A stretch of 64,000 nt of DNA from the NCBI RefSeq assembly GCF_000974445.1, contig NZ_BBOJ01000001.1:186001-250000 (forward strand), given 5' to 3'. The notes under the pieces were generated by a model. That model made no database searches. It saw only the letters and a program-made list of their open reading frames with translations, and was not told where the DNA came from. The position numbers and the translations under genes are program-made. How positions within the stretch are numbered: position 1 is the stretch's first letter; the number at the start of each line of letters is the position of its first letter. Shown one piece after another: positions 1 through 64,000 of this stretch. This stretch comes from Lentzea aerocolonigenes. Its GTDB lineage: Bacteria > Actinomycetota > Actinomycetes > Mycobacteriales > Pseudonocardiaceae.

Positions 1-43
1 TGGCGCCCGTACGTCCTATTCGTGGTGGTCGCAGACGCGCGAC

Positions 44-80
44 GAGCGGTTTCCGGCACCGTTGGAGCCGGAAACCGCTC
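44..80 (-). terminator. Hairpin terminator after clpB
   Basis: Perfect 14-bp inverted repeat (44-57 with 67-80, 9-nt loop) starting 11 nt beyond the clpB stop codon. No U-run follows, which is usual for GC-rich actinobacteria. Confidence 0.7.
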
Positions 81-90
81 GGGGGCCTCC

Positions 91-2673
<2,583 letters not shown>

Positions 2674-2731
2674 TCCTCCACCTCGTGGTCAGCCTCCAGC
2701 ATGGACCATCATCCCGCACAACGTCAGAAAA

Positions 2732-2752
2732 GTTGAGTCTGTTCCGCTCAAC
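2732..2752. promoter_or_regulatory. HAIR element (HspR operator) upstream of clpB
   Basis: GTTGAGT, 7 nt, GCTCAAC: a dyad matching the CTTGAGT-N7-ACTCAAG consensus for the HspR repressor. It lies 59 bp before the clpB start and resembles the two sites before dnaK. Regulation by HspR is inferred from the match. Confidence 0.8.
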
Positions 2753-2820
2753 TACGAGAACGTGACGGCCGTCGCGAAAATGGCAGGTCGGCTGAGCCCG
2801 GTTGGGCGAAGATCAGCGCC

Positions 2821-3204
2821 ATGACATCAATCATCCACAACGTCACCGTCGACGCCCGGAACGCCTACGACCAGGCGTCGTGGTGGAGCGAGGTGCTGGG
2901 ACTGCCGATCCACCCGGACGACAACCCCGGCGACCCCGAGTGCATGGTCAAGCTCCCGAGCGGGATCCAGTACCTCTTCATCGAGGTCCCCGAGGACAAG
3001 ACGGTCAAGAACCGCGTCCACGTCTGCCTGCAGCCGTCAGACGTGACCCGCGATGAGGAGGTCGAGCGCCTCCTGGGCCTCGGCGCGACGGTCTACGAAG
3101 ATCACCGCAAGCCGGACGGCACCGGCTGGGTCACCATGCACGACCCGGAAGGCAACGAGTTCTGTGTGGAACGCAGCGCAGCCGAACGCGCCGCGACCTC
3201 CTGA
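2821..3204 (+). CDS. VOC-family (glyoxalase-fold) protein
   Basis: A 127-residue vicinal-oxygen-chelate fold protein. The N-terminal beta strand leads into SWWSEVLGLP, and the C-terminal signature MHDPEGNEFCVE is typical of glyoxalase/bleomycin-resistance-like domains, where the final Glu often ligates a metal. The substrate cannot be told from sequence. The length is that of a single two-repeat VOC domain. It is divergent from clpB. Its last 103 bp are overlapped on the other strand by the C-terminal codons of the MFS exporter gene. Confidence 0.85.
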   Translation: MTSIIHNVTVDARNAYDQASWWSEVLGLPIHPDDNPGDPECMVKLPSGIQYLFIEVPEDKTVKNRVHVCLQPSDVTRDEEVERLLGLGATVYEDHRKPDGTGWVTMHDPEGNEFCVERSAAERAATS

Positions 3205-4760
3205 CCACCGTCACTCGAAAGCACCAACAGCTTGTCCACAGCGGGGGCCAGGTTATCCACAATCCGCTGTTCAGTATCCACAGGTGAATCAAGTTCAGTG
3301 GCGACCGTCTGTGCACCAGAACCCGTTGGAGTGACATCCACGGAGTCGCGCAGCGGCTGCTCCTTGATCAGCAGGACCGCGATCACCGTGAAGACCGCGA
3401 GACCGGCGGCGATCAGGAACAACTCACCCATCGCATCGCCGTAGGAGTCCCGCACGACTGGGGAGAGGGAGCCGCGGTCGAGCGTCTTCGTGCTCACGTG
3501 GGCCGCCAGCACCGCCCCGAGCACCGAGACGCCGGCCGTCCCGCCCAGCGACCGCAGGAACGTGGCCGTGGAGCTGGCGGCACCGAGGTCCGCCATGCCC
3601 ACGCCGTTCTGCACGGCCAGCACCAGGTTCTGCATGGTCAGGCCGACACCGACGCCGACGAGTGCGAGGTAGGCCCCCATCAGCACGAGGTTCGTCCGGT
3701 GGTCGATCGTGCCGAGCAGCGCCAGGCCCGCGACCAGCGAGAACGCGCCCCAGACGAGGTAGCTCTTCCACTTGCCGCTCTTGGCGATCAACTGCCCGCT
3801 GACCGTCGACGAGATGCTCAGCCCCAGCACCAGCGGCACCGTCAGCAACCCGGCCTTCGTGGGCGAGAACCCGCGGGCGATCTGGAAGTACTGCCCCATG
3901 AACACCGACGCGCCGAACATCGCCGTGCCCACCGCGACGCCACCGAGCATCGCCAGCACCACGGTCCGGTTCCGGAACAGGTGCAGCGGGATGACCGGCG
4001 CGGACGCCCGGCGCTCGACGAAGTAGGCGCCGATGATCGCGAGCAGCGCACCGCCGACGAACAGCGCGCTCTCCTTCGAGACCCACGCGAAGTCCTTGCC
4101 CGCGAACGACACCCACATCAGCACCAGGCTGACGCCGCCGGTGATCAGCGTGGCCCCGAGGTAGTCGATCTTCACGTGCTGCTTGCGGACCGGCAGGTGC
4201 AGCGTCTTGTGCAGCACGGCCAGCGCCACGAGCGCCAGCGGCACGCAGACGAAGAAGCACCAGCGCCAGCCGGGCCAGTCGACGAGGACCCCGCCGACCA
4301 GCGGCCCGCCGACGGTGCCCGCGGAGATCACCATGCCCGTGTAGCCGCTGTACCGGCCGCGCTCCCGCGGGCTCAGCAGCGCGCCGACCACGACCTGGCC
4401 GAGCGCCTGCACACCGCCCATGCCCAGGCCCTGGACGACCCGGAACGCGATGAGCTGCTCCATGTTCTGGCTCAGGCCCGACAGGACCGAGCCGACGACG
4501 AACAGCACGATGCTGCCCTGCAGCAGCTTCTTCTTGTCGAAGAGGTCCGCGAGCTTGCCCCAGAGCGGGGTGCTGGCGGTGGACGCGAGCAACATCGAGG
4601 TGATGACCCACGTGTACTGGGTCTGCGTGCCTTTGAGCTCGGCCAGGATCGTCGGGAGAGCGTTCGAGACGATGGTGGAGCTGAGGATCGCGACGAGCAG
4701 CGCCACCCAGATGCCGGACAGCGCTTCGAGGATCTCCCGATGCGACGAGGGCCGGTTCAA
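3102..4760 (-). CDS. DHA2-type MFS multidrug exporter (EmrB/QacA family)
   Basis: Proton-driven drug antiporter of the inner membrane. About 14 hydrophobic segments fill the first 450 residues, with the MFS loop GKLADLFDKKK after helix 2 and GGPLVGG in the motif C position. The likely start is TTG at 4760, with GGAGG 5 nt upstream; the GTG at 4766 lies only 1 nt from that site. The hydrophilic C-terminal tail of roughly 80 residues is long and ends inside the convergent VOC gene. No regulator gene is adjacent, but the promoter carries two dyads (4777-4828). The substrate is unknown. Confidence 0.92.
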   Translation of the reverse strand: MNRPSSHREILEALSGIWVALLVAILSSTIVSNALPTILAELKGTQTQYTWVITSMLLASTASTPLWGKLADLFDKKKLLQGSIVLFVVGSVLSGLSQNMEQLIAFRVVQGLGMGGVQALGQVVVGALLSPRERGRYSGYTGMVISAGTVGGPLVGGVLVDWPGWRWCFFVCVPLALVALAVLHKTLHLPVRKQHVKIDYLGATLITGGVSLVLMWVSFAGKDFAWVSKESALFVGGALLAIIGAYFVERRASAPVIPLHLFRNRTVVLAMLGGVAVGTAMFGASVFMGQYFQIARGFSPTKAGLLTVPLVLGLSISSTVSGQLIAKSGKWKSYLVWGAFSLVAGLALLGTIDHRTNLVLMGAYLALVGVGVGLTMQNLVLAVQNGVGMADLGAASSTATFLRSLGGTAGVSVLGAVLAAHVSTKTLDRGSLSPVVRDSYGDAMGELFLIAAGLAVFTVIAVLLIKEQPLRDSVDVTPTGSGAQTVATELDSPVDTEQRIVDNLAPAVDKLLVLSSDGGQEVAARSAALRSTQNSLPSGSCMVTQPVPSGLR

Positions 4761-4776
4761 GCACACCTCCAGTAGT

Positions 4777-4828
4777 TAGTTGATGCTACGCAACTATATC
4801 TGGAGATAGTTAGCTAGGCCAACTAGTT
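4777..4828. promoter_or_regulatory. Two TAGTTG-type dyads in the MFS exporter promoter
   Basis: TAGTTG-N8-CAACTA (4777-4796) and TAGTT-N9-AACTA (4807-4825), the second ending in the palindrome AACTAGTT (4821-4828). The same palindrome recurs at 5572-5581. These look like binding sites for a TetR- or MarR-type repressor encoded elsewhere; that is inference. Confidence 0.5.
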
Positions 4829-4835
4829 TTGGGTT

Positions 4836-4882
4836 ACGCGGGGGCCTTTCGTGCACCATGAGTGAACGAAAGCTCCCCGCGT
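4836..4882 (-). terminator. Hairpin terminator after the PPOX-family gene
   Basis: 17-bp inverted repeat with two mismatches (4836-4852 with 4866-4882, 13-nt loop), starting 4 nt past the stop codon of the gene ending at 4887. Confidence 0.7.
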
Positions 4883-4886
4883 GCAC

Positions 4887-5558
4887 TCAATCGGCGGTCT
4901 TGTCCGCCTTGACCCCGAAGTAGTCGCCGCCCTTCCGCTTCACGTCGTCGGTGCCCCAGTCCCGGATGCGGTCGACCGGGATCATCCGGGGGATGTGCTT
5001 GCGGCAGTGGATGTAGGCCTCCCGCACCTCCACGACCACCCACCGCTCGACCTTGCGGTCCTCGGTGTCGAACTCCTCCCGCGGCACGATCCGGGCCCTC
5101 CCGTTCACGTGCAGCCCGATCAGGTCCTCCGCGAAGTCCACCATCAGCATCCCGACGTGCGGGTTCTCCATGATGTTGCCCAGCGAGGCCATCACGCCGT
5201 TGCCGCGGTACTCGGGGTACGCGACGGTCCGGGAGTCGATGACCTGGATGAACCCCGCCGGCCCGGCCCGGAGGGTCGAGTCGCACTCCCCGTCGGCATC
5301 AGCGGTCGAGATGAACGCCATCTCCATCCGGCCGACGAACTCGGCCATCGCGGGGTTGAGGTGGTCCAGGACCTGGTCCGAGTAGAAGCGTGTAGCGCGG
5401 TCCTGGGTCTCCAGGGCACATTGGAGGAAGTGCTCACCTCGTGAGCCGGGCAGGTCGACACGGTCAGGAGAGGTGGTATCAGTCAGCTCAGGCAGGGACA
5501 CGCGTGCAACCGTGGCACGCAAGCACGCAACCCGGTACAGACGGGCCCCCACATTCAC
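4887..5558 (-). CDS. Pyridoxamine 5'-phosphate oxidase-like flavin protein
   Basis: Split-beta-barrel (PPOX-type) protein expected to bind FMN or F420. The core runs from about residue 70 (VGRMEMAFISTADADGECD) through YRGNGVMASLGNI and VGMLMVDF to a basic C-terminus. The first 20-40 residues are poorly conserved in appearance, and the GTG at 5501 (VSLPELTD) is an alternative start. It is divergent from the flavohemoglobin at 5733, and the palindrome CAACTAGTTG lies 14 nt before the GTG start. The pairing suggests a joint role in NO or oxidative stress, but the reaction is unknown. Confidence 0.85.
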   Translation of the reverse strand: MNVGARLYRVACLRATVARVSLPELTDTTSPDRVDLPGSRGEHFLQCALETQDRATRFYSDQVLDHLNPAMAEFVGRMEMAFISTADADGECDSTLRAGPAGFIQVIDSRTVAYPEYRGNGVMASLGNIMENPHVGMLMVDFAEDLIGLHVNGRARIVPREEFDTEDRKVERWVVVEVREAYIHCRKHIPRMIPVDRIRDWGTDDVKRKGGDYFGVKADKTAD

Positions 5559-5571
5559 ACTGTTGCGGTAA

Positions 5572-5581
5572 CAACTAGTTG
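5572..5581. promoter_or_regulatory. CAACTAGTTG palindrome between PPOX and flavohemoglobin genes
   Basis: Perfect 10-bp palindrome in the divergent promoter region. It shares AACTAGTT with the MFS exporter promoter (4821-4828), which suggests a common regulator. Confidence 0.4.
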
Positions 5582-5732
5582 CATACAGTAATCAGACTTC
5601 GCTCGAAGGTGGCATCAAGGAGTCAAACCCACCAATCAGGGGTTACTGTCCACCCTGTCGGGGGACGGATGCTTGACGAGGACTACCGCGCCTTGCTGGC
5701 GCCAATGAGAACGTGGAGACTGCGCGCGGACC

Positions 5733-6908
5733 ATGACTGCGAACGCTGTGCTGAGCCCCATCCCTACCCCGCCCCACCGAGAACCTCCACCCGGCGTCAC
5801 CGCGATGGTGCGGATGATCCGGGAGAGCTTCGCGGTGGTGGAGCCGCACGCCGAAGAAGTGGCGAAGTTCTTCTACGGCATGCTCTTCTCGCTCTCGCCT
5901 GCCACACGCGAGATGTTCCCCGCGAACATGGAGGTGCAACGCAGCCGTCTGCTGCGCGCCCTCGTGCACGTGGTGCAGATGGTCGACCGCCCGGACGACC
6001 TCATCCCGTTCCTCCGCCAGCTGGGCCGTGACCACCGCAAGTTCGGTGTCATCAACGTCCACTACGAGGCGGTCGGGACGGCACTGCTGTCCGCGGTGAA
6101 GAAGTTCGCTGGTGCCGCCTGGACGCCCAAGGTCGAGATGGCGTGGGCCGAGGCCTACACGTTGATGGCGCGGGCCATGCAGGAGGCCGCCGACGCCGAC
6201 AACGGGCCCGCCTACTGGCACGCGACGGTGCTGGAGCACCAGCGCGTCTCGTGGGACCTGGCGGTCGTGCGGCTGCAGCCCGACCACCCGGTCAGCTACC
6301 GCGCCGGGCAGTACGTCAGCGTGGAGACGCCGCAGCGCAAGCGCTTGTGGCGGTACTACTCGCCGGCGAACGCCCCGCGTGAGGACGGCGTCATCGAGTT
6401 CCACATCCGGTCCGTGGACGGCGGCTGGGTGTCACGCTCGGTGGTCGGCCACACGCAGGCCGGTGACACCTGGCGCATCGGCCCGCCGATGGGACGTCTC
6501 TCGGTCGACCGCACGTCCGGGTCGGACATCCTGATGGTGGCCGGCGGCACCGGTGTCGCGCCGATGCACGCGATCATCGACGAGATGGCGCAGTACGGCG
6601 AGAACCCCCGCGTGCACCTGTTCTACGGCGGCCGCACCCGCGAGGACCTCTACGACCTGGACAACCTGCAACGCATCGCGACCACGAACCCGTGGCTCAC
6701 GGTCGTGCCGGTGCTGGAGTCGGACCCCGGTGTCCGGGGCGTCGAGCAGGGCAGCCTGGCCGACGTGGTCACCCGCTACGGAGCGTGGGAGGACCGCGAC
6801 GTCCTGGTCTGCGGCAGCCCGGCCATGATCAGGTCCACCGTGTCCCGCATGCTGGTCGCCGGAACTCCGCTCGACCGCATCAAGTACGACCCGTTCACAC
6901 TGGACTAG
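5733..6908 (+). CDS. Flavohemoglobin (globin + FAD/NAD reductase)
   Basis: Flavohemoglobins oxidise NO to nitrate with O2 and NAD(P)H in the cytoplasm. The 391 residues comprise an N-terminal globin (about 20-150, with HRKFGV as the probable proximal-His region), an FAD-binding ferredoxin-reductase domain (about 160-260, flavin motif RYYS), and an NAD-binding domain with GGTGVAPM and the C-terminal VCGSPAMI. The globin and RYYSPANAP region depart from classic Hmp (RQYSLS-type), so it may belong to the divergent actinobacterial class whose physiological reaction is debated. It is divergent from a flavin protein gene. No strong ribosome site precedes the ATG. Confidence 0.88.
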   Translation: MTANAVLSPIPTPPHREPPPGVTAMVRMIRESFAVVEPHAEEVAKFFYGMLFSLSPATREMFPANMEVQRSRLLRALVHVVQMVDRPDDLIPFLRQLGRDHRKFGVINVHYEAVGTALLSAVKKFAGAAWTPKVEMAWAEAYTLMARAMQEAADADNGPAYWHATVLEHQRVSWDLAVVRLQPDHPVSYRAGQYVSVETPQRKRLWRYYSPANAPREDGVIEFHIRSVDGGWVSRSVVGHTQAGDTWRIGPPMGRLSVDRTSGSDILMVAGGTGVAPMHAIIDEMAQYGENPRVHLFYGGRTREDLYDLDNLQRIATTNPWLTVVPVLESDPGVRGVEQGSLADVVTRYGAWEDRDVLVCGSPAMIRSTVSRMLVAGTPLDRIKYDPFTLD

Positions 6909-6910
6909 AC

Positions 6911-6998
6911 TCGGCACGTCCGCGACTGGCGTGCCGAGGGTGGAAGTGACCACCGGGAAGCGACCTGCCGAGAGCACCGAACGCCTGGGTGCCCGGCG
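6911..6998 (+). promoter_or_regulatory. ZTP (pfl) riboswitch
   Basis: Conserved blocks of the pfl/ZTP motif occur in order: GCGACTGGCG at 6922-6931, a GGTGG/CCACC stem (6939-6943 with 6950-6954), CCGGGAAGCGAC at 6953-6964, and CGCCTGGGTGCCCGGCG at 6982-6998. ZTP riboswitches sense the folate-shortage signal ZTP/ZMP and commonly precede glyA, as here. The last hairpin ends 2 nt before the GGAG of the glyA ribosome site, so translational control is plausible (inference). Confidence 0.85.
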
Positions 6999-7010
6999 TG
7001 GAGTCGCGCT

Positions 7011-8228
7011 GTGCTCGCTGAGACAGATCCCACCGTGTTCGCGCTGATCAACGCCGAGGCCGACCGCCAGGCCCGGAAGCTGCGCATGATCGCGTCCGAG
7101 AACGACGTGTCCGCCGCCGTGCTTGAAGCAACAGGCTCGGTGCTGACCAACAAGTACTCCGAGGGCTACCCCGGCAAGCGGTACTACGAGGGCCAGCAGG
7201 TCATCGACCAGGTCGAACAGCTCGCGATCGACCGGGCGAAGGCCCTTTTCGGCGTGGACCACGCGAACGTCCAGCCGCTCTCCGGCGCCCCCGCCAACCT
7301 CGCCGTGTACCTGGCCTTCCTGTCGCCCGGCGACACCGTCATGGGCATGTCGCTCCCGATGGGCGGCCACCTGACGCACGGCTGGAACGTGTCCGCCACC
7401 GGCAAGTGGTTCCGCGCGGTCCAGTACGACGTCCGCAAGGACACCGGCGTCGTCGACATGGACGAAGTCCGCGCCCTCGCCCTGGCCGAACGCCCGAAGG
7501 TGATCTTCTGCGGCGGCACGGCGATCCCGCGCACGATCGATTTCCCGGCCTTCGCCGCGATCGCGCAGGAGATCGACGCGGTCCTGGTCGCCGACATCGC
7601 GCACATCGCAGGCCTCGTCGCAGGCGGCGCGCACCCCAGCCCCGTCGGACACGCACCGGTGATCACGACGACCACGCACAAGACGCTGCGCGGCCCGCGC
7701 GGCGCGATGATCCTCACCGACGCCGACCACGCCAAGGCGATCGACCGCGCGGTCTTCCCCGGCCTGCAGGGCGGCCCGCACAACCACACGACCGCCGCGA
7801 TCGCCGTGGCACTGCACGAAGCAGCCCAGCCGGAGTTCCGCGAGTACGCGCACACGATCGTCGCGAACGCTCGCGCGCTGGCCGACGCGCTGCTCGAGCG
7901 CGGTTTCGACCTGGTGTCCGGCGGCACCGACAACCACCTGATCCTGATCGACCTGACCTCGAAGCTCCTCGGCGGCAAGCCGGCCGCCCGCGCCCTGGAC
8001 CGCGCGGGCATCGAGCTCAACTACAACGCGGTCCCGTACGACACCCGCAAGCCGTTCGACCCGTCCGGCATCCGCCTGGGCACGGCCGGCATCACGACAC
8101 GCGGCCTCAAGCCCGGCCAGATGCCGCTGATCGCCGACTGGATCGACCGCGCGATCGCCGCCCACGACAACGACCAGGCCCTGGACCGCATCGCCGCCGA
8201 GGTCGAGGACCTACTCAGCACCCTCTAA
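7011..8228 (+). CDS. glyA: Serine hydroxymethyltransferase
   Basis: PLP enzyme interconverting serine plus tetrahydrofolate with glycine plus 5,10-methylene-THF. The 405-residue chain carries the family blocks MIASEN, NKYSEGYPGKRYYEG, the PLP-lysine motif THKTLRGPRG and FPGLQGGPH. The start is GTG at 7011 with GGAG 7 nt upstream, right after the ZTP riboswitch; this fits a gene induced when folate one-carbon units run short. Its last 18 bp overlap the end of the convergent TetR gene. Confidence 0.97.
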   Translation: MLAETDPTVFALINAEADRQARKLRMIASENDVSAAVLEATGSVLTNKYSEGYPGKRYYEGQQVIDQVEQLAIDRAKALFGVDHANVQPLSGAPANLAVYLAFLSPGDTVMGMSLPMGGHLTHGWNVSATGKWFRAVQYDVRKDTGVVDMDEVRALALAERPKVIFCGGTAIPRTIDFPAFAAIAQEIDAVLVADIAHIAGLVAGGAHPSPVGHAPVITTTTHKTLRGPRGAMILTDADHAKAIDRAVFPGLQGGPHNHTTAAIAVALHEAAQPEFREYAHTIVANARALADALLERGFDLVSGGTDNHLILIDLTSKLLGGKPAARALDRAGIELNYNAVPYDTRKPFDPSGIRLGTAGITTRGLKPGQMPLIADWIDRAIAAHDNDQALDRIAAEVEDLLSTL

Positions 8229-8786
8229 CGCGGCAGCCGCGGCAGCCACCTCCTCGAGCGCCGGGCGGGCGACGTCAGCGAAGTCCCCGCCGGCCTCGAG
8301 CCACCGCCCGTAGGCGATCCGCAGCGCCAGAACCCCGAGCTCAGCAACCACAGCCGCCTCGATCTCCGGCACACCCCGCAGCAGCAGCCCGTCCTTGATC
8401 ACGCCGGAGAACCCGGCCATCTTCAACGCGTCCCGCTCCCGCAACTCGGCGTTGGCCGCAATCACCGCCAGCCGCCGAGGCCCGTTGGCCCGCCGCGAGT
8501 CGGTGAACGTGACACCGATGGCCACGAGCGCCCTCTCGACGGCCTTCAACGCCCCGGCAGACGCAGGCGTCCCCTCGATCCCCGCGGCGATCAGCGACAC
8601 CAACTCGTCCTGCCCGCCGAACAAGACCTCGCGCTTGTCCCGGAAGTGCCGGAAGAACGTGCTCTTGGTGAGCCCCGCACGCTCAGCGATCTGAGCCACG
8701 CCGGTGTTCTCGTAGCCCTGCTCGCCGAACAGGTCGAGCGCGGCGACCATCAACCGCTCTCGCGCCTCAGGCTCCCATCGACCCAT
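8211..8786 (-). CDS. TetR-family repressor of the adjacent reductase
   Basis: 191 residues with an N-terminal TetR helix-turn-helix (about 10-55: GVAQIAERAGLTKSTFFRHF) and a helical ligand domain. It is divergent from the NAD(P)-binding reductase at 8870. The intergenic DNA has two matching dyads (8801-8823 and 8835-8855), so it most likely represses both genes. TAGGAT lies 7 nt before the ATG, suggesting a leaderless transcript. The 3' end overlaps glyA by 18 bp on the opposite strand. The ligand is unknown. Confidence 0.9.
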   Translation of the reverse strand: MGRWEPEARERLMVAALDLFGEQGYENTGVAQIAERAGLTKSTFFRHFRDKREVLFGGQDELVSLIAAGIEGTPASAGALKAVERALVAIGVTFTDSRRANGPRRLAVIAANAELRERDALKMAGFSGVIKDGLLLRGVPEIEAAVVAELGVLALRIAYGRWLEAGGDFADVARPALEEVAAAAAALEGAE

Positions 8787-8800
8787 GGCTCACATCCTAA

Positions 8801-8855
8801 GTGATGCGACTAAGTCCCATCACCCTGCTACGGTTGATGAGACCAAGTCCCATCA
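8801..8855. promoter_or_regulatory. Tandem operators for the TetR regulator
   Basis: GTGATG-N11-CATCAC (8801-8823) and TGATG-N11-CATCA (8835-8855) share the spacer core ACYAAGTCC. They are about 33 bp apart, roughly three helical turns. Position between the divergent genes makes them the likely TetR sites. Confidence 0.65.
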
Positions 8856-8869
8856 CTCTGAGGAGAGAC

Positions 8870-9757
8870 ATGAAGGTCTTCGTAACGGGCGCCAGCGGCC
8901 ACGTCGGCTCAGCCGTGGTCCCAGAACTGCTGCAGGCAGGCCACCAGGTGATCGGCCTGGCCCGCTCAGACACCTCGGCAGCCAAGCTGGAAGCGCAGGG
9001 CGCCACCGTCCAACGCGGCAACCTGGACGACCTCGACACCCTCCGCAAGGCCGCAGCAGAGGCAGACGCGGTGATCCACCTGGCGTTCAAGCACGAGGAA
9101 ATGTTCGCGGGCGACTACGCCGGCGCGTCCACCGCCGACCTGGCGGTGGTCCGCACGTTCATCGACGAGCTCTCCGGCACCGGCAAGGCGCTGATCGGCA
9201 CCGGCGGCACACTTTCCTACTCGGGCCTGGGCCACACCGCCACCGAGGACGAGCGCGTCCCCGACGACCACAGCCGAGGCACCGCCAGAAACCTGATCAT
9301 CGACGCCCCGGACCTGCGCGGAGCAGTCGTGGTCCTGCCACCGACCGTCCACAGTGAACTGGACACGGCAGGATTCATCCCACTGCTGGTCAAAACCGCC
9401 CGCACCACCGGCGTGTCCGGCTACCCAGGCGACGGCACGAACCGCTGGTCGGCAACGCACACCCTGGACGCGGCAAGGCTCTACCGGCTGGCCGTGGAAA
9501 AGGCCCCCGCAGGCTCGGTGCTGCACGCGGTAGCCGAGGAAGCCGTGACACTGCGGGAGATCGCCGAGATCATCGGGCAAAAGCTGAACGTGCCGGTCGA
9601 GAGCGTCCCAGCAGAACACTTCGGCCCGCTAGCAACCATGGTGGCGCGCGACGCACCCACGTCCGGCGCGCGAACGAAGGCGTTGCTGGGCTGGGAACCG
9701 AAGGGCCCGAGCCTGCGGGAGGACCTGGAGTCCGGTTTCTACTTCGAACAGGCCTGA
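8870..9757 (+). CDS. NAD(P)-binding short-chain reductase/epimerase family protein
   Basis: 295 residues of the extended/atypical SDR type. The N-terminal MKVFVTGASGHVGSAV is a Rossmann dinucleotide motif. The usual YxxxK catalytic pair is not clearly present: YSGLGHTATEDE lies where it would be expected. Sequence therefore supports cofactor binding better than a defined reaction. The ATG at 8870 follows AGGAGAG. It is regulated with the divergent TetR gene through operators at 8801-8855. The substrate is unknown. Confidence 0.85.
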   Translation: MKVFVTGASGHVGSAVVPELLQAGHQVIGLARSDTSAAKLEAQGATVQRGNLDDLDTLRKAAAEADAVIHLAFKHEEMFAGDYAGASTADLAVVRTFIDELSGTGKALIGTGGTLSYSGLGHTATEDERVPDDHSRGTARNLIIDAPDLRGAVVVLPPTVHSELDTAGFIPLLVKTARTTGVSGYPGDGTNRWSATHTLDAARLYRLAVEKAPAGSVLHAVAEEAVTLREIAEIIGQKLNVPVESVPAEHFGPLATMVARDAPTSGARTKALLGWEPKGPSLREDLESGFYFEQA

Positions 9758-9828
9758 TCACCTCAGCCCGAGGCCGAAGGCGAGGCGACGCGAAGGCGCA
9801 GCCGAGCCGTCCTGGCTTGAAACCGCAA

Positions 9829-9982
9829 GGTTCCGGCGGTGTGGTCCCGTCACGAGTCGTGCCACAGCTCTTGTCGCGCCCGAGGGGAGAGGTCAAGTCG
9901 CACGCTTTTCGCGACTTGACCTCTCCCCTCGGGTGCGACCAGCTCCTGGCTCGACTTGGGACGGGACCACACCGCCCGAACC
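9829..9982. repeat. 154-bp imperfect inverted repeat (MITE-like or double terminator)
   Basis: The arms begin at GGTTC (9829) and end at GAACC (9982). The innermost 23 bp are perfect (9879-9901 with 9911-9933, 9-nt loop); a further 15-bp perfect block, CGGTGTGGTCCCGTC with its complement, lies near the tips, and the sequence between is about 80 percent complementary. It sits between the convergent reductase and hspR genes, so it may end transcription from both. Its length exceeds a normal terminator and suggests a mobile miniature element. No target-site duplication was identified. Confidence 0.6.
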
Positions 9983-10115
9983 GCACCACCCACGCAACCG
10001 CAAGCCGCCGTAAGCAACAGGCGTGCCATCAACCCGCCCACGGCGCTGGCCGGTCTTTGATCAGATTGGCGGGGTAAGGGCAGAGCCCCAATCTTGAAAC
10101 AGGAACCCGACACGA

Positions 10116-10206
10116 CAAGGCGACCACCGCACCCCGACACGGCGACCGCCGCACACCGGCCCACAGCAAGGCGACCACCGCACCCCGACAAGGCGACCAC
10201 GCTGAC
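10116..10206. repeat. Degenerate direct repeats of about 25 bp
   Basis: A 24-bp unit beginning CAAGGCGACCACC occurs exactly at 10116-10139 and 10167-10190, with partial copies at about 10140-10160 and 10190-10206. The rest of the 9758-10267 gap shows no convincing gene. Confidence 0.6.
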
Positions 10207-10267
10207 GCAGGCGTCCCCTCGATCTCGGAACCCCTACATCACAACGTACTCAGCACCCCCGACAAGA

Positions 10268-10696
10268 TCACTTGCGCGGCTTGGGCTTCCACACCACCAA
10301 CGCGGTCTCCTGCCGAATCGGCACCAGGTCCCGCCGATAAGACGCATGCACAGCAGCAGCCGTGGAGTCGGCGACCGCCAGCGCCTGAGCCAACTCCTGC
10401 TGCAACTCGGCGACCCGAGACCGCAACGCCTCGACCTGGTTCTCGAGCTCGATGATCCGCTTGATCCCCGCGAGGTTCACGCCCTCGTCCTGCGACAACC
10501 GCTGCACCTCACGCAGCAGCACGATGTCGCGCATCGAGTACCGCCGCCCACCACCAGAAGTGCGACCGGGCGACACGAGCCCCATCCGGTCGTACGAGCG
10601 CAACGTCTGCGCGTGCAGCCCGGACAGCTGCGCCGCCACCGAGATCACGAAGAACGGCGTGTCCTCGTCGGTCCCTGGCGGGAACGGAAAACTCAC
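10268..10696 (-). CDS. hspR: HspR, MerR-type heat-shock repressor
   Basis: Autoregulatory repressor that binds HAIR elements, with DnaK as corepressor in related actinobacteria. Of 142 residues, the MerR winged helix spans about 16-85 (SVAAQLSGLHAQTLRSYDRM, then GRRYSMRDI) and a coiled coil follows (ELENQVEALRSRVAELQQEL). It is the last gene of dnaK-grpE-dnaJ-hspR, 6 nt after dnaJ. HAIR copies lie before dnaK (two) and clpB (one) in this window. Confidence 0.95.
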   Translation of the reverse strand: MSFPFPPGTDEDTPFFVISVAAQLSGLHAQTLRSYDRMGLVSPGRTSGGGRRYSMRDIVLLREVQRLSQDEGVNLAGIKRIIELENQVEALRSRVAELQQELAQALAVADSTAAAVHASYRRDLVPIRQETALVVWKPKPRK

Positions 10697-10702
10697 CGGA
10701 AC

Positions 10703-11863
10703 TCACCGCCCTTCAAGCAGCGCGTTCAGATCACCACGCGGGTCGTGGTCCGCAGTCACGTCCGCGTACGCCTCCAGGGCCTTGCGGGCCTCGGAGGAAA
10801 GGTTGTTCGGCACCGCGACCTCCAGGGTGATCAGCAGATCACCGGAGGTGCCGTCCCGCTTGGTGATGCCCTTGCCCCGAGCCCGCAGCACTCGCCCGGA
10901 GGCGGTGCCGGCGGGCACCTTCAAGGTCACCTTGCCGTCCAGGGTCGGGACGGTCAACGTCGTTCCGAGCGCCAGCTCCGAGAACGTCATCGGGGCCGTC
11001 AGCGTCAGGTCGTTGCCCTGCCGGCCGAACACGCTGTGCGGGTTCACGTGCACACGCACGAACAGGTCGCCGGACGGGCCGCCGTTGCGGCCCGGTTCGC
11101 CTTGTCCCGCAAGGCGGATTCGCTGGCCGTCGTCCACGCCCGAGGGGATGCGCACGGTCAGGGTGCGGGTGCGGGTGCTGACGCCGTCGCCGCCGCACTC
11201 GGGGCACGGGTCGTCGATGATCCGGCCGGTGCCGCGGCAGTCGCGGCACGGCTCGCTGAACGCGAAGGCGCCCTGCGAGCGGGTCACCAGGCCGGAGCCC
11301 GAGCACGTCGCGCAGACGTGCGGGGTGGTGCCGGGCTTGGCGCCGGAACCGTTGCACGTGGTGCAGGCGGCGGGGGAGGACAGGCGCAGCGGCACGGTCG
11401 CGCCGCGGACCGCCTCGGTGAAGTCGATGCGGACGTCGGTCTCGACGTCCTCGCCGCGGCGCGGGCGGGTCGCGGAGCCGGTGCCACCGCCGCCGCGCCG
11501 GTTGAACAGGCCGCCGAGCAGGTCGCCCAGGCCGCCGCCACCGGTGCCCTGCGCGGCGCGGCCGAACAGGTCGTTCACGTCGAAGCCGCCGGAGCCGAAG
11601 CCTCCGCCGGGGAAGCCTCCGCCGCCCGCGAACAGGCGGCGGGCCTCGTCGTACTGCTTGCGCTTGGCGGGGTCCGACAGCACGCCGTAGGCCTCGGAGA
11701 CCGCCTTGAAGCGGGCCTCGGCCTTGGCGTCGCCGGGGTTCGCGTCGGGGTGCAGCTCGCGGGCGAGCTTGCGGTACGACTTCTTGATCTCGTCCGCCGA
11801 CGCGTCGGAGGAGACGCTCAGCTCGCGGTAGAAGTCCTTTTCGATCCAGTCCCTAGCACTCAC
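10703..11863 (-). CDS. dnaJ: Chaperone protein DnaJ
   Basis: Hsp40 co-chaperone that delivers substrates to DnaK and stimulates its ATPase. 386 residues: J-domain with HPD at 38-40, Gly/Phe-rich linker (about 78-130), and a zinc-binding domain with four CxxCxGxG-type repeats (CTTCNGSG, CATCSGSG, CRDCRGTG, CPECGGDG), followed by the C-terminal substrate domains. It is third in the dnaK operon, 19 nt after grpE; an AGGAGG-type site lies in the gap. Confidence 0.97.
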   Translation of the reverse strand: MSARDWIEKDFYRELSVSSDASADEIKKSYRKLARELHPDANPGDAKAEARFKAVSEAYGVLSDPAKRKQYDEARRLFAGGGGFPGGGFGSGGFDVNDLFGRAAQGTGGGGLGDLLGGLFNRRGGGGTGSATRPRRGEDVETDVRIDFTEAVRGATVPLRLSSPAACTTCNGSGAKPGTTPHVCATCSGSGLVTRSQGAFAFSEPCRDCRGTGRIIDDPCPECGGDGVSTRTRTLTVRIPSGVDDGQRIRLAGQGEPGRNGGPSGDLFVRVHVNPHSVFGRQGNDLTLTAPMTFSELALGTTLTVPTLDGKVTLKVPAGTASGRVLRARGKGITKRDGTSGDLLITLEVAVPNNLSSEARKALEAYADVTADHDPRGDLNALLEGR

Positions 11864-11882
11864 CGGACGTCTCCTCCTCTCG

Positions 11883-12509
11883 TCAGTTCTCTTCGGCCTG
11901 TGGTGCGGCGGCAGGCTCGTGGTCCGTCACCGCGACGAGCGCGGGACGGACGAGCTTGTCGCCGAACGTGTAGCCGCGACGCAGGACCGCGGTGACGGTC
12001 GGGCCGTCGACGTCCGGGGACGTGCTGTGCTGCACGGCCTCGTGCACCGACGGGTCGAACGCCTCGCCCTCGTGCGCGAACGGCTCCAGGCCGGTCTTCT
12101 GCAACGTGGACACGAGCTTGTCCGCCACCGCCTTGAACGCGCCGGTCAGGTCGCCGTGCGCGGCGGCCCTCTCGACGTCGTCCAGCACCGAGAGCAGCTC
12201 GGCGGCCACGGACGCCTTCGCGTTGTTGATCACCGCTTCCCGGTCGCGTTCCACCCGCTTGCGGTAGTTCGCGTACTCGGCGGTGAGCCGCTGGAGGTCG
12301 GCGGTGCGCTCGTCGAGCTGGGTCTTCAGCTCGGCGGCCACCTCGTCCACGACCTCGGCGACCAGGGGTTCGTCAGCCGGAGCAGCACCTTCCTCGGCAG
12401 CGTGGGCCGGCGGCCGGACCTCACCCGTCTCGGGGTCGATCCGGCGCCGGTCGTTCACGACTACCTGAGGCTGCTCCTCGTCAGGGGCGGCGTGCCTCGG
12501 TTCGGTCAC
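11883..12509 (-). CDS. grpE: Nucleotide exchange factor GrpE
   Basis: Releases ADP from DnaK. 208 residues: an acidic disordered N-terminus (about 1-45), a long dimerisation coiled coil (about 50-110, including [20 protein letters not shown]), and a C-terminal beta domain with [20 protein letters not shown]. The GTG start at 12509 overlaps the dnaK stop in a GTGA, indicating translational coupling. Confidence 0.96.
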
Positions 12510-14371
12510 TTCTTCTTTTCCTCGTCCACGATCTCGGCGTCCACGATGTCGTCGTCGGCGGCCTTGGCACCGGCACCCGCGGCACCCGGCGCGTCAGCAC
12601 CAGGGGCCTCGGCACCGGCGGCACCCGGCGCGTTCGCGTAGATCGCCTGGCCGATGGCCTGGGACTCGGTCGCGAGCTTCTCGACTGCCGTCTTGATGGC
12701 GTTGATGTCGGTGCCCTTGAGCGCCTCGTTCGCCTCGGCGATCGCGGCGTTGACCTTGTCCTTGATTTCGGCGGGGAGCTTGTCGTCGTTCTCCTTGACG
12801 ACCTTCTCCGTCTGGTAGACGAGCGTCTCGGCCTGGTTGCGGACCTCGGCCTCCTCGCGGCGGCGCTTGTCCTCCTCCGCGTGGGCCTCGGCGTCCTTCA
12901 CCATGCGGTCGATGTCGTCCTTCGGCAGCGCGGAGCCACCGGTGATCGTCATCGACTGCTCCTTGCCGGTGCCCAGGTCCTTCGCCGACACGTGGACGAT
13001 GCCGTTCGCGTCGATGTCGAAGGTGACCTCGATCTGCGGCACGCCACGGGGGGCGGGCGGCAGGCCGGTCAGCTCGAACATGCCGAGCTTCTTGTTGTGC
13101 GCCGCGATCTCGCGCTCGCCCTGGAAGACCTGGATCTGCACGGACGGCTGGTTGTCGTCCGCCGTCGTGAAGGTCTCGGAACGCTTCGTCGGGATCGTGG
13201 TGTTGCGCTCGATCAGCTTGGTCATGATGCCGCCCTTGGTCTCGATGCCGAGGGACAGCGGGGTGACGTCGAGCAGCAGGACGTCCTTGACCTCACCCTT
13301 GAGGACACCGGCCTGCAGGGCGGCGCCGACGGCGACGACCTCGTCCGGGTTCACGCCCTTGTTGGGCTCGCGGCCGCCGGTCAGCTCCTTGACGAGCTCC
13401 GCGACGGCGGGCATGCGGGTCGAGCCACCGACGAGCACGACGTGGTCGATGTCGCCGACGGAGATGTTGGCGTCCTTGATCACGTTGTTGAACGGCGCGC
13501 GGGTGCGCTCGAGCAGGTCGTTCGTGATTCGCTGGAACTCGGCGCGCGACAGCGTCTCGTCGAGGAACAGCGGGTTCTTGTCCGCGTCGACCGTGATGTA
13601 CGGCAGGTTGATCGAGGCGTTGCTGGAGCTCGACAGCTCGATCTTGGCCTTCTCCGCAGCCTCACGGATGCGCTGGAGGGCCATCTTGTCCTTGGTCAGG
13701 TCGATGCCGTTGGCCTGCTTGAACCGGTCGACCAGCCAGTCGACGATGCGCTGGTCCCAGTCGTCGCCACCGAGGTGGTTGTCACCGGAGGTCGCACGGA
13801 CCTCGACCACGCCGTCGCCGAGCTCGAGCAGCGAGACGTCGAACGTGCCGCCACCGAGGTCGAAGACCAGGATGGTCTGCTCCTTCTCGCCCTTGTCGAG
13901 GCCGTAGGCCAGAGCGGCCGAGGTCGGCTCGTTGACGATGCGGAGCACGTTGAGGCCCGCGATCTGGCCGGCCTCCTTGGTGGCCTGGCGCTGCGCGTCC
14001 TCGAAGTACGCCGGGACGGTGATGACGGCGTCGGTGATCTCCTCGCCCAGGTACGCCTCGGCGTCGCGCTTGAGCTTCATCAGCACGCGCGCGCTGATCT
14101 CCTGCGAGGTGTACTGCTTGCCGTCGATCTCATCGGTCTTCCAGTTGGTGCCGATGTGCCGCTTGACCGAACGGATGGTGCGGTCGACGTTGGTGACGGC
14201 CTGGTTCTTCGCGGGCTGACCCACGAGGACCTCGCCGTTCTTGGCGAAAGCGACGATGGACGGAGTCGTCCTCGAGCCCTCCGAGTTGGCGATGACCGTC
14301 GGCTCACCGCCCTCGAGAACGGCGACGACGGAGTTGGTCGTCCCCAAGTCGATGCCGACTGCACGCGCCAT
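12506..14371 (-). CDS. dnaK: Chaperone protein DnaK (Hsp70)
   Basis: ATP-dependent folding chaperone. 621 residues with the nucleotide-binding domain opening [19 protein letters not shown], phosphate loop [10 protein letters not shown] and GGSTRMP, linker [12 protein letters not shown], a beta substrate-binding domain, and an Ala/Gly-rich C-terminus ending in acidic-lysine residues. It is the first gene of dnaK-grpE-dnaJ-hspR. Two HAIR elements precede it (14395-14454), so HspR repression is expected. Confidence 0.98.
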
Positions 14372-14394
14372 TGGAGTTCCTTCCGCTAGTACTT

Positions 14395-14454
14395 GTTGAG
14401 CGTTGCTGGCTCAAGTTTGCCATCTCACCCAACCTTGAGCCTACCCGACTCAAG
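14395..14454. promoter_or_regulatory. Two HAIR elements upstream of dnaK
   Basis: GTTGAGC-N7-GCTCAAG at 14395-14415 and CTTGAGC-N7-ACTCAAG at 14434-14454. Both fit the HspR consensus, the second almost exactly. Confidence 0.88.
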
Positions 14455-14506
14455 CTTTCTGACTGTGCCAACGGCCGGGAAAGTCTGCTTGTTCCCCACA
14501 ACGCAG

Positions 14507-14536
14507 CGAGGACCACTCCTCGTGGAGTGGTCCTCG
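14507..14536 (-). terminator. Hairpin terminator after the DUF4097 gene
   Basis: Perfect 13-bp stem (14507-14519 with 14524-14536) and 4-nt loop, 22 nt past the stop codon at 14559. Confidence 0.75.
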
Positions 14537-14558
14537 ACACAGTTCCCCCTTGGCCGGC

Positions 14559-15398
14559 TCAGGCGCCGATCACGGTGATGTCCCCCGACCCCGCGTTCAG
14601 CTTGAGCTCCAGCGCCGCGTTCGGGTCGGTCGGCACGTTGATCGTGCGCTCCCCGCTGCCCGACGTCCCGCTGACCTTGTACGGACCCCCTGGCAGCCGC
14701 ACCCTGACGTCACCGGAACCGGAGTCCACCTGCACCGACTTCGCCGCGATCAGGGCCAGCTCGACCCGGCCGGAGTCGGCGATGGCGGTCACGTCGTTCG
14801 ACAGCGAGGTGCCGTCGATGTCCCCGGAGTTGGTGTCGACGAGGACCTTGCCCTTGATCGTGTCCAGCAGGATGCGGCCGGAGCCCAGGTCGGCCGTGAC
14901 GCTGCCACCGACCCTGGTGGCCTCGAAGTTGCCCGATCCGGCTTTCACCTTCACGTCGCCCGCGATGTCACGGGTGACGATCCGGCCGGACCCGGTCTTG
15001 AACTCGACCGACGCCAGGCCCTCGAAGATCGTGTCGCCCGATCCGATGTCGCCGACCACGGAGATTTCCGGCGACGGGACGAGGACGTCGTAGTTGATCG
15101 AGCAGTCCCTGCCGCAGCCGTCCAGCACCAGCGCGTTGCCCTCGACGCGGTGCGCGACCCCCGACGGCTTGTTGTCCCTCTCGTGCTCGACCCTGCGGTG
15201 GATCTTCGTCTCGGTCAGGCCCTGCTGGTACCGGACCGTCACGTCACCCGAGTCGTTGTCGCTGCGCACGCGCACCGAGGTGAACTTCTCCGCGACGACG
15301 TGGTCGTCCTGGAACTCGTACTTCACGATGCGGATGCCACACGCGGAGAGCACCGCCCCCACCAGCAACGCCACCAACGCCGTCCTCAGCATGACCAC
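14559..15398 (-). CDS. DUF4097-family lipoprotein
   Basis: Predicted lipid-anchored exported protein. The N-terminal hydrophobic segment ends in lipobox LSAC (about residues 17-20). The rest is a beta-rich DUF4097 domain of repeating GSGD/GSGR turns, as in right-handed beta-helix adhesin-like proteins. 279 residues if the GTG at 15398 is used, 277 from the ATG at 15392; neither has a clear ribosome site. Function unknown; a surface role is inferred from the export signal. Confidence 0.85.
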   Translation of the reverse strand: MVMLRTALVALLVGAVLSACGIRIVKYEFQDDHVVAEKFTSVRVRSDNDSGDVTVRYQQGLTETKIHRRVEHERDNKPSGVAHRVEGNALVLDGCGRDCSINYDVLVPSPEISVVGDIGSGDTIFEGLASVEFKTGSGRIVTRDIAGDVKVKAGSGNFEATRVGGSVTADLGSGRILLDTIKGKVLVDTNSGDIDGTSLSNDVTAIADSGRVELALIAAKSVQVDSGSGDVRVRLPGGPYKVSGTSGSGERTINVPTDPNAALELKLNAGSGDITVIGA

Positions 15399-15470
15399 AA
15401 AAGTAGAGGTGGCGAGGCGCAGCTACACGGCAGTCAGCCCCCGGAGGCGGGGTGGGGTTGTCCCTACCTG

Positions 15471-16025
15471 TCAGACGAGGTCTTCGAGCACCGCGCGCAA
15501 CGCCGGCGCCGTGCGCGCCGGGTCGTTGAGGAACCGCGTCGAAGCCAGCACGTGCGCGGGCGCGATCCGCTCCCACAGCAGGCCGTCGACCGGCACCTCG
15601 GCGATGTGCAGCTCCACGCTCTGCGCCCACCGGCCGATCCGCGACTCGATGCCGCGCAGCACGTCGCCGATCGGCAACGCCGCCGGGCGCTGCACCCGGT
15701 GCAGCTCCTCGATGCCCGGCTTCAGCGCCAGCACCGCGGCGCGGCAGGCAGGCCGGGTCAGCAACGCCTCGGCGTTCTCCGGCTCGATCGGTTCGGCGCC
15801 CCGCGTGCACGCGTCCAGCGCGTCGGCCCACCAGCCCGGCCACTCGGCGGTCACGGCGGCGCGGTCGACACCCGCGGGCACCCGCACCGGCAGCGACGGC
15901 TCCAGACCCGGCACGTGCGGCTCGACGTCGACCGACAACGCCAGCGAGTCCCGCACGTAGAGCGCGGCCAGCAGCCCGAGGCTCACCCCGTGGCCGATGC
16001 CTGACACCTCCCGCGCGAACTTCAT
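15471..16025 (-). CDS. Conserved hypothetical protein (184 aa)
   Basis: No recognised family. The protein is mostly helical and rich in Ala/Leu/Pro, with Trp clusters (EWPGWWADAL). No signal peptide or membrane span is evident. The chosen start is ATG at 16025 (MKFAREVSG), preceded by GAAGG; a longer frame to 16070 would overlap the TetR gene. It lies 4 nt after the TetR gene on the same strand, so it is probably the last gene of the SMR-TetR operon. Confidence 0.75.
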   Translation of the reverse strand: MKFAREVSGIGHGVSLGLLAALYVRDSLALSVDVEPHVPGLEPSLPVRVPAGVDRAAVTAEWPGWWADALDACTRGAEPIEPENAEALLTRPACRAAVLALKPGIEELHRVQRPAALPIGDVLRGIESRIGRWAQSVELHIAEVPVDGLLWERIAPAHVLASTRFLNDPARTAPALRAVLEDLV

Positions 16026-16029
16026 GCCT

Positions 16030-16593
16030 TCATTGTCCCCGTGCCGGAGCGGTGGAATCGTCGCGGCCACAGATCAAGAAGGACACGATTGGCTCCAGCT
16101 CGTCCTCGTTCGGAGCAACGTCGGCGATCAGGCCCTGGATCAGCAGCCCGTCGACGGCCGCGAGGAGCGCGCGGAACGCCACCGGGTCGGCCGGGCGCAT
16201 CGCCTCCACCGCGAGGTCGAGCCACCGGCGTGCGGCGGCCCTCAGCTCGGGACGCCGGCCCGCCAGCAGGTAGAGCTCGTACTCGGCGAGCGTGCGGCCG
16301 CGGTTCTCGTTGACGGCCTTGGCGAGCATCGCCGCGATCTCACGCGCCGTGCCGCCCCGTGCCACCGTGCCGAGCATTTCCTCGCACGTCTCTTCGGCGG
16401 CCTGCACCAGCGTTGCGATCAACAGGTCGTCGAGGGTCGCGAAGTAGTAGGTGGGCGCTGTCGTCGGCACGCCCGCTTCCCGCGCCACGCTGCGATGGGT
16501 CACGCCCGCGACGCCGTCACGTTCGATGACCCTCAAGGTGGCCTCGACGATCGCGCGGCGCTTCTTCTCACCGCGCGCTCGCCGGCCGTCCAC
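16030..16593 (-). CDS. TetR-family regulator of the SMR efflux operon
   Basis: About 187 residues. The helix-turn-helix at about 8-55 includes VTHRSVAREAGVPTTAPTYYF, the AcrR/TetR pattern, followed by a helical ligand-binding part. The start is uncertain: GTG at 16593 lacks a ribosome site, whereas CTG at 16608 overlaps the SMR stop and has GGGAGG 5 nt upstream. It lies immediately downstream of the SMR gene and probably controls it through a dyad at 16960-16971 (inference). Confidence 0.85.
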   Translation of the reverse strand: MDGRRARGEKKRRAIVEATLRVIERDGVAGVTHRSVAREAGVPTTAPTYYFATLDDLLIATLVQAAEETCEEMLGTVARGGTAREIAAMLAKAVNENRGRTLAEYELYLLAGRRPELRAAARRWLDLAVEAMRPADPVAFRALLAAVDGLLIQGLIADVAPNEDELEPIVSFLICGRDDSTAPARGQ

Positions 16594-16604
16594 TGCGACT
16601 GCGG

Positions 16605-16928
16605 TCAGTGCGTCCTCCCGAGCTCGAGCGTCACCACGCCTCCGATGATCAGCGCCAGCCCGATGACCATCGTGGGGTTGAGGGTCTCGCCCAGGAACTT
16701 CCAGCCGATGACCGCGACGGCAGCGACTCCGACGGCGGACCACACGGCGTAGGCGACGCCCACGGGCATACCCAACTTCAACGCGCGCGAAAGTGCTGTG
16801 AAGGCGATCGCATAACCGACGACGACGACCGCTGACGGCCACGGTCTGCTGAAGCCGTCGGACAGCTTCAGCGACACGGTGGCGGCGATCTCGCCCACGA
16901 TCGCCGCGGCGAGGTACAGGTACAACAC
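16605..16928 (-). CDS. Small multidrug resistance (EmrE/QacE-type) transporter
   Basis: Four-helix proton antiporter that works as a dimer in the membrane, 107 residues. Motifs: the membrane-embedded Glu in AAIVGEIAATVSLK (about residue 13), GVAYAVWSAVGVAAVAVIGW, and a terminal ALIIGGVVTLEL helix. The start is GTG at 16928 with GGAGG 5 nt upstream, giving the usual SMR length; the longer frame to 16988 adds a non-homologous N-terminus. It is first gene of the operon with TetR. Substrates may be quaternary ammonium compounds or guanidinium; sequence does not decide. Confidence 0.92.
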   Translation of the reverse strand: MLYLYLAAAIVGEIAATVSLKLSDGFSRPWPSAVVVVGYAIAFTALSRALKLGMPVGVAYAVWSAVGVAAVAVIGWKFLGETLNPTMVIGLALIIGGVVTLELGRTH

Positions 16929-16959
16929 GGCGACCTCCGGAGGTTCGAACCAACTACTT

Positions 16960-16971
16960 GAACAAGTGTTC
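16960..16971. promoter_or_regulatory. Dyad upstream of the SMR gene
   Basis: GAACA-AG-TGTTC, 31 bp before the SMR start, within an AT-richer segment. Probable operator for the downstream TetR protein. Confidence 0.45.
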
Positions 16972-17060
16972 CATAAGTTTTTGATCAATTTCCGAATACT
17001 TGACCGGTACGTGACGAGACACCGGCCACGTCCAAGTGGTTACTCACGAGTAACGTGGCC

Positions 17061-17066
17061 TAGACT
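17061..17066 (+). promoter_or_regulatory. -10 box of a leaderless promoter (etfD-like gene)
   Basis: TAGACT with 6 nt to the ATG at 17073 and no Shine-Dalgarno sequence, the arrangement expected for a leaderless actinobacterial transcript. Confidence 0.6.
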
Positions 17067-17072
17067 CCCGCC

Positions 17073-19334
17073 ATGACCCTCCAGCTGGTTCTCGGACTCG
17101 TCGCCGTAGCGGTGAGCGTCGTCGCCTGGGGCGTGTTCGGCGCTGGCGTCGGGAAGATGATCAAGATCATCCGGCTCGGCCAGCCGGACGGCACTCGCAA
17201 GGGACCGTTCTGGCCGCGCCTGAAGACGTTGATCGTCGAGTTCGTCGCGCACACCAGGATGGCCAAGTTCCGCGCGGTCGCCCCGTGGCACTGGATGGTG
17301 ATGTGGGGCTTCCTCATCGGCTCCGCGGTGCTGTTCGAGGCCTACGGCGAGGTGTTCGACCCGCACTTCCACTGGCCGATCATCGGCACGTGGTCGGTCT
17401 GGCTGCTGCTGGTCGAGCTGCTGGGCCTCGGCACCGTCGTCGGCGGTGTGGCCCTGGCGATCATCCGTCAGCGCAACCACCCGCGCCGCGCCGACCGGGT
17501 CTCCCGCTTCCAGGGCTCCGACTTCAAGGCCGCGTACTTCGTCGAGGCCGTCGTGATCATCGAGGGCGTCGGCATCCTGCTGGTCAAGGCGTTCAAGCAG
17601 TCGAGCGGCCTCGAGTCCGCGCCGCTGTGGACGTCGTTCGTGACGCAGCCGCTCTCCCACCTGCTGCCGTCGGCGCCGATCTGGGTCTCCGTGATGGCGC
17701 TGGTCAAGCTGCTGTCCGGCATGATCTGGCTGGTCGTGGTCGGCCGGAAGCTGACGATGGGCGTTGCCTGGCACCGGTTCTCGGCGTTCTTCAACATCTA
17801 CTTCAAGCGCGAGGACGACGGCGGCGTCGCCCTGGGCGCGCTCAAGCCGATGATGTCCGGCGGCAAGGTCCTGGACCTGGAGGAGGCCGACCCGGACAAG
17901 GACGTGTTCGGCGTCGGCAAGGTCGAGGACTTCAGCTGGAAGGGCTGGCTCGACTTCTCCACGTGCACCGAGTGCGGCCGCTGCCAGTCGCAGTGCCCCG
18001 CCTGGAACACCGGCAAGCCCCTGTCACCCAAGCTGGTCATCACGCAGCTGCGCGACCACGCGTTCGCCAAGGCCCCGTACCTGCTGGCCGGTGGCTCGCG
18101 CGACATGGCCGGTGACGAGGTCGGCCTGGTCGAGGACAAGTACGAGGACTACAAGAAGCGCCTCGAGTCCATCGACGTGCTGGCGATGGCCGAGTCCGAG
18201 CGCCCGCTGGTCGGCGGCCCCGACGAGTTGGGCGTCATCGACCCCGAGGTGCTGTGGTCCTGCACGACCTGTGGCGCGTGCGTCGAGCAGTGCCCGGTCG
18301 ACATCGAGCACGTCGACCACATCGTCGACATGCGCCGCTACCAGGTGCTGATCGAGTCGAACTTCCCGACCGAGCTCGGCGGCATGTTCAAGAACCTGGA
18401 GAACAAGGGCAACCCGTGGGGCCAGAACGCCAAGGACCGCCTGGCGTGGACCGAGGGCCTCGAGTTCGAGGTGCCGGTGTTCGACGGCGAGCTGGGCGAC
18501 GCGGAGTACCTGTTCTGGGTCGGCTGCGCCGGTGCGTTCGAGGACCGCGCGAAGAAGACCACCCGCGCCGTGGCCGAGCTGCTGCACACCGCGGACGTCA
18601 AGTACACGGTGCTCGGCCCGGAGGAGACCTGCACCGGTGACCCGGCCCGCCGCGCCGGCAACGAGTTCCTCTTCCAGATGCTCGCGCAGCAGAACGTCGA
18701 GGTCCTCAACTCGGTCTTCGAGGACCGGCCCGCCGGTCAGCGCAAGATCGTCGTGACGTGTGCGCACTGCTTCAACACGCTGGCCAACGAGTACCCGCAG
18801 GTCGGCGGCACGTACGAGGTCGTGCACCACACGCAGCTGCTGAACAAGCTGGTGCGCGAACGCCGTCTGGTGCCGGTCGCGCCGGTCACCGAGGACGTCA
18901 CCTACCACGACCCGTGCTACCTGGGCCGCCACAACAAGGTCTACGAGGCTCCGCGCGAGCTCATCGGTGCGTCCGGCGCGAAGCTGCGCGAGATGCCGCG
19001 CCACGAGGAACGCTCCATGTGCTGTGGTGCCGGTGGTGCCCGCATGTGGATGGAGGAGCGGATCGGCAAGCGCATCAACGTCGACCGCGTCGACGAGGCG
19101 TTGTCCACCGCGCCGTCGAAGATCGCGACCGGCTGCCCGTTCTGCCGCGTGATGCTGACCGACGGTGTGACCGCGCGTCAGTCGGACGGCCAGGCCGGTG
19201 CGCACGTCGAGGTCGTGGACGTGGCGCAGATGCTGCTCGAGTCCGTGCGACGCGGCACCGAGAAGAAGGACACGCCGACCGACGAGGTCCCGACCGGCAC
19301 GCCGTTGCCGGACGAGGACAAGGCGAAGGCCTGA
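17073..19334 (+). CDS. etfD: Membrane Fe-S oxidoreductase, EtfD-like (Rv0338c family)
   Basis: Membrane-bound Fe-S protein like M. tuberculosis Rv0338c/EtfD, which takes electrons from electron-transfer flavoprotein during fatty-acid oxidation and passes them to the quinone pool. 753 residues: about six N-terminal membrane spans (to roughly 240), two 4Fe-4S motifs CTECGRCQSQCP (near 296) and CTTCGACVEQCP (near 396), and two CCG domains (VGCAGAFEDR and CCGAGGARMW) as in heterodisulfide reductase HdrD. Leaderless start. Its function fits the acyl-CoA dehydrogenase genes elsewhere in the window. Family assignment is firm; the exact partner is inferred. Confidence 0.92.
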   Translation: MTLQLVLGLVAVAVSVVAWGVFGAGVGKMIKIIRLGQPDGTRKGPFWPRLKTLIVEFVAHTRMAKFRAVAPWHWMVMWGFLIGSAVLFEAYGEVFDPHFHWPIIGTWSVWLLLVELLGLGTVVGGVALAIIRQRNHPRRADRVSRFQGSDFKAAYFVEAVVIIEGVGILLVKAFKQSSGLESAPLWTSFVTQPLSHLLPSAPIWVSVMALVKLLSGMIWLVVVGRKLTMGVAWHRFSAFFNIYFKREDDGGVALGALKPMMSGGKVLDLEEADPDKDVFGVGKVEDFSWKGWLDFSTCTECGRCQSQCPAWNTGKPLSPKLVITQLRDHAFAKAPYLLAGGSRDMAGDEVGLVEDKYEDYKKRLESIDVLAMAESERPLVGGPDELGVIDPEVLWSCTTCGACVEQCPVDIEHVDHIVDMRRYQVLIESNFPTELGGMFKNLENKGNPWGQNAKDRLAWTEGLEFEVPVFDGELGDAEYLFWVGCAGAFEDRAKKTTRAVAELLHTADVKYTVLGPEETCTGDPARRAGNEFLFQMLAQQNVEVLNSVFEDRPAGQRKIVVTCAHCFNTLANEYPQVGGTYEVVHHTQLLNKLVRERRLVPVAPVTEDVTYHDPCYLGRHNKVYEAPRELIGASGAKLREMPRHEERSMCCGAGGARMWMEERIGKRINVDRVDEALSTAPSKIATGCPFCRVMLTDGVTARQSDGQAGAHVEVVDVAQMLLESVRRGTEKKDTPTDEVPTGTPLPDEDKAKA

Positions 19335-19349
19335 TCCTGACGTGATGAG

Positions 19350-19386
19350 AACGGCCTCCGGTCCACAGTGGACCGGAGGCCGTTTT
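19350..19386 (+). terminator. Rho-independent terminator after the etfD-like gene
   Basis: GC-rich hairpin of about 14-16 bp (19350-19366 with 19368-19383) followed by TTTT. It also lies just past the stop of the convergent gene at 19397 and could serve both strands. Confidence 0.85.
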
Positions 19387-19396
19387 CAGTTTCCCG

Positions 19397-20176
19397 TCAG
19401 AAAGCCCAGACCTTGAGCTTCTTGACGTTGTTGTCCAGGTTCACGTCCGGCGCGCCGAGGGTCTCGGCGGTCGCGACGATCTCGCCGCGCCTGATCGGCC
19501 CGTCCACCCGTGCCTTGATCGTGTACGTGACGGACTCGCCGATGTACGTGTCCGCCTGGTACACGCTCGACAGGCTCACGCGCTGTCCGTCGATGCCCCA
19601 GACAGGTGCGTTGGCGGACAACGGGGTCAGCCCCTCCGGCAGCGTGGCGTAGCCGTGCAGCGGCGTGGGCATGTTGCTCTTGTTCCGGTAAGTGACCTTG
19701 ACCTCGACCTCGTCACCGACGTGCATGAAGCGTGGCGCGTCCACGCGGTCGACCGCCGTGTCGAACCGCCCCGGCACGAAACCGGCGTCGTACGGACCAG
19801 CCTGGCCGCCCGGTGCGAGGGTGAACTTCTCGGTGTCGAGCGTGTTCTGGTCGAAGTCCGAGTCGCCGCCGCTCTTCGTGAACGTCGTCTCGTACTGCCG
19901 CGCGACCATGGTCACCACGTAGGTGCCCGCCGGGACGTCCTCGAACCGGTAGTTGCCGTTGGCGTCGGTGGTCGCCCCCCGGTACAGCCCCGGGATCAGG
20001 AAGGTGTAGCCGGCTCGCGGCGCCTCGCCCGGCTGCCGGATGCCGTCACCGTTGTCGTCGAACCACGCCGACCCGGTGATCACACCGCCCGGCTCGTCGG
20101 CCATCGCCGGTTGGACGACGACGGCCGACGCCGCGAGCGCGAGCCCGATTGCAGAAAGTCTTGCCACAGCACGCAT
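19397..20176 (-). CDS. Secreted SdrD B-like domain protein
   Basis: 259 residues with a Sec signal peptide (about 1-26, cleavage near AMA-DEP). A B-type (prealbumin-like) repeat follows (about 32-125: GSAWFDDNGDGIRQPGE, then YRFEDVPAGTYVV) with a Ca-binding-like DNGDG turn. The C-terminal half is beta-rich and DUF11-like (VTYRNKSNMP). No sorting signal or lipobox, so it is probably released. ATG at 20176 preceded by GGGGGA. It resembles the first repeat region of the larger protein at 20656-21939; the two may share a surface role. Confidence 0.82.
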   Translation of the reverse strand: MRAVARLSAIGLALAASAVVVQPAMADEPGGVITGSAWFDDNGDGIRQPGEAPRAGYTFLIPGLYRGATTDANGNYRFEDVPAGTYVVTMVARQYETTFTKSGGDSDFDQNTLDTEKFTLAPGGQAGPYDAGFVPGRFDTAVDRVDAPRFMHVGDEVEVKVTYRNKSNMPTPLHGYATLPEGLTPLSANAPVWGIDGQRVSLSSVYQADTYIGESVTYTIKARVDGPIRRGEIVATAETLGAPDVNLDNNVKKLKVWAF

Positions 20177-20242
20177 TTCAATTCCCCCAGGAATTCAGTG
20201 AACTAGCACTCTGAGGGACGTGCTTCCTCTATCAGGGTTGCG

Positions 20243-20623
20243 TCAGTCGTTGTCGGTGACCTTGTCGTAGATCACGTTCAGCACCCAGCCGGTCAGGGCG
20301 ACGATGATCGCCCCCCAGAACGCGGGCCAGAAGCCGTCGACGCGGAACGGCAGATCGAGCTGCTCGGCGATCCACCCGGTGAACATGAACAGCAACGCGT
20401 TCACCACGAGCCCGATCAGGCCGAGCGTGACCAGGTAGAAGAAGCAGCCGAAGAACTTCACCAGCGGCTTCACGACCGCGTTCACCAGACCGAAGATCAC
20501 CGCGACGCCGATCAGCGTGAGGATTCTCGAGCCGGTGGTGCCCTCGCCCAGGTCGATGCCGGGGAGGGCGGTCGACACCCAGACCGCCACGGCAGTCAGC
20601 AGCACATGCACCAAGATGCCCAT
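20243..20623 (-). CDS. Phage-holin-family-4-like membrane protein
   Basis: 126 residues with four hydrophobic segments (about 2-20, 33-52, 58-80, 95-115). The pattern NAVVKPLVKFFGCFFYLVTLG is typical of the chromosomal Phage_holin_4_2 (PF04020) family in actinobacteria. Despite the family name there is no phage context here. TAGTCT lies 5 nt before the ATG, suggesting a leaderless transcript. Function unknown. Confidence 0.85.
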   Translation of the reverse strand: MGILVHVLLTAVAVWVSTALPGIDLGEGTTGSRILTLIGVAVIFGLVNAVVKPLVKFFGCFFYLVTLGLIGLVVNALLFMFTGWIAEQLDLPFRVDGFWPAFWGAIIVALTGWVLNVIYDKVTDND

Positions 20624-20655
20624 GCCGCAGACTAACCGTGACGGGTCCTATGTGG

Positions 20656-21939
20656 TCACGAGCGGCGGCGGCGCGCCACGAAGAACACGCTCACACCGGC
20701 CGCGATCAGCACCGCACCCAGACCGAGGAACCCGAGCACCGAGGCGCCCGTCGAGGCGAGACCGGACTTGTCGCCCGCCTTCACCACGGCCGGAGCGGTC
20801 GTGGTGGTCGTCGTCGGCGCGGTGGTCGACGACGGCGTGGACGGCTCCGTCGTGGTGCCCTTCTCCACGACCTTGACCTGCTTGTAGAAGGGCTGGCCCT
20901 GGTTCTTGTGGTCGACGTCCTTGAACCCACCGATGAACGGGCGGGCGAACGGGCCGATCTGCGACAGACCGGTGCCGACGATCTCGAGCTTCATCTTCAC
21001 CGTGATCGACTGGCCCGGCATCAGCTTCGCGACCGTCTCGAACTCCTGCATCGTGCCGGTCACGTTGTCGCTGAGCGAGATCAGCTCGACGTTGTCGGGG
21101 CCGACGCCGAACACCACGACCGACAACTTGCCGGGGACGTCGCCCTTGTTGAGCAGCTTGAACTCGACCTCGATCTGGTCGCCGACCACGTAGGTGTCCT
21201 TGGCCGGGCTGATCGTGGTGTCCTCGAGCGCACCGTCGCCCTTGGGCTCGAAGTAGCGCGCGTCGGCTCGGATGTCGCGCTCGCTCCCGGCCGGCCCGAG
21301 GGCGAGCGCGCCAGTCACCCAGTCGACGTCCACAGCGGACTTCGGCTTCGCCAGGGCCAGGCCGTTCCTCGTGAGGTCCGGCGAGGTCAGCGTCAGCGCG
21401 CCCAACGGCAGGTCGAGCTGGTAGGCGCCGTCCGCGCCCGCCTGGACCTCGGCGCTGAACTGCGCACCGGACTGGACCTGGCCGCTCACCTTGATCTTGC
21501 CGGTGTGCGTCTTCTCGTCGGCCTGCTTCACGCCGTCACCGTTGGTGTCGACGAACGTGAAGCCGTTGAGGAAGTAGCCGCGCAACGGGTAGTCGGCGTC
21601 CGTCCTGGACTCCGACACGTCGTGCCCGAGCCTGGTGCTGGAGTAGTCCTTCTCCAGGCTGCTGGTGACGTACTTGGGCCCCTTGGGCAGCACGGCCCGG
21701 TACCTGCCGTCCGGACCGGTCGGGTAAGTGCCGACCAGTTCGCCGGTGTCCTGGACGCGGATCTGGACACCCGGTCCGCCGGCCCTGACGTTCTCACCGG
21801 CGTTGTAGGCGTTGTCGCCGTTGCGGTCGATGTAGAACAGGCCTTCCACGGTGATCTTCTCGTCCTGCGCGAAGGCGGGTGCGCCTGCCGCGGTCAGCAC
21901 GAGGGCAGCCGTCATCGTGACGGCGAAGACGTTCTTCAC
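20656..21939 (-). CDS. Cell-wall-anchored SdrD B-like surface protein (LAxTG signal)
   Basis: 427 residues with a signal peptide (about 1-25, cleavage near AFA-QDE) and two SdrD B-like repeats marked by YIDRNGDNAYNAGENV and FVDTNGDGVKQADEK. A DUF11-like region (about 225-350) and a Pro/Thr-rich spacer follow, ending in sorting signal LASTG, a hydrophobic helix and RRRRS tail. LAxTG is the pattern recognised by class E sortases of high-GC Gram-positives. The start is GTG at 21939 with GGGGG 4 nt upstream; the open frame further upstream is promoter DNA. No sortase gene is in the window. Confidence 0.88.
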   Translation of the reverse strand: MKNVFAVTMTAALVLTAAGAPAFAQDEKITVEGLFYIDRNGDNAYNAGENVRAGGPGVQIRVQDTGELVGTYPTGPDGRYRAVLPKGPKYVTSSLEKDYSSTRLGHDVSESRTDADYPLRGYFLNGFTFVDTNGDGVKQADEKTHTGKIKVSGQVQSGAQFSAEVQAGADGAYQLDLPLGALTLTSPDLTRNGLALAKPKSAVDVDWVTGALALGPAGSERDIRADARYFEPKGDGALEDTTISPAKDTYVVGDQIEVEFKLLNKGDVPGKLSVVVFGVGPDNVELISLSDNVTGTMQEFETVAKLMPGQSITVKMKLEIVGTGLSQIGPFARPFIGGFKDVDHKNQGQPFYKQVKVVEKGTTTEPSTPSSTTAPTTTTTTAPAVVKAGDKSGLASTGASVLGFLGLGAVLIAAGVSVFFVARRRRS

Positions 21940-22066
21940 TGATCCCCCAGCGTTCGATGCTCCACAGTGGAGTCGAACGACCGGGGGTTCAGGTTGCGTG
22001 ATGCTCGTCACTCCGACAACGGATAGCCACCCACGTCGCACCCCTCCCTCTCGTGCCCAGTTAGCA

Positions 22067-22091
22067 CGATATCGGATAGTACGAGATCGTA
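22067..22091. promoter_or_regulatory. Palindromes between marR and the surface protein gene
   Basis: CGATATCG (22067-22074) and TACGA-GA-TCGTA (22080-22091) in the promoter region of the LAxTG protein, just beyond the MarR stop. Possible MarR sites; weak evidence. Confidence 0.35.
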
Positions 22092-22095
22092 GCAA

Positions 22096-22647
22096 TTACT
22101 CCTTGCTGTCGAGTGCGAGCCGTGTGCGCCGGTGCGCGGGCCCCAGCTCGCCCGAGAGCACCTCCATCACCTGACGCAGCAGGTCGCGCAGGTTCTCCAG
22201 GTCGGCACCCGGCAACGCGGTGAAGAGGTCCCGCTCCCGTTCCGCCTGACCTGCGACGATCTGCAGGAAGATCTCGCGGCCCGCGTCGGTGAGCGTCGCG
22301 GGCAACGACCGGCGGTCGCTCGGGTCGAGCTCGCGGACCACCAGGCCCGCCTTCTCCAGCCGGTCGAGCCGGCTCGTGATCGTGGTGGCCGGGCTCAGCG
22401 TGCCGTTCGCGAGCTGCTTGGGCGTGAGCCGGTGCGGCGGTCCGATCCAGAAGAGCCTGGCGAGGATCTCGTAGTCGGCACGGTTGAGCCCGTGCGGCGC
22501 GGCGATCTCCGTGGCGAGGAAGTCGAGGTACTTGCTGATCTGGTGGACCCGGTCGACCACACCCTCGACCACCGGATCGATCGCCGGAACCATGGCCCTC
22601 CACGACTCGACCTCGGCGTCGGTGTCGTCCGCACCTCGCTTGCCCAT
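22096..22647 (-). CDS. MarR-family transcriptional regulator
   Basis: 183 residues with the MarR winged helix: LTPKQLANGTLSPATTITSRLDRLEKAGLV (recognition helix) and wing DPSDRRSLPATLTDAGRE, flanked by dimerisation helices. The ligand is unknown. TACCAT lies 6 nt before the ATG at 22647, indicating a leaderless transcript. It is upstream of and co-directional with the LAxTG surface protein gene, so it might control that gene or itself. Confidence 0.9.
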   Translation of the reverse strand: MGKRGADDTDAEVESWRAMVPAIDPVVEGVVDRVHQISKYLDFLATEIAAPHGLNRADYEILARLFWIGPPHRLTPKQLANGTLSPATTITSRLDRLEKAGLVVRELDPSDRRSLPATLTDAGREIFLQIVAGQAERERDLFTALPGADLENLRDLLRQVMEVLSGELGPAHRRTRLALDSKE

Positions 22648-22675
22648 CCCACGATGGTAGTTGCGCCGTCATGCA

Positions 22676-22710
22676 GAACGGCCCGCGTCTCTCCCGGACG
22701 CGGGCCGTTC
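22676..22710. terminator. Orphan GC hairpin between marR and the CDF gene
   Basis: Perfect 14-bp stem (22676-22689 with 22697-22710, 7-nt loop) located between two divergent genes, so it terminates neither. It could end a short unannotated RNA made from either strand. The flanking stretch 22711-22859 has C-rich runs and no gene I can support. Confidence 0.5.
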
Positions 22711-22846
22711 CGTCTTACCCCCTGGTGATCAGCGTCCCCCCGGAGCAGATCCCAGACTTAAGACACCGAAGTGCCTCCTGATGTTGCTCCCCACCGCGAA
22801 TGTCACTCGAATGCAGTAGCGAACGGGTGCGCGGGCCCCTGCGGCC

Positions 22847-22852
22847 TAGGCT
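22847..22852 (+). promoter_or_regulatory. -10 box of a leaderless promoter (CDF gene)
   Basis: TAGGCT followed by 7 nt and the ATG at 22860; no ribosome site is present. Confidence 0.6.
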
Positions 22853-22859
22853 GATCTCC

Positions 22860-23834
22860 ATGAGCGAGAAGCAGTCGGGCTCCGGTGAAAGCACGCTGAC
22901 CGTCGTCCTGGCCCTGCTGGTCAACCTGGCCATCGCCATCACCAAGGCCATCGCGGGCGTGCTGACCGGTTCGGCGGCGATCCTCTCCGAAGCCGCCCAC
23001 TCGGTGGCCGACACCTTCACCGAAGCCTTGCTGCTCACCGCACTGCGCCGCTCGGACCGCCCCGCCGACCGCCGCCACCCGTTCGGCTACGGCAAGGAGC
23101 GCTACTTCTGGTCGCTGCTGGCGGCCGTCTCGATCTTCGCCTCGGGCGCGATGTTCGCGTTCTACGAAGGCTTCCGCACGGTGTTCGGCGAACCGGAGGA
23201 GCAGACGCGTCCGCTGGTCGGCTACATCGTGCTCGGCCTGGCGTTCGCACTGGAATCGATCTCGTGGACCCAGGCGTTCCGGCAGGTCCGCTCGGAATCT
23301 GCCGCGCACGGCCGCGGGTTCTGGGACTTCCTGAAGATGTCGGACGACCCCACCGTGAAGACGGTGTTCCTCGAGGACTCCGCGGCGCTGATCGGCCTGG
23401 TGCTCGCGTTCGCAGGCCTCGGCCTGCACCAGCTCACGGGTTCATCGTTGTGGGACGGCCTGGCCTCACTCGCGATCGGCCTGCTGCTGGCCCTCGTCGC
23501 GTACGTCCTCGCCCGCACCAACAAGGGACTCCTGATCGGACGCCAGGCGGACCCCGTGATGGTCAAGGCGATCTGGCGCCGGCTGTCCGAGGTGCAGGAG
23601 GTCGACGCCGTCGTGGACGTGCTGACGATGCTGATCGGCACCGACCGCGTCCTGCTCTGCGCGCGCCTCGACTTCGACGACTCGTTGACGGCCTTCGAGC
23701 TCGAGAACGCGTGCGTGCGCATCTCCGGGGAACTGCGGTCCGAGTTCCCGGACCTCGACGAGATCTTCCTGGAGCCCGTACCTCGAACCGATCCGGATCT
23801 GAGGCGGCGGGTGCTCGACCGGTACGGCTTCTAG
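22860..23834 (+). CDS. Cation diffusion facilitator (CDF) transporter
   Basis: Exports divalent metal ions (Zn, Co, Fe or Mn) by proton antiport. 324 residues with about six membrane helices. The helix-2 metal motif appears as [11 protein letters not shown] (His/Asp ligands of the HxxxD type), [12 protein letters not shown] is the family signature before helix 3, a second metal site lies in [10 protein letters not shown], and a cytosolic C-terminal domain follows. Metal specificity cannot be read. Its stop overlaps the convergent dcd stop in a shared CTAG. Confidence 0.92.
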
Positions 23835-24412
23835 CGGCGCGTGTCCGTGCGGTGGAAGTTGAGGTAAGCCCTGCTGGGCGTCGGCCCGCGCTGCCCCTGG
23901 TACCGGCTGCCGGCCTGCTGCGAGCCGTACGGGTGCTCCGCCGGGCTCGACAGCTTGAACAGGCAGAGCTGCCCGATCTTCATGCCGGGGTGCAACGTGA
24001 TCGGCAGGTTCGCGACGTTGGACAGCTCCAGCGTGATGTGGCCGGAGAAGCCGGGGTCGATGAAGCCGGCCGTGGAATGGGTCAGCAGCCCGAGCCGGCC
24101 GAGGCTGGACTTGCCTTCGAGGCGCCCGGCCAGGTCGTCCGGCAACGTCACCATCTCGTAGGTGGAGCCGAGCACGAACTCGCCGGGGTGCAGCACGAAC
24201 GGCTCACCGTCCGGCGTCTCGACCAGGCTCGTCAGGTCGTCCTGCTGCTGCGCCGGGTCGATGTGCGTGTAGCGCGTGTTGTTGAAGACGCGGAAGAAGC
24301 GGTCGAGGCGCACGTCGATGCTCGACGGCTGGAGCATCTCGACGTCGAACGGGTCGAGGACGAGACGGCCGGACTCGACCTCTTTGCGCAGATCCTGGTC
24401 ACTCAGCAGCAC
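23831..24412 (-). CDS. dcd: dCTP deaminase (possibly dUMP-forming)
   Basis: Converts dCTP to dUTP, or directly to dUMP in the bifunctional actinobacterial form, supplying thymidylate synthesis. 193 residues: [60 protein letters not shown] (catalytic and nucleotide-binding block around 110-145) and C-terminal [14 protein letters not shown]. The length and block match the M. tuberculosis Dcd:Dut type; bifunctionality is inference. GTG start at 24412 with TAGCCT 6 nt upstream (leaderless). Confidence 0.95.
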
Positions 24413-24460
24413 CCGGACAGGCTAGCCCAGGCTTGTGTATGATCGGCGACGCACTGCTTC

Positions 24461-24531
24461 GCGGGTGTAGTTCATTGGTAGAACGACAGCTTCCCAAGCT
24501 GTAGAGGCGGGTTCGATTCCCGTCACCCGCT
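24461..24531 (+). tRNA. tRNA-Gly (anticodon CCC)
   Basis: Cloverleaf: acceptor GCGGGTG/CACCCGC (24461-24467 with 24524-24530), D arm GTTC/GAAC, anticodon arm ACAGC-TTCCCAA-GCTGT giving CCC, and T arm with TTCGATT loop. Discriminator T at 24531; CCA is not encoded. A terminator follows at 24539. Confidence 0.97.
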
Positions 24532-24538
24532 CGCGACC

Positions 24539-24590
24539 GAGGCCGAAGTGTGTCTGCAGAGAGCGCAGACCCACTTCGGCCTCTCGGTTT
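24539..24590 (+). terminator. Rho-independent terminator after tRNA-Gly
   Basis: 12-bp outer stem (24539-24550 with 24572-24583) extended by an inner 6-bp stem (24552-24557 with 24565-24570), then TCGGTTTTT. Confidence 0.9.
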
Positions 24591-24594
24591 TTCT

Positions 24595-24646
24595 CTGGGG
24601 GCCAAGCCCCCAGACCCCCGGCCGGGGGGAGCCCCCGGACCCCCAT
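24595..24646. repeat. Tandem G/C-run hairpins
   Basis: CTGGGGGC/GCCCCCAG (24595-24602 with 24606-24613), CCCCCGGCCGGGGG (24615-24628) and a further G5/C5 pair up to 24645. These resemble the dispersed GGGGG/CCCCC repeats common after actinomycete genes; here they would form backup terminators behind the tRNA. Confidence 0.5.
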
Positions 24647-25004
24647 CCACGTGTGTTTCGGCAGCTGCCAACTGGCGATGAGACATCAGCCCCGTACCGG
24701 CTGACGGCTCCAGCGTGCTGCGCGGTCTGCGGCGGTAGGTCAAGCCGGCCCGCCACGCCGATGCCGATCGGGTTCATTCATCGGGAATGAACGTTCCGTC
24801 GTGGCGTTTGTCAGCAAAACGTCCGTCCGGCTTTTTGCTGCGCGGATTGGAATGCTTCACTCGATCCGGTGACGTGCGTCTCAGATGGGCACTAACGACA
24901 GGTAAGAAGTACGCCTGGCGTCGCTCTTTCGATAACGCTGAAGCACTCAGTCGGATGGTTCGCCAGTTACCGCTCTGTAGGCCCGAATTAACCGGGAGTG
25001 ACCT
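24647..25004. other. Non-coding stretch before the roadblock cluster
   Basis: AT-richer than its surroundings, with low third-position GC in all frames, so no gene is called. It contains an 8-bp dyad GTTCATTC-N5-GAATGAAC (24772-24792) and probably the promoter of the DUF4388 gene. Confidence 0.55.
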
Positions 25005-25772
25005 CTGAGACCCGACGATCGAGCCTCGTTCGACGTCCTCGCGGACGCCCTGGCGCAGGCCCACGCAGACCGAATCACCGGCGCGTTGTGCGTTGCCGGA
25101 AACGCAGGCGGATTCTTTCATTTGCGCGACGGCGCGGTGGTCGCGGTGGACAGCCCCGGTTCTCCCGGAGCGGACGTGTTGCTGGTGAGCTCGGGAATGA
25201 TCGGACAAAGCGACTGGACCGCGGCCCTGGTGGACAGTGTCGAGTTGCGGTCGCTCGAGGCGGCGCTCGCCTCCCGGGGGATCGGAGCCACCGAGGTCCA
25301 GGACATCGCGACGGCCGCCGTCCGGGACGGGACGTTCGCCGTTGCCGCCGGCGACATCGAGCGGTGCTTCGTCGACGAGTCCGTCGACGAACCCCTGCTC
25401 CCGGCGTCGACCGGCGTCGACCCGGACGTGCTGCTGGCTGAAACGGCCCGCCAGCTGGACGTGCTGAGCTCGGTGTCGCCTTACCGGGACCGCGTGGTCG
25501 CCGCGCCGGAGCGCAGCGGCTCGACCGTGGAGGAGCGCGAGATCATCGCGCTCGCCACCGGCAGGCGCAACGCACGGGACATGGCCTTCGCCCTCGGGCG
25601 CGGCCTCCACCCGGTGACGGTCGCGATCGCCGGGATGCTCGACGACGGACTGCTGGAAATCGCCCCACCCGACACATCGTTCAGTTTTTCGCATTGGGGG
25701 CTGGCTGCACTGCGTCCTCGGACAGGAGCGGAGCTCCTGCCCCACCCCAGGCCGCGGGAGGTGGAATGTTAG
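25005..25772 (+). CDS. DUF4388-like protein heading a roadblock cluster
   Basis: About 255 residues. The N-terminal segment DVLADALAQAHADRITGAL followed by FHLRDGAVVAVDSPG is a DUF4388/PatA-N-like domain, often found with MglA-type GTPases and roadblock proteins. The C-terminal EEREIIALATGRRNARDM and following helices look like a winged helix. In-frame coding reaches back to a CTG at 25005 with GGGAG 6 nt upstream; TTG at 25086 would remove part of the conserved domain, so CTG is preferred. The last 7 nt overlap the next gene. Function unknown. Confidence 0.72.
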   Translation: MRPDDRASFDVLADALAQAHADRITGALCVAGNAGGFFHLRDGAVVAVDSPGSPGADVLLVSSGMIGQSDWTAALVDSVELRSLEAALASRGIGATEVQDIATAAVRDGTFAVAAGDIERCFVDESVDEPLLPASTGVDPDVLLAETARQLDVLSSVSPYRDRVVAAPERSGSTVEEREIIALATGRRNARDMAFALGRGLHPVTVAIAGMLDDGLLEIAPPDTSFSFSHWGLAALRPRTGAELLPHPRPREVEC

Positions 25773-26182
25773 TCCTGAGCGGTTCGGCCTTTCCAATTCA
25801 GGAATGGAGTGAGTTGAACTACGACGCCCTGGGCGCCGAACTCCAGAAACTTCGAGAAAACGTGGCCGGAGTGACCGACACGGTGCTCGCCGCGTCCGAC
25901 GGAATCCCCATCCTCGCCGACGTGGCGAAGAACGTCGACCCCGCGCACATCTCCGCACTGGCCGCGGCCGGCCTCGGAATCGCACGTCAGACCACGGAGG
26001 TGGTCGGTCTGGGCACGCTCGGCCAGACCGTTGTGTTCGGCAGCGAGGGTTACATGGCCGTGTACGCGATCGGCAGGCTGTCGCTGATGGTCGTGCTCGG
26101 GGACAAGGGGCTGAACCTCGGCCGCCTTCTCCACGAGTCCCGCCCCGTGATCGAACGGGTCGGCGCGATTCTGGCCGCTTAG
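25766..26182 (+). CDS. Roadblock/LC7-domain protein 1
   Basis: 138 residues of the roadblock/LC7 (MglB-like) fold, which normally forms dimers that regulate small Ras-like GTPases. Characteristic blocks: LQKLRENVAGVTDTVLAASDGIPILAD, then HISALAAAGLGIARQTTE, and a C-terminal strand pair (MAVYAIGRLSLMVVLG). ATG at 25766 with GGGAGG upstream; it overlaps the DUF4388 stop by 7 nt, so translation is coupled. No MglA GTPase or DUF742 gene is present, unlike Streptomyces conservons. Confidence 0.85.
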   Translation: MLVLSGSAFPIQEWSELNYDALGAELQKLRENVAGVTDTVLAASDGIPILADVAKNVDPAHISALAAAGLGIARQTTEVVGLGTLGQTVVFGSEGYMAVYAIGRLSLMVVLGDKGLNLGRLLHESRPVIERVGAILAA

Positions 26183-26386
26183 CGGACCGAAGGGTGCTGC
26201 GCCTTCTCGGGCGCTCTGCGCACATCAGCACATCACTCCGAGAAATGGTCGCAGCGCATGTTCTCGCTTGGCTCATTGCTCACCACGACAATCTTTTCCG
26301 CATGGAGGCGTGTCCGCATGCCATCGAGACACAGGAAAGCGGCCGCGCCGTCCCAACAACCAGCTGAAACAGGGAAGTGGGTTTTG

Positions 26387-26758
26387 ATGAACATCGATGT
26401 CGCGTTGAAAGAGGCCATGTCCATCTCCGGCGCCGTTGGTGTCGCGCTCGTCGACCACGACAGCGGGATGTCGCTCGGCACCAGCGGCGGAGGCGACTGG
26501 CTGAACCTGGAGATCGCCGCGGCCGGCAACACCGAGGTCATCCGGTCGAAACTCAGGGTGATGCAGGCGCTCGGCCTCAACGACACCATCGAGGACATCC
26601 TGATCACCCTGCACCGCCAGTACCACCTGATCCGGCTGATGGGCGGTGTGAAATCCAGAAGCTCGCTCTTCCTCTACCTCGTGCTGGAAAGGGATGTCGC
26701 GAACCTCGCGATGGCCCGGCACCAGCTCAAGCGCATCGAATCCGACCTCCAGGTCTAG
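26387..26758 (+). CDS. Roadblock/LC7-like protein 2
   Basis: 123 residues with a roadblock-like layout: ALKEAMSISGAVGVALVDHDSG, a central helix (LEIAAAGNTEVIRSKLRVMQ), strand-rich LIRLMGGVKSRSSLFLYLVLER and a final amphipathic helix. The GxxxGVALVD block matches a subgroup that replaces the usual xLLxSxDGxxI. ATG at 26387 with a weak AGGGAAG site. It lies 204 nt after roadblock protein 1 on the same strand. Fold assignment is by pattern; the partner is unknown. Confidence 0.75.
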   Translation: MNIDVALKEAMSISGAVGVALVDHDSGMSLGTSGGGDWLNLEIAAAGNTEVIRSKLRVMQALGLNDTIEDILITLHRQYHLIRLMGGVKSRSSLFLYLVLERDVANLAMARHQLKRIESDLQV

Positions 26759-26844
26759 GCGGATCGGCGCGGGAAAGGCCGACAGACCGCCTGGTGACGG
26801 TCGTCGGCCTTTTCCGCTTGCGCTGACCGGATAGTTTCCGGAGC

Positions 26845-27339
26845 GTGACCGTTTCCCAGCGCGATCTCTTGCACTGGCAGTGCGACCTGACGTGGTCGCT
26901 CTTCGAATACCACCTCGACCTGCTCGACCCGGCCGACCTCCTCTGGGAGCCGAAGAGTCCGCACGTCTTCTCGATGCGGCACGACGGCACGACCTGGGAG
27001 CGGGACTGGCCGACGCCTGAGCAGGAGTCCGCGGGCGTGGCGACGATGGCCTGGCTGACCTGGCACGTCGGCTGGTGGTGGACGGCCGCGATCGACCACG
27101 TCCGCGACGACGAGCCGCGTGAGGTCGTCTGGCCGGGACCGGACGGAGCCGTCGGCTGGCTGCGCGGCCTGCGCGAGGAGTGGCGCGAGGCGCTCGACCG
27201 TGCGGACCTCGACGCGAAGACGACCTTCCCGTGGCCGGACGGCTCCCTGACGGTGGCGCACACTGCGGCGTGGGTGAACGCCGAGCTCATGAAGAACGTG
27301 GCCGAGATCGGGCAGCTGCGGCGTCTAGTCGACCGGTAG
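26845..27339 (+). CDS. DinB-superfamily protein
   Basis: 164 residues with DinB/YfiT-like four-helix signatures: LHWQCDLTWSLFEYHLDLLDPADLLW at the N-terminus, TMAWLTWHVGWWWTAAIDHV (His metal-ligand helix) and VAHTAAWVNAELMKNVAEIGQLR at the end. The three His positions (in LHW, WHV and VAH) fit the metal triad. Such proteins are often thiol-dependent transferases. TAGTTT lies 7 nt before the GTG start, so it is probably leaderless. Its last 15 bp overlap the convergent gene at 27325. Confidence 0.82.
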   Translation: MTVSQRDLLHWQCDLTWSLFEYHLDLLDPADLLWEPKSPHVFSMRHDGTTWERDWPTPEQESAGVATMAWLTWHVGWWWTAAIDHVRDDEPREVVWPGPDGAVGWLRGLREEWREALDRADLDAKTTFPWPDGSLTVAHTAAWVNAELMKNVAEIGQLRRLVDR

Positions 27340-27741
27340 GCCCCACGGCCGCCGGTCGAGCTCCACCCAGCCCCCGCCCCTGGCCAGCGCCGCCCTCACT
27401 CCGGCCACGTGCTGGGCGAACGACGCGAGATCGCCGTGCAGCAGCTCGGCGCGCTCCACGTCCAACGGGTGCGTGTCGTCGTGCCAGAGATCGACCGGGA
27501 ACGAAGCCACGAACGGCATCGACTGCAACAGCTGGAGAAGAGCCACCGAGGGTCGCGTCGACTCGGCGAGGTAGTCCAGCCGGATCGACTCGCAGGCCGC
27601 GAGCAGCTCGCGCACCTGGCGGATGGCGTCGGCCGGGGTGCCGTTCCACGACGGGTCCGGCCAGACGCGGTCGCTCAGCTCCAGCCAGAGCCGCCAGCCC
27701 GCGGCCAGTTCCGCGTCGTCCGCGGGACTCCACTTACCCAT
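27325..27741 (-). CDS. Hypothetical protein (138 aa)
   Basis: No recognised family. It is helical and Trp-rich (WSPADDAELAAGWRLWLEL, VDLWHDDTHPLDV) with no membrane segment. The start is taken as ATG at 27741 (MGKWSPADD); the frame continues to 27816, but that part has low coding character. GC-rich third positions across the body support coding. It is convergent with the DinB-like gene. Confidence 0.65.
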   Translation of the reverse strand: MGKWSPADDAELAAGWRLWLELSDRVWPDPSWNGTPADAIRQVRELLAACESIRLDYLAESTRPSVALLQLLQSMPFVASFPVDLWHDDTHPLDVERAELLHGDLASFAQHVAGVRAALARGGGWVELDRRPWGLPVD

Positions 27742-27832
27742 GGCATCCACTGTGCATGCGTTACCGCGCATGAGTCTCGTGACGATGACGCACGCCACGG
27801 AACCATCGCGCCACACGTACGTCCTCTAGCGC

Positions 27833-28288
27833 ATGACGAATACGTGGCAAGGACGCACCGCGCTGCGCAGTCTCGCCATCGGGCTCGCGCTGGGGACGGT
27901 CCTCACGCTGCTCGCCCTGCCGGCGCTCAAGTACGAGATCGCCGATCACGCCAACCTGCTGACGCGGGTGCTCGCCTACGGCTTCCTGCTCGTGCCCGTT
28001 GCGGTTGTCACCGTGCTGAAGAGCGAAAGCCCCATCACGCACACGACCGGGCTCGTGGCCGGTGCGACGGTGGTGCTGGCCACCACCGCCCAGACCTACA
28101 CCGGCACGCCGATGCCCTACGTGTGGCTCGCGGCGACGACCCTGTTCGGGTGCGCCGCCGCGAGGATCATCAGGAACGAGCGTTACGCCTTGACGGCCTC
28201 GACGTCGGGCTCGTCGGCCTTCAACGAGTCGATCAACGCGTCGCGTTCGGCCGTCGGTTCGGGCTTCGCGAAGCCGATCACCAGGTAG
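27833..28288 (+). CDS. Small integral membrane protein
   Basis: 151 residues with four predicted membrane helices (about 12-32, 42-62, 70-88, 95-112) and a short polar C-terminus. No family recognised. The last 106 bp lie opposite the 3' end of the symporter gene, so the final 35 residues are constrained by the other strand and may not be conserved. Function unknown. Confidence 0.6.
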   Translation: MTNTWQGRTALRSLAIGLALGTVLTLLALPALKYEIADHANLLTRVLAYGFLLVPVAVVTVLKSESPITHTTGLVAGATVVLATTAQTYTGTPMPYVWLAATTLFGCAAARIIRNERYALTASTSGSSAFNESINASRSAVGSGFAKPITR

Positions 28289-29694
28289 AGCACGAGCGAG
28301 ACCAGCAGCGGCGTCGAGACGATCAGGGCCTGCGAGACCGTGAAGTCCTTCAGGAACTGCTGTTCGACGTAGAGGAACACCCAGGTCGCCAGGCCGCCGA
28401 CGGTCGAGGTCAGTGCGGCGGTCGGGCCGACCTTGCGGAACCACGGCAGCAGGCCGAGCATCAGCGGGATCGCGATCGGGCCCATCGTGGCTGCCACCAG
28501 GGCGATCACGACCTTCAGCACGAAGCCCTTGGTGTCCGCGGTCAACGCGATGGTCATCGACAGACCGATGAACAGGAACGTGGTGATGCGCGCCAACCGC
28601 AGTTGTGCGTCCGCGGTCATCGTCCGTGCGCCCTTCCAGATGCGCGGGAGGATGTCACGGGTGATCACGGCGGTGATGACGTTGGCGTCGGAGGAGACCA
28701 TCGCCATCGTGTGCGAGAAGAAGCCGGCGAGGACGAGGCCCACCATGCCCGCGGGCAGCATGGCCTTGCCCATCTCGACGTAGGCCTGTTCCGCGTTGCC
28801 CTCCATGCCCGGCACGATCAGCGGCGCCGCCCACATCGGGAAGAACAGCACGAGCGGCCACACCAGCCACAGCGCCGCGGACAGCAGGGCAGAGCGCTTC
28901 GCGGCGAAACCCGACGGGGCGGCCATGTAGCGCTGGGCCAGGTTCCACATGCCGCCGTTGTACTCGAGCGTCTTGATCAGGAAGAGCGCCATGAAGAACG
29001 TCAGCGTGTAGGGGCCGGTCAGCGGGTCGCTGTGGCTCTCGGGGAGCTTGTCCCAGATCGTCCACATGAAGTCGAGGCCGCCGAAGTGCGAGGCGACCGC
29101 GAAGAACATCGCGAAGCCCGCGAGGCCCTGGATGATGAACTGGCCGAAGTCGGTCAGCGCGTCGGCCCAGAGGCCGCCGAGCACCGAGTAGACCATCGTG
29201 ACGACACCGACGAGCGCGATGCCCCAGCCGATGGGAACGCCGGCGAAGCCCTGCAGCAGCAGTGAGACGGCGACCCACTTGGCCGCGATGTCGACGACCT
29301 TCAGGCCCGCACCCGCCCACGCCATGACCTGCTGGGTCGGCACGTTGTAGCGGATGGCCAGGTACTCGAGCGGCGACTTCACGTCGTGCTTGGCCCTCAG
29401 CCGGTTCCAGGCGGGCGCCCACAGGAACGCGCCGATTCCGACACCGAGACCGATCGTCAGCGACCACCAGATGTAGACCGTGAGGCCGAGCCGGTACGCC
29501 TCCGCCGCGAACGCGACGAACATGACGGCGCTGTACCCGGACATGTGGTGGGAGATGCCCGACAACCACCAGGGCATCTTGCCGCCGGCGGTGAAGAAGT
29601 CGGCGATGTTGTTGATCCGCCCGCGGGACCAGAGCCCGATGCCGACCATCACCACGAAGTAACCGGCGACCACGATCCAATCGAGGGTGCCCAT
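28183..29694 (-). CDS. Sodium:solute symporter (SSS family)
   Basis: 503 residues with about 13 membrane helices. It begins DWIVVAGYFVVMVGIGLWSRG and contains the SSS pattern of helix 5-7 (VYSVLGGLWADALTDFGQFIIQ) and the late HTMAMVSSDANVITAVITRDI segment common to Na+/sugar or Na+/carboxylate carriers. ATG at 29694 with GGAGG 4 nt upstream. It is divergent from a LuxR regulator across a 243-bp promoter region. The substrate is undetermined. Confidence 0.92.
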   Translation of the reverse strand: MGTLDWIVVAGYFVVMVGIGLWSRGRINNIADFFTAGGKMPWWLSGISHHMSGYSAVMFVAFAAEAYRLGLTVYIWWSLTIGLGVGIGAFLWAPAWNRLRAKHDVKSPLEYLAIRYNVPTQQVMAWAGAGLKVVDIAAKWVAVSLLLQGFAGVPIGWGIALVGVVTMVYSVLGGLWADALTDFGQFIIQGLAGFAMFFAVASHFGGLDFMWTIWDKLPESHSDPLTGPYTLTFFMALFLIKTLEYNGGMWNLAQRYMAAPSGFAAKRSALLSAALWLVWPLVLFFPMWAAPLIVPGMEGNAEQAYVEMGKAMLPAGMVGLVLAGFFSHTMAMVSSDANVITAVITRDILPRIWKGARTMTADAQLRLARITTFLFIGLSMTIALTADTKGFVLKVVIALVAATMGPIAIPLMLGLLPWFRKVGPTAALTSTVGGLATWVFLYVEQQFLKDFTVSQALIVSTPLLVSLVLYLVIGFAKPEPTAERDALIDSLKADEPDVEAVKA

Positions 29695-29937
29695 GTGACC
29701 TCCTTGCGTGCACACACGTGTGCCCGCGAGAGCACCAGGCCTCATGGCGGCGGGAACCTGGCACATCCGCACGGGATATGTGACGTAGGTCTTACGAGAC
29801 TGTTGCCGTGGGACGGAAGACCTTCGCCGGTCTTGAATCACATTCGTGACCCTTGTTCATCCACGTGAAACGGCTAGTCCGCGTCACACGTCCGAGGGAA
29901 CGACGTCTCACCTCCGGATGCACGAACGGAGGTGCTG

Positions 29938-30576
29938 ATGCTCCCGCCCAGCCGGCCTGCTCCCGGCGTCGCGCTGATCGACCCCGTACCGCTCTACCGC
30001 GAGGGCCTGTCGGCTCTGGTCCGGCGGACCGCCGGCCTGCGCTGGCTCGGCTCGACGGGCGACCTGCACGCCGCCGTTCGCCTGCACGAACGACTGCGCC
30101 CCGACGTGCTCCTCGTCGACTCCGTGCTCGATCCCGTCGGCCACCTGGCACGGCTTCTGGTCGAGCGCGACCCGAACCTGCTCGTCATCGGACTCGTCCG
30201 GGACGCGCACTCCCACGCGAACTACGTCACGACCGCGCTGGAGGCAGGCGTTCGCGGCGTCGTGCCGCGCAGCGCCCAGCCGGAGCAGATCGTGCGGGTG
30301 ATCGCGGAGACCTGCCGTTCACGCGGCTACGTGCACCCCGACCTGCGCCCCAGGGAACGGCCGACGCTCACCCGGCGCGAGTACGAGGTCCTCACGCTCA
30401 TCGCGGACGGCCTGGAGAACCAGCAGGTCGCGGACGAGCTGATCGTGTCCGTCGAGACCGTGCGAACCCACGTGAAGGGCATCCTGCGCAAGCTCAGCGC
30501 GCGCGACAGGACGCACGCCGTGTCGCTCGCCTACCGGTCAGGACTGCTGATCGGCCGCCCAGCCGTGCTCGAGTAG
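29938..30576 (+). CDS. NarL/FixJ-type LuxR regulator with atypical receiver
   Basis: 212 residues: an N-terminal receiver-like domain (about 8-125, with LLVDS at the phospho-Asp position) and a C-terminal LuxR helix-turn-helix (about 140-200: LTRREYEVLTLIADGLENQQVA, then VSVETVRTHVKGILRKL). The acidic pair that normally opens the receiver is reduced to IDPVPLYREG, so phosphorylation is uncertain. No kinase gene is adjacent. The ATG at 29938 has GGAGG 5 nt upstream. It is divergent from the symporter and may regulate it. The 3' end overlaps the convergent TetR gene by 39 bp. Confidence 0.9.
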   Translation: MLPPSRPAPGVALIDPVPLYREGLSALVRRTAGLRWLGSTGDLHAAVRLHERLRPDVLLVDSVLDPVGHLARLLVERDPNLLVIGLVRDAHSHANYVTTALEAGVRGVVPRSAQPEQIVRVIAETCRSRGYVHPDLRPRERPTLTRREYEVLTLIADGLENQQVADELIVSVETVRTHVKGILRKLSARDRTHAVSLAYRSGLLIGRPAVLE

Positions 30577-31116
30577 CCCGAACACCTCGTCGGCCGCCTG
30601 CTCGCGGTCCTCCCGGCCGAAGATCACGTCACGTGACTCCAGGGCGAACCGGGCCAGCGCGACGCACCTGACGTCGTCCGCAGGCACCCCGACCTCCTCG
30701 GCGATGGCGCGCGCCAGCCCCTCCTGGTGGCGCATCCACATCTTGTGCTCGTACGTCCGCAACGCCGGCGTCTCCTGCACCAGCCGGTTGAACGCGCCGA
30801 ACAGCGGATGGTCGACGTGCCCGTACGACATCCGCACGAAGTGGTCCCGCAGCGCGCGTGGGATCGACTGTCCCGCCGGCCGGTTCCGCACCGCGCCGAC
30901 CAGTTCGGCCTCCTGCTGCTCGTCCTCGTCGAAGAGCAACGACTCCTTGCTCGGGAAGTGCTTGAACAGCGTCGTCACGGACACGTCCGCGCGGTCGGCG
31001 ATCTCCTTCACGCCCACGTCGTCGAACCCGCGCGCCAGGAACAGCTCCAGCGCCGCGTCGGCGATCGACTGACGGGTCTGCAGCTTCTTGCGCTCACGGC
31101 GGCCGAGTTCGGTCAC
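30538..31116 (-). CDS. TetR-family regulator next to an FAD monooxygenase
   Basis: 192 residues. The helix-turn-helix spans about 15-60 (VKEIADRADVSVTTLFKHFPSKESLL), followed by a helical ligand domain. GTG start at 31116 with TACGAT 6 nt upstream, indicating a leaderless transcript; the frame extends far upstream only as antisense to the monooxygenase. It is divergent from that monooxygenase with a dyad (31143-31162) between them, so it likely represses it. The 3' overlap with the LuxR gene is 39 bp. Confidence 0.9.
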   Translation of the reverse strand: MTELGRRERKKLQTRQSIADAALELFLARGFDDVGVKEIADRADVSVTTLFKHFPSKESLLFDEDEQQEAELVGAVRNRPAGQSIPRALRDHFVRMSYGHVDHPLFGAFNRLVQETPALRTYEHKMWMRHQEGLARAIAEEVGVPADDVRCVALARFALESRDVIFGREDREQAADEVFGLLEHGWAADQQS

Positions 31117-31142
31117 CGCACGATCGTAGCGCACCGGTGTAG

Positions 31143-31162
31143 CCACTTCAAAAGTTGAGTGG
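31143..31162. promoter_or_regulatory. Dyad between tetR and the FAD monooxygenase gene
   Basis: CCACT-N10-AGTGG with an inner CAAAAGTTG core in the 82-bp divergent promoter. Probable TetR operator. Confidence 0.5.
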
Positions 31163-31198
31163 TTGCACTTTTGTAGTCGATGCGCTTTCATCGAAGAC

Positions 31199-32236
31199 AT
31201 GACCACACCACGCATCGCCATCGCGGGAGCCGGCCTCGGCGGCCTCACCTGCGCCCGCGTCCTCCAGCTGCACGGCCTCACCGACGTCACCGTCTTCGAG
31301 CGCGAGACCTCTCCCGACGCCCGCCAGCAGGGCGGCACGATCGACCTGCACGCCGGCAGCGGCCAGGAGGCCATCCGCGCCGCCGGCCTGTTCGACGAGT
31401 GGCGCGCGCTCGCCCGTTTCGAAGGCCAGGAGCAGCGCAAGGTCGACCACGCCACCGCCGCGTTGATCGAGCACGAGCCCGCGGAGGGCGACTTCCGGCC
31501 GGAGATCGACCGCGGCCAGCTCCGGAACCTGCTGCTCGACTCGCTCACGCCGGGAACCGTCAGCTGGGGCCTCGGCATCAGCTCCGCGGCACCGGGCGGC
31601 GAAGTCACGTTCCCCGACGGGTCGACCGCGAGGTTCGACCTGGTCATCGGCGCGGACGGCGCCTGGTCACGGGTGCGCCAGGCCCTGTCGCCGGCCGTGC
31701 CGCGGTACACCGGCGTGATGTTCGTGGAGACCCGTCACGACAACGACGAACGCCTGCTCGACCTCACCGGCCAGGGCACGATGGTCGTGGACCACGAGGG
31801 CCTGATGCTGTGGGCGCAGCGCAACAGCGGCAATCACATCCGCGCGTACGCGTGCATGCGCGCGCGTGAGGACTGGAAGCCCTCCAACGCCGAACTGCTC
31901 GACCTCTACGCGGACTGGCACCCGGACCTGAAGGCGTTCCTCGCCGGCGAACTGATCCACCGGCCCCTCTACGCGCTGCCCGTGCCCCACACGTGGGAGA
32001 CCACACCCGGCGTGACGTTGCTCGGTGACGCCGCCCACCTCATGCCGCCGCTCGGCGTCGGGGCGAACCTCGCCATGGAGGACGCGGCCGAACTCGCGGT
32101 CGCGATCGCCGAGCACGGCGTCCGAGACGGTGTGCGGGCCTACGAATCGGTCATGTTGCCGCGCGCGATCGACGCACAGGAGCGCACGAACGCAGGTCTC
32201 CTGGACATGGTTCCCGAGCGCCCGATACGCGTCTGA
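31199..32236 (+). CDS. FAD-dependent monooxygenase (TetX/PHBH-like)
   Basis: Class A flavoprotein hydroxylase, 345 residues. Motifs: Rossmann GAGLGGLTCARVL at 8-20, the middle motif DLVIGADGAWSRVR, and GDAAHLMPPLGVGANLAMEDA for FAD ribityl binding. QQGGTIDLHAGSGQEAI matches the subgroup that includes the tetracycline-inactivating TetX, but this does not establish the substrate. ATG at 31199. The divergent TetR and shared dyad suggest substrate-induced expression. Confidence 0.88.
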   Translation: MTTPRIAIAGAGLGGLTCARVLQLHGLTDVTVFERETSPDARQQGGTIDLHAGSGQEAIRAAGLFDEWRALARFEGQEQRKVDHATAALIEHEPAEGDFRPEIDRGQLRNLLLDSLTPGTVSWGLGISSAAPGGEVTFPDGSTARFDLVIGADGAWSRVRQALSPAVPRYTGVMFVETRHDNDERLLDLTGQGTMVVDHEGLMLWAQRNSGNHIRAYACMRAREDWKPSNAELLDLYADWHPDLKAFLAGELIHRPLYALPVPHTWETTPGVTLLGDAAHLMPPLGVGANLAMEDAAELAVAIAEHGVRDGVRAYESVMLPRAIDAQERTNAGLLDMVPERPIRV

Positions 32237-32312
32237 CCGGCACTCATGCCCGATTCAGGTCGCCAGGAGGAGTGTCTACTTCGCCACCAGTGGGTGGTCA
32301 CCCTTGCCGGGG

Positions 32313-32350
32313 TTACTGTCGAGTAATACTCTGTTGTTACCGGTCAGTAG
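32313..32350. promoter_or_regulatory. Paired 14-bp palindromes upstream of fadE5
   Basis: TTACTGTCGAGTAA (32313-32326) and TTACCGGTCAGTAG (32337-32350), starts 24 bp apart. They resemble the paired sites at 53458-53487 and 56172-56201 in the fatty-acid cluster, so the TetR encoded at 55483 may act here as well (inference). Confidence 0.5.
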
Positions 32351-32387
32351 GCGACCCCGCCGCGACCCTGAGGAGTGAGCTGACGAG

Positions 32388-34223
32388 ATGGGCCACTACA
32401 AGAGCAACGTCCGGGATCTCGAATTCAACCTGTTCGAGGTCTTCAACGTGCAGGACCACCTCGGCAAGGGGCCGTTCGAGCAGTCCGACGAGGACACCGC
32501 GCGCGGCGTTCTGTCCGAGATGAAGACGCTCGCGGAGGGTCCGCTCGCGGACTCGTTCGCCGATGCCGACCGCAACCCGCCGAAGTACGACCCGGCCACG
32601 TTCTCGGCGACCCTGCCGGAGTCGCTGAAGAAGTCGTACCAGGCGATCTGGGACGGCGAGTGGTACCGCATGTTCCTGCCCGAGGCGCTGGGCGGCTTCG
32701 GCACGCCCCCGTCGGTGGCGTGGGCCGCGTCCGAGATGATCCTGGGCGCCAACCCGCCGATCTACATGTACCTGGCGGGCCCGAGCTTCGCGACGGTCGT
32801 CTACAACAACGGCACCGAGCGCGACAAGCACTGGGCGCAGATCATGATCGACCGCGGCTGGGGCGCCACGATGGTGCTGACCGAGCCGGACGCGGGTTCC
32901 GACGTCGGCGCCGGCCGCACCAAGGCGATCAAGCAGGACGACGGCTCCTGGCACATCGAGGGCGTGAAGCGGTTCATCACGTCCGGTGACCAGGACCTGA
33001 CCGAGAACATCATGCACATGGTGCTGGCGCGTCCCGAGGGCGAAGGCATCGAGGCGAAGCCGGGCACCAAGGGCCTGTCGCTGTTCCTCGTGCCGAAGTT
33101 CCACTTCGACCCGCAGACCGGTGACCTGGGCGAGCGCAACGGCGCCTTCGTGACCAACGTCGAGCACAAGATGGGCATCAAGGCGTCCACCACGTGCGAG
33201 CTGACGTTCGGCCAGCACGGCGTCCCCGCCAAGGGCTGGCTGCTGGGCGAGGTGCACGACGGCATCGCGCAGATGTTCGACGTCATCGAGTACGCCCGCA
33301 TGATGGTCGGCACCAAGGCCATCGCGACGCTGTCGACCGGCTACCTGAACGCGCTGTCCTACGCCAAGGAGCGCGTCCAGTCCGCCGACCTCACGCGCAT
33401 GACGGACAAGACCGCCCCGCGCGTCACCATCACCAACCACCCGGACGTGCGCCGCAGCCTGATGCTGCAGAAGGCGTACGCCGAGGGCCTGCGCGCCGTG
33501 TACCTGTACACCGCGACGTTCCAGGACAAGGTGATGCTCGGCGGCGACGACGCCAAGCTCGCGGCCCAGGTCAACGACCTGCTGCTGCCGATCGTCAAGG
33601 GCGTCGGCTCGGAGCGCGCGTACGAGCAGCTGGCGCAGTCGCTGCAGACGCTGGGCGGCTCGGGCTTCCTGCAGGAGTACCCGATCGAGCAGTACATCCG
33701 GGACTCGAAGATCGACTCGCTGTACGAGGGCACCACGGCCATCCAGTCGCTGGACTTCTTCTTCCGGAAGATCATCCGCGACAAGGGCCAGGCGCTCGCG
33801 TTCATCAACGGCGAGATCCAGTCCTTCCTCGACAACGAGGGCGGCAACGGTCGCCTGAAGGAGGAGCGCGCGCTGCTCAAGCAGGGTCTCGAGGACCTGC
33901 AGGGCATGCTGGGCGCCCTGGTCGGCTTCCTGACCTCGTCGCAGGAGGACGTCCGCAACCTCTACAAGGTCGGCCAGAACTCGGTCCGCCTGCTGATGAC
34001 CGCGGGTGACGTGCTCGTCGGCTGGCTGCTGCTGCGCCAGGCCGAGGTCGCGCTGCAGAAGCTCGACGGCGCGCCGTCGGCCAAGGACAAGGCGTTCTAC
34101 GAGGGCAAGATCGCCGTGGCGTCGTTCTTCGCGAAGAACGTGCTGCCGGAGCTCACGTCCCGCCGCAAGATCGCCGAGTCGACCGACAACGCTCTGATGG
34201 ACGTGGACGAGAGCGTCTTCTAA
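32388..34223 (+). CDS. fadE5: Acyl-CoA dehydrogenase FadE5-type
   Basis: FAD enzyme for the first step of beta-oxidation, passing electrons to ETF. The 611 residues equal the length of M. tuberculosis FadE5 (Rv0244c), a broad-chain-length enzyme. Motifs: [13 protein letters not shown] (FAD/substrate loop), [50 protein letters not shown] (catalytic and FAD region), and the extra C-terminal helical domain of this class. In M. tuberculosis it neighbours fadA2-fabG4-htdX; here that set is 20 kb away but shares the operator motif. Terminator at 34248. Confidence 0.95.
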
Positions 34224-34247
34224 GCGTCTTTCAAGCGCTGCAAGGAC

Positions 34248-34289
34248 AACGGGTCCCCGCACCTCCTGCCCGAGGTGCGGGGACCCGTT
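34248..34289. terminator. Strong terminator shared by fadE5 and the DUF1206 gene
   Basis: Perfect 18-bp stem (34248-34265 with 34272-34289, 6-nt loop) ending in TTT on the + strand. It lies between the two convergent stops. Confidence 0.88.
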
Positions 34290-34291
34290 TC

Positions 34292-35083
34292 TCATTCCTT
34301 GAGGGCTCGTGCGGCGACGAAGCAGTAGACGCCGAACGCGGCGATGCCGATCGCGACCGCGGTGAGCAGGAACGCGCCGTAAGGCTGTGCCGCCAACGTG
34401 TGCAGCGCCTTGTCCATGCCGCCGGACTGCTCCGGGTCCGCGTAGATCGCCGCGAGTCCGACGAGGACACCGATCACGCCGTACGCGACGCCCTTGCCGA
34501 TCCAGCCGATCCGTCCGACCGGCTCGATCCACGACGGTGCGCGGCTCATGTCGAGGTCCTTCTCGAAGGACTTCTTGATTCCTTTGTAGACGATCACGCC
34601 CGCGGTGATGAGCACGCCGATCGCCACCGCGCCGACGAGCAGCTGGCCGCCTGGCCACGACAGCACCTGCGCGGTCAGCTCCTGCTGCTTCTCCGTGCTG
34701 TCGCCGGCGGAGCCGCTGGTCGCGTACTTGAAGGCGGCCAGGGCGATCGCTGTCGCCGTGATGGCACGGGCGGCGGAACCGATGCGCTTGGAGATCCGCT
34801 TCCGCTGCTTCTCGACGTAGGTGTAGCCCACGCAGGCCAGGATCAGCTGCCAGATCGCGAAGAACACCAGACCGATGCCGACCGTCCACAACAGCCAGGC
34901 ACCGTTCTCCGCGAGCTCCGTCAGCGCGCCCTTGGAATCCGTCCGCTCGGCGTCGCCGCCGAACGCGACCTGGAGCGCCAGCCACGCGATGAGCACGTGG
35001 ACCGCCCCGTACACAACCATCCCCACCCGCCCCAGAGTCTGGACGACGGGGTGTCTTCGCGCCTCATGCGCAACAGTGGCCAC
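34292..35083 (-). CDS. DUF1206-family membrane protein
   Basis: 263 residues with six hydrophobic helices arranged as three repeats of two, each beginning with GRxG or GRIG (LGRVGMVVYGAVHVLIA and VGRIGWIGKGVAYGVIGVLVG), the DUF1206 pattern. The start is taken as GTG at 35083 because homologues begin a few residues before the first GRVG and TATTCA lies 7 nt upstream; the frame to 35152 would overlap the upstream gene by 23 nt. Function unknown. Confidence 0.85.
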   Translation of the reverse strand: MATVAHEARRHPVVQTLGRVGMVVYGAVHVLIAWLALQVAFGGDAERTDSKGALTELAENGAWLLWTVGIGLVFFAIWQLILACVGYTYVEKQRKRISKRIGSAARAITATAIALAAFKYATSGSAGDSTEKQQELTAQVLSWPGGQLLVGAVAIGVLITAGVIVYKGIKKSFEKDLDMSRAPSWIEPVGRIGWIGKGVAYGVIGVLVGLAAIYADPEQSGGMDKALHTLAAQPYGAFLLTAVAIGIAAFGVYCFVAARALKE

Positions 35084-35113
35084 GAACGGGTGAATACCCG
35101 CGCGTGGCCACTG
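35074..35113 (-). terminator. Hairpin between VanW and DUF1206 genes
   Basis: CAGTGGCCACG/CGTGGCCACTG (35074-35084 with 35103-35113) with an inner CGGGT/ACCCG pair. It follows the VanW-family stop and covers the start of the DUF1206 gene. Confidence 0.6.
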
Positions 35114-35129
35114 TGAACCGGGCTTTGTC

Positions 35130-37121
35130 TCAGCCGCCGGGCGGCGGCTCACAAACGATCTTGTACTGCGGGTCGTAGCGAACCGTGCGCGACTCGCTGC
35201 GGGACTGGCCGGTGCGGCGGTCCTTGATCGTGCGGGTGTCCGTCACCGAGAAGCCGGGGACGCCGTTGCTCGGCGAGCAACCGGCCTTGGTGACCTTCTT
35301 CTCCTGCGGCTGGGTCGGGTTGAACTCGCCGCTGGTGGAGCCGGTGACGTCGTAGTTCTTGGTGCCCCAGAGCCTGATGGTGATCGTGGAGGGCGTCCAG
35401 ATCGTCTGGATGGCGATGCCCGTGTCGTCCGGGTTCGTGAACGCGATGTCGATCGGGCTGTTGCCCGCGGTGTCCATGAACACGGTGGCCTCACGGCCCT
35501 TCGGGTACCGCGTGATCCAGTAGCTGTGCTCCTTGTGGCCCGCGTCCTTCATGCCCGCGACGTAGGACGCGTTGTAGAGCGTGGTCGCGAACTGCGAGAT
35601 GCCGCCACCGACCGCCTTGTCGGGGATGCCGTCGTTGATGATGCCGGCCTCGACGTAGCCCTGCGCGGTGCCGCGGGGGCCGGTGTACTTGTTGAGGCTG
35701 AACGTCTCGTGCGGCTTCACGATGGCGCCGTTGACCTTCTCGGCCACGACCCGGATGTTGACGCCCGAGGCAGCGGCGAAGCCACCGGTGGTGAACTCGC
35801 CGATGACCTCCTTGATGCCCATCTTGTTCGCCTGCTCGGTGGTGACCTTCGCGGGCGTGTGCTTGTACTCGAACTTGAGCTCGCGCGCGTCGGTCTTCTT
35901 CAGCACGTCGAAGTAGGGCTGGAGGTTCTTGTCCCAGTCGACGCCGAGGCCGTCCACCGACTCCTTCACGACCGGCTTGCCGCCCTCGAACACGATCTGG
36001 GCGTCCTTGCCCTCTTTCTCCGTGTCCTTGAGCTGCGGGCCGACCGCCTCGACGAGCTTGTCCTTGTTCGCCGCGACGTTCAGCGCGCCGCCGTCGCCGG
36101 GCGTGAAGGCCAGCGTGGCGCCGATCTGCTCCGGGGTGAGCGTCGCGTCCTTGCCCTCGCCCTTGATCGTGACGGGACCGGACACGGCCGTCTTGACGAC
36201 CTCGTTGAGCGCCTTCTCGACGCCTTCCTTGGTCGTCTTCACCGGGGTGAAGTCCATCGGGACCTCGACCGGGCTGCCGGACGCCCAGTTCGCGACGACC
36301 GCGCCCGCGGCCTGGTCGGCCTTGAGCTTCTGGCCGTCGTGCGGGTCCACGGCGACGGGCTTGGCGCCCTCGAACTTGATGGTGCCCTCGATGGGGTCGT
36401 GGTCGAGCTTCGGCCGCAGGGCCTCGAGCGCGCCGGTGACCTTCGCGTTGTCGCCCTTCGTCGCGACACCGACCTCGCGACTGGTGAAGAACGAGGTGAC
36501 GCGCGTGACCGGGCTGAGCGGCTGGCTGCCCGCGCGGTCGATCGTGGCGTCCCAGTCGAGCTCCAGACCCGCGGCCTTGGGGTCGAGCTCGGCGTTGACG
36601 TCGCCGGCCTTGAGCGCGACGGGCTTGCTGAGCCGCGGGCCGATCTCGTCGCGCAGCTTCTTCTCGGCGTCGTCGTGGCTCATGCCGCCGACGTCGACGC
36701 CAGCCACGGTCACGCCGCGGGGCACGTTGCCGCTGGACACGAGGATGTCGAGGCCGTAGAGCAGGCCGAACGCTCCGACCACGGCCGCGGCCACGATCAG
36801 CGCCTTCTTCTTCGTGTTCTTCGGCGGGGCGTCGTCCTCGCCCGGCTCGATCATCACGGGCCCGTAGACGCCCGAGTCCTCTGGCTGCGGCGCCGGCGGC
36901 GCCACCGGCCGCATGTACTCGGTGGCGTCCTCGCTGGCGGGGAACCCGACGTTGGGCACGGCCGCCGTGACGGTCGGCTCGCTGGTGTCCGGCTCCTCCG
37001 ACGGCCACGCGTCGGTGGCGGCGTTCAGCTGGACCGGGTTGATCTTGGTGGTCTGCTCCGAGGCCGTGCCGCCGGGACCCACCGGAGGCATCGCTCTCGT
37101 CTTGTCAGCGTCGTACGGCAC
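35130..37121 (-). CDS. VanW-family cell-envelope protein
   Basis: 663 residues: a cytosolic Pro/Glu-rich N-terminus (about 1-115), one membrane helix (about 125-145: ALIVAAAVVGAFGLLYGLDIL), and two PG_binding_4-like domains beginning VPRGVTVAGVDVGGMSHDDAEKKL. A VanW domain follows (about 455-590: FSLNKYTGPRGTAQGY and GGGISQFATTLYNASYVAGM) and a G5-like tail. VanW proteins occur in glycopeptide-resistance clusters and many actinobacteria, but the function is unknown. GTG at 37121 with GGGGAG 4 nt upstream; the frame to 37241 is not supported. Confidence 0.9.
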   Translation of the reverse strand: MPYDADKTRAMPPVGPGGTASEQTTKINPVQLNAATDAWPSEEPDTSEPTVTAAVPNVGFPASEDATEYMRPVAPPAPQPEDSGVYGPVMIEPGEDDAPPKNTKKKALIVAAAVVGAFGLLYGLDILVSSGNVPRGVTVAGVDVGGMSHDDAEKKLRDEIGPRLSKPVALKAGDVNAELDPKAAGLELDWDATIDRAGSQPLSPVTRVTSFFTSREVGVATKGDNAKVTGALEALRPKLDHDPIEGTIKFEGAKPVAVDPHDGQKLKADQAAGAVVANWASGSPVEVPMDFTPVKTTKEGVEKALNEVVKTAVSGPVTIKGEGKDATLTPEQIGATLAFTPGDGGALNVAANKDKLVEAVGPQLKDTEKEGKDAQIVFEGGKPVVKESVDGLGVDWDKNLQPYFDVLKKTDARELKFEYKHTPAKVTTEQANKMGIKEVIGEFTTGGFAAASGVNIRVVAEKVNGAIVKPHETFSLNKYTGPRGTAQGYVEAGIINDGIPDKAVGGGISQFATTLYNASYVAGMKDAGHKEHSYWITRYPKGREATVFMDTAGNSPIDIAFTNPDDTGIAIQTIWTPSTITIRLWGTKNYDVTGSTSGEFNPTQPQEKKVTKAGCSPSNGVPGFSVTDTRTIKDRRTGQSRSESRTVRYDPQYKIVCEPPPGG

Positions 37122-37197
37122 AGCTCTCCCCGTTGCCCTGTCTCTACTGAGGTGGCATATGTGTGTAGCTATCAGGCGCAGATCACGAACCGGCGGC

Positions 37198-37518
37198 TCA
37201 TAGGTACAGACCAGTACCGTGCTCGGTGAGCTCCGATGCAACGGCGTGCAGGTCGCGTTCCTTCATCACGAGATACGTGGTGCCCTGCACCTCGACCTCA
37301 AGCTGATCTTCCGGGTTGAACAGAACCCGGTCGCCGACCTTCACGTGCCGCACGCTGGTACCGACTCCGAACACATCACCCCACGCCAACCGCTTCGCCA
37401 TCTGGGCCGTAGCGGGGATCACGATGCCTCCGCTGGAACGCCGCTCGCCGTCCTCCGGCGAGATGCGCACCATGACGCGGTCGTACAGCATCTGGATCTC
37501 GAGCTTGACATCAGGCAC
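37198..37518 (-). CDS. Orphan GroES/Cpn10-like protein
   Basis: 106 residues with the Cpn10 fold: MLYDRVMVRISPEDGERRSSGGIVIP, then VGDRVLFNPEDQLEVEVQGTTYLVMKERDL. No groEL gene is adjacent, and the mobile-loop region (ERRSSGGIVIP) differs from classical GroES (ETTTASGIVIP-like). It may be a GroES paralogue with another role. TAGACT lies 6 nt before the GTG at 37518, so it is probably leaderless. It sits 9 nt after the thioredoxin/NHL stop, on the same strand. Confidence 0.88.
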   Translation of the reverse strand: MPDVKLEIQMLYDRVMVRISPEDGERRSSGGIVIPATAQMAKRLAWGDVFGVGTSVRHVKVGDRVLFNPEDQLEVEVQGTTYLVMKERDLHAVASELTEHGTGLYL

Positions 37519-37527
37519 CCGCAGAGT

Positions 37528-39366
37528 CTACGTGGCCTCCCGACCGGCCTCGTCCATGCCGCCCATGAGCAGGGGCAGGCGGGTAGGTGCATCGGCAACA
37601 ACTCGAACCGGCACCCCCCAGTCCTGCCTGGTCAGACGGCAGACCGGGTGTTCGTCGGAAGGATCGTCACTGCAACTGGCGGCCTGCGCTACGACGTGCA
37701 AAACGCCGTTCGTGACCTGATCGTTGATCCGCAACGCCCGTACCAGATCGGTGCCGACCCCGGCACCCTCCAAGATCAGCTCCGGGGGCGAGCTGGTGAT
37801 CTCCAGACGCGTGGACGGTCCGTACCTTTCGTCCAGTTTCGTCCCTGTGGGCGGCGTGAACACGACAGCCAGCTCGAACGCGCCCGCGGCGATGTCCGTG
37901 CTCGGCCGCTTCACCTCGTGGGCCTCACCGTCGATCTTGGTGGCGGCGGCCGCGAACCGTTCGAGCCGGTGGGCCGCGCTCGCCACGACGACCAGTTCGC
38001 CGTCGACGAGCAGCGCGTCGGACGGCTCGGCGATGTCGGTGGCGATGGTGGACAGCGTCCTGGTCTCCGGGTCGTAGCGCCTGATCGCGTTGTTGTAGGT
38101 GTCAGAGATGACGACGGAGTGGTCCTTGAGCACGGTGACGCCCAGCGGGTGCTGCAAGAGCGCCTCGTCCGCGTCGCCGTCCTTGTGCCCGAACGCGAAC
38201 AACCCCTTGCCGATGACGGTGTGGACCTCACCGTTCTCGAGGTAGCGCAGCGCACTCGTCTCGGAGTCGACCATCCACAGCCTGTCGCCGTCCGCGGCCA
38301 GCCCCGACGTCTGCGCGAAGAAGGCCCCTTCGGCCGGACCGTCGTTGATGCCCTCGACGGTGGTGCCCGCGAGCCTGCTGACGGTGCCCGTCGCGGGGTC
38401 GAAGAAGCCGAGCGTGTGGTTGCCGGCCATGGCGATGGCCACGCCACCGTTCCACCAGGCGACGTCCCACGGGCTGGTGAGGTCGATCTTGTCGGCCGGC
38501 CCGTCCGTCTCACCGTCCCGCCACTGCTCGCCGGTGCCCGCGAGCGTCGTGACCTCGCCCGTGTCGAGGTCGATGCCGCGCAGGAGGTGGTTGACGGTGT
38601 CCGCGACGACGACGTCGTAACCGTGGGTCTTCGGGACCAGCGTGAGGCCCGCGGGCTCGGAGAAGGTGGGGTTCAGCCCGTCGGCCCGACCACGTTCGCC
38701 GGTGCCGATGCGACGGATGACCGTCTCGCCGTCAGCCTCCAGCTCCACGATGCCGTGGTGGGCGGAGTCGCTGACCAGGATCGTGTTGCTCGGCGTGACG
38801 ACGGCCTTCGCGGGGAACCTGAGCGTGGTGTTCGTGGGCTCGGGCGCGACGTACGGACCGGTGCCGCGGTGCAGCGTGCCCTTGGCGTCGTGCTCCTCGA
38901 CCAGCTCCCCGATGATCGTCCTGAGCGCCTCGACGTGCCCCTCACCAGCGGCGACGTGCACGACGTAGCCCTCGGGGTCGACCAGCACGAGCGTCGGCCA
39001 GGCCTTGACCGCGTAGTTCTGCCAGGTCGTGAGCTCCGGGTCGTCGAGGACGGGGTGGTGCACCTCGTAGCGCTCGACGGCGGCCTTGAGCGCGTCAGCG
39101 TCGGCCTCGTGGACGAACTTCGGCGAGTGCACGCCGATCGTGACCAGCACGTCCTCGAACTCGCGCTCGAGCGGCCGCAGCTCGTCGAGGACGTGCAGGC
39201 AGTTGATGCAGCAGAACGTCCAGAAGTCCAGCAGCACGATCTTGCCGCGGAGATCCTTGAGGGCGACGGTGGTGTCACCGGTGTTCAGCCAGCCGCGTCC
39301 TACCAGCTCAGGGGCTCGTACACGGGCACGCTTCGGTTTCGCGGTACTCACGGGCGTAGTCAACAT
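37528..39366 (-). CDS. Thioredoxin-like/NHL-repeat protein (NHLRC2-like)
   Basis: About 612 residues: an N-terminal thioredoxin-like domain (about 30-170, motif WTFCCINCLHVLDELRPLE, where CINC is the redox CxxC), then an NHL beta-propeller (about 190-480) and a C-terminal beta domain. The architecture is that of NHLRC2. No signal peptide is seen, so it is probably cytosolic. The start is ATG at 39366 or GTG at 39351 (VSTAKPKRARVRAPEL), neither with a strong ribosome site. Its 5' end (39209-39330) is repeated at 40973-41094, and part again at 42287-42319, implying insertions that replaced the original start. Confidence 0.88.
   Translation of the reverse strand: MLTTPVSTAKPKRARVRAPELVGRGWLNTGDTTVALKDLRGKIVLLDFWTFCCINCLHVLDELRPLEREFEDVLVTIGVHSPKFVHEADADALKAAVERYEVHHPVLDDPELTTWQNYAVKAWPTLVLVDPEGYVVHVAAGEGHVEALRTIIGELVEEHDAKGTLHRGTGPYVAPEPTNTTLRFPAKAVVTPSNTILVSDSAHHGIVELEADGETVIRRIGTGERGRADGLNPTFSEPAGLTLVPKTHGYDVVVADTVNHLLRGIDLDTGEVTTLAGTGEQWRDGETDGPADKIDLTSPWDVAWWNGGVAIAMAGNHTLGFFDPATGTVSRLAGTTVEGINDGPAEGAFFAQTSGLAADGDRLWMVDSETSALRYLENGEVHTVIGKGLFAFGHKDGDADEALLQHPLGVTVLKDHSVVISDTYNNAIRRYDPETRTLSTIATDIAEPSDALLVDGELVVVASAAHRLERFAAAATKIDGEAHEVKRPSTDIAAGAFELAVVFTPPTGTKLDERYGPSTRLEITSSPPELILEGAGVGTDLVRALRINDQVTNGVLHVVAQAASCSDDPSDEHPVCRLTRQDWGVPVRVVADAPTRLPLLMGGMDEAGREAT
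39209..39330. repeat. Direct repeat copy A (5' end of the thioredoxin/NHL gene)
   Basis: 122 bp identical to 40973-41094 at 120 positions (differences at 39316 and 39319), exactly 1764 bp apart. It encodes residues around ARVRAPELVGRGW up to the first Cys of the CCINC motif. Confidence 0.95.
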
Positions 39367-40554
39367 CCTGGGGCATGGCACCGATTCCGCATCCCACGAT
39401 GCGGACGCCGACCGTACAGCTCTAGCTGGTGGCAATAAAGGAGGAAGCCAAGCCGCTCCCTACCCATCTTGTCGGACAGCAGAGTAAGTGTTGACAGACA
39501 ACCTACAACTAGGTGACCCTTGACACGACGAGACGCCTGGGACCGCCCACACCCAGGAGCACGTGCTCGCCGAGTCGGGAGGGAACGAGATGTCCGCAGG
39601 GAGTGCACTCTGACAGGGTGGTACCGAATTCGCAGTGGCGTAGTCGGCTTTTCGTGAACTCGTGGTCGAAGGAACAGCGGCCACTGGAACAGACATTCGC
39701 CGCCTCGCACGCCTACACGGCCATCGCCCACTTCTTCCGCGTGTACGAATCGTAGGAACTCAGGCCCGGTTTCGTTGCTGCCCAAGGCGCACGACCGAGC
39801 CGCTGAAATCGGTCGTTGGCTCGTCGCCCACCGAAGGGGCAATCTCCGCCCAGTTCTGACGTGACTGACCCGTTGCACGTGCTGTGGTGTGACAACAGGC
39901 CAAGAGGATGGCCGAGTCCAATCTGGTCACCGCGAGGGATCGGTCTGGGACCTGGCAGTTGTTCACCTCAAGCTCGACTGAGGTACACCCGCGCCACCAG
40001 GACGAATCGTCGCTGCGCCGGCCGACTGTCCGCTCGACATCTTCTGACTCGACGCGGACTCAAGCTAGCCCAACCACGCTCAGCGTATTTCGTATCCAGG
40101 CAGGTCTTGACCACTACACATGCCTACTTGGCAATATAGCTTAGTTGGCATATGGGCCCCTACGGGTGAATCGCTTGAGCATCGTTGCAAGGCGCTGACG
40201 TCAGGTGTCCGTTCAACGAAGTAGGACAACCTAGAGCGCCAGCTGCTGTTCTCCCAGGTCACAGCCGCATTGCCGATGCTGACCGGTTAACGCACCGTTC
40301 TGGGGAGGTACGGCGTCTCTGACCGCACCCGCACGGCAAGCGGTTCTGACCTGCAAAGACGCTTCGGCTCGCCCATTCACCGGCCCCACGCGAACTTTCG
40401 CCGGTGGAGTGTCTACAGTTCCCGCACCCCAACCACCCGCACCCGAAGAGGGTGCTTGTTCGCGCACCCCTTTAGTTTCTTCGGCCGCCGCGAGCACGCA
40501 TGTAAGTCGACGACCTAGAGCCCTGGACACAAGCCCGCCCCGAGGAAGGCCACG
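39367..40554. other. Gene-poor, AT-richer insert between repeat copies A and B
   Basis: Lower GC than its neighbours and no open frame with convincing codon bias on either strand. A possible promoter (TTGACC near 40108 with AT-rich TATAGC downstream near 40135) lies inside. I see no transposase, integrase or phage gene. It looks like decayed foreign DNA; the one supported gene is at 40555. Confidence 0.5.
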
Positions 40555-40782
40555 ATGCAGACGCCAACAGTGCAACCCCCAGACCCCATCTGGGACTTCC
40601 TAACGCAAGCGCTCCCCTACGTCTTCGGGTTCGCTGTCGTCCTAGTCGTCCTCAAGTACAACCGGGGCAGGATCGAGCTGACGTTCCTCAAGATCTTCAA
40701 ACTCCTGCACCTCGGGACTAAGACCGACCAGCCCGAAACGAAGGAACTTCCGAAGGAGCCGGGTGACGGCGGCTCACACTGA
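40555..40782 (+). CDS. Small single-span membrane protein
   Basis: 75 residues: a polar Pro-rich N-terminus, one membrane helix (about 17-35: ALPYVFGFAVVLVVLKYNRG) and an acidic/lysine tail ending KEPGDGGSH. AGGAAGG lies 5 nt before the ATG at 40555, which supports translation. No family recognised. It is the only plausible gene inside the insert between repeat copies A and B, so it may be cargo of the inserted DNA. Confidence 0.6.
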   Translation: MQTPTVQPPDPIWDFLTQALPYVFGFAVVLVVLKYNRGRIELTFLKIFKLLHLGTKTDQPETKELPKEPGDGGSH

Positions 40783-40972
40783 TGCGCCTCGTACTCGACA
40801 TGGCCTCGCCCAACTCGGGACACCGAGCACCGCTCTCAGAGCCACGCGCATACCGAACGCCAGCGGTGATCGAGTGAACTGGGTGGTACATGTCCGCACC
40901 ACACGCCCTCATCGACAACCCCACAGATTCCGATCGTAGGCACAACGCCAGCTGACCGGAGTGAACGTCTGT

Positions 40973-41094
40973 CAGCAGAACGTCCAGAAGTCCAGCAGCA
41001 CGATCTTGCCGCGGAGATCCTTGAGGGCGACGGTGGTGTCACCGGTGTTCAGCCAGCCGCGTCCTACCAGCTCAGGGGCACGGACACGGGCACG
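40973..41094. repeat. Direct repeat copy B (truncated 5' end of the thioredoxin/NHL gene)
   Basis: 122-bp copy of 39209-39330. On the - strand it reads RRARVRAPELVGRGW through LDFWTFC and then meets a stop just past the repeat edge, so it is a gene fragment. Right of 41094 it continues into sequence shared with copy C (41086-41118). The rest of 40783-41204 has no supported gene. Confidence 0.95.
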
Positions 41095-41204
41095 GCGCTT
41101 CACAGTCGTCACGGCCGTATCCAACACCGTGGAACGAGTGCGTGTTCCTGCGTCCAGTACTTGAGACTTTCGTTTTGTTCGTTTTGCTGGGCTAGGATGG
41201 ACGC

Positions 41205-41687
41205 ATGACGGCTGCCAGTGAACGAACGGTGCTGCCACCCGCCAGACCTGAGAGCTTGGCCGGCTGGGTAGCAGCGCTGAGTTCCCTGCGCGGAGAGACC
41301 GCTGCCCTGGTCGCACCGAACGGCGCCCACCTCGACCTTCCACCGGAGGTCTTCGAGGTGCTGCGGCAAGTGGTCTTCGCGATGTCGCAAGGGCTGGCGA
41401 TCACAGTCGCGCCACAACACACAGTTCTGACCACAAGCGAGGCCGCTCACCTGCTCGGTGTCTCGCGGCCCACCCTCGTGCGACTGCTCGAAGCGGGCGA
41501 AATCCCTTACGAGCAGCCGAACCGCCACCCCCGCGTCATGCTCGCAGACTTGCTCGCATACCAGGATCGAGTGCAACGGGCACGCGCCGCAGGACTGGAC
41601 GAGATGGTTCGCGACGGTGAAGACAGCGGTCTGTACGACCTTCCGCTGGACACTCCGTTCGAACGGCTACCGACCGACGACAGGTGA
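41205..41687 (+). CDS. Excisionase-type HTH antitoxin of a PIN toxin pair
   Basis: 160 residues. The central helix-turn-helix TTSEAAHLLGVSRPTLVRLLEAGEIPYEQP (about 68-98) is of the MerR/excisionase type; the C-terminal acidic stretch (MVRDGEDSGLYDLPLDTPFERLP) would bind the toxin. ATG at 41205 with GGATGG upstream. The PIN gene begins 3 nt after its stop, the usual order for antitoxin-toxin modules, where the antitoxin represses the operon. The pair sits between repeat copies B and C. Confidence 0.85.
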   Translation: MTAASERTVLPPARPESLAGWVAALSSLRGETAALVAPNGAHLDLPPEVFEVLRQVVFAMSQGLAITVAPQHTVLTTSEAAHLLGVSRPTLVRLLEAGEIPYEQPNRHPRVMLADLLAYQDRVQRARAAGLDEMVRDGEDSGLYDLPLDTPFERLPTDDR

Positions 41688-41690
41688 TCT

Positions 41691-42263
41691 TTGTTTCCCG
41701 TCTTCTTCGACACCTGTGTCCTGCTCAAGCCGTATTTGTGCGACACGATCCTCACAGTCGCCGAGTCCCGCATCTACCGGCCGCTGTGGTCCGTCGACGT
41801 GCTGGCCGAGCTTGATCGGAACTTGCGCAAGCGCGGTGCGTCCGATGCCCAGATCTCACATCGCCTGGAGCAGATGACCCGCCATTTCCCGGACGCTGAG
41901 GTCAAGGACTACGAGCAGCTCGTCGGATCGATGACGAACGACCCGAAGGACCGGCACGTGCTGGCCGCTGCGGTCCGAGGAGGAGCCGAGGTGCTGGTCA
42001 CGGAGAACTTGAAGGACTTCCCGAACTCGTCCGCCGACCCCTACGGCATCACGATCCTCCATCCGGACGAGTTCCTGCAGGACCAACTCGACCTCGCACC
42101 TGAGGTGGTTCATGACGCCATCCGGCGCCAGGTGTCCCGGTACCGACGAGCTCCGCGGTCGGTGGACGACCTGCTGGACATCCTCGGCAACGAAGGCCAC
42201 GGGTGCCTCGGTTTCGCGGATGCGTGTCGCGGTGATCGCAGGTTCGACACCTGGAGAAGCTGA
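41691..42263 (+). CDS. PIN-domain toxin (VapC-like RNase)
   Basis: 190 residues. PIN fold acidic residues: Asp in PVFFDTCVLL (residue 7), Glu in DVLAELDRNL, Asp in DPKDRHVLAAAV, and a later acidic site near LVTENLKDFP. The family cleaves RNA with Mg2+. TTG start at 41691 with AGGTGA just upstream and a 3-nt gap from the antitoxin gene. The C-terminal 60 residues (from LHPDEFL) are longer than in short VapC proteins but usual for the excisionase-paired subgroup. It ends 23 nt before repeat copy C. Confidence 0.85.
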   Translation: MFPVFFDTCVLLKPYLCDTILTVAESRIYRPLWSVDVLAELDRNLRKRGASDAQISHRLEQMTRHFPDAEVKDYEQLVGSMTNDPKDRHVLAAAVRGGAEVLVTENLKDFPNSSADPYGITILHPDEFLQDQLDLAPEVVHDAIRRQVSRYRRAPRSVDDLLDILGNEGHGCLGFADACRGDRRFDTWRS

Positions 42264-42286
42264 GCCGTGGCAGCGGGCGTCCAGAA

Positions 42287-42319
42287 ACGGGCACGGCGAT
42301 TCACACTCGTCCTGGCCGT
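42287..42319. repeat. Direct repeat copy C (probable ancestral start of the thioredoxin/NHL gene)
   Basis: 33 bp matching 41086-41118 at 29 positions, including the core ACGGGCACGGCG. On the - strand it contains AGGA, a GTG start and codons for NRRAR, directly downstream of the lipoprotein stop, as expected for the original gene start in an operon. Confidence 0.75.
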
Positions 42320-42322
42320 GGC

Positions 42323-42850
42323 TCAGGTACTCGTGTCCCACCGGAAGATCACGTGCGGCGCCACGTCCCCCCAGTGCACGACCACGCGGGTCTGCCCGCC
42401 CTTCGTGTGCCGCATCGTCAGCGTGAGCGGCGCCCACGTGCCGCCCGGCTCCGCGGTGCCGGACGTCGTGCAGGCGATGTCGCGCCCGCCCTCGCACGTC
42501 CACCCGTCGCCGCCGACGGTCAGGTCACCCTCGCCGTCCATGTCCTCGACGACGAACCTGATCCTGGCGCCCGTCTGCGGTGTGCTGGCGGTGTTGCGCG
42601 GCTTCAGCGTGAAGTCGACGGGCTGCGACCGGTAGACGAACCCCATCTCCTCCGGGGAGTTCTGCCAGGCGCGGATTTCCTTGCCGTCCGTCTCGATGTC
42701 GAACGGCTCCTGCCTGGGCGGCGTCGGCGGCATGGTGGTGGGCTCGCTCGTCGGCTCGGTGGGGGTGGGCTCGGGGGTGGAGGTCGGCTCGGCCTGGGAG
42801 GAGCAGGCGGCCAGCAGCAGAACCAGTGCCGGTACCGCGAAGAACCTCAT
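42323..42850 (-). CDS. Putative lipoprotein with Pro/Thr-rich spacer
   Basis: 175 residues from the ATG at 42850. Signal peptide with lipobox LLAAC (about 14-18), a low-complexity PTPTEPTSEPTT spacer (about 20-50), then a beta-rich globular domain with a probable disulfide (WTCEGGRDIACTT). The C-terminal Ig-like pattern resembles actinobacterial DUF4352/telomeric-repeat-like secreted domains, but no family is certain. It is probably membrane-anchored outside the cell. It was likely upstream of the thioredoxin/NHL gene before the insertions. Confidence 0.8.
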   Translation of the reverse strand: MRFFAVPALVLLLAACSSQAEPTSTPEPTPTEPTSEPTTMPPTPPRQEPFDIETDGKEIRAWQNSPEEMGFVYRSQPVDFTLKPRNTASTPQTGARIRFVVEDMDGEGDLTVGGDGWTCEGGRDIACTTSGTAEPGGTWAPLTLTMRHTKGGQTRVVVHWGDVAPHVIFRWDTST

Positions 42851-42966
42851 CACCCCAGCGTAATGGCGCTGGCCCGAACTCGCCGGTAGCCGTCATCATG
42901 GACGCAGACCGCCCGTCTGAACCTTTTCGCCGTGTTCGGCGTAGAGGAGGCCGGGAGGGGTGCGTG

Positions 42967-43986
42967 ATGGTTGATTACCTGGTGATCGGTGCGGGACCGG
43001 CCGGCCTGCAGATGGGGCGCTTCCTGCACAGGGCGGGCCGCGACTACGTGATTCTCGAGGCAGAGCCCGGACCGGCGAGCTTCTTCCGGATGTTTCCCCG
43101 GCACCGCGTCCTTTCGACGGACGACAACTCGCTGTTCGACGGAGTGCCGTTCTCCAGGTACAGCAAGCGTTCCTTCCCCGACGCGGACGATCTGGTGCGC
43201 TACCTGGAGGACTTCGCGCGGCCGTTGAACGTCCGCTACAACACCCCCGTCACCGACCTGGACCGTTACCAGGCCGGGCACGTCATCATCGCCACCGGCA
43301 AGAAGCCCCACGTGCCAAGCATTCCGGGCATCGAGCACGCCGAGACGTACGCGAGCGCCAGCACCGACCCGACCGCGTACGCGGGCAAGCGGGTGCTGAT
43401 CATCGGACGCGGGCACAGCGCGTTCGAGACCGCCGACAACATCTCGACCACGGCCAGACTGACGCACACGGTCGGCCGAACGGTCCAGCGAATCGTCAAG
43501 CAGGGCAACGAGTTCGTCGCCACGATCGACGGCACCGGCGAGCTGCGGTACGACAGGGTCGTCGTGTGCGCGGGCTTCCGCAGGGACACCTCGCTCGACG
43601 TGCCGCACGCCCACGTGATCAGCGGCGACTCGATCAAAGCGATCAGGCACGCCGCGAGGTCGTTGCACCGCACCCTGGAGGCCCAGCACCACGGAGTGCC
43701 GTGGCCGCACCGCAGGCTGCGCAACCGGCCGGACGCGCTGGCCGCCACCATCGCCACGCGCGCCAGCGAGATCCCGGACGGCCTGGCGGACGTCGTTGTG
43801 CCACAAGGAGGACACGCGCTGCTCTACGACGAGATGCCCACGACCGAACGCAACGGGTTCGTCGTCACGAGCACCCAGGTCAGGCACTACCGGCGCAACG
43901 AGCTGATCGCGGTCGAACGCCGGCTGCACCGCAAGCCGCTGGAGAGGTTCTTCTCGCAGCAGCTCGCGGTGCCGTGCATCTCCTAG
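42967..43986 (+). CDS. FAD-dependent NAD(P)-binding oxidoreductase (flavin monooxygenase-like)
   Basis: 339 residues with an FAD Rossmann motif VIGAGPAGLQMGRFL at 6-20, an ATG-type motif IIATGKKPHVP, and an NAD(P) Rossmann IIGRGHSAFETADN (about 145-158), the layout of FMO/FOXRED2-like oxidoreductases. The second motif is GxGxSA with an unusual R, and the C-terminus is shorter than full FMOs. ATG at 42967 with GGAGGGG 6 nt upstream. It shares a CTAG at the stop with the convergent hydrolase. Substrate unknown. Confidence 0.85.
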   Translation: MVDYLVIGAGPAGLQMGRFLHRAGRDYVILEAEPGPASFFRMFPRHRVLSTDDNSLFDGVPFSRYSKRSFPDADDLVRYLEDFARPLNVRYNTPVTDLDRYQAGHVIIATGKKPHVPSIPGIEHAETYASASTDPTAYAGKRVLIIGRGHSAFETADNISTTARLTHTVGRTVQRIVKQGNEFVATIDGTGELRYDRVVVCAGFRRDTSLDVPHAHVISGDSIKAIRHAARSLHRTLEAQHHGVPWPHRRLRNRPDALAATIATRASEIPDGLADVVVPQGGHALLYDEMPTTERNGFVVTSTQVRHYRRNELIAVERRLHRKPLERFFSQQLAVPCIS

Positions 43987-44651
43987 GCGGGCAACGTGCG
44001 CGCGAGGAACGCGGCGGTCAGGTCCCAGGCCCGGCCGGCGGCCTCCTCGTCGTACCAGGGGCCGAGGTGGTTGAGGAACGCGTGACCCGCGGGCTCCAGG
44101 TGGATCTCGGCGCCCTCGTGCGCGGCCACCGCGTCCACGACCTTCTGGTACCCGGTGATGAACGAGTCCTCGGTGCCGAAGTGGAACAGGATCGGGCAGG
44201 ACACCTGGTCCAGCGTCCCGACCTGGTCGGGCACACCGGAACCGTAGAACGAGACGGCGGTGTCGGGGTCCGACGCGACGGCCGCCGAGTAGGCCAGGGT
44301 GCCGCCGAGGCAGAACCCGAGCACGCCGACGCCCCCGGTCACCTCGGGCAGCCCGCGCAGGTACTGCAGCGACGCGACGACGTCCTGCACGGCCAGCGGG
44401 AAGTCGAGGCTGCCGACGACCTCCATCGACTTCGCGATGCCGGCCTCGTCGTGCTCACCGACCCAGCCGGGCTGGAAGCGGTGGAAGAGCTCGGGCACGG
44501 CCACGACGTAGCCGAGGGCGGCGAGCTTCTCCGCGACGCCGCGCAGGTAGCCGTCCAGGCCGAAGATCTCCTGGATCAGCACGATGCCGGGGCCGGAGCC
44601 GGACTCGGGGAGCCAGACCGGCAGGGGCATGTCGTCAACTCGATGGGTCAT
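43983..44651 (-). CDS. Dienelactone hydrolase family protein
   Basis: 222-residue alpha/beta hydrolase. The catalytic nucleophile is Cys in GFCLGG (about residue 115), with the acid in FHFGTEDSFI and His in PAGHAFLN, the Cys-Asp-His triad of dienelactone hydrolases. N-terminal VLIQEIFGLDGYLRGVAEKLA is also typical. It hydrolyses dienelactones or related esters in aromatic degradation, though homologues often have other substrates. The start at 44651 overlaps a small upstream frame by 17 nt. Confidence 0.92.
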   Translation of the reverse strand: MTHRVDDMPLPVWLPESGSGPGIVLIQEIFGLDGYLRGVAEKLAALGYVVAVPELFHRFQPGWVGEHDEAGIAKSMEVVGSLDFPLAVQDVVASLQYLRGLPEVTGGVGVLGFCLGGTLAYSAAVASDPDTAVSFYGSGVPDQVGTLDQVSCPILFHFGTEDSFITGYQKVVDAVAAHEGAEIHLEPAGHAFLNHLGPWYDEEAAGRAWDLTAAFLARTLPA

Positions 44652-44814
44652 GAGTCGATCCTGCCTGATGATCGTTGGTGGTCGGCAGCGACTTCGCCCT
44701 GCGCGACGGGTCGCGGCCGCGCCTGGCCGCGCTGATCAGGTCGGCCAGGGCGCGGATGATTTCGGGGCGCTGGCTCGGATCGGTTCCTCGGAGGGCGATC
44801 AGGCTGACGACCAA
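44635..44814 (-). CDS. Possible small protein upstream of the dienelactone hydrolase
   Basis: About 59 residues from TTG at 44814: VSLIALRGTDPSQRPEIIRA and a basic tail. Third codon positions are strongly GC, and the frame overlaps the hydrolase start by 17 nt as in a coupled operon, which argues for coding. No ribosome site is visible, and the frame is open to 44946. Family unknown; it may be spurious. Confidence 0.4.
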   Translation of the reverse strand: MVVSLIALRGTDPSQRPEIIRALADLISAARRGRDPSRRAKSLPTTNDHQAGSTHDPSS

Positions 44815-45002
44815 ACGGCCACCGTCACCGGGAACGCGGCTCGGGGGACAACGCCGGGTTGCCCACCTGCGGTTCCTCAACTGACGACAACGGTGCTCAG
44901 GGAGTACTCCCCTCCGGATTGCACGTTCGAGTATGCCGCCCTCCACGGAGGCGAAGAGGCTACCGTTCGAGTGAGTCGGGAGTCCTGCCCGATAATCGGC
45001 CG

Positions 45003-45776
45003 ATGATCCGGCTGATCGCGACCGACCTCGACGGCACGTTGCTGCAACCGGGCGGAGTCCTCAGCGACCGCACCCGCGCCACCCTCAACGCCGTCGACGC
45101 CGACGTCGTGGTCGTCACCGCGCGGCCGCCGCGGTTCGTGCAGGACCTCGAGCTGACCGGCACGGCGATCTGCTCCAACGGGGCGATGATCTACGACCTG
45201 ACCAACCGCGAGGTGACCCAGGCGCAGACGGTGCCGCTCGACGTCGTGCGCAAGGTGTCGGAGGCCCTGGCCAATGTCATCCCTGAGGTCGGCATCGCGG
45301 TCGAGACCGGGCTGGAGGTGCTGTGCGAGCCCGGGTTCAAGGGGTTCAGCGCCAACAATCCACATCGGACACTGGAGTTGCTCGACCACGTCTTCGAAGA
45401 GGCGCACCAGGTCGTGCAGATGCTGGCTTGGGCTCCGGACGCCGAGGTCGACCACATGATGGAGATCGCCAGGGAGGCCGTCGGGCAGCACGTCACGGTC
45501 ACCCACTCCGGTGGGCTCGGTCTGCTGGAGATCAGCCCGCCCGGCGTCTCGAAGGCGGTGACGCTCGAATCCCTCTGCACAGCAAGGGGAATCACCAAAG
45601 AAGAGGTCATCGCGTTCGGTGACATGCCCAACGACCTGTCGGTGCTCGGCTGGGCCGGGACGGCTTACGCGATGGGCAACGCGCACCCGCTCGTGAAGCA
45701 GGCCTGCGTCAACCACGCGCCGCCGAACACCGAGGACGGTGTGGCCCAGGTCCTCGAAAGCCTCTTCCGGCTCTAG
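45003..45776 (+). CDS. Cof-type HAD-IIB phosphatase
   Basis: 257 residues. HAD motif I is IATDLDGTLLQ at 5-15, motif II VTARPP, a Cof-like C2 cap (about 80-185), motif III lysine in VSKAVTLESL, and motif IV FGDMPNDLSVL. Members dephosphorylate sugar phosphates, PLP or flavin mononucleotide; the substrate is not readable. GATAAT lies 5 nt before the ATG, suggesting a leaderless transcript. The stop shares CTAG with the convergent NYN gene. Confidence 0.92.
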   Translation: MIRLIATDLDGTLLQPGGVLSDRTRATLNAVDADVVVVTARPPRFVQDLELTGTAICSNGAMIYDLTNREVTQAQTVPLDVVRKVSEALANVIPEVGIAVETGLEVLCEPGFKGFSANNPHRTLELLDHVFEEAHQVVQMLAWAPDAEVDHMMEIAREAVGQHVTVTHSGGLGLLEISPPGVSKAVTLESLCTARGITKEEVIAFGDMPNDLSVLGWAGTAYAMGNAHPLVKQACVNHAPPNTEDGVAQVLESLFRL

Positions 45777-46114
45777 CGGCGCGGTACCGAGGTGGGACCG
45801 GCCACCTCGGCGCCCAGCGCCATCACGCGCTGCCGCAACGCGCGGTCCGCGGTCACCACGGTCACGGCACGTCCGGCCGCGGCACGCACCACCTCGACGA
45901 TCGCGTCGTCTCCGCTGCCGTCGGCGGCGACCACGCGGACGTCCTCGACGCCGGAAACGTTGCGCGCCTTGCCTTCCACGACCAGGACGACCTCCTCGTC
46001 ACGGCCGCGCAGGGCGTCGCGGAGGCGTTCGGCCGCGCCCGCTCGGTCGCGCCACCACCCGTCGGGCACCGATCCCACGACGTTGGCTGCATCGACCACG
46101 AGCAACGGCTTCAC
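45773..46114 (-). CDS. NYN-domain (PIN-like) putative nuclease
   Basis: 113 residues of the YacP/NYN type: LLVVDAANVVGSVPDGWWRDRAGAAERL (first catalytic Asp), GSGDDAIVEVV (central acids) and VVTADRALRQRVMALGAEVAG (C-terminal acid). NYN domains are PIN-related RNases acting on structured RNA. The gene lies 15 nt downstream of the S37 peptidase gene on the same strand. The target is unknown. Confidence 0.88.
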   Translation of the reverse strand: MKPLLVVDAANVVGSVPDGWWRDRAGAAERLRDALRGRDEEVVLVVEGKARNVSGVEDVRVVAADGSGDDAIVEVVRAAAGRAVTVVTADRALRQRVMALGAEVAGPTSVPRR

Positions 46115-46129
46115 GCCCCACAGCGTGCC

Positions 46130-47500
46130 TCAGCCCCGCCGCGCCCGCAGCGCGTCCAGCGAGTCCGGGCCCTCTTCGTCGGCACCAAGAGCACCAACAG
46201 GAGCGGAGACTCCGGCCCACCGCAGGACTGCCGCCGTCGCCGTGGCGCGCTCCTTCTCGGGCAACTTGGCGATGTTGGCGCCGTGGTTGCCGCTCGGCAC
46301 CACGAACGACAGCGAGTCGCGCGTGCCCGGTCCGAGGCGGAACGGTTCCGCGCTCCACGGGTCGTTCTGCCCGTACACGAACAGCAGCCGCGAACCCTGG
46401 TGGCGCACCCAGCGATCGACGTCCTTCATCGCGTGCCGGTCGAAGCGCGGGAACTCGATCGAGGCGGGCACCATCGTGCGCGGCACGCCGGAACCGGGGT
46501 AGCGCAACAGGTCGCGCACCGCGGACTCGTCGGATTCCGGCCAGCCGAGCTGCGTGCCCGCCTGGTAGTAGTACGTCTCGTAGGGCGCGACACCGGCGTC
46601 GGTGTAGAAGTCCCAGCCGACGGTCTTGTCGATGAACGTCCAGATGTCGTCCACCGAAGCAGCCGCGCCGGGCACGAGAGCACACTGGTCCTGGGTGCCG
46701 TACTGCCAGAACGTGAACGGCGTGTCCAGCACCAGGACTTCCAACGCCCGGTGCGCCCCGCGGAACTGCTTGTAGGTGTAGCCCTTGGCCTCCAAGCGGG
46801 TCACGATCTCGTCCCGGTGCGCGAGGATCTGCCGCTGCACGCCCTCCAGCCGCCGGTTGCACGACGGGTCGTTGCCGACGTTCCGGATGAACTCGCCGTA
46901 GACGTCGCGGTCGTTCACCACGTCGTTCGGTGCGACGTACGCGATGGTCGCGTCGACGTCGCGCGGGAAGAACCTGCGGTGGTAGACCGACGTCATGCCG
47001 CCCTTGCTCGCACCGGTCGAGAGCCAGCGAGCGCCGTAGATCTTCTTGAACGCGGCGACGATCCGGTGGTGGTCGTTGGCCGCCTGCCAGATGTTCAGGT
47101 CGTCCCAGTCCGCCGGCGACGGCCGTGACGGCGTGAAGAACCGCTGCTCCACGCTGATCTGGTTGCCGTCGACGAGCCTGGCGGGCTCGGACGCGCTGAT
47201 CGTGCCGGGCAGGTGGTAACCGGAGGTGTGCAGCACCATCGGCTTCGACTCCGCCTTGTGCAGCAACGAGAAGCGCTGCTCGAACCGCTGGCCGCTCGGC
47301 CAGCGGTGGTCCGCCGGCTGCTGGATACCGAGGACGAACGTCCGCGCGGTGCCGGACGTCCCCTCGCTGATGATCCGCACTCCGGGGATCGCCGCGATGC
47401 GGTCCTTGATGTCTTCTGCCGCGGACACGACCGCGGCCGTGGCGATGACCTGCGCCGATACCAGGCCGAACGCCAGCAGGGAGCGTACGAGTCTGTTCAC
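46130..47500 (-). CDS. Secreted S37-family aminopeptidase
   Basis: About 456 residues: a signal peptide (about 1-28, cleavage near VSA-AED) and an alpha/beta hydrolase domain with the S37 nucleophile motif WLSTGASKGGMTSVYH (Ser about 163). Later VYGQNDPWSAEPF supplies the acid and PSGNHGANI the His. S37 enzymes (Streptomyces PS-10) release prolyl tripeptides from proteins outside the cell. The start is GTG at 47500 or TTG at 47503. It is followed closely by the NYN gene. Confidence 0.92.
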   Translation of the reverse strand: MNRLVRSLLAFGLVSAQVIATAAVVSAAEDIKDRIAAIPGVRIISEGTSGTARTFVLGIQQPADHRWPSGQRFEQRFSLLHKAESKPMVLHTSGYHLPGTISASEPARLVDGNQISVEQRFFTPSRPSPADWDDLNIWQAANDHHRIVAAFKKIYGARWLSTGASKGGMTSVYHRRFFPRDVDATIAYVAPNDVVNDRDVYGEFIRNVGNDPSCNRRLEGVQRQILAHRDEIVTRLEAKGYTYKQFRGAHRALEVLVLDTPFTFWQYGTQDQCALVPGAAASVDDIWTFIDKTVGWDFYTDAGVAPYETYYYQAGTQLGWPESDESAVRDLLRYPGSGVPRTMVPASIEFPRFDRHAMKDVDRWVRHQGSRLLFVYGQNDPWSAEPFRLGPGTRDSLSFVVPSGNHGANIAKLPEKERATATAAVLRWAGVSAPVGALGADEEGPDSLDALRARRG

Positions 47501-47552
47501 CAAGCCACGTTATTGAGCCCGCACGTCCCGCCGGACCGGCCGATCGTCGGGC

Positions 47553-48404
47553 TTATTGATAGCTGGCGTAATAAGAAGCGGCCATGTCCTCGTCGCCGTG
47601 GCCCTTGGTGACCGCGCGGTTCAGGCGGGCGCTGGAGGCCTGCGCCACGTCGAGCTGCACGTTGGCCAGCACGGCCGCCTCGTTGACGAGCAGCGCGTCC
47701 TTCAACGCGGTCTGCACGGTGAAGGCCGGCGGGAAGGACCGCTCGATGATCGCGTTGCCCTTCATCTGCAGGTACGCGCAGTCCATCGCGCCACCGGACA
47801 CGGCCTCCAGGAACAGCTTCGGGTCGAGCCCCGACGACTCCGCCAGCGACACGGCCTCACCGACCGCGGCGGTCAGCGCGAGCACCCAGCTGTTCGCGAC
47901 GAGCTTCAGCTTCGAGGACGCACCGGCCTCGCCGACCCACATCGTGCGGGCGCCGATCACGTCGAAAACCGGCTGCACGCGCTCGCGCAGCTCCTCCTCG
48001 CCGGACGCGAGCACGACGAGCTCACCCTCCTGCGCCGGTTTCACGCTGCCCAGCACCGGGGCGTCGACGAACCCGAGCCCGAGCGAACGGGCGAGCGCGA
48101 TGTGGCCTTCCGTGGCGGTGACGCCCACCGTGGACGCCTGGATCCACACCGCGTCGCGCGACAGCGAAGGGGCGGCCTCCTGCACGACCGCGGTGACGGC
48201 GGGTCCGTCGTTGAGCATCGTCAGCACGATCTCCGCGCCCTCGACGGCGGCAGCGGGTGTGTCGGCGACGGTGACGCCCTGGGCAGCGAGTGGTTCGGCT
48301 TTGGCGCGCGTGCGGTTCCAGACCCGGACCTGGTGTCCGGCTGCGGAGAGGTTGGCGGCGATGGGGGCACCCATGAGGCCGGTGCCGAGCACGGCGATCT
48401 CCAT
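47553..48404 (-). CDS. 3-hydroxyisobutyrate dehydrogenase-like NAD(P) oxidoreductase
   Basis: 283 residues of the beta-hydroxyacid dehydrogenase family: Rossmann AVLGTGLMGAPIAANL at 4-19, substrate-loop FVDAPVLGSVKPAQEGELVVL, and the catalytic Lys block GASSKLKLVANSWV (Lys near 170). The C-terminal domain is all-helical. Homologues reduce or oxidise short beta-hydroxy acids or succinic semialdehyde; the substrate is unspecified. ATG at 48404 with GGGGG very close. Confidence 0.9.
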   Translation of the reverse strand: MEIAVLGTGLMGAPIAANLSAAGHQVRVWNRTRAKAEPLAAQGVTVADTPAAAVEGAEIVLTMLNDGPAVTAVVQEAAPSLSRDAVWIQASTVGVTATEGHIALARSLGLGFVDAPVLGSVKPAQEGELVVLASGEEELRERVQPVFDVIGARTMWVGEAGASSKLKLVANSWVLALTAAVGEAVSLAESSGLDPKLFLEAVSGGAMDCAYLQMKGNAIIERSFPPAFTVQTALKDALLVNEAAVLANVQLDVAQASSARLNRAVTKGHGDEDMAASYYASYQ

Positions 48405-48544
48405 GTCCCCCAGCAAACAAGAAACCTCGCAGTGCTGCCAGGTCGGGGGTCCGACAGCACCGCGAGGTCAACCGTGACATCGGCGGACCGACGTGCACTG
48501 TTACAACGCCATCATACTGTGGCGTGGATCACGTTTAACAGATT

Positions 48545-48581
48545 GAAACCCCTGGAGCGCGGGAGGTGCTCCAGGGGTTTC
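48545..48581. terminator. Hairpin terminator after the 48-residue protein gene
   Basis: Perfect 14-bp stem (48545-48558 with 48568-48581, 9-nt loop), 53 nt past the stop at 48635. Confidence 0.7.
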
Positions 48582-48634
48582 CGTTGGGGAGGCACTCGCG
48601 ACAGGGCGCTGTCGAGCGAGTGCCGGGTCGTGAG

Positions 48635-48781
48635 TCAGCGCAGGGTGGTGACCTGAGCCTGGGCGATGGCCATCAGCTCGTGACGCATGGCCGGCGTGGT
48701 GGCCATGTCGATCGCGCGAGCCACGGCCTTCCGGTTGCGCGCCTCGGCACGACGGGCGCGGAGCTTCGCTGCGAAGTTCAT
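48635..48781 (-). CDS. Small basic protein (48 aa)
   Basis: 48 residues beginning MNFAAKLRARRAEARNRKAV and ending QAQVTTLR. It is Arg/Ala-rich and likely one or two helices. Third-position GC is high, a GGGAAG-like site lies upstream, and a clear terminator follows, all of which support a real gene. No domain is recognised; a nucleic-acid-binding role is only a guess from charge. Confidence 0.65.
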   Translation of the reverse strand: MNFAAKLRARRAEARNRKAVARAIDMATTPAMRHELMAIAQAQVTTLR

Positions 48782-48884
48782 CTCGGTCTGCACTTCCCTC
48801 TCGGAGGTCTGTTCTCTGTTGGTGACTCAAGTATGCACCCTTCCACCCACGAACGCACGCGATTATCCGGTGAGTTGGGGCACA

Positions 48885-48903
48885 GGCCGATGAATCATCG
48901 GCC
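48885..48903 (-). terminator. Hairpin terminator after the AAA ATPase gene
   Basis: Perfect 8-bp stem GGCCGATG/CATCGGCC with a 3-nt loop, 28 nt past the stop at 48932. Confidence 0.65.
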
Positions 48904-48931
48904 GACAACGTGAACGGCCGGACAACAGCAG

Positions 48932-50125
48932 TCAGTCCTCCCGGCCGAGCAGGAACCTCCCGAAGTGCGGCACGGTGAAGGCGATCTGACCCCGTTCCGC
49001 GCTGTAGACCAGGCCTTTCTTGATGAGCGAGTCCCGCGCGGGCGACAGCGACGAGGGCTTGCGCCCCAGGTGGTCGGCCACCTGGGCGGTGTTGACGCCC
49101 GCATCCTTTCCGTCGGTCAACTCGGCCATCGACCGGAGATACTCGCGTTCAGCGGGCGTCGCACGCTCGTATCGGGAGCCGAAGAAGCCCACGGCCAGCT
49201 CCGCGTCGGCCTCCGGAGCGGCCACGGAGACGTCCAGCGCGCTGATCGGATCGGTCGGCGCGGCGTCCCAGGCCGCCTTGCCGTAGGCCTGGATGAAGTA
49301 CGGGTAGCCGCCGCTCGCGTCGAACAACGCGTCCAGCGCCTCGTCCGTGATGCCGGCGTCCTCGCGTTCGACCGGTGCCAGCACGGCGCGGTCGGCGTCC
49401 TCGCGGCTGAGCCGGTCGATGCGGACGTAGCGGAAGAGGCGTTCCGAGTACGACTTGCTCGCGGAAAGCACCGCGGGCAGGTGCGGCAGGCCGGCGCCCA
49501 CCACGACGAGCGGCGCCCCGAGCTGCGAGAGCTCGTGGCACGCCGCGCACAACGCGCTGATGTCGTCGGGCTTGAGGTCCTGCATCTCGTCGATGAGCAG
49601 CGCGACGCCCGTGCCGACGTCCTGCGCGAGCTCTGCGACGTCGGTGAAGAGCTCGACGAGGTCGATCTCGATGTCACCGGAGTCCGCGCGCCCGGACGCC
49701 GCGGGGACGTCGATGCCCGGCTGCCAGCGATCGCGCAGCTTGGCGCCGTCCGGAGCGGCCCTGAGCGCGAACGCCTTGAGGATGCCGAGGATCGCCTCGA
49801 CCCGGTCGGGAGCGCGGTGCCGGACCGCCAGATCGCGGATCGCCCGGTGGAGCGCGGCGGACAGGGGCCGTCTGAGGTCGGCGTCCGGCCGGGCCTCGAC
49901 CTTGCCCGCGCCCCAGCCGCGTTTGACCGCCATGGACCGCAGCTCGCCGAGCAGCACCGTCTTGCCGACACCCCGCAGCCCCGTCAGCACGAGGCTGCGT
50001 TCAGGACGGCCGCGGGCCACGCGTTCGAGCACCACCTCGAACGCTCCGACTTCCTTGTCCCGGCCGGCGAGCTCAGGAGGCCGCTGGCCTGCACCGGGGG
50101 CGAACGGATTGCGCACCGGGTCCAT
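48932..50125 (-). CDS. AAA/STAND-type ATPase with winged-helix C-terminus
   Basis: 397 residues: AAA ATPase (about 20-290) with Walker A GLRGVGKTVLL, Walker B LLIDEMQDL and sensor region VVVGAGLPHLP. The layout is like archaeal-type Orc/Cdc6-related or STAND ATPases. A winged helix follows (about 340-395: VNTAQVADHLGRKPSSLSPA). Family members occur as regulators or in defence contexts, but no partner gene is apparent here. ATG at 50125 with TACGGT 7 nt upstream (leaderless); the longer frame to 50857 is antisense to the SIMPL gene. Confidence 0.87.
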   Translation of the reverse strand: MDPVRNPFAPGAGQRPPELAGRDKEVGAFEVVLERVARGRPERSLVLTGLRGVGKTVLLGELRSMAVKRGWGAGKVEARPDADLRRPLSAALHRAIRDLAVRHRAPDRVEAILGILKAFALRAAPDGAKLRDRWQPGIDVPAASGRADSGDIEIDLVELFTDVAELAQDVGTGVALLIDEMQDLKPDDISALCAACHELSQLGAPLVVVGAGLPHLPAVLSASKSYSERLFRYVRIDRLSREDADRAVLAPVEREDAGITDEALDALFDASGGYPYFIQAYGKAAWDAAPTDPISALDVSVAAPEADAELAVGFFGSRYERATPAEREYLRSMAELTDGKDAGVNTAQVADHLGRKPSSLSPARDSLIKKGLVYSAERGQIAFTVPHFGRFLLGRED

Positions 50126-50243
50126 GGCTCGCACCGTATCCGCGTTTCTAGTGCTCGCCGTAGAGACGCGCAGACGAACCTCGACTGGATCTGTATTCGG
50201 CTTTCTAGGATTGAAGCTATAAAGCCTAATAGTTGCGGATGGA

Positions 50244-50882
50244 GTGGTGTCCGGGTTGGCTGGCCAGGTGGCTGAAGTCGTGACGAAGGGGACCGGTGAG
50301 GTCGAGCGAACCGCCGACCGCGCCCAGGTGGACGTGACGTTCGAGGCTCTCGGCGCCGAACGCTCCGAGGCGGTGAGCCTGCTCAACCAGCGCATCTCGG
50401 CCGTCGAGCCGCTGCTGGAGAGCTTCGAGGTGCGTTCGCGGCAGCTGTCCGTGCACGACGACTGGGACAACAACCAGCGAGTCGGCAGCCGTGCCTCCCA
50501 GCAGTACGTGATCTGGGTGTCCGACCTCGACAAGCTCGACGGGCTGCTGGGCGAACTGGTGCAGGCAGAGCCGTCGTGGATCAACGGACCGACGTGGACG
50601 CTCGTCGACGACACCGAGGCGATCCGCGAGGCGCAGAAGGAGGCCGTCGCCGACGCGTTGCGGCGTGCCGAGGGGTATGCGGCGGCGCTCGGGCGGCGGC
50701 TCGGACCGTTGCTGCGCATCGGGGACGCTGAGGGTGGTGTCGGGTATTCGCCGCGGATGATGAGCGGGGCCGCGTCGTTCGAGATGGCTGGGCCGGCCGG
50801 GATGGTGGACCAGTTGAACCTGAAGGCGCAGCAGATCACGGTGGCGGCGGCGTGCACGGCCGCCTGGTCACTGCTCGACTAA
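50244..50882 (+). CDS. SIMPL-domain protein
   Basis: 212 residues (204 if the GTG at 50268 is used). The SIMPL/DUF541 fold begins EVVTKGTGEVERTADRAQVDVTFEALG and ends with a helical AREAQKEAVADALRRAEGYAAALG segment. It lacks a signal peptide, unlike exported members such as the E. coli protein YggE. Function unknown. The promoter holds an inverted repeat GGCTTT/AAAGCC (50199-50226). Its stop overlaps the convergent gene at 50879. Confidence 0.85.
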   Translation: MVSGLAGQVAEVVTKGTGEVERTADRAQVDVTFEALGAERSEAVSLLNQRISAVEPLLESFEVRSRQLSVHDDWDNNQRVGSRASQQYVIWVSDLDKLDGLLGELVQAEPSWINGPTWTLVDDTEAIREAQKEAVADALRRAEGYAAALGRRLGPLLRIGDAEGGVGYSPRMMSGAASFEMAGPAGMVDQLNLKAQQITVAAACTAAWSLLD

Positions 50883-51136
50883 CTGGCCTGCAGGGTCTCC
50901 ACCGCCGCGTGCACCGCCGCCGCGTCGCGGTCGCCCGGACGCGCTTCGAGCCACTTCTGGAGCCACGTGCCGCGGCGTGCGGCCGCGGTGGCCAGGGTCA
51001 GGGTCACGTAGGCGCGGCGTTCCCACTCCCGCGCCGACGCCATCGCGTCGGCGGCGGGGCGCCAGTCGTCTCGGATGGTGCCCACCAGCGCTCTGGCCAG
51101 CACCGGGTCTTCACTTGGATCGACGTCTGCGAGCAT
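50879..51136 (-). CDS. Short hypothetical protein, possible N-terminal remnant
   Basis: 85 residues from the ATG at 51136 (GGGGG about 9 nt upstream): VLARALVGTIRDDWRPAADAM, then EWERRAYVTLTLATAAARRGTWLQKWL. It looks like an amphipathic helical-repeat segment. It ends abruptly at the shared stop with the SIMPL gene, so it could be the N-terminal part of a once longer protein, but no downstream continuation is seen. Family unknown. Confidence 0.6.
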   Translation of the reverse strand: MLADVDPSEDPVLARALVGTIRDDWRPAADAMASAREWERRAYVTLTLATAAARRGTWLQKWLEARPGDRDAAAVHAAVETLQAS

Positions 51137-51207
51137 CAGCCACCCCCCGGAACCGCCACGTCGCGGTCCAGAGAGTGTGCCTGATTGACGGTTCAATTAC
51201 ATAGCTT

Positions 51208-52188
51208 TCAGCGCGCCGCGTAGCGCCAGAAGTCGCGCATGATCGCCAGTGGCGCCGGGCTCGTCATGGCCGTGCGGGTCAGCAGGATCGTGATCAGGTC
51301 GGCCGACGGGACGACGTGGGCGGCCGTGCCGGAACCGCCTACCCAGCCGTAGCGGCCCTGCACGTTCCACGGGTCGATCTCGGCGATGTCGACGCTGCCG
51401 CCGAGGCCCCAGCCCTGGCCCTCCAGGAAGATGCTCGCGGCCTCGCGCTCGGCGGGCGACGTGGTGTCCGTCGCCAGTTCGGGCAGCAGGTCACTCGACA
51501 GCAGAAAACGGTTGAACGCCAGCAGGTCGTCCACAGTGGACTTCAGGCCACCGGCGCCGGACGGCAGGACCCGGCTGATGAAGCTGGTGTTCGTCATGCC
51601 GAGCGGGCGGTACAGGCGATCGGCGAGGAAGTCCGGGAGCGAGCCGGTGACCCGGTCCAGCAGCACGCCGAGGACGTCGTAGGCCGTGTTGTAGAGCCAG
51701 CCGTCGCCAGGCTGGTGCAGCAGCGGGACCTCCGCGAGCTGCTTGAGCCACTCGTCCGGTGCCGGCAGGTCCTCGCGGCCGTGCAGGTGTGCGTTCTCGA
51801 AGAGTTTCTGGGTGGCGGGCAACGAGAAGTCCGCCGTGAAGCCCCAGCCGCTGCGGGAGGCCAGCAGGTGCCGGACGGTGATCGGCTTCGTGGCGGGGAC
51901 CACGTCGTCGACCGGACCGTCCAATCTCCGCACGACCACCGGGTTCGCGAGCTCGGGCAGCCAGTTCGCGATCGGGTCGTCGAACGCGATCGTGCCCTCA
52001 CGCACCAGCATCAGGCCCGCGGTGGCGACGATCGGCTTGGTGACCGAGGCGATCGGGAAGACCGACTCGCGGGTGTCGGCGCCGACCGACGCGATCTCGA
52101 CGTCGCCGCCTCGGGCGATGAGCGCCACCGCGTCGGGCACGGTCTCGCGGTGAGCCTCCAGAACCGCCTGCAAAGTCATGGTCGCCAT
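51208..52188 (-). CDS. Serine hydrolase, beta-lactamase/class C-like
   Basis: 326 residues with the SxxK motif in FPIASVTKPIVA (Ser near 49), the Tyr motif GWLYNTAYDVLG, and VGGSGTAAHV in place of the third KTG box. This is the class C beta-lactamase/D-aminopeptidase/esterase EstB superfamily. No signal peptide, so it is probably a cytosolic esterase or peptidase rather than a resistance lactamase. ATG at 52188 with GGAG 4 nt upstream. It lies just downstream of the thiolase gene on the same strand, 50 nt apart. Confidence 0.88.
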   Translation of the reverse strand: MATMTLQAVLEAHRETVPDAVALIARGGDVEIASVGADTRESVFPIASVTKPIVATAGLMLVREGTIAFDDPIANWLPELANPVVVRRLDGPVDDVVPATKPITVRHLLASRSGWGFTADFSLPATQKLFENAHLHGREDLPAPDEWLKQLAEVPLLHQPGDGWLYNTAYDVLGVLLDRVTGSLPDFLADRLYRPLGMTNTSFISRVLPSGAGGLKSTVDDLLAFNRFLLSSDLLPELATDTTSPAEREAASIFLEGQGWGLGGSVDIAEIDPWNVQGRYGWVGGSGTAAHVVPSADLITILLTRTAMTSPAPLAIMRDFWRYAAR

Positions 52189-52238
52189 CCTTCTCCGAAC
52201 GTGGTGTCGGAGGGGTGGACTTCACCCGACCGCGAAAC

Positions 52239-53444
52239 TCATCGCTCCAGGATCGCCGTGATTCCCTGACCGCCTGCCGCGCACACCGACACGAACCCGC
52301 GCCCGCTTCCCTTCTGGTGCAGCAGCTTCGCCAGCGTCGCCACGATCCGGGCGCCGGTCGCGGCGAACGGGTGACCTGCCGCGAGCGACGAGCCGTTGAC
52401 GTTCAGCTTCGCCCTGTCGATCTCGCCCAGTTCCTTCTCCCACGCCTTCAGCGTCGCGAGCACCTGGGACGCGAACGCCTCGTGCACCTCGTAGAAGTCG
52501 AAGTCCTGCAACGAGAGGCCCGCCTTGCCGAGCATCCTCGGCGCGGCGTGCACCGGGGCCATGAGCAGGCCCTCCTCGCCGTGCACGTAGTCGACGGCGG
52601 CCGTCTCGGCGAACGTCAGGTACGCGAGCACCGGGAGGTTGCGCTCCCGCGCCCACTCCTCGGTCGCCATCAGCACCGCGGACGCGCCGTCGGACAGCGG
52701 GGTCGAGTTGCCCGCGGTCATCGTGTCGCCGAAGACCGGCTTGAGCTTCGCCAGCTTCTCGACGCTGCTGTCCGGACGGAGGTTCTGGTCGCGGGTCAGG
52801 CCGAGGTACGGGGTCACGAGGTCGTCGAAGAAGCCCTCGTCGTAGGCCCGCGCGAGGTTGTGGTGGCTGCGAGCGGTGAGCTCGTCCTGGTCCTCGCGCG
52901 TGATGCCGTACTCGGCCGCGGTGATGGCCGCGTGCTCGCCCATCGACCTGCCGGTGCGCGGTTCGCCGTTGCGGGGCAGGTGCGGCACGACGTGGCCGGG
53001 GCGCAGCTTGGTCAGCAGGCTGACCTTGCGGGTGCGGTTGAACTCCAGCAGGAGCTTGCGGAAGTTCTCGTTGACGCCGATCGGCGCGTCGCTGGTGGTG
53101 TCGACGCCGCCCGCGATGCCCGCGTCGATCTGGCCGAGCGCGATCTTGTTGGCGACCGCGATCACCGCCTGCAGGCCCGTGCCGCACGCCTGCTGGATGT
53201 CGTACGCGGGCGTCTCGGGGCTGAGCCTGCTGCCCAGGACCGACTCGCGGACGAGGTTGAAGTCGCGCGAGTGCTTGAGCACGGCGCCCGCGACCACCTC
53301 GCCGAGGCGTTCTCCCTGCAGGCCGAAGCGGCTGACGAGGCCGTCCAGCACCGCGGTGAACATGTCCTGGTTCGACGCGGTGGCGTACGGGCCGTTCGAG
53401 CGGGCGAACGGGATGCGGTTGCCGCCGATGATCGCTACTCGCAT
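52239..53444 (-). CDS. fadA2: Acetyl-CoA acyltransferase (thiolase), FadA2-like
   Basis: Cleaves 3-ketoacyl-CoA in the last step of beta-oxidation. 401 residues with nucleophile Cys in DIQQACGTGLQAV (near 88), NVNGSSLAAGHPFAATGAR and active-site His in YEVHEAFA, and the second Cys in SVCAAGGQG. It is divergent from fabG4-htdX, the same arrangement as M. tuberculosis Rv0243-Rv0242c-Rv0241c. TAGTAT lies 6 nt before the ATG (leaderless), next to two TetR-type palindromes at 53458-53487. Confidence 0.93.
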   Translation of the reverse strand: MRVAIIGGNRIPFARSNGPYATASNQDMFTAVLDGLVSRFGLQGERLGEVVAGAVLKHSRDFNLVRESVLGSRLSPETPAYDIQQACGTGLQAVIAVANKIALGQIDAGIAGGVDTTSDAPIGVNENFRKLLLEFNRTRKVSLLTKLRPGHVVPHLPRNGEPRTGRSMGEHAAITAAEYGITREDQDELTARSHHNLARAYDEGFFDDLVTPYLGLTRDQNLRPDSSVEKLAKLKPVFGDTMTAGNSTPLSDGASAVLMATEEWARERNLPVLAYLTFAETAAVDYVHGEEGLLMAPVHAAPRMLGKAGLSLQDFDFYEVHEAFASQVLATLKAWEKELGEIDRAKLNVNGSSLAAGHPFAATGARIVATLAKLLHQKGSGRGFVSVCAAGGQGITAILER

Positions 53445-53457
53445 GCCGCCATACTAC

Positions 53458-53490
53458 CTACTAGCGGGTAGACTTACTAGCGAGTAGGTT
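53458..53490. promoter_or_regulatory. Paired operators and leaderless -10 in the thiolase/fabG4 promoter
   Basis: CTACTAGCGGGTAG (53458-53471) and TTACTAGCGAGTAG (53474-53487), 16 bp apart. TAGGTT (53485-53490) overlaps the second site and stands 7 nt before the fabG4 GTG, so a bound repressor would block it. Confidence 0.75.
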
Positions 53491-53497
53491 GTGTGAC

Positions 53498-54733
53498 GTG
53501 GACAGGTACCAGAAGTTCGCATCGTCGGGGCTGGGACGCCAGCTCGTGCGCAGGCTCGGCCTGCCGAACCCGCACCCACTCCGCCGCGACGCCGCTTTGG
53601 CCACACCCGTGCTGGTCGGTGGGGCTTCCCGGCTGTCGTTCCTGAAGCAGCTCGAGACAGGGGCCGCTCCCCACGGCGCGCTGGTCTTCGACGCGTCGGA
53701 CATCTCGTCGGTGAGCGACCTGCGGCAGCTGCACGACTTCTTCCACCCGGTGATCACACAGCTCGGCCCGTGCGGACGGGTGATCGTGATCGGGCGGTCG
53801 CCGGACTCCGTCGCGCAACGGGCGCTCGAAGGCTTCGTGCGTTCCGTCGGCAAGGAACTGCGCCGAGGTGGCACGGCCAACCTCGTGTACGTGGCCGACG
53901 GCGCAGAAGACGGGGTCGAGTCGACGCTGCGGTTCCTGCTGTCCGGACGGTCCGCGTACGTGTCGGGGCAGGTCATCACCGTGTCCGCGGCGTCGCCGAC
54001 CGGCACGCTGGAGGGCAAGGTCGCGCTGGTCACGGGTGCTTCGCGAGGCATCGGCGAGGCGATCGCCACGACCCTGGGCCGCGACGGCGCGCACGTGATC
54101 TGCCTGGACGTGCCCGCGGCCGGGGAGGACCTGTCGAAGGTCGCGAACGCCGTCGGCGGGTCCGCGTTGCAGCTCGACATCACCGGCGATCCCGCCCGGT
54201 TGACGTCGTACCTGCTGGAACGGCACGGCGGTGTCGACGTCGTCGTGCACAACGCGGGCATCACCCGTGACAAGACGTTGGCGCGCATGGACTCCTCGCT
54301 GTGGGACGCGGTGCTGGAGGTCAACCTCGCGTGCCAGGAGCGGATCAACGCCGCGCTGCTGGAGGGCGATGTGCTGCGCGCGGGCGGGCGGATCGTCGGC
54401 GTGTCGTCGATCGCCGGGATCGCGGGCAACGTCGGCCAGACCAACTACGCCACGTCGAAAGCCGGCGTGATCGGGATGGTCAACTCGCTCGCGCCCGTTC
54501 TGGCTGCTCGCGGGGCCACGATCAACGCCGTCGCGCCCGGTTTCATCGAGACGAAGATGACCGCGGCCGTCCCGTTGATGACGCGGGAGGTCGGACGCCG
54601 GATGAACAGCCTCTCGCAGGGCGGGCTGCCGGTCGACGTCGCGGAGACCGTGGCGTGGTTCGCGTCGCCGGGCTCCGGTGGTGTGAACGGCAACGTCGTG
54701 CGGGTGTGCGGACAGATGCTGCTGGGGACCTGA
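53498..54733 (+). CDS. fabG4: High-molecular-weight 3-ketoacyl reductase FabG4-like
   Basis: About 411 residues: an N-terminal flavodoxin-like domain without active-site motifs (about 1-165) followed by a short-chain reductase (from about 170) with TGASRGIGEAIA, NAG in VVHNAGITRD, catalytic Ser in VSSIAGIAGN, and YATSK. This two-domain form is that of M. tuberculosis FabG4 (Rv0242c), an NADH-dependent 3-ketoacyl-CoA reductase. Start GTG at 53498 (leaderless). The stop overlaps the htdX start in TGATG. Confidence 0.93.
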   Translation: MDRYQKFASSGLGRQLVRRLGLPNPHPLRRDAALATPVLVGGASRLSFLKQLETGAAPHGALVFDASDISSVSDLRQLHDFFHPVITQLGPCGRVIVIGRSPDSVAQRALEGFVRSVGKELRRGGTANLVYVADGAEDGVESTLRFLLSGRSAYVSGQVITVSAASPTGTLEGKVALVTGASRGIGEAIATTLGRDGAHVICLDVPAAGEDLSKVANAVGGSALQLDITGDPARLTSYLLERHGGVDVVVHNAGITRDKTLARMDSSLWDAVLEVNLACQERINAALLEGDVLRAGGRIVGVSSIAGIAGNVGQTNYATSKAGVIGMVNSLAPVLAARGATINAVAPGFIETKMTAAVPLMTREVGRRMNSLSQGGLPVDVAETVAWFASPGSGGVNGNVVRVCGQMLLGT

Positions 54734-55494
54734 TGTTGCTGCGTGCCGCCCTGACGTCGTTCCGGCGCGGGGAAACCCTGGCCGCCCAACCGGTTTCGGC
54801 CACCTTCGACGTCTCGTTGAAGCACCTGACGGCGTACAACGCGGTGTGCGGGTTCGGGTTGCGCGACGTGCTGCCGCTGACGTACCCGCACGTGCTGGGC
54901 TTTCCGTTGCAGATGAAGCTGATGACCGGCTCCGGGTTCCCGTTCCCGTTGCCAGGTCTCGTGCACGTCGCGAACCGGATCACGCAGTCGCGGCCGCTGA
55001 CGTTGGACGAACCGCTGGAGATCACGGTGTCCGCGCGCGATCTGCGGCCGCACCCCCAGGGCACCCAGGTCGACGTGGTGACGTCGGTTTCCGGTGTGTG
55101 GGAAGGGGTTTCGACCTACCTGCGCCGGACCGGCGGCACATCGGGCTCTGGCGAGGAGCTCCACCGGCCGGTCGGGTCCGCGGTGTGGAAGGTGCCAGGG
55201 GACATCGGACGGCGGTACGGCGCGGCGTCGGGCGACCGGAACCCGATCCACCTGTACCCGTTGAGCGCCAAGCTGTTCGGCTTCAAGCGCGCGATCGCGC
55301 ACGGCATGTGGACGAAAGCGCGCTGTCTCGCGGCGCTGGAGGGACGGCTGCCCGAGGCCGTCTCCGTCGACGTGAAGTTCAAGAAGCCGTTGCTGATCCC
55401 CGGCCGCGTCGAGTTCTCGGCGCACGAGAACGGCGCGGGCTGGGAGTTCGCCGTGTGGGGCAAGGGGCCCCACCTGCTGGGCTCAACGACGTGA
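54733..55494 (+). CDS. htdX: MaoC-type 3-hydroxyacyl dehydratase HtdX-like
   Basis: 253 residues with a C-terminal hot-dog hydratase motif: YGAASGDRNPIHLYPLSAK (catalytic Asp/His) and AIAHGMWTKARCL. The N-terminal half is a degenerate second hot-dog fold. In M. tuberculosis HtdX (Rv0241c) it is co-transcribed with fabG4 and hydrates or dehydrates acyl thioesters. The start overlaps the fabG4 stop, so translation is coupled. The 3' end overlaps the convergent TetR gene by 12 bp. Confidence 0.92.
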   Translation: MLLRAALTSFRRGETLAAQPVSATFDVSLKHLTAYNAVCGFGLRDVLPLTYPHVLGFPLQMKLMTGSGFPFPLPGLVHVANRITQSRPLTLDEPLEITVSARDLRPHPQGTQVDVVTSVSGVWEGVSTYLRRTGGTSGSGEELHRPVGSAVWKVPGDIGRRYGAASGDRNPIHLYPLSAKLFGFKRAIAHGMWTKARCLAALEGRLPEAVSVDVKFKKPLLIPGRVEFSAHENGAGWEFAVWGKGPHLLGSTT

Positions 55495-56118
55495 CGGTGG
55501 ATGCCAGACGTTGCCCTCGACGAGGTCGCCGAAGCCCATCCAGACGAGGTTCATGAGGCGGGCCGCGACGACGCCGGCGGGTTCCTCGGGGTGGTCGAGC
55601 CACCACTCCGCGAGCGACTCGCCGGCCCCGACCAGCGCGGCGGCCAGAGACTCGGCCTCCAGCTTGGTCGCGGGAGCCTTCGTCGACTGGGTGAGCAGCG
55701 CCGCGACCAGCGACACCGCGCGGCCGCGCATGTCCGTGAGCTCGGCGGCGAACGGCCCGCCCTGGTTGGACGCCTGCCGGTGCAGCACCTGCCAGCTCGC
55801 CCGGTTCTCCCCGACGAACCCGAAGAAGGCTCTGAGCCCGCTCCACAGCTGCACGTCGGGTTCCTGGTCGGGCTCGACGCCGGTCGCGATGGCCTCCATC
55901 ATCCGGGTGGCCTCACGCCGGATGCAGGTCGCGAACAGCTCGTCCTTCGAGCCGAGGTAGGCGTAGAGCATCGGCTTGGAGATGCCTGCGACCTCGGAGA
56001 TCTCGTCCATCGAGGCCGCGTGGAAGCCGAGCCGCGAGAACACGTCGACGGCGGCGTCCATGATCTGCCGCTCACGCACCGCGCGTGGCAAGCGCTTGGC
56101 TCGACCTTCTGTGCGCAT
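55483..56118 (-). CDS. TetR-family regulator of the fatty-acid cluster
   Basis: 211 residues with helix-turn-helix MDEISEVAGISKPMLYAYLG (about 37-56) and a helical ligand domain. ATG at 56118 with AGGGG 5 nt upstream. It lies between htdX and the divergent SCP2-acyl-CoA dehydrogenase genes. Both flanking divergent promoters contain paired YTACTNGCNAGTAR palindromes with identical 16-bp spacing, so it very likely represses the cluster, perhaps with an acyl-CoA as inducer (inference). Confidence 0.9.
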   Translation of the reverse strand: MRTEGRAKRLPRAVRERQIMDAAVDVFSRLGFHAASMDEISEVAGISKPMLYAYLGSKDELFATCIRREATRMMEAIATGVEPDQEPDVQLWSGLRAFFGFVGENRASWQVLHRQASNQGGPFAAELTDMRGRAVSLVAALLTQSTKAPATKLEAESLAAALVGAGESLAEWWLDHPEEPAGVVAARLMNLVWMGFGDLVEGNVWHPPSRR

Positions 56119-56171
56119 CACTACCCCTCGGTTCGGAGGAACAAGATTATCCGATCGGGTTGCCGGTCTAC

Positions 56172-56201
56172 CTACTCGCCAGTATTCTTACTCGCGAGTA
56201 G
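56172..56201. promoter_or_regulatory. Paired operators in the tetR/SCP2 promoter
   Basis: CTACTCGCCAGTAT (56172-56185) and TTACTCGCGAGTAG (56188-56201), spaced 16 bp as in the thiolase/fabG4 promoter. The second is a near-perfect palindrome. Confidence 0.75.
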
Positions 56202-56219
56202 GTACCAGGAGGTGTGTCA

Positions 56220-56849
56220 ATGACGCTCGACCTCACCACCGAGGCGATCGCGAAGCTCAGCCCTGCCGAGCTGATCAGCACGCTGCAGCAGGTCTCGCCG
56301 GACGACCCGGCCCTCGCCGGCGTCGACATCGACGTCATCGCCCGCGGCATCGACCCGAAGAAGCTGGGCAAGGACGACTTCGCGGCACTTCTGACCGCGT
56401 TGGGCCGGCTGGCCGACGGTGGCGCTGACCTCGACCTCTCGAAGATGGACCCGTCCAACTTCGCCAGGATCATCTCGCGCGCCTCGAAGGACCAGATCGA
56501 GGCCGTGGTGGCCGATCCCGCACTGCGCGTCCGGGTGCTCGACGAGGTGTTCCGCCGCATGGAGGTCCACTTCCGCGCGGACCGTGCGGGCGCCACCCGT
56601 GCCGTCGTGCACTTCCACGTGCTGGAAGACGTCTACGAGGCCATCATCGAAGACGCTCAGTGCACCATCAACAAGGGTGTCACGCGCGAGGCCCGCGCCG
56701 TCGTGACGCTGACGCCCGCCGACTTCCTGAAGCTCGCGACCGGCAACGCCTCCGCCCCCGTGCTGTTCATGACGGGCAAGCTGAAGGTGAAGGGCGACCT
56801 CGGATTCGCGGCCGGGTTCATGAGCCTGTTCAACATCCCGAAGGCCTGA
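56220..56849 (+). CDS. SCP2 sterol-carrier-domain protein
   Basis: 209 residues: an N-terminal helical part (about 1-90) and an SCP2 domain (about 100-209) with VVTLTPADFLKLATGN and LFMTGKLKVKGDLGFAAGFMSLF, the signature of this lipid-binding fold. It probably carries acyl-CoA or fatty acids for the dehydrogenase encoded 15 nt downstream. ATG at 56220 with GGAGG 7 nt upstream. Expression is likely controlled by the TetR sites at 56172-56201. Confidence 0.9.
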   Translation: MTLDLTTEAIAKLSPAELISTLQQVSPDDPALAGVDIDVIARGIDPKKLGKDDFAALLTALGRLADGGADLDLSKMDPSNFARIISRASKDQIEAVVADPALRVRVLDEVFRRMEVHFRADRAGATRAVVHFHVLEDVYEAIIEDAQCTINKGVTREARAVVTLTPADFLKLATGNASAPVLFMTGKLKVKGDLGFAAGFMSLFNIPKA

Positions 56850-56864
56850 CGGAGAGGTTTTGCA

Positions 56865-58079
56865 GTGGGTGGCTTCTCGCTCGAACTGAACGAAGACCAG
56901 ACCGACCTGCGCGACTGGGTGCACGGCTTCGCGAAGGACGTGATCAGGCCGGCTGCCTCGGAGTGGGACGAGCGCGAGGAGACGCCGTGGCCGGTGATCC
57001 AGGAGGCGGCCAAGATCGGCCTCTACGGCTTCGAGGCTTTGGCGACCTGGTTCGCGGACCCGATCGGGTTGTCCTTGCCGATCGCCACGGAAGAGTTGTT
57101 CTGGGGTGACGCCGGCATCGCGTTGTCGCTGATGGGCACCGGCCTGGCCGTGGCCGGAATCTTCGCGGGCGGCGAACCCGAGCAGCTGGCCGAGTGGGTC
57201 CCGGAGTGCTTCGGCGACGAGTCGGACCCGAAGCTCGCGGCGTTCTGCGCCTCCGAACCCCAGGCGGGCTCGGACGTGGCCGGTTACCGGACGCGGGCGC
57301 GCTACGACGAGGCCACCGACGAGTGGGTCCTGAACGGCCAGAAGGCCTGGGCCACCAACGGCGGCATCGCGAACGTGCACGTGGTGACCGCAGTGGTCGA
57401 CCCCTCGCTGGGCGCCCGCGGTCAGGCCGGCTTCATCGTGCCGCCCGGCACGCGGGGGTTGTCGTCGCCGGGGAAGATCAAGAAGCACGGCATGCGCGCC
57501 TCGCACACCGCTGACGTGTTCCTGGACGACGTGCGCGTGCCCGGCCGTTGCGTGCTGGGCGGTAAGGAGCGGTTGGACGCTCGGCTGGCGCGGGCACGTG
57601 AGGGACTGCGCGCGGGTGGCCAGGCCGCGATGGCGACGTTCGAGACCACGCGTCCGACCGTGGGCGCGATGGCCGTGGGTGTCGCACGGGCCGCCTACGA
57701 CTACGCGCTGGAGTACGCGAAGGACCGCGAGGCGTTCGGCCGGAAGATCATCGAGAACCAGTCGATCGCGTTCGACCTCGCGAACATGCGGATGGAGATC
57801 GACGCGTCACGGCTGCTGGTGTGGCGGGCGGCGTGGATGGGGCGCAACAACGTGCCGTTCACCGCGGGCGAGGGCTCGATGTCGAAGCTCAAGGCGTCCG
57901 AGGTGTCGGTGTGGGCGACCGAGCGGGCCATCCACATCCTGGGTGGGGCCGGGTACACGCGGGAGCACCCCGTGGAGCGGATGCACCGGGACGCGAAGAT
58001 CTTCACCATTTTCGAGGGGACCAGCGAGATCCAGCGTCTCGTGGTGTCGCGGATGATCTCCGGGATGCAGATCAAGTGA
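56865..58079 (+). CDS. Acyl-CoA dehydrogenase (FadE type)
   Basis: 404 residues of the classical tetrameric type: FCASEPQAGSDVAG and WVLNGQKAWATNGG (FAD and substrate binding), RPTVGAMAVGVARAAYDYALEYAKDREAFG (acyl-CoA cleft), ATERAIHILGGAGYTREHPVERMHRDAKI, and FEGTSEIQRLVVSR with the probable catalytic Glu. GTG start at 56865 with GAGAGG 7 nt upstream. It forms an operon with the SCP2 gene, and electrons would flow through ETF to the EtfD-like protein. Chain-length preference is unknown. Confidence 0.94.
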   Translation: MGGFSLELNEDQTDLRDWVHGFAKDVIRPAASEWDEREETPWPVIQEAAKIGLYGFEALATWFADPIGLSLPIATEELFWGDAGIALSLMGTGLAVAGIFAGGEPEQLAEWVPECFGDESDPKLAAFCASEPQAGSDVAGYRTRARYDEATDEWVLNGQKAWATNGGIANVHVVTAVVDPSLGARGQAGFIVPPGTRGLSSPGKIKKHGMRASHTADVFLDDVRVPGRCVLGGKERLDARLARAREGLRAGGQAAMATFETTRPTVGAMAVGVARAAYDYALEYAKDREAFGRKIIENQSIAFDLANMRMEIDASRLLVWRAAWMGRNNVPFTAGEGSMSKLKASEVSVWATERAIHILGGAGYTREHPVERMHRDAKIFTIFEGTSEIQRLVVSRMISGMQIK

Positions 58080-58088
58080 GCTGACGGC

Positions 58089-58113
58089 GGGCCGGGGCGC
58101 GGTGCCCCGGCCC
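58089..58113. terminator. Hairpin between the FadE-type and secreted-protein genes
   Basis: Perfect 10-bp stem GGGCCGGGGC/GCCCCGGCCC with a 5-nt loop, between convergent stops; works on either strand. Confidence 0.75.
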
Positions 58114-58120
58114 GGTTCGT

Positions 58121-58516
58121 TCAGCAGGACAGGCCGCTGCGCCCGGTCAGCGATTCCTCGGTCGTCCGCAGGGTGGCCTCCGCCGCCGTGCACTTGTCGT
58201 TCAGCGCCTTGCTGAACGTCCACACGTCGCGCTGGCCCCGTGCGCCCTGCGTCGGCGGGGTGAACGAGCCACCGCCGACGAGGCGGATCGACGCGCGGTA
58301 CAGGTTCGCCCCCTGGAGGCGGACGTGGCCGTACTTGCCGCCGCAGCCTTCGAACTGGGTGATGGTGGCCATGGTCGTGGCGCCGCGTTTGACGACACCG
58401 GTCGTGCCGATCTGCACCGCGCTCGGGCAGGTCGGCGGGGTCGGTTCTGCTGCTTGCGCTGTTCCCCCGAGAAGCAGGGCAACGCCGGTCGTGACGATTG
58501 CCAGTTTGATCAGCAC
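58121..58516 (-). CDS. Small secreted protein with four cysteines
   Basis: 131 residues: a signal peptide (about 1-22, cleavage near AQA-AEP), then a mature domain with four Cys (in PTCPS, EGCGG, NDKCT and GLSC) that probably form two disulfides. No family recognised. GTG at 58516 with TACGTT 6 nt upstream (leaderless). Confidence 0.8.
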   Translation of the reverse strand: MLIKLAIVTTGVALLLGGTAQAAEPTPPTCPSAVQIGTTGVVKRGATTMATITQFEGCGGKYGHVRLQGANLYRASIRLVGGGSFTPPTQGARGQRDVWTFSKALNDKCTAAEATLRTTEESLTGRSGLSC

Positions 58517-58629
58517 GTGGTGAACGTAGGTCGCGCCGGTTAGCCGACGGTAAATCCTCGAACGCGCGGAGTAACGCGCGGACCCGCTGCTCCGATCAGC
58601 TCAGTGGATCGGCGTTAGGGGGAATCGTG

Positions 58630-59349
58630 ATGCTCCCGAATGTGTACCTGATGGCCGCCGCGGTTCTGGCCGGTGCCGCGAGCAGTGCCTACGTCGTGAC
58701 GGTCGTGGACCGTCCCGCACCGGTCGCCATCAGTCATGTCGTGCGCGTGGTCGACGCGGAGACCGTCGAGGTGCGCGAAGGCGATCGCGTCGCGGTGGTC
58801 AGGCTCGTGAACGTCGACGCTCCCGCTGCGGGCGAGTGCCTGCACGAGGAGTCCAGGAAACGGCTCGGCGAGCTGTTGCCGGAAGGGACTCCTGTCACCG
58901 TCGTGAAAGAGGGCCAGTTCGCTGCTCTGTCCACACAGGACGGACTGGTCAACGCCGCCCTCATCGCCGACGGGCTGGCGGTGCCGGTCGTCAACGGCAC
59001 GCACTTCCTCGACAGGGTCAAGGAAGCGAACCACGCTGCCGCCGAGAAGCAGAAGGGGCTGCATTCGCCCGAGGTGCCGTGCACGTTGCCGGGGCAGGTC
59101 AAGGCGATCACCGAAGCGGCGGCGGTCGTGGAGGCGCAGCCGCTCAAGGCGAGCAAGGCGGAGCTGACGGTGGCGGCGGACACGGCCAGGACCGCGATCG
59201 GGCTGGTGGATCAGCTGGCCAAGCCCGGCGGGCTGACGTGGGACGCGGTGGCGCCGGTCGACCAGACGGTGTTGCTGTCGAAGGTCACCAAGGCGGTGCC
59301 GACGTTGTACCGCAAGGAGGCCGAGCTGCGGAACGTCGTGAAGGACTGA
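58630..59349 (+). CDS. Degenerate staphylococcal-nuclease-fold protein
   Basis: 239 residues: an N-terminal hydrophobic segment (about 5-22), then an SNase-like OB fold (about 35-140: SHVVRVVDAETVEV, VRLVNVDAPAAGEC, GLVNAALIADGLA). Compared with the nuclease pattern, the metal Asp pair is changed (VDAETV for VDGDTV), the Glu of TPE is replaced (DAPAA) and the catalytic YGR Arg is missing (STQDG). Catalysis is therefore doubtful. The 90-residue C-terminal helical extension has no recognised family. It is probably exported or membrane-tethered. ATG at 58630 with AGGGGGA 6 nt upstream. Confidence 0.75.
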   Translation: MLPNVYLMAAAVLAGAASSAYVVTVVDRPAPVAISHVVRVVDAETVEVREGDRVAVVRLVNVDAPAAGECLHEESRKRLGELLPEGTPVTVVKEGQFAALSTQDGLVNAALIADGLAVPVVNGTHFLDRVKEANHAAAEKQKGLHSPEVPCTLPGQVKAITEAAAVVEAQPLKASKAELTVAADTARTAIGLVDQLAKPGGLTWDAVAPVDQTVLLSKVTKAVPTLYRKEAELRNVVKD

Positions 59350-59350
59350 G

Positions 59351-59391
59351 GTGAGTGGCCCGCCGTTCCCCTGCGCCGGCGGGCCACTCAC
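59351..59391 (+). terminator. Hairpin terminator after the nuclease-like gene
   Basis: Perfect 15-bp stem (59351-59365 with 59377-59391, 11-nt loop) starting right after the stop. Confidence 0.8.
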
Positions 59392-59452
59392 ACCATCTCG
59401 TTTTGCGGTTATGGCCCGGTAAACGTCCAGGTCGGCCATATCCTGCTGGGCC

Positions 59453-59950
59453 ATGAGGCTGTTGCCGTTGCAGTGGGCCGCGATCGTGCTGATCGTGCTC
59501 GACGCGAGCGTCGTCGTGTTCACGACGAACGGCGAGCCGGCGCTGCCCCCGTGGTGGAACTTCGTGGCGGTGCCGGCGTCCGCGGCCCTCGGCGTGTTGA
59601 TGCTGGTGCGGTCGAGGGCCTCGCTCCAGGTCGGACTGTGGACGTCGGTCCGGCATCTGCGCGAGTCGTTGCCGATGTGGGCGTTGACGCTGGCCGCACT
59701 GGCGTTCTGCGGCGGGTGGATCATCGGGATTTCCACGTCGTCCGCGCGGAGCGAGCTCGGCGACCTCAACTACGAGAACGGTCAGTACACGGCGACCCGC
59801 AAGCACAAACCCGTCAAGGTGCTCACCGAAGAGCAGTACGACGCGGCCCAGGCAGCGGACCAGCGCACGTACAGCGCCTTCGGGTTGGCGATCGCCGGGG
59901 GTGTGCTCGGGTTCGCCGGCGTGGTGCGGCGGATCGAGGAGACCGGCTGA
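59453..59950 (+). CDS. Small integral membrane protein
   Basis: 165 residues with four probable membrane helices (about 5-24, 33-50, 72-93, 140-158). Between the third and fourth is a cytosolic or external loop containing YENGQYTATRKHKPVKVLTE. No family recognised. A TATCCT box 8 nt before the ATG may give a leaderless transcript. The stop abuts the convergent gene at 59951. Confidence 0.7.
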   Translation: MRLLPLQWAAIVLIVLDASVVVFTTNGEPALPPWWNFVAVPASAALGVLMLVRSRASLQVGLWTSVRHLRESLPMWALTLAALAFCGGWIIGISTSSARSELGDLNYENGQYTATRKHKPVKVLTEEQYDAAQAADQRTYSAFGLAIAGGVLGFAGVVRRIEETG

Positions 59951-60277
59951 TCAGGCCGGCAGCTTCAGGACCGCGCCGACGCGCTTGAGCTCGCGGCGGT
60001 GCACGGCGAGCAGCACGACGTCCTCGGCACGACGGAAGTGCAGCACCACGTAGTTCGGGTGCGGCGGGTCCTGGTCGACGATCAGCTCGACCCGGCCCTC
60101 GTCGTCGCTGAAGATGATCCGCTCGTCCCAGACGATCTTGGTGGGGCCGAAGAACAGCTCGCCCTCGTGCCACTCGCCGTCCAGGAAGACGTCACCGTCT
60201 CCGCGCGAGTGGTCTTCTCCGCTGGGCCCGAAGGCGTCGGCGATGGCTCCGCCGAGGATTTCGAACAGTGCAGACAT
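59951..60277 (-). CDS. Hypothetical protein (108 aa)
   Basis: Acidic protein: an N-terminal amphipathic stretch (LFEILGGAIADAFGP), then a beta-rich region (EGELFFGPTKIVWDERIIFS and VVLHFRRAEDVVLLAV) suggesting a PH- or OB-like small barrel. ATG at 60277 with GGGGG 6 nt upstream. Function unknown. It is downstream of nothing obvious; a 16-bp palindrome lies behind the next gene at 60307. Confidence 0.7.
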   Translation of the reverse strand: MSALFEILGGAIADAFGPSGEDHSRGDGDVFLDGEWHEGELFFGPTKIVWDERIIFSDDEGRVELIVDQDPPHPNYVVLHFRRAEDVVLLAVHRRELKRVGAVLKLPA

Positions 60278-60306
60278 GATCATCCCCCTTCGTTGTCACA
60301 GAAACG

Positions 60307-60322
60307 AGCTGGGCGCCCAGCT
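60307..60322. terminator. 16-bp perfect palindrome AGCTGGGC/GCCCAGCT
   Basis: Located 24 nt beyond the MerR stop on the - strand and upstream of the 60277 start. It may be a weak terminator or a regulatory site. Confidence 0.4.
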
Positions 60323-60345
60323 AGTTCCCGTCACCGCGAAGTGGA

Positions 60346-61266
60346 TCAGCCGAAGGGCTGTCCGGCGGCGCGCAGCCAGGCCCGCTCACGCGAGTGGTCC
60401 GGCATCGCGGGCCAGCCGTTGATCTTCGCGATCAGCACCCAGTACCGCTCGGCACGCGGGTCCGCGAAGTCGGAGAACGTGCGCAGCCGCTCGACGACGC
60501 GTTCGTCGTTCGGCACGCCCAGCGCCTCCGCCCAGTTGGCGTTCACGCGGGCCACGACCTCGCGAGCAGCGTCCGACTCCGGCGCGATACCGGCCTCAAG
60601 TGCCTCTCGAGCCCGGGCGATCGCGAAGTTGAACGCCTCCATCTGGTTGTCCGACGGCGGGCCCATGTCCGCGCCGCTGCGACGCATCTCCTCGTGCTGC
60701 TGGGACATCCGCTTGATCGACGCGCGGAAGTCCGGGTCCTGCACGAGCTTCGCGAGCTCGACCCAGGCCTCCAGCTGCTCGGTCGTCGGGTCGTCCGGCA
60801 GCTCGATCCGCACGGACCGCATGCGCTGCTCGAACTGCGGATCCAGCTCGTACGGCCCGAACACCTCCTCGAAGAAGTCGTCGAGGATGCGCTGGCGCTC
60901 CTCGTCCGACATCCGTGCCAACTCGTTCATCAGTTCCATCTCCCCTCCTTTGGCGACGGCGCGCAGGACGGCACGGCGCAGCCGCAACGTCTTCATCTGC
61001 GCGTCGATCGCTTCCGCGTGTGCACGCGCCACGTCGGTCACCGTGACCTCGCGGGCGAGAATCCGCCCGGCGGTCGGCAGGTCGACTCCCAGGTCCCGCA
61101 GTGTGCGGACGAGCTTGAGCTTCGCGACGGCCTCACCGTCGTACGTCCGGTAGCCACCGACCGTTCTGGACGTGGGCGGGATGAGCCCCTGGTCGGAGTA
61201 GAACCGGATCGTTCGGACGGTGAGGCCGGTCATCCTGGCCAGCTCGCCGATCTGGTAGCGCGTCAC
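60346..61266 (-). CDS. MerR-family regulator with large effector domain
   Basis: 306 residues: N-terminal MerR winged helix YQIGELARMTGLTVRTIRFY (about 4-23) with GYRTYDGEAVAKL, the linker coiled coil (about 75-110), and a 190-residue C-terminal helical domain containing DEERQRILDDFFEEVFGPYE, larger than metal-type MerR and reminiscent of TipA-like drug sensors. GTG start at 61266. The promoter has the 19-bp spacer and central dyad typical of MerR autoregulation (61274-61304). The ligand is unknown. Confidence 0.9.
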   Translation of the reverse strand: MTRYQIGELARMTGLTVRTIRFYSDQGLIPPTSRTVGGYRTYDGEAVAKLKLVRTLRDLGVDLPTAGRILAREVTVTDVARAHAEAIDAQMKTLRLRRAVLRAVAKGGEMELMNELARMSDEERQRILDDFFEEVFGPYELDPQFEQRMRSVRIELPDDPTTEQLEAWVELAKLVQDPDFRASIKRMSQQHEEMRRSGADMGPPSDNQMEAFNFAIARAREALEAGIAPESDAAREVVARVNANWAEALGVPNDERVVERLRTFSDFADPRAERYWVLIAKINGWPAMPDHSRERAWLRAAGQPFG

Positions 61267-61273
61267 GGGGACA

Positions 61274-61304
61274 ACTCTGAACCCTCCAGTGACTGGAGAG
61301 TCAA
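61274..61304 (-). promoter_or_regulatory. MerR-type 19-bp-spacer promoter with dyad
   Basis: On the - strand: -35 TTGACT (61299-61304), 19-nt spacer containing the dyad CTCCAGT-C-ACTGGAG (61284-61298), and -10 CAGAGT (61274-61279), then 7 nt to the GTG, suggesting a leaderless transcript. The overlong spacer is the hallmark of MerR-activated promoters. Confidence 0.75.
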
Positions 61305-61310
61305 ACCGCA

Positions 61311-62816
61311 TTAACCGATCGAGTTCCAGAACGAGCAGTTGTGCCTGATCAGAGCGTTGATCTGGCCGACGTGACCCAACGAGTACTCCTGGACGTTCCC
61401 CCTCGAGTACCGCGACCAACCCGGCTTGCCGGTCCGGGCGAACGTCGTCCAGTCGCGGATCATCGTCGACGCGAGCTGCTGCTGCGCCGGGTTGAGGTCG
61501 AACGTCGGGATGTCGAAGAAGTAGGAGAGCTCGAACGAGTGCGCGGCGCCGCCGGGGAAGCCCTCGGGGAAGAAGTCCTTGAACCAGCCCACCGGCGCGG
61601 TGCGGTCGGCGAACTCGTAGCCGTACGTCGGCGTGAAGCGCGAAAGCAGCCGATCGTCGGCGAGCTGGTTGCACGCCCAGACGCTGTCGGTCAGCACGGC
61701 GCCGTACGCCAGTCGCGCGTTCCCGTACGCGCTCACCGGGTACTCAGCGATGATCTCGGCTGCCTTCTCCTGCCCGAACCCCTGCTCCAGCAAACCTTGG
61801 TAGTCGAACGGTTCCGGCACGGTCGCGGCCGTCAGCCTGCCCTCGTCACGGGTGTTGCCCCAGATCAGCGGCACACGGTTGAACCGACCCGACCGCACCG
61901 CGTCGACAGGACTCACCGGCAGCACGCTGTTGCCGGTCACGACCGGGGTCTCACCGCGGTCGATCGCGGTGAAAGCCGTGGGAGGCAACGCACGCAGGCA
62001 CGCGACGTCCGAGCACCCGAGCTGAGCGGAGAGGGCCACGGCTTCGGCTTCGGCCGCGGGCTTCGCGATCCAGGGGGCACCCGCGGGCTTGCCGTGGATC
62101 ACGCCGTTGGCACCCCACGTCGTGGAGCACCCGCCGCTCTGCGCGATGGCCTTCTGGAACAGTCCACGAGAGCGCGGCGACGTCACGTGCGCGCACACGT
62201 CGAACGCACCGCCGGACTCACCGAAAACGGTGACGTTGCGCGGGTCCCCGCCGAACGCAGAGGCGTTGCGCTGCACCCACTTCAGCGCGGCCTGCTGGTC
62301 CTCGATGCCGTACGCGCCCGAGTCCGGCAGGTCCGGATGCCCGAAGAAACCGAAGAAGCCCAACCGGAAGTTCATGGTCACGACCACGACGTCACCCTGC
62401 ACGGCCAGGCGCCGCGGGTTGAACCCGTCGCCCGACAGATAGCTGTTGCCGCCGCCGTGGAGGTAGACCATGACCGGCTTGCGGCCGTGCGTCGAGGGCG
62501 TGGTGACGTTGAGGTACAGGCAGTCCTCGTTGCTGCTCGGCTGGCCGGCACCCGCCGCCTGAGCGCAGGCGGAGCCGGGCTTGGTGGCATCACGCGGTGT
62601 CGTCCACGGCGTGACGGGCTGCGGCGAACGCCACCGCAGTTCACCAACAGGTGGCGCCGCGTACGGAATCCCTTGGTACAGCTGGCGATCGGCGAGAACC
62701 GTGCCGCGGACAGGGCCGGAGTCGGTCCGCACCAGGCCGGGCTCGCCGGCCTGTGCCACACCGATCGGGCTCGCCAGCAAGGCCGCGGCGATCAACAAAG
62801 ACAGTCGCTTGCGCAC
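61311..62816 (-). CDS. Secreted type-B carboxylesterase
   Basis: 501 residues: signal peptide (about 1-24, cleavage near AQA-GEP), then an alpha/beta hydrolase of the cholinesterase/carboxylesterase-B type. Motifs: EDCLYLNVTTP, YLHGGGNSYLSGDGF (oxyanion), nucleophile VFGESGGAFDVCAH (Ser near 195), and a late His in FDIPTFDLNPAQQQLA-type context. Several Cys suggest disulfides in an exported enzyme. GTG at 62816 with GAGGGG 9 nt upstream. The frame beyond 62816 is unsupported. Confidence 0.92.
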   Translation of the reverse strand: MRKRLSLLIAAALLASPIGVAQAGEPGLVRTDSGPVRGTVLADRQLYQGIPYAAPPVGELRWRSPQPVTPWTTPRDATKPGSACAQAAGAGQPSSNEDCLYLNVTTPSTHGRKPVMVYLHGGGNSYLSGDGFNPRRLAVQGDVVVVTMNFRLGFFGFFGHPDLPDSGAYGIEDQQAALKWVQRNASAFGGDPRNVTVFGESGGAFDVCAHVTSPRSRGLFQKAIAQSGGCSTTWGANGVIHGKPAGAPWIAKPAAEAEAVALSAQLGCSDVACLRALPPTAFTAIDRGETPVVTGNSVLPVSPVDAVRSGRFNRVPLIWGNTRDEGRLTAATVPEPFDYQGLLEQGFGQEKAAEIIAEYPVSAYGNARLAYGAVLTDSVWACNQLADDRLLSRFTPTYGYEFADRTAPVGWFKDFFPEGFPGGAAHSFELSYFFDIPTFDLNPAQQQLASTMIRDWTTFARTGKPGWSRYSRGNVQEYSLGHVGQINALIRHNCSFWNSIG

Positions 62817-63058
62817 GTCGTGTGTCCCCTCAGCAGAAGCGTTGACACACCTGCGTCGAACGGGCGGCCCGCTTTCGACAGCCGCGCGCACCCTCACATA
62901 CCAGCTGTCCAGTTGGTCCGAACGAGCTAGTGACGCAGCCGCGTGACCTGTGGAAACGTGGATGGCGTCGGTATTCGCCTGGGGGGCCAGCATCGATTTG
63001 CGACCTTCGTCGAAGGTCTGTTCGGTGTGCGCCGACCCTGTTGGTTCTGGGGGAATCA

Positions 63059-63679
63059 ATGCGTTCGTTTTCGCGTGCGGTGAAAGCCGCCCTCGGCACT
63101 GTCGGACTCGTCGCCGCGCTGCTCGGTGCAGTCGCCGCACCGGCCAACGCCGAGGCGTCCGGCCCGGCGAGAACTGTGGAGGAGGCACTGCGGCAAGCAG
63201 GCGGCATCAGTGAGGGAATCGCCGCGGACCTGCCACCTGAGGTGGTCGCGAGTGCGAACCCGTCGGTCTGCTTCAGCGGTCACGTCCAGGACATCGGCTG
63301 GCAGCCCTGGGAGTGCGACGACGGCGGCAACCTGGCCTACGCGGGTACTGAGGGCCAGGGCCTCAGGCTCGAAGCGCTCCGGGTCGCTCCATCGGGCACA
63401 GGCGGTGTGACCTGCGTGCAGGCACACGTTCAGAACGTGGCCTGGCAGAAGCCGGTGTGCGTGAACGACGGACGAATGGCGGAGATCGGCACGCAGGCCC
63501 AGAGCCTGCGGATGGAGGCGTTCGCGTTCAGCAGCAGCACCCGGGAGGTGTGTGCAGAGGCCCACATGCAGAACAGCGGCTGGCTGGGCGAAGACTGTGA
63601 GCCCGCCGGCAAGACCGCCGTCGTCGGCATCGTGACCCTGGGCCTGCGAATGGAAGCCCTCCGGGGCCGGATCAACTAG
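63059..63679 (+). CDS. Secreted ChW-repeat protein
   Basis: 206 residues: signal peptide (about 1-31, cleavage near ANA-EAS), a short helical part, then three hydrophobic-Trp repeats of about 45 residues. Each has an H(V/M)Qxx(G/A)W motif (SGHVQDIGWQPW, AHVQNVAWQKPV, AHMQNSGWLGED) and ends LGLRMEALR or a variant, the clostridial ChW pattern. Each repeat has a Cys pair. ATG at 63059 with GGGGGA 6 nt upstream. ChW domains are thought to mediate cell-surface or substrate interactions; the role here is unknown. Confidence 0.88.
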   Translation: MRSFSRAVKAALGTVGLVAALLGAVAAPANAEASGPARTVEEALRQAGGISEGIAADLPPEVVASANPSVCFSGHVQDIGWQPWECDDGGNLAYAGTEGQGLRLEALRVAPSGTGGVTCVQAHVQNVAWQKPVCVNDGRMAEIGTQAQSLRMEAFAFSSSTREVCAEAHMQNSGWLGEDCEPAGKTAVVGIVTLGLRMEALRGRIN

Positions 63680-63695
63680 AGGCCTGGCCTGACGT

Positions 63696-63732
63696 AGTGG
63701 GTGTTTCCTTCGCCAGGAAGAAAACACCCACT
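63696..63732 (+). terminator. Hairpin terminator after the ChW protein gene
   Basis: 11-bp stem AGTGGGTGTTT/AAACACCCACT (63696-63706 with 63722-63732), 17 nt past the stop. Confidence 0.75.
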
Positions 63733-63770
63733 TCCTGCGCTCGCCGACGAAATCCGGAACGATCTCGATC

Positions 63771-64000
63771 GTGTCGACGACCCTGGCGTGGTTCGAACGC
63801 GCGTTCGCCGCTTACTGGTCTCCTGTGCTGGCAGCGCTCGTGCTGTTCTGGGCGTATCGACTGGGAAAGCGCGCCCTGGCCATCTGGGCAGGGCACGACG
63901 TCGACTTCCCGGACTCGAAGCCGTCCAAGGAGACCGAGCCGGGCGTCAAGGGATCGATGGCGTGGGCGGTCGTCAAGTGGCTGACCCTCGCGATCGTGCT
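63771..64000 (+). CDS. Membrane protein, C-terminus beyond the window
   Basis: At least 76 residues from GTG at 63771: STTLAWFERAFAAYWSPVLA leads into a membrane helix (about 15-35), then a polar linker (DVDFPDSKPSKETEPGVKG) and the start of a second helix (AWAVVKWLTLAIV) at the window edge. Truncated by the end of the sequence, so family is not assignable. Confidence 0.6.
   Translation, partial: MSTTLAWFERAFAAYWSPVLAALVLFWAYRLGKRALAIWAGHDVDFPDSKPSKETEPGVKGSMAWAVVKWLTLAIV

Follow-up and report, generated by a model that had tools for sequence, protein, structure and literature searches.

A probable hotspot for the integration of serine-integrase elements, located at the CxxC codons of a thioredoxin/NHL gene in Lentzea aerocolonigenes and its relatives

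Results

Three copies of a gene start and two cargos

The window, a stretch of 64,000 nt of Lentzea aerocolonigenes DNA (contig NZ_BBOJ01000001.1, assembly GCF_000974445.1) to whose positions coordinates refer unless another genome is named, contains an intact thioredoxin-like/NHL-repeat gene and three copies of its 5' end (Table 1). As the preliminary description had it, copies A (39209-39330) and B (40973-41094), at a spacing of 1764, are identical at 120 of 122 nt (98%), and ACGGGCACG is present in copies A, B and C; the 122-bp block has only the two matches, A and B, in the entire genome. The third copy, reported as a 33-bp match, proved real and longer: 42284-42319 aligns with 41083-41118 at 86% over 36 nt, and behind its start codons lie an eroded CxxC core and a junction arm (42286-42252). 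The proposed start codons had to be revised, in that the gene most likely begins at GTG 39351, copy B at GTG 41112 and copy C at GTG 42304. Because its promoter motif and most of its codons are gone, copy C does not look like a functional start. Its placement as the ancestral start behind the lipoprotein gene agrees with the uninterrupted junction found in one relative (G012, L044), where the lipoprotein gene directly precedes the thioredoxin/NHL start; the three-copy arrangement is not shared by all close relatives, and within the genus (24 genomes) it is variable.

Table 1. Features at the thioredoxin/NHL locus, in window positions
Feature	Position	Strand	Basis
Intact thioredoxin-like/NHL-repeat gene, putative target; 607 aa from GTG 39351	37528..39351	-	Pfam NHL, Thioredoxin_8, AhpC-TSA; start set from relatives
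CxxC-codon core in the working gene, putative regenerated attachment site (attR/attB-like)	39202..39216	-	End point of 14 detached fragments
Copy A, 5' end now attached to the gene; GGAAT-N19-GTT motif at 39388	39217..39388	-	Comparison with relatives
Cargo of the putative second insertion	39420..40944	.	Sequence comparison with relatives
Small ORF of the second cargo, 75 aa	40555..40782	+	Hydrophobic stretch by eye; no family found
Putative element-side arm at the second junction (behind copy B)	40945..40972	-	Identity to own gene ends here; neither class I nor II recognisable
Copy B, detached, probably native start; GGAAC-N18-GTT motif at 41148, GTG 41112, stop 40974-40972	40973..41148	-	
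Predicted antitoxin gene (HTH_17 / excisionase-type HTH), cargo of the putative first insertion	41205..41687	+	Domain match
Predicted toxin gene, PIN_3 domain	41691..42263	+	Domain match
Eroded junction of the putative first insertion, CxxC core and class I arm; overlaps last toxin codons	42252..42286	-	
Copy C, probably what is left of the original start, behind the lipoprotein gene	42287..42319	-	Self-match and relatives
Lipoprotein gene, neighbour of the original gene start	42323..42853	-	Lipobox by eye, no Pfam family

Between copies C and B lies a predicted PIN-type toxin-antitoxin (TA) module. It had been called vapBC-like; a PIN toxin does lie beside a DNA-binding antitoxin, the antitoxin being of the HTH_17 and the toxin of the PIN_3 type; a PIN match adjoins a relative of the antitoxin in 27 of 36 loci. 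PADLOC matched the antitoxin only, twice and weakly (E 0.001 and 0.004). Measured from core to core, the TA unit spans 1297-1318 bp in 7 genomes of 3 genera (1301 in the window), and copy C holds the junction of this 1.30-1.32-kb unit. Within the genus, the pair stands before the thioredoxin/NHL gene in 7 of 24 genomes, the window counted, and a remnant was seen in an eighth (G007).

In the stretch between copies B and A, 39490-39613, 39650-39831 and approximately 39976-40072 match a region that in relatives lies between GntR-like and HExxH-type peptide hydroxylase genes, of which about 1 kb is absent here; judged by these matches, the stretch includes a decayed copy of that chromosomal region. 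A search of Rfam produced no match up to E = 1 in 39200-42400.

Detached gene starts share one breakpoint

Detached 5' ends of the same gene were found upstream of the intact gene in Pseudonocardiaceae relatives. All 14 usable fragments (13 genomes, 8 genera; two more at contig ends were excluded, and G135 and G382 were read by eye) lose identity to the intact gene between -4 and +9 bp relative to a single point, at the CxxC codons. The preliminary proposal that one spot was hit twice is supported, although the point of insertion is these codons and not the gene start. On the element side, class I arms are 77-81% identical over +10 to +30 and 37-45% beyond, and class II arms 77% over +10 to +20 and 25-39% beyond; the arms behind copy B of the window and in G135 fit neither class. 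The toxin gene shared by all class I units except the G067 prophage extends with its last codons into the class I arm, whose conservation therefore reflects in part that of the protein. The eroded core and arm of copy C match the same junction in the five relatives tested, the score being reached by 0 of 1000 shuffles for four of them and by 1 of 1000 for G119. Stacked insertions are present in the window, in G377 and in G028, and in G067 a TA unit lies outside the prophage.

By eye only, an ATCAAC motif appears displaced by approximately 5 bp in class II arms, an observation given no weight here; a motif shift of that kind is known between attP and attB of serine integrases.

Prophages with serine integrases occupy the site

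The G067 prophage (38.7 kb) is flanked by the full gene (1215815-1217641) and the old 5' fragment (1256199-1256405), contains terminase, head, tape measure, lysin, primase and polymerase genes, and encodes a serine integrase (1254562-1256127). That of G382 is split over contigs; contig C6 terminates in the detached start and the beginning of a serine integrase, C6 and C25 overlap by 287 identical bases, C25 has the whole 517-aa integrase, and C11 (terminase, portal and head genes) overlaps C16, which carries the intact gene, by 307 identical bases. In both prophages the integrase gene begins right behind the detached gene start. P0001 matched structure 9iu2 at E 2e-42 and the class II integrase matched phiC31-type entries at E about 1e-12; against the CcrB model the two integrases scored 28 and 47 bits (cut-off 900).

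The earlier remark that no integrase is visible holds for the window's own insertions, but serine integrases do lie at the same site in the prophages of two relatives. At the thresholds used, with three candidates scored per genome, no relative of either integrase was detected in the genome of the window. Of the 30 family integrase loci retrieved, those other than G067's being mostly 28-41% identical to it, a convincing start fragment in the fetched flank was present only at G067's own.

Prophages use the same site, and decay is seen in the second cargo of the window. The TA units and small cargos might accordingly be no more than the remains of large prophages whose middle, including the integrase, was deleted after integration. 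This is possible but somewhat doubtful: seven class I units from three genera are all 1297-1318 bp long, with the arm reaching the toxin stop codon, and the TA pair of G013, which groups with those of Saccharothrix, has the same minimal layout beside the gene.

Attached and detached ends differ near the crossover

Over the 60 bp that precede the crossover, the detached end of G067 is 83-100% identical to seven congeners and the attached end 63-67%; further upstream the contrast is weak (62-86% versus 66-81%), and in the promoter it is absent (48-69% versus 45-69%). In the window, the first codons of copy B are on average 92% identical to 23 relatives and those of copy A, unlike the genus, 68%, while promoter identity does not discriminate between them (B 62%, A 56%). 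Sequence comparison thus supports an element-derived attached end and a native detached one in the 60 bp at the G067 crossover and, in the window, in the first codons only. The approximately 107 bp of copy A adjoining the core are 98% like copy B, although they should be as foreign as its first codons; either gene conversion would have taken place afterwards or the donors would have belonged to the same species. In G034, G128 and G107, too, old and new ends share 91-97% identity over 69 bp.

Such near-identities would fit a rival origin in which RecA or slippage duplicated the gene start in tandem and ordinary insertions and decay came afterwards, with no site-specific recombinase. We regard this as highly improbable; it is largely contradicted by the common breakpoint in eight genera, and the similar element-side arms, the non-native attached ends and the integrase prophages at the same point also speak against it.

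A GGAAC/T-N17-19-GTT motif occurs in 36 of 41 promoters, two loci without a recognisable core having been left out, versus 0.6% of shuffles, and is absent from the attached promoters of G067, G122 and G128. The motif suggests that the promoters may be under SigR control.

The toxin-antitoxin pair has moved between genera

A single Lentzea clade is rejected for the TA pair (p-AU 7e-13) but has 100/100 support in the tree of the thioredoxin/NHL gene. Six of the seven Lentzea TA rows cluster (82/85 support), and the pair of G013 clusters with those of Saccharothrix. That grouping of six, and the single unit structure in the rows studied, could also result from one ancient insertion of the TA unit whose alleles different genera later exchanged through homologous recombination spanning the gene start. 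We consider this unlikely, because the site exists without the unit in G012 and because no FMO or lipoprotein match was found within 5 kb around the units of Saccharothrix, Actinokineospora and Solihabitans, so that homology there would be one-sided.

Discussion

Together, the shared breakpoint, the prophages of relatives and the TA unit at copy C indicate that two insertions, neither with its own integrase, are stacked in the window, and we conclude that the site is very probably an integration hotspot for serine-integrase elements. Two insertions at one gene start, one of them with the TA pair, had been proposed from the window, and the prophages now add a candidate mechanism. The attachment site would be the conserved DNA encoding the CxxC motif of the thioredoxin/NHL gene, and the incoming circle would bring its own promoter and the first approximately 50 codons of that gene beside the crossover. 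Recombination would sever the host start, leaving it as a dead fragment adjoining the element, and would fuse the remainder of the gene to the start brought by the element, so that the gene would stay whole; a usable site would be re-formed on the gene-proximal side, such that further elements could stack. In the window, the 1.30-kb PIN/HTH_17 unit would have entered first (C to B) and the second unit later (B to A). Both were presumably moved by an integrase of this kind, acting in cis and then lost or acting in trans; the re-formed site was probably used again, and the TA pair may help to retain its unit. More tentatively, we propose that integrase-less cassettes of 0.4-2.4 kb, each with a TA pair or one or two other genes plus a promoter and the first host-gene codons, may depend on phage serine integrases for movement in trans and may pile up at the CxxC codons of a single stress-type gene in at least eight genera, and that two barely related integrases may have converged on those codons.

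Replacement of a 5' end is itself already known: dusA islands and prophages integrate at one conserved 5' place in a housekeeping gene and replace its 5' end with island sequence, are found in Proteobacteria, use tyrosine integrases and have the integrase as their only universal feature (Farrugia et al. 2015, PMC4482086). Our site is alike in its one conserved 5' position, in the replaced 5' end and in its use by both prophages and smaller elements, and differs in its serine integrases, its actinobacterial hosts, the gene concerned, the many units without integrase and the lack of a dusA-family tyrosine integrase. SCC elements carry Ccr large serine recombinases, insert at the 3' end of rlmH, regenerate their site, stack in tandem and include members without recombinase. 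The likeness extends to the large serine recombinase, the single chromosomal gene, the regenerated site, the stacking and the recombinase-less members; here, however, the 5' part of another gene is replaced, and the CcrB scores fall far below the cut-off. In domain make-up and sequence both integrases resemble phage serine integrases (9iu2, phiC31 entries), but in classical attP and attB the common sequence is confined to a short core, whereas here the phage side includes about 200 bp of the gene start. Cis-mobilizable elements and the TA cassettes of superintegrons are likewise small recombinase-less units between recombination sites, in which TA genes favour retention; the present unit differs in that it ends in a promoter and a host-gene start.

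A search of a phage collection with the 50-aa start peptide returned no match, and in a plasmid collection 194 records matched, none over 80% of the query; the annotated matches among the 20 listed were thioredoxin, DipZ or CcdA proteins. When viral contigs were scanned for the patterns of the two arms, each arm matched once (L128, L129); both matches were judged to be chance because no gene fragment adjoined. In a literature search with thin coverage of subscription journals and preprints, we found no paper on this site; the target gene, the serine integrases and the minimal units seem to be new.

For a soil actinomycete family, the analysis names an integration hotspot, an attachment site and two integrases, both candidates for genetic tools. 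The findings indicate that serine integrases may target active-site codons while the element brings a replacement gene start, as described earlier for tyrosine integrases. If the small units move alone, a TA pair and a gene start would constitute a minimal mobile cassette.

Shared breakpoint of detached gene starts

Three direct-order copies of the start of the thioredoxin-like/NHL gene lie on the minus strand of the window, A being joined to the working gene and B and C being detached. The near-identity of A and B given in the preliminary description was borne out (120/122 bases), and a whole-genome search of the window's genome found no third long copy of the A/B block; copy C does match B, but over 36 nt at 86% rather than the 33 bp first noted. 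Behind its start codons, copy C retains eroded forms of the core (the DNA of the CxxC codons, the proposed crossover point) and the arm (the element-side DNA behind the core), which overlap the final codons of a PIN toxin gene.

Positions in the window of the thioredoxin-like/NHL gene and its detached starts
Feature	Position	Strand	Details
Thioredoxin-like/NHL gene	37528-39351	minus	607 aa; A, B and C are starts of this gene
Copy B reading frame	GTG 41112 to stop 40974-40972	minus	stop at the CxxC codons
Copy C	42286-42252 (eroded CxxC core and junction arm)		a few start codons kept in front of the core

A profile of the gene start (A1) matched at least 335 of 390 Pseudonocardiaceae genomes, and detached starts were present in other genera too. 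Among genomes with two or more profile matches, a sample that may miss decayed remnants, 14 detached fragments were found, spread over 13 genomes from 8 genera (G000, the window's own genome, with copy B; G008, G028, G032, G034, G066, G067, G107, G128, G135, G136, G377 twice, and G382); identity ended at the FWTFCC codons, at offsets of -4 to +9 bp from a single point. Fragments of G070 and of contig C11 of G382, both running to contig ends, were omitted; the latter is the gene's own start within a contig overlap.

Sorted by eye, the arms fell into two classes, with those of G000, G032 and G135 left unclassed. Class I arms (G005, G008, G066, G067, G119, G122, G128, G136) were similar to about +30 and class II arms (G028, G034, G107, G377 twice, G382) to about +20, similarity then dropping to background. 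The class I arm overlaps the last toxin codons, and its similarity is partly that of the toxin protein; the integrase-side arm of G067, which has no toxin gene behind it, was still like the class I arm at 14/21 bases, a score reached by 5 of 100,000 shuffles. The exact class I pattern occurred in 4 of 386 genomes, always at the thioredoxin/NHL gene. When up to two mismatches were allowed, the list grew to 42 places, including six at this gene (G005, G066, G119, G122, G128, G136); because a reversed control pattern gave 37 matches, the inexact matches are mostly chance.

Prophages and serine integrases at the site

On a viral contig whose source is G067, an antitoxin gene, a promoter, a detached start and a gene for a 522-aa serine integrase follow one another. 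The full gene lies 38.6 kb from the detached start (38.7 kb core to core), across an interval of terminase, head, tail, lysin, primase and polymerase genes; G067 carries an apparently complete prophage inside the thioredoxin/NHL gene. In G382, a second serine integrase gene begins immediately behind the detached start at the end of contig C6, which overlaps contig C25 by 287 identical bases; the whole 517-aa integrase is encoded on C25 and likewise on a 40-kb viral contig. Contig C11 holds terminase, portal and head genes and shares 307 identical bases with C16, which holds the intact gene, and we infer that C25 and C11 are parts of one prophage. Aligned to each other, the G067 and G382 integrases share 26% identity.

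Native and foreign ends

In G067, the final 60 bp of the detached end were 83-100% identical to seven congeners, versus 63-67% for the attached end; the gene behind the attached end is native (78-87%). Over the preceding 90 bp the contrast was weak (62-86% versus 66-81%, six congeners), and the promoter displayed none in the congener comparison. Against 23 relatives, the first codons of B averaged 92% and those of A 68%; the window promoters were not decisive (B 62%, A 56%). About 107 bp adjoining the core are 98% alike in A and B, which calls for later conversion or another explanation. The native/foreign contrast is limited to the stretch adjoining the crossover, which slightly lowers our confidence in the explanation by insertion at a serine-integrase hotspot.

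The toxin-antitoxin unit

The unit of HTH_17 antitoxin and PIN toxin measured 1297-1318 bp core to core in seven genomes (G005, G008, G066, G119, G122, G128, G136) and 1301 bp in the window. An alignment search with the antitoxin over 84,980 species genomes returned 36 loci, 13 of them at the thioredoxin/NHL gene. These made up 13 of the 14 matches of at least 73% over about 155 residues, the exception being Crossiella; a partial match of 76% lay on a short Actinophytocola contig that held no thioredoxin/NHL gene, and none was found within the fetched 5 kb at the other 21 loci (at most 65% identity). Crossiella sp. S99.2 (locus L187, 4983-6019) carries the same pair, with the same AAAACGAACAAAACGAAA before the antitoxin gene, at a locus that lacks the thioredoxin/NHL gene.

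In a tree of 13 pairs (those of loci L183, L184, L187 and L198 left out), the pair of the Lentzea genome G013 fell among Saccharothrix rows and a single Lentzea clade was rejected (p-AU 7e-13); in the gene tree Lentzea was supported at 100/100. The window pair clusters with five more Lentzea pairs (82/85) and may therefore have been inherited within the genus.

Variation within the genus and probable stacked insertions

Across 24 genomes of the genus, among which G023 gave no FMO match, the FMO and thioredoxin/NHL genes stand anywhere between about 0.1 and 3.5 kb apart, so identical spacing in all relatives does not hold. An uninterrupted lipoprotein-thioredoxin/NHL junction, anticipated earlier, exists in G012, where the lipoprotein gene immediately precedes the gene start. 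The toxin-antitoxin pair precedes the gene in 7 of the 24, counting the window, where it lies one insertion further out; G007 keeps a remnant.

Cargo differs between sites. G028 and G107 carry a PIN toxin with a CcdA-type antitoxin, plus YunG (the pair being scanned in G107 and YunG in G028), G034 a HIT protein, and G377 an APH-type phosphotransferase plus a weak pyrophosphatase match. Three stretches of the window's second cargo correspond to the interval that separates a GntR-like gene (assigned by eye) from an HExxH hydroxylase gene, and they are nearer to this interval in G005 and G018 than to that of their own genome; 39490-40072 is read as a decayed second copy of the upstream region of the GntR-like gene together with the hydroxylase gene, about 1 kb being lost from its interior.

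Successive starts were also seen elsewhere. In G377 (locus L122, 9879-12493), two detached starts precede the intact gene, the order being the phosphotransferase and a membrane protein, a pyrophosphatase-like gene, then the intact gene. G028 (L057, near 9067 and 10596 in gene orientation) has two class II junctions, the outer start being more eroded. In Saccharothrix coeruleofusca (L184, 4818-4898) a toxin-antitoxin pair, a truncated copy of the gene start, a small gene and the intact gene come in this order, which probably reflects a further double insertion.

Comparison with known islands and proposed function

At dusA, islands with tyrosine integrases are reported to replace the 5' end of the gene (PMC4482086). 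The replacement proposed here is alike, which makes the mechanism one of a known kind; the present integrases are, in contrast, serine integrases. As far as our literature searches show, what is new lies in the site, in the enzyme class, in the use of a single target by two unlike integrases and in the minimal integrase-less units.

The motif GGAAC/T-N17-19-GTT, which has the form of SigR-type thiol-stress promoters, was present in 36 of 41 promoters, those of A and B included; G067, G122 and G128 lack it at their attached starts. Just upstream of it, a near-palindrome, GTCCA-N5-TGGAC, occurs in several congeners (loci L039, L053 and L054, for instance) and may be a regulator site or recombination feature. 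The elements may be tolerated because a working promoter and start are returned to the gene, and a toxin-antitoxin pair placed next to that start would penalize loss.
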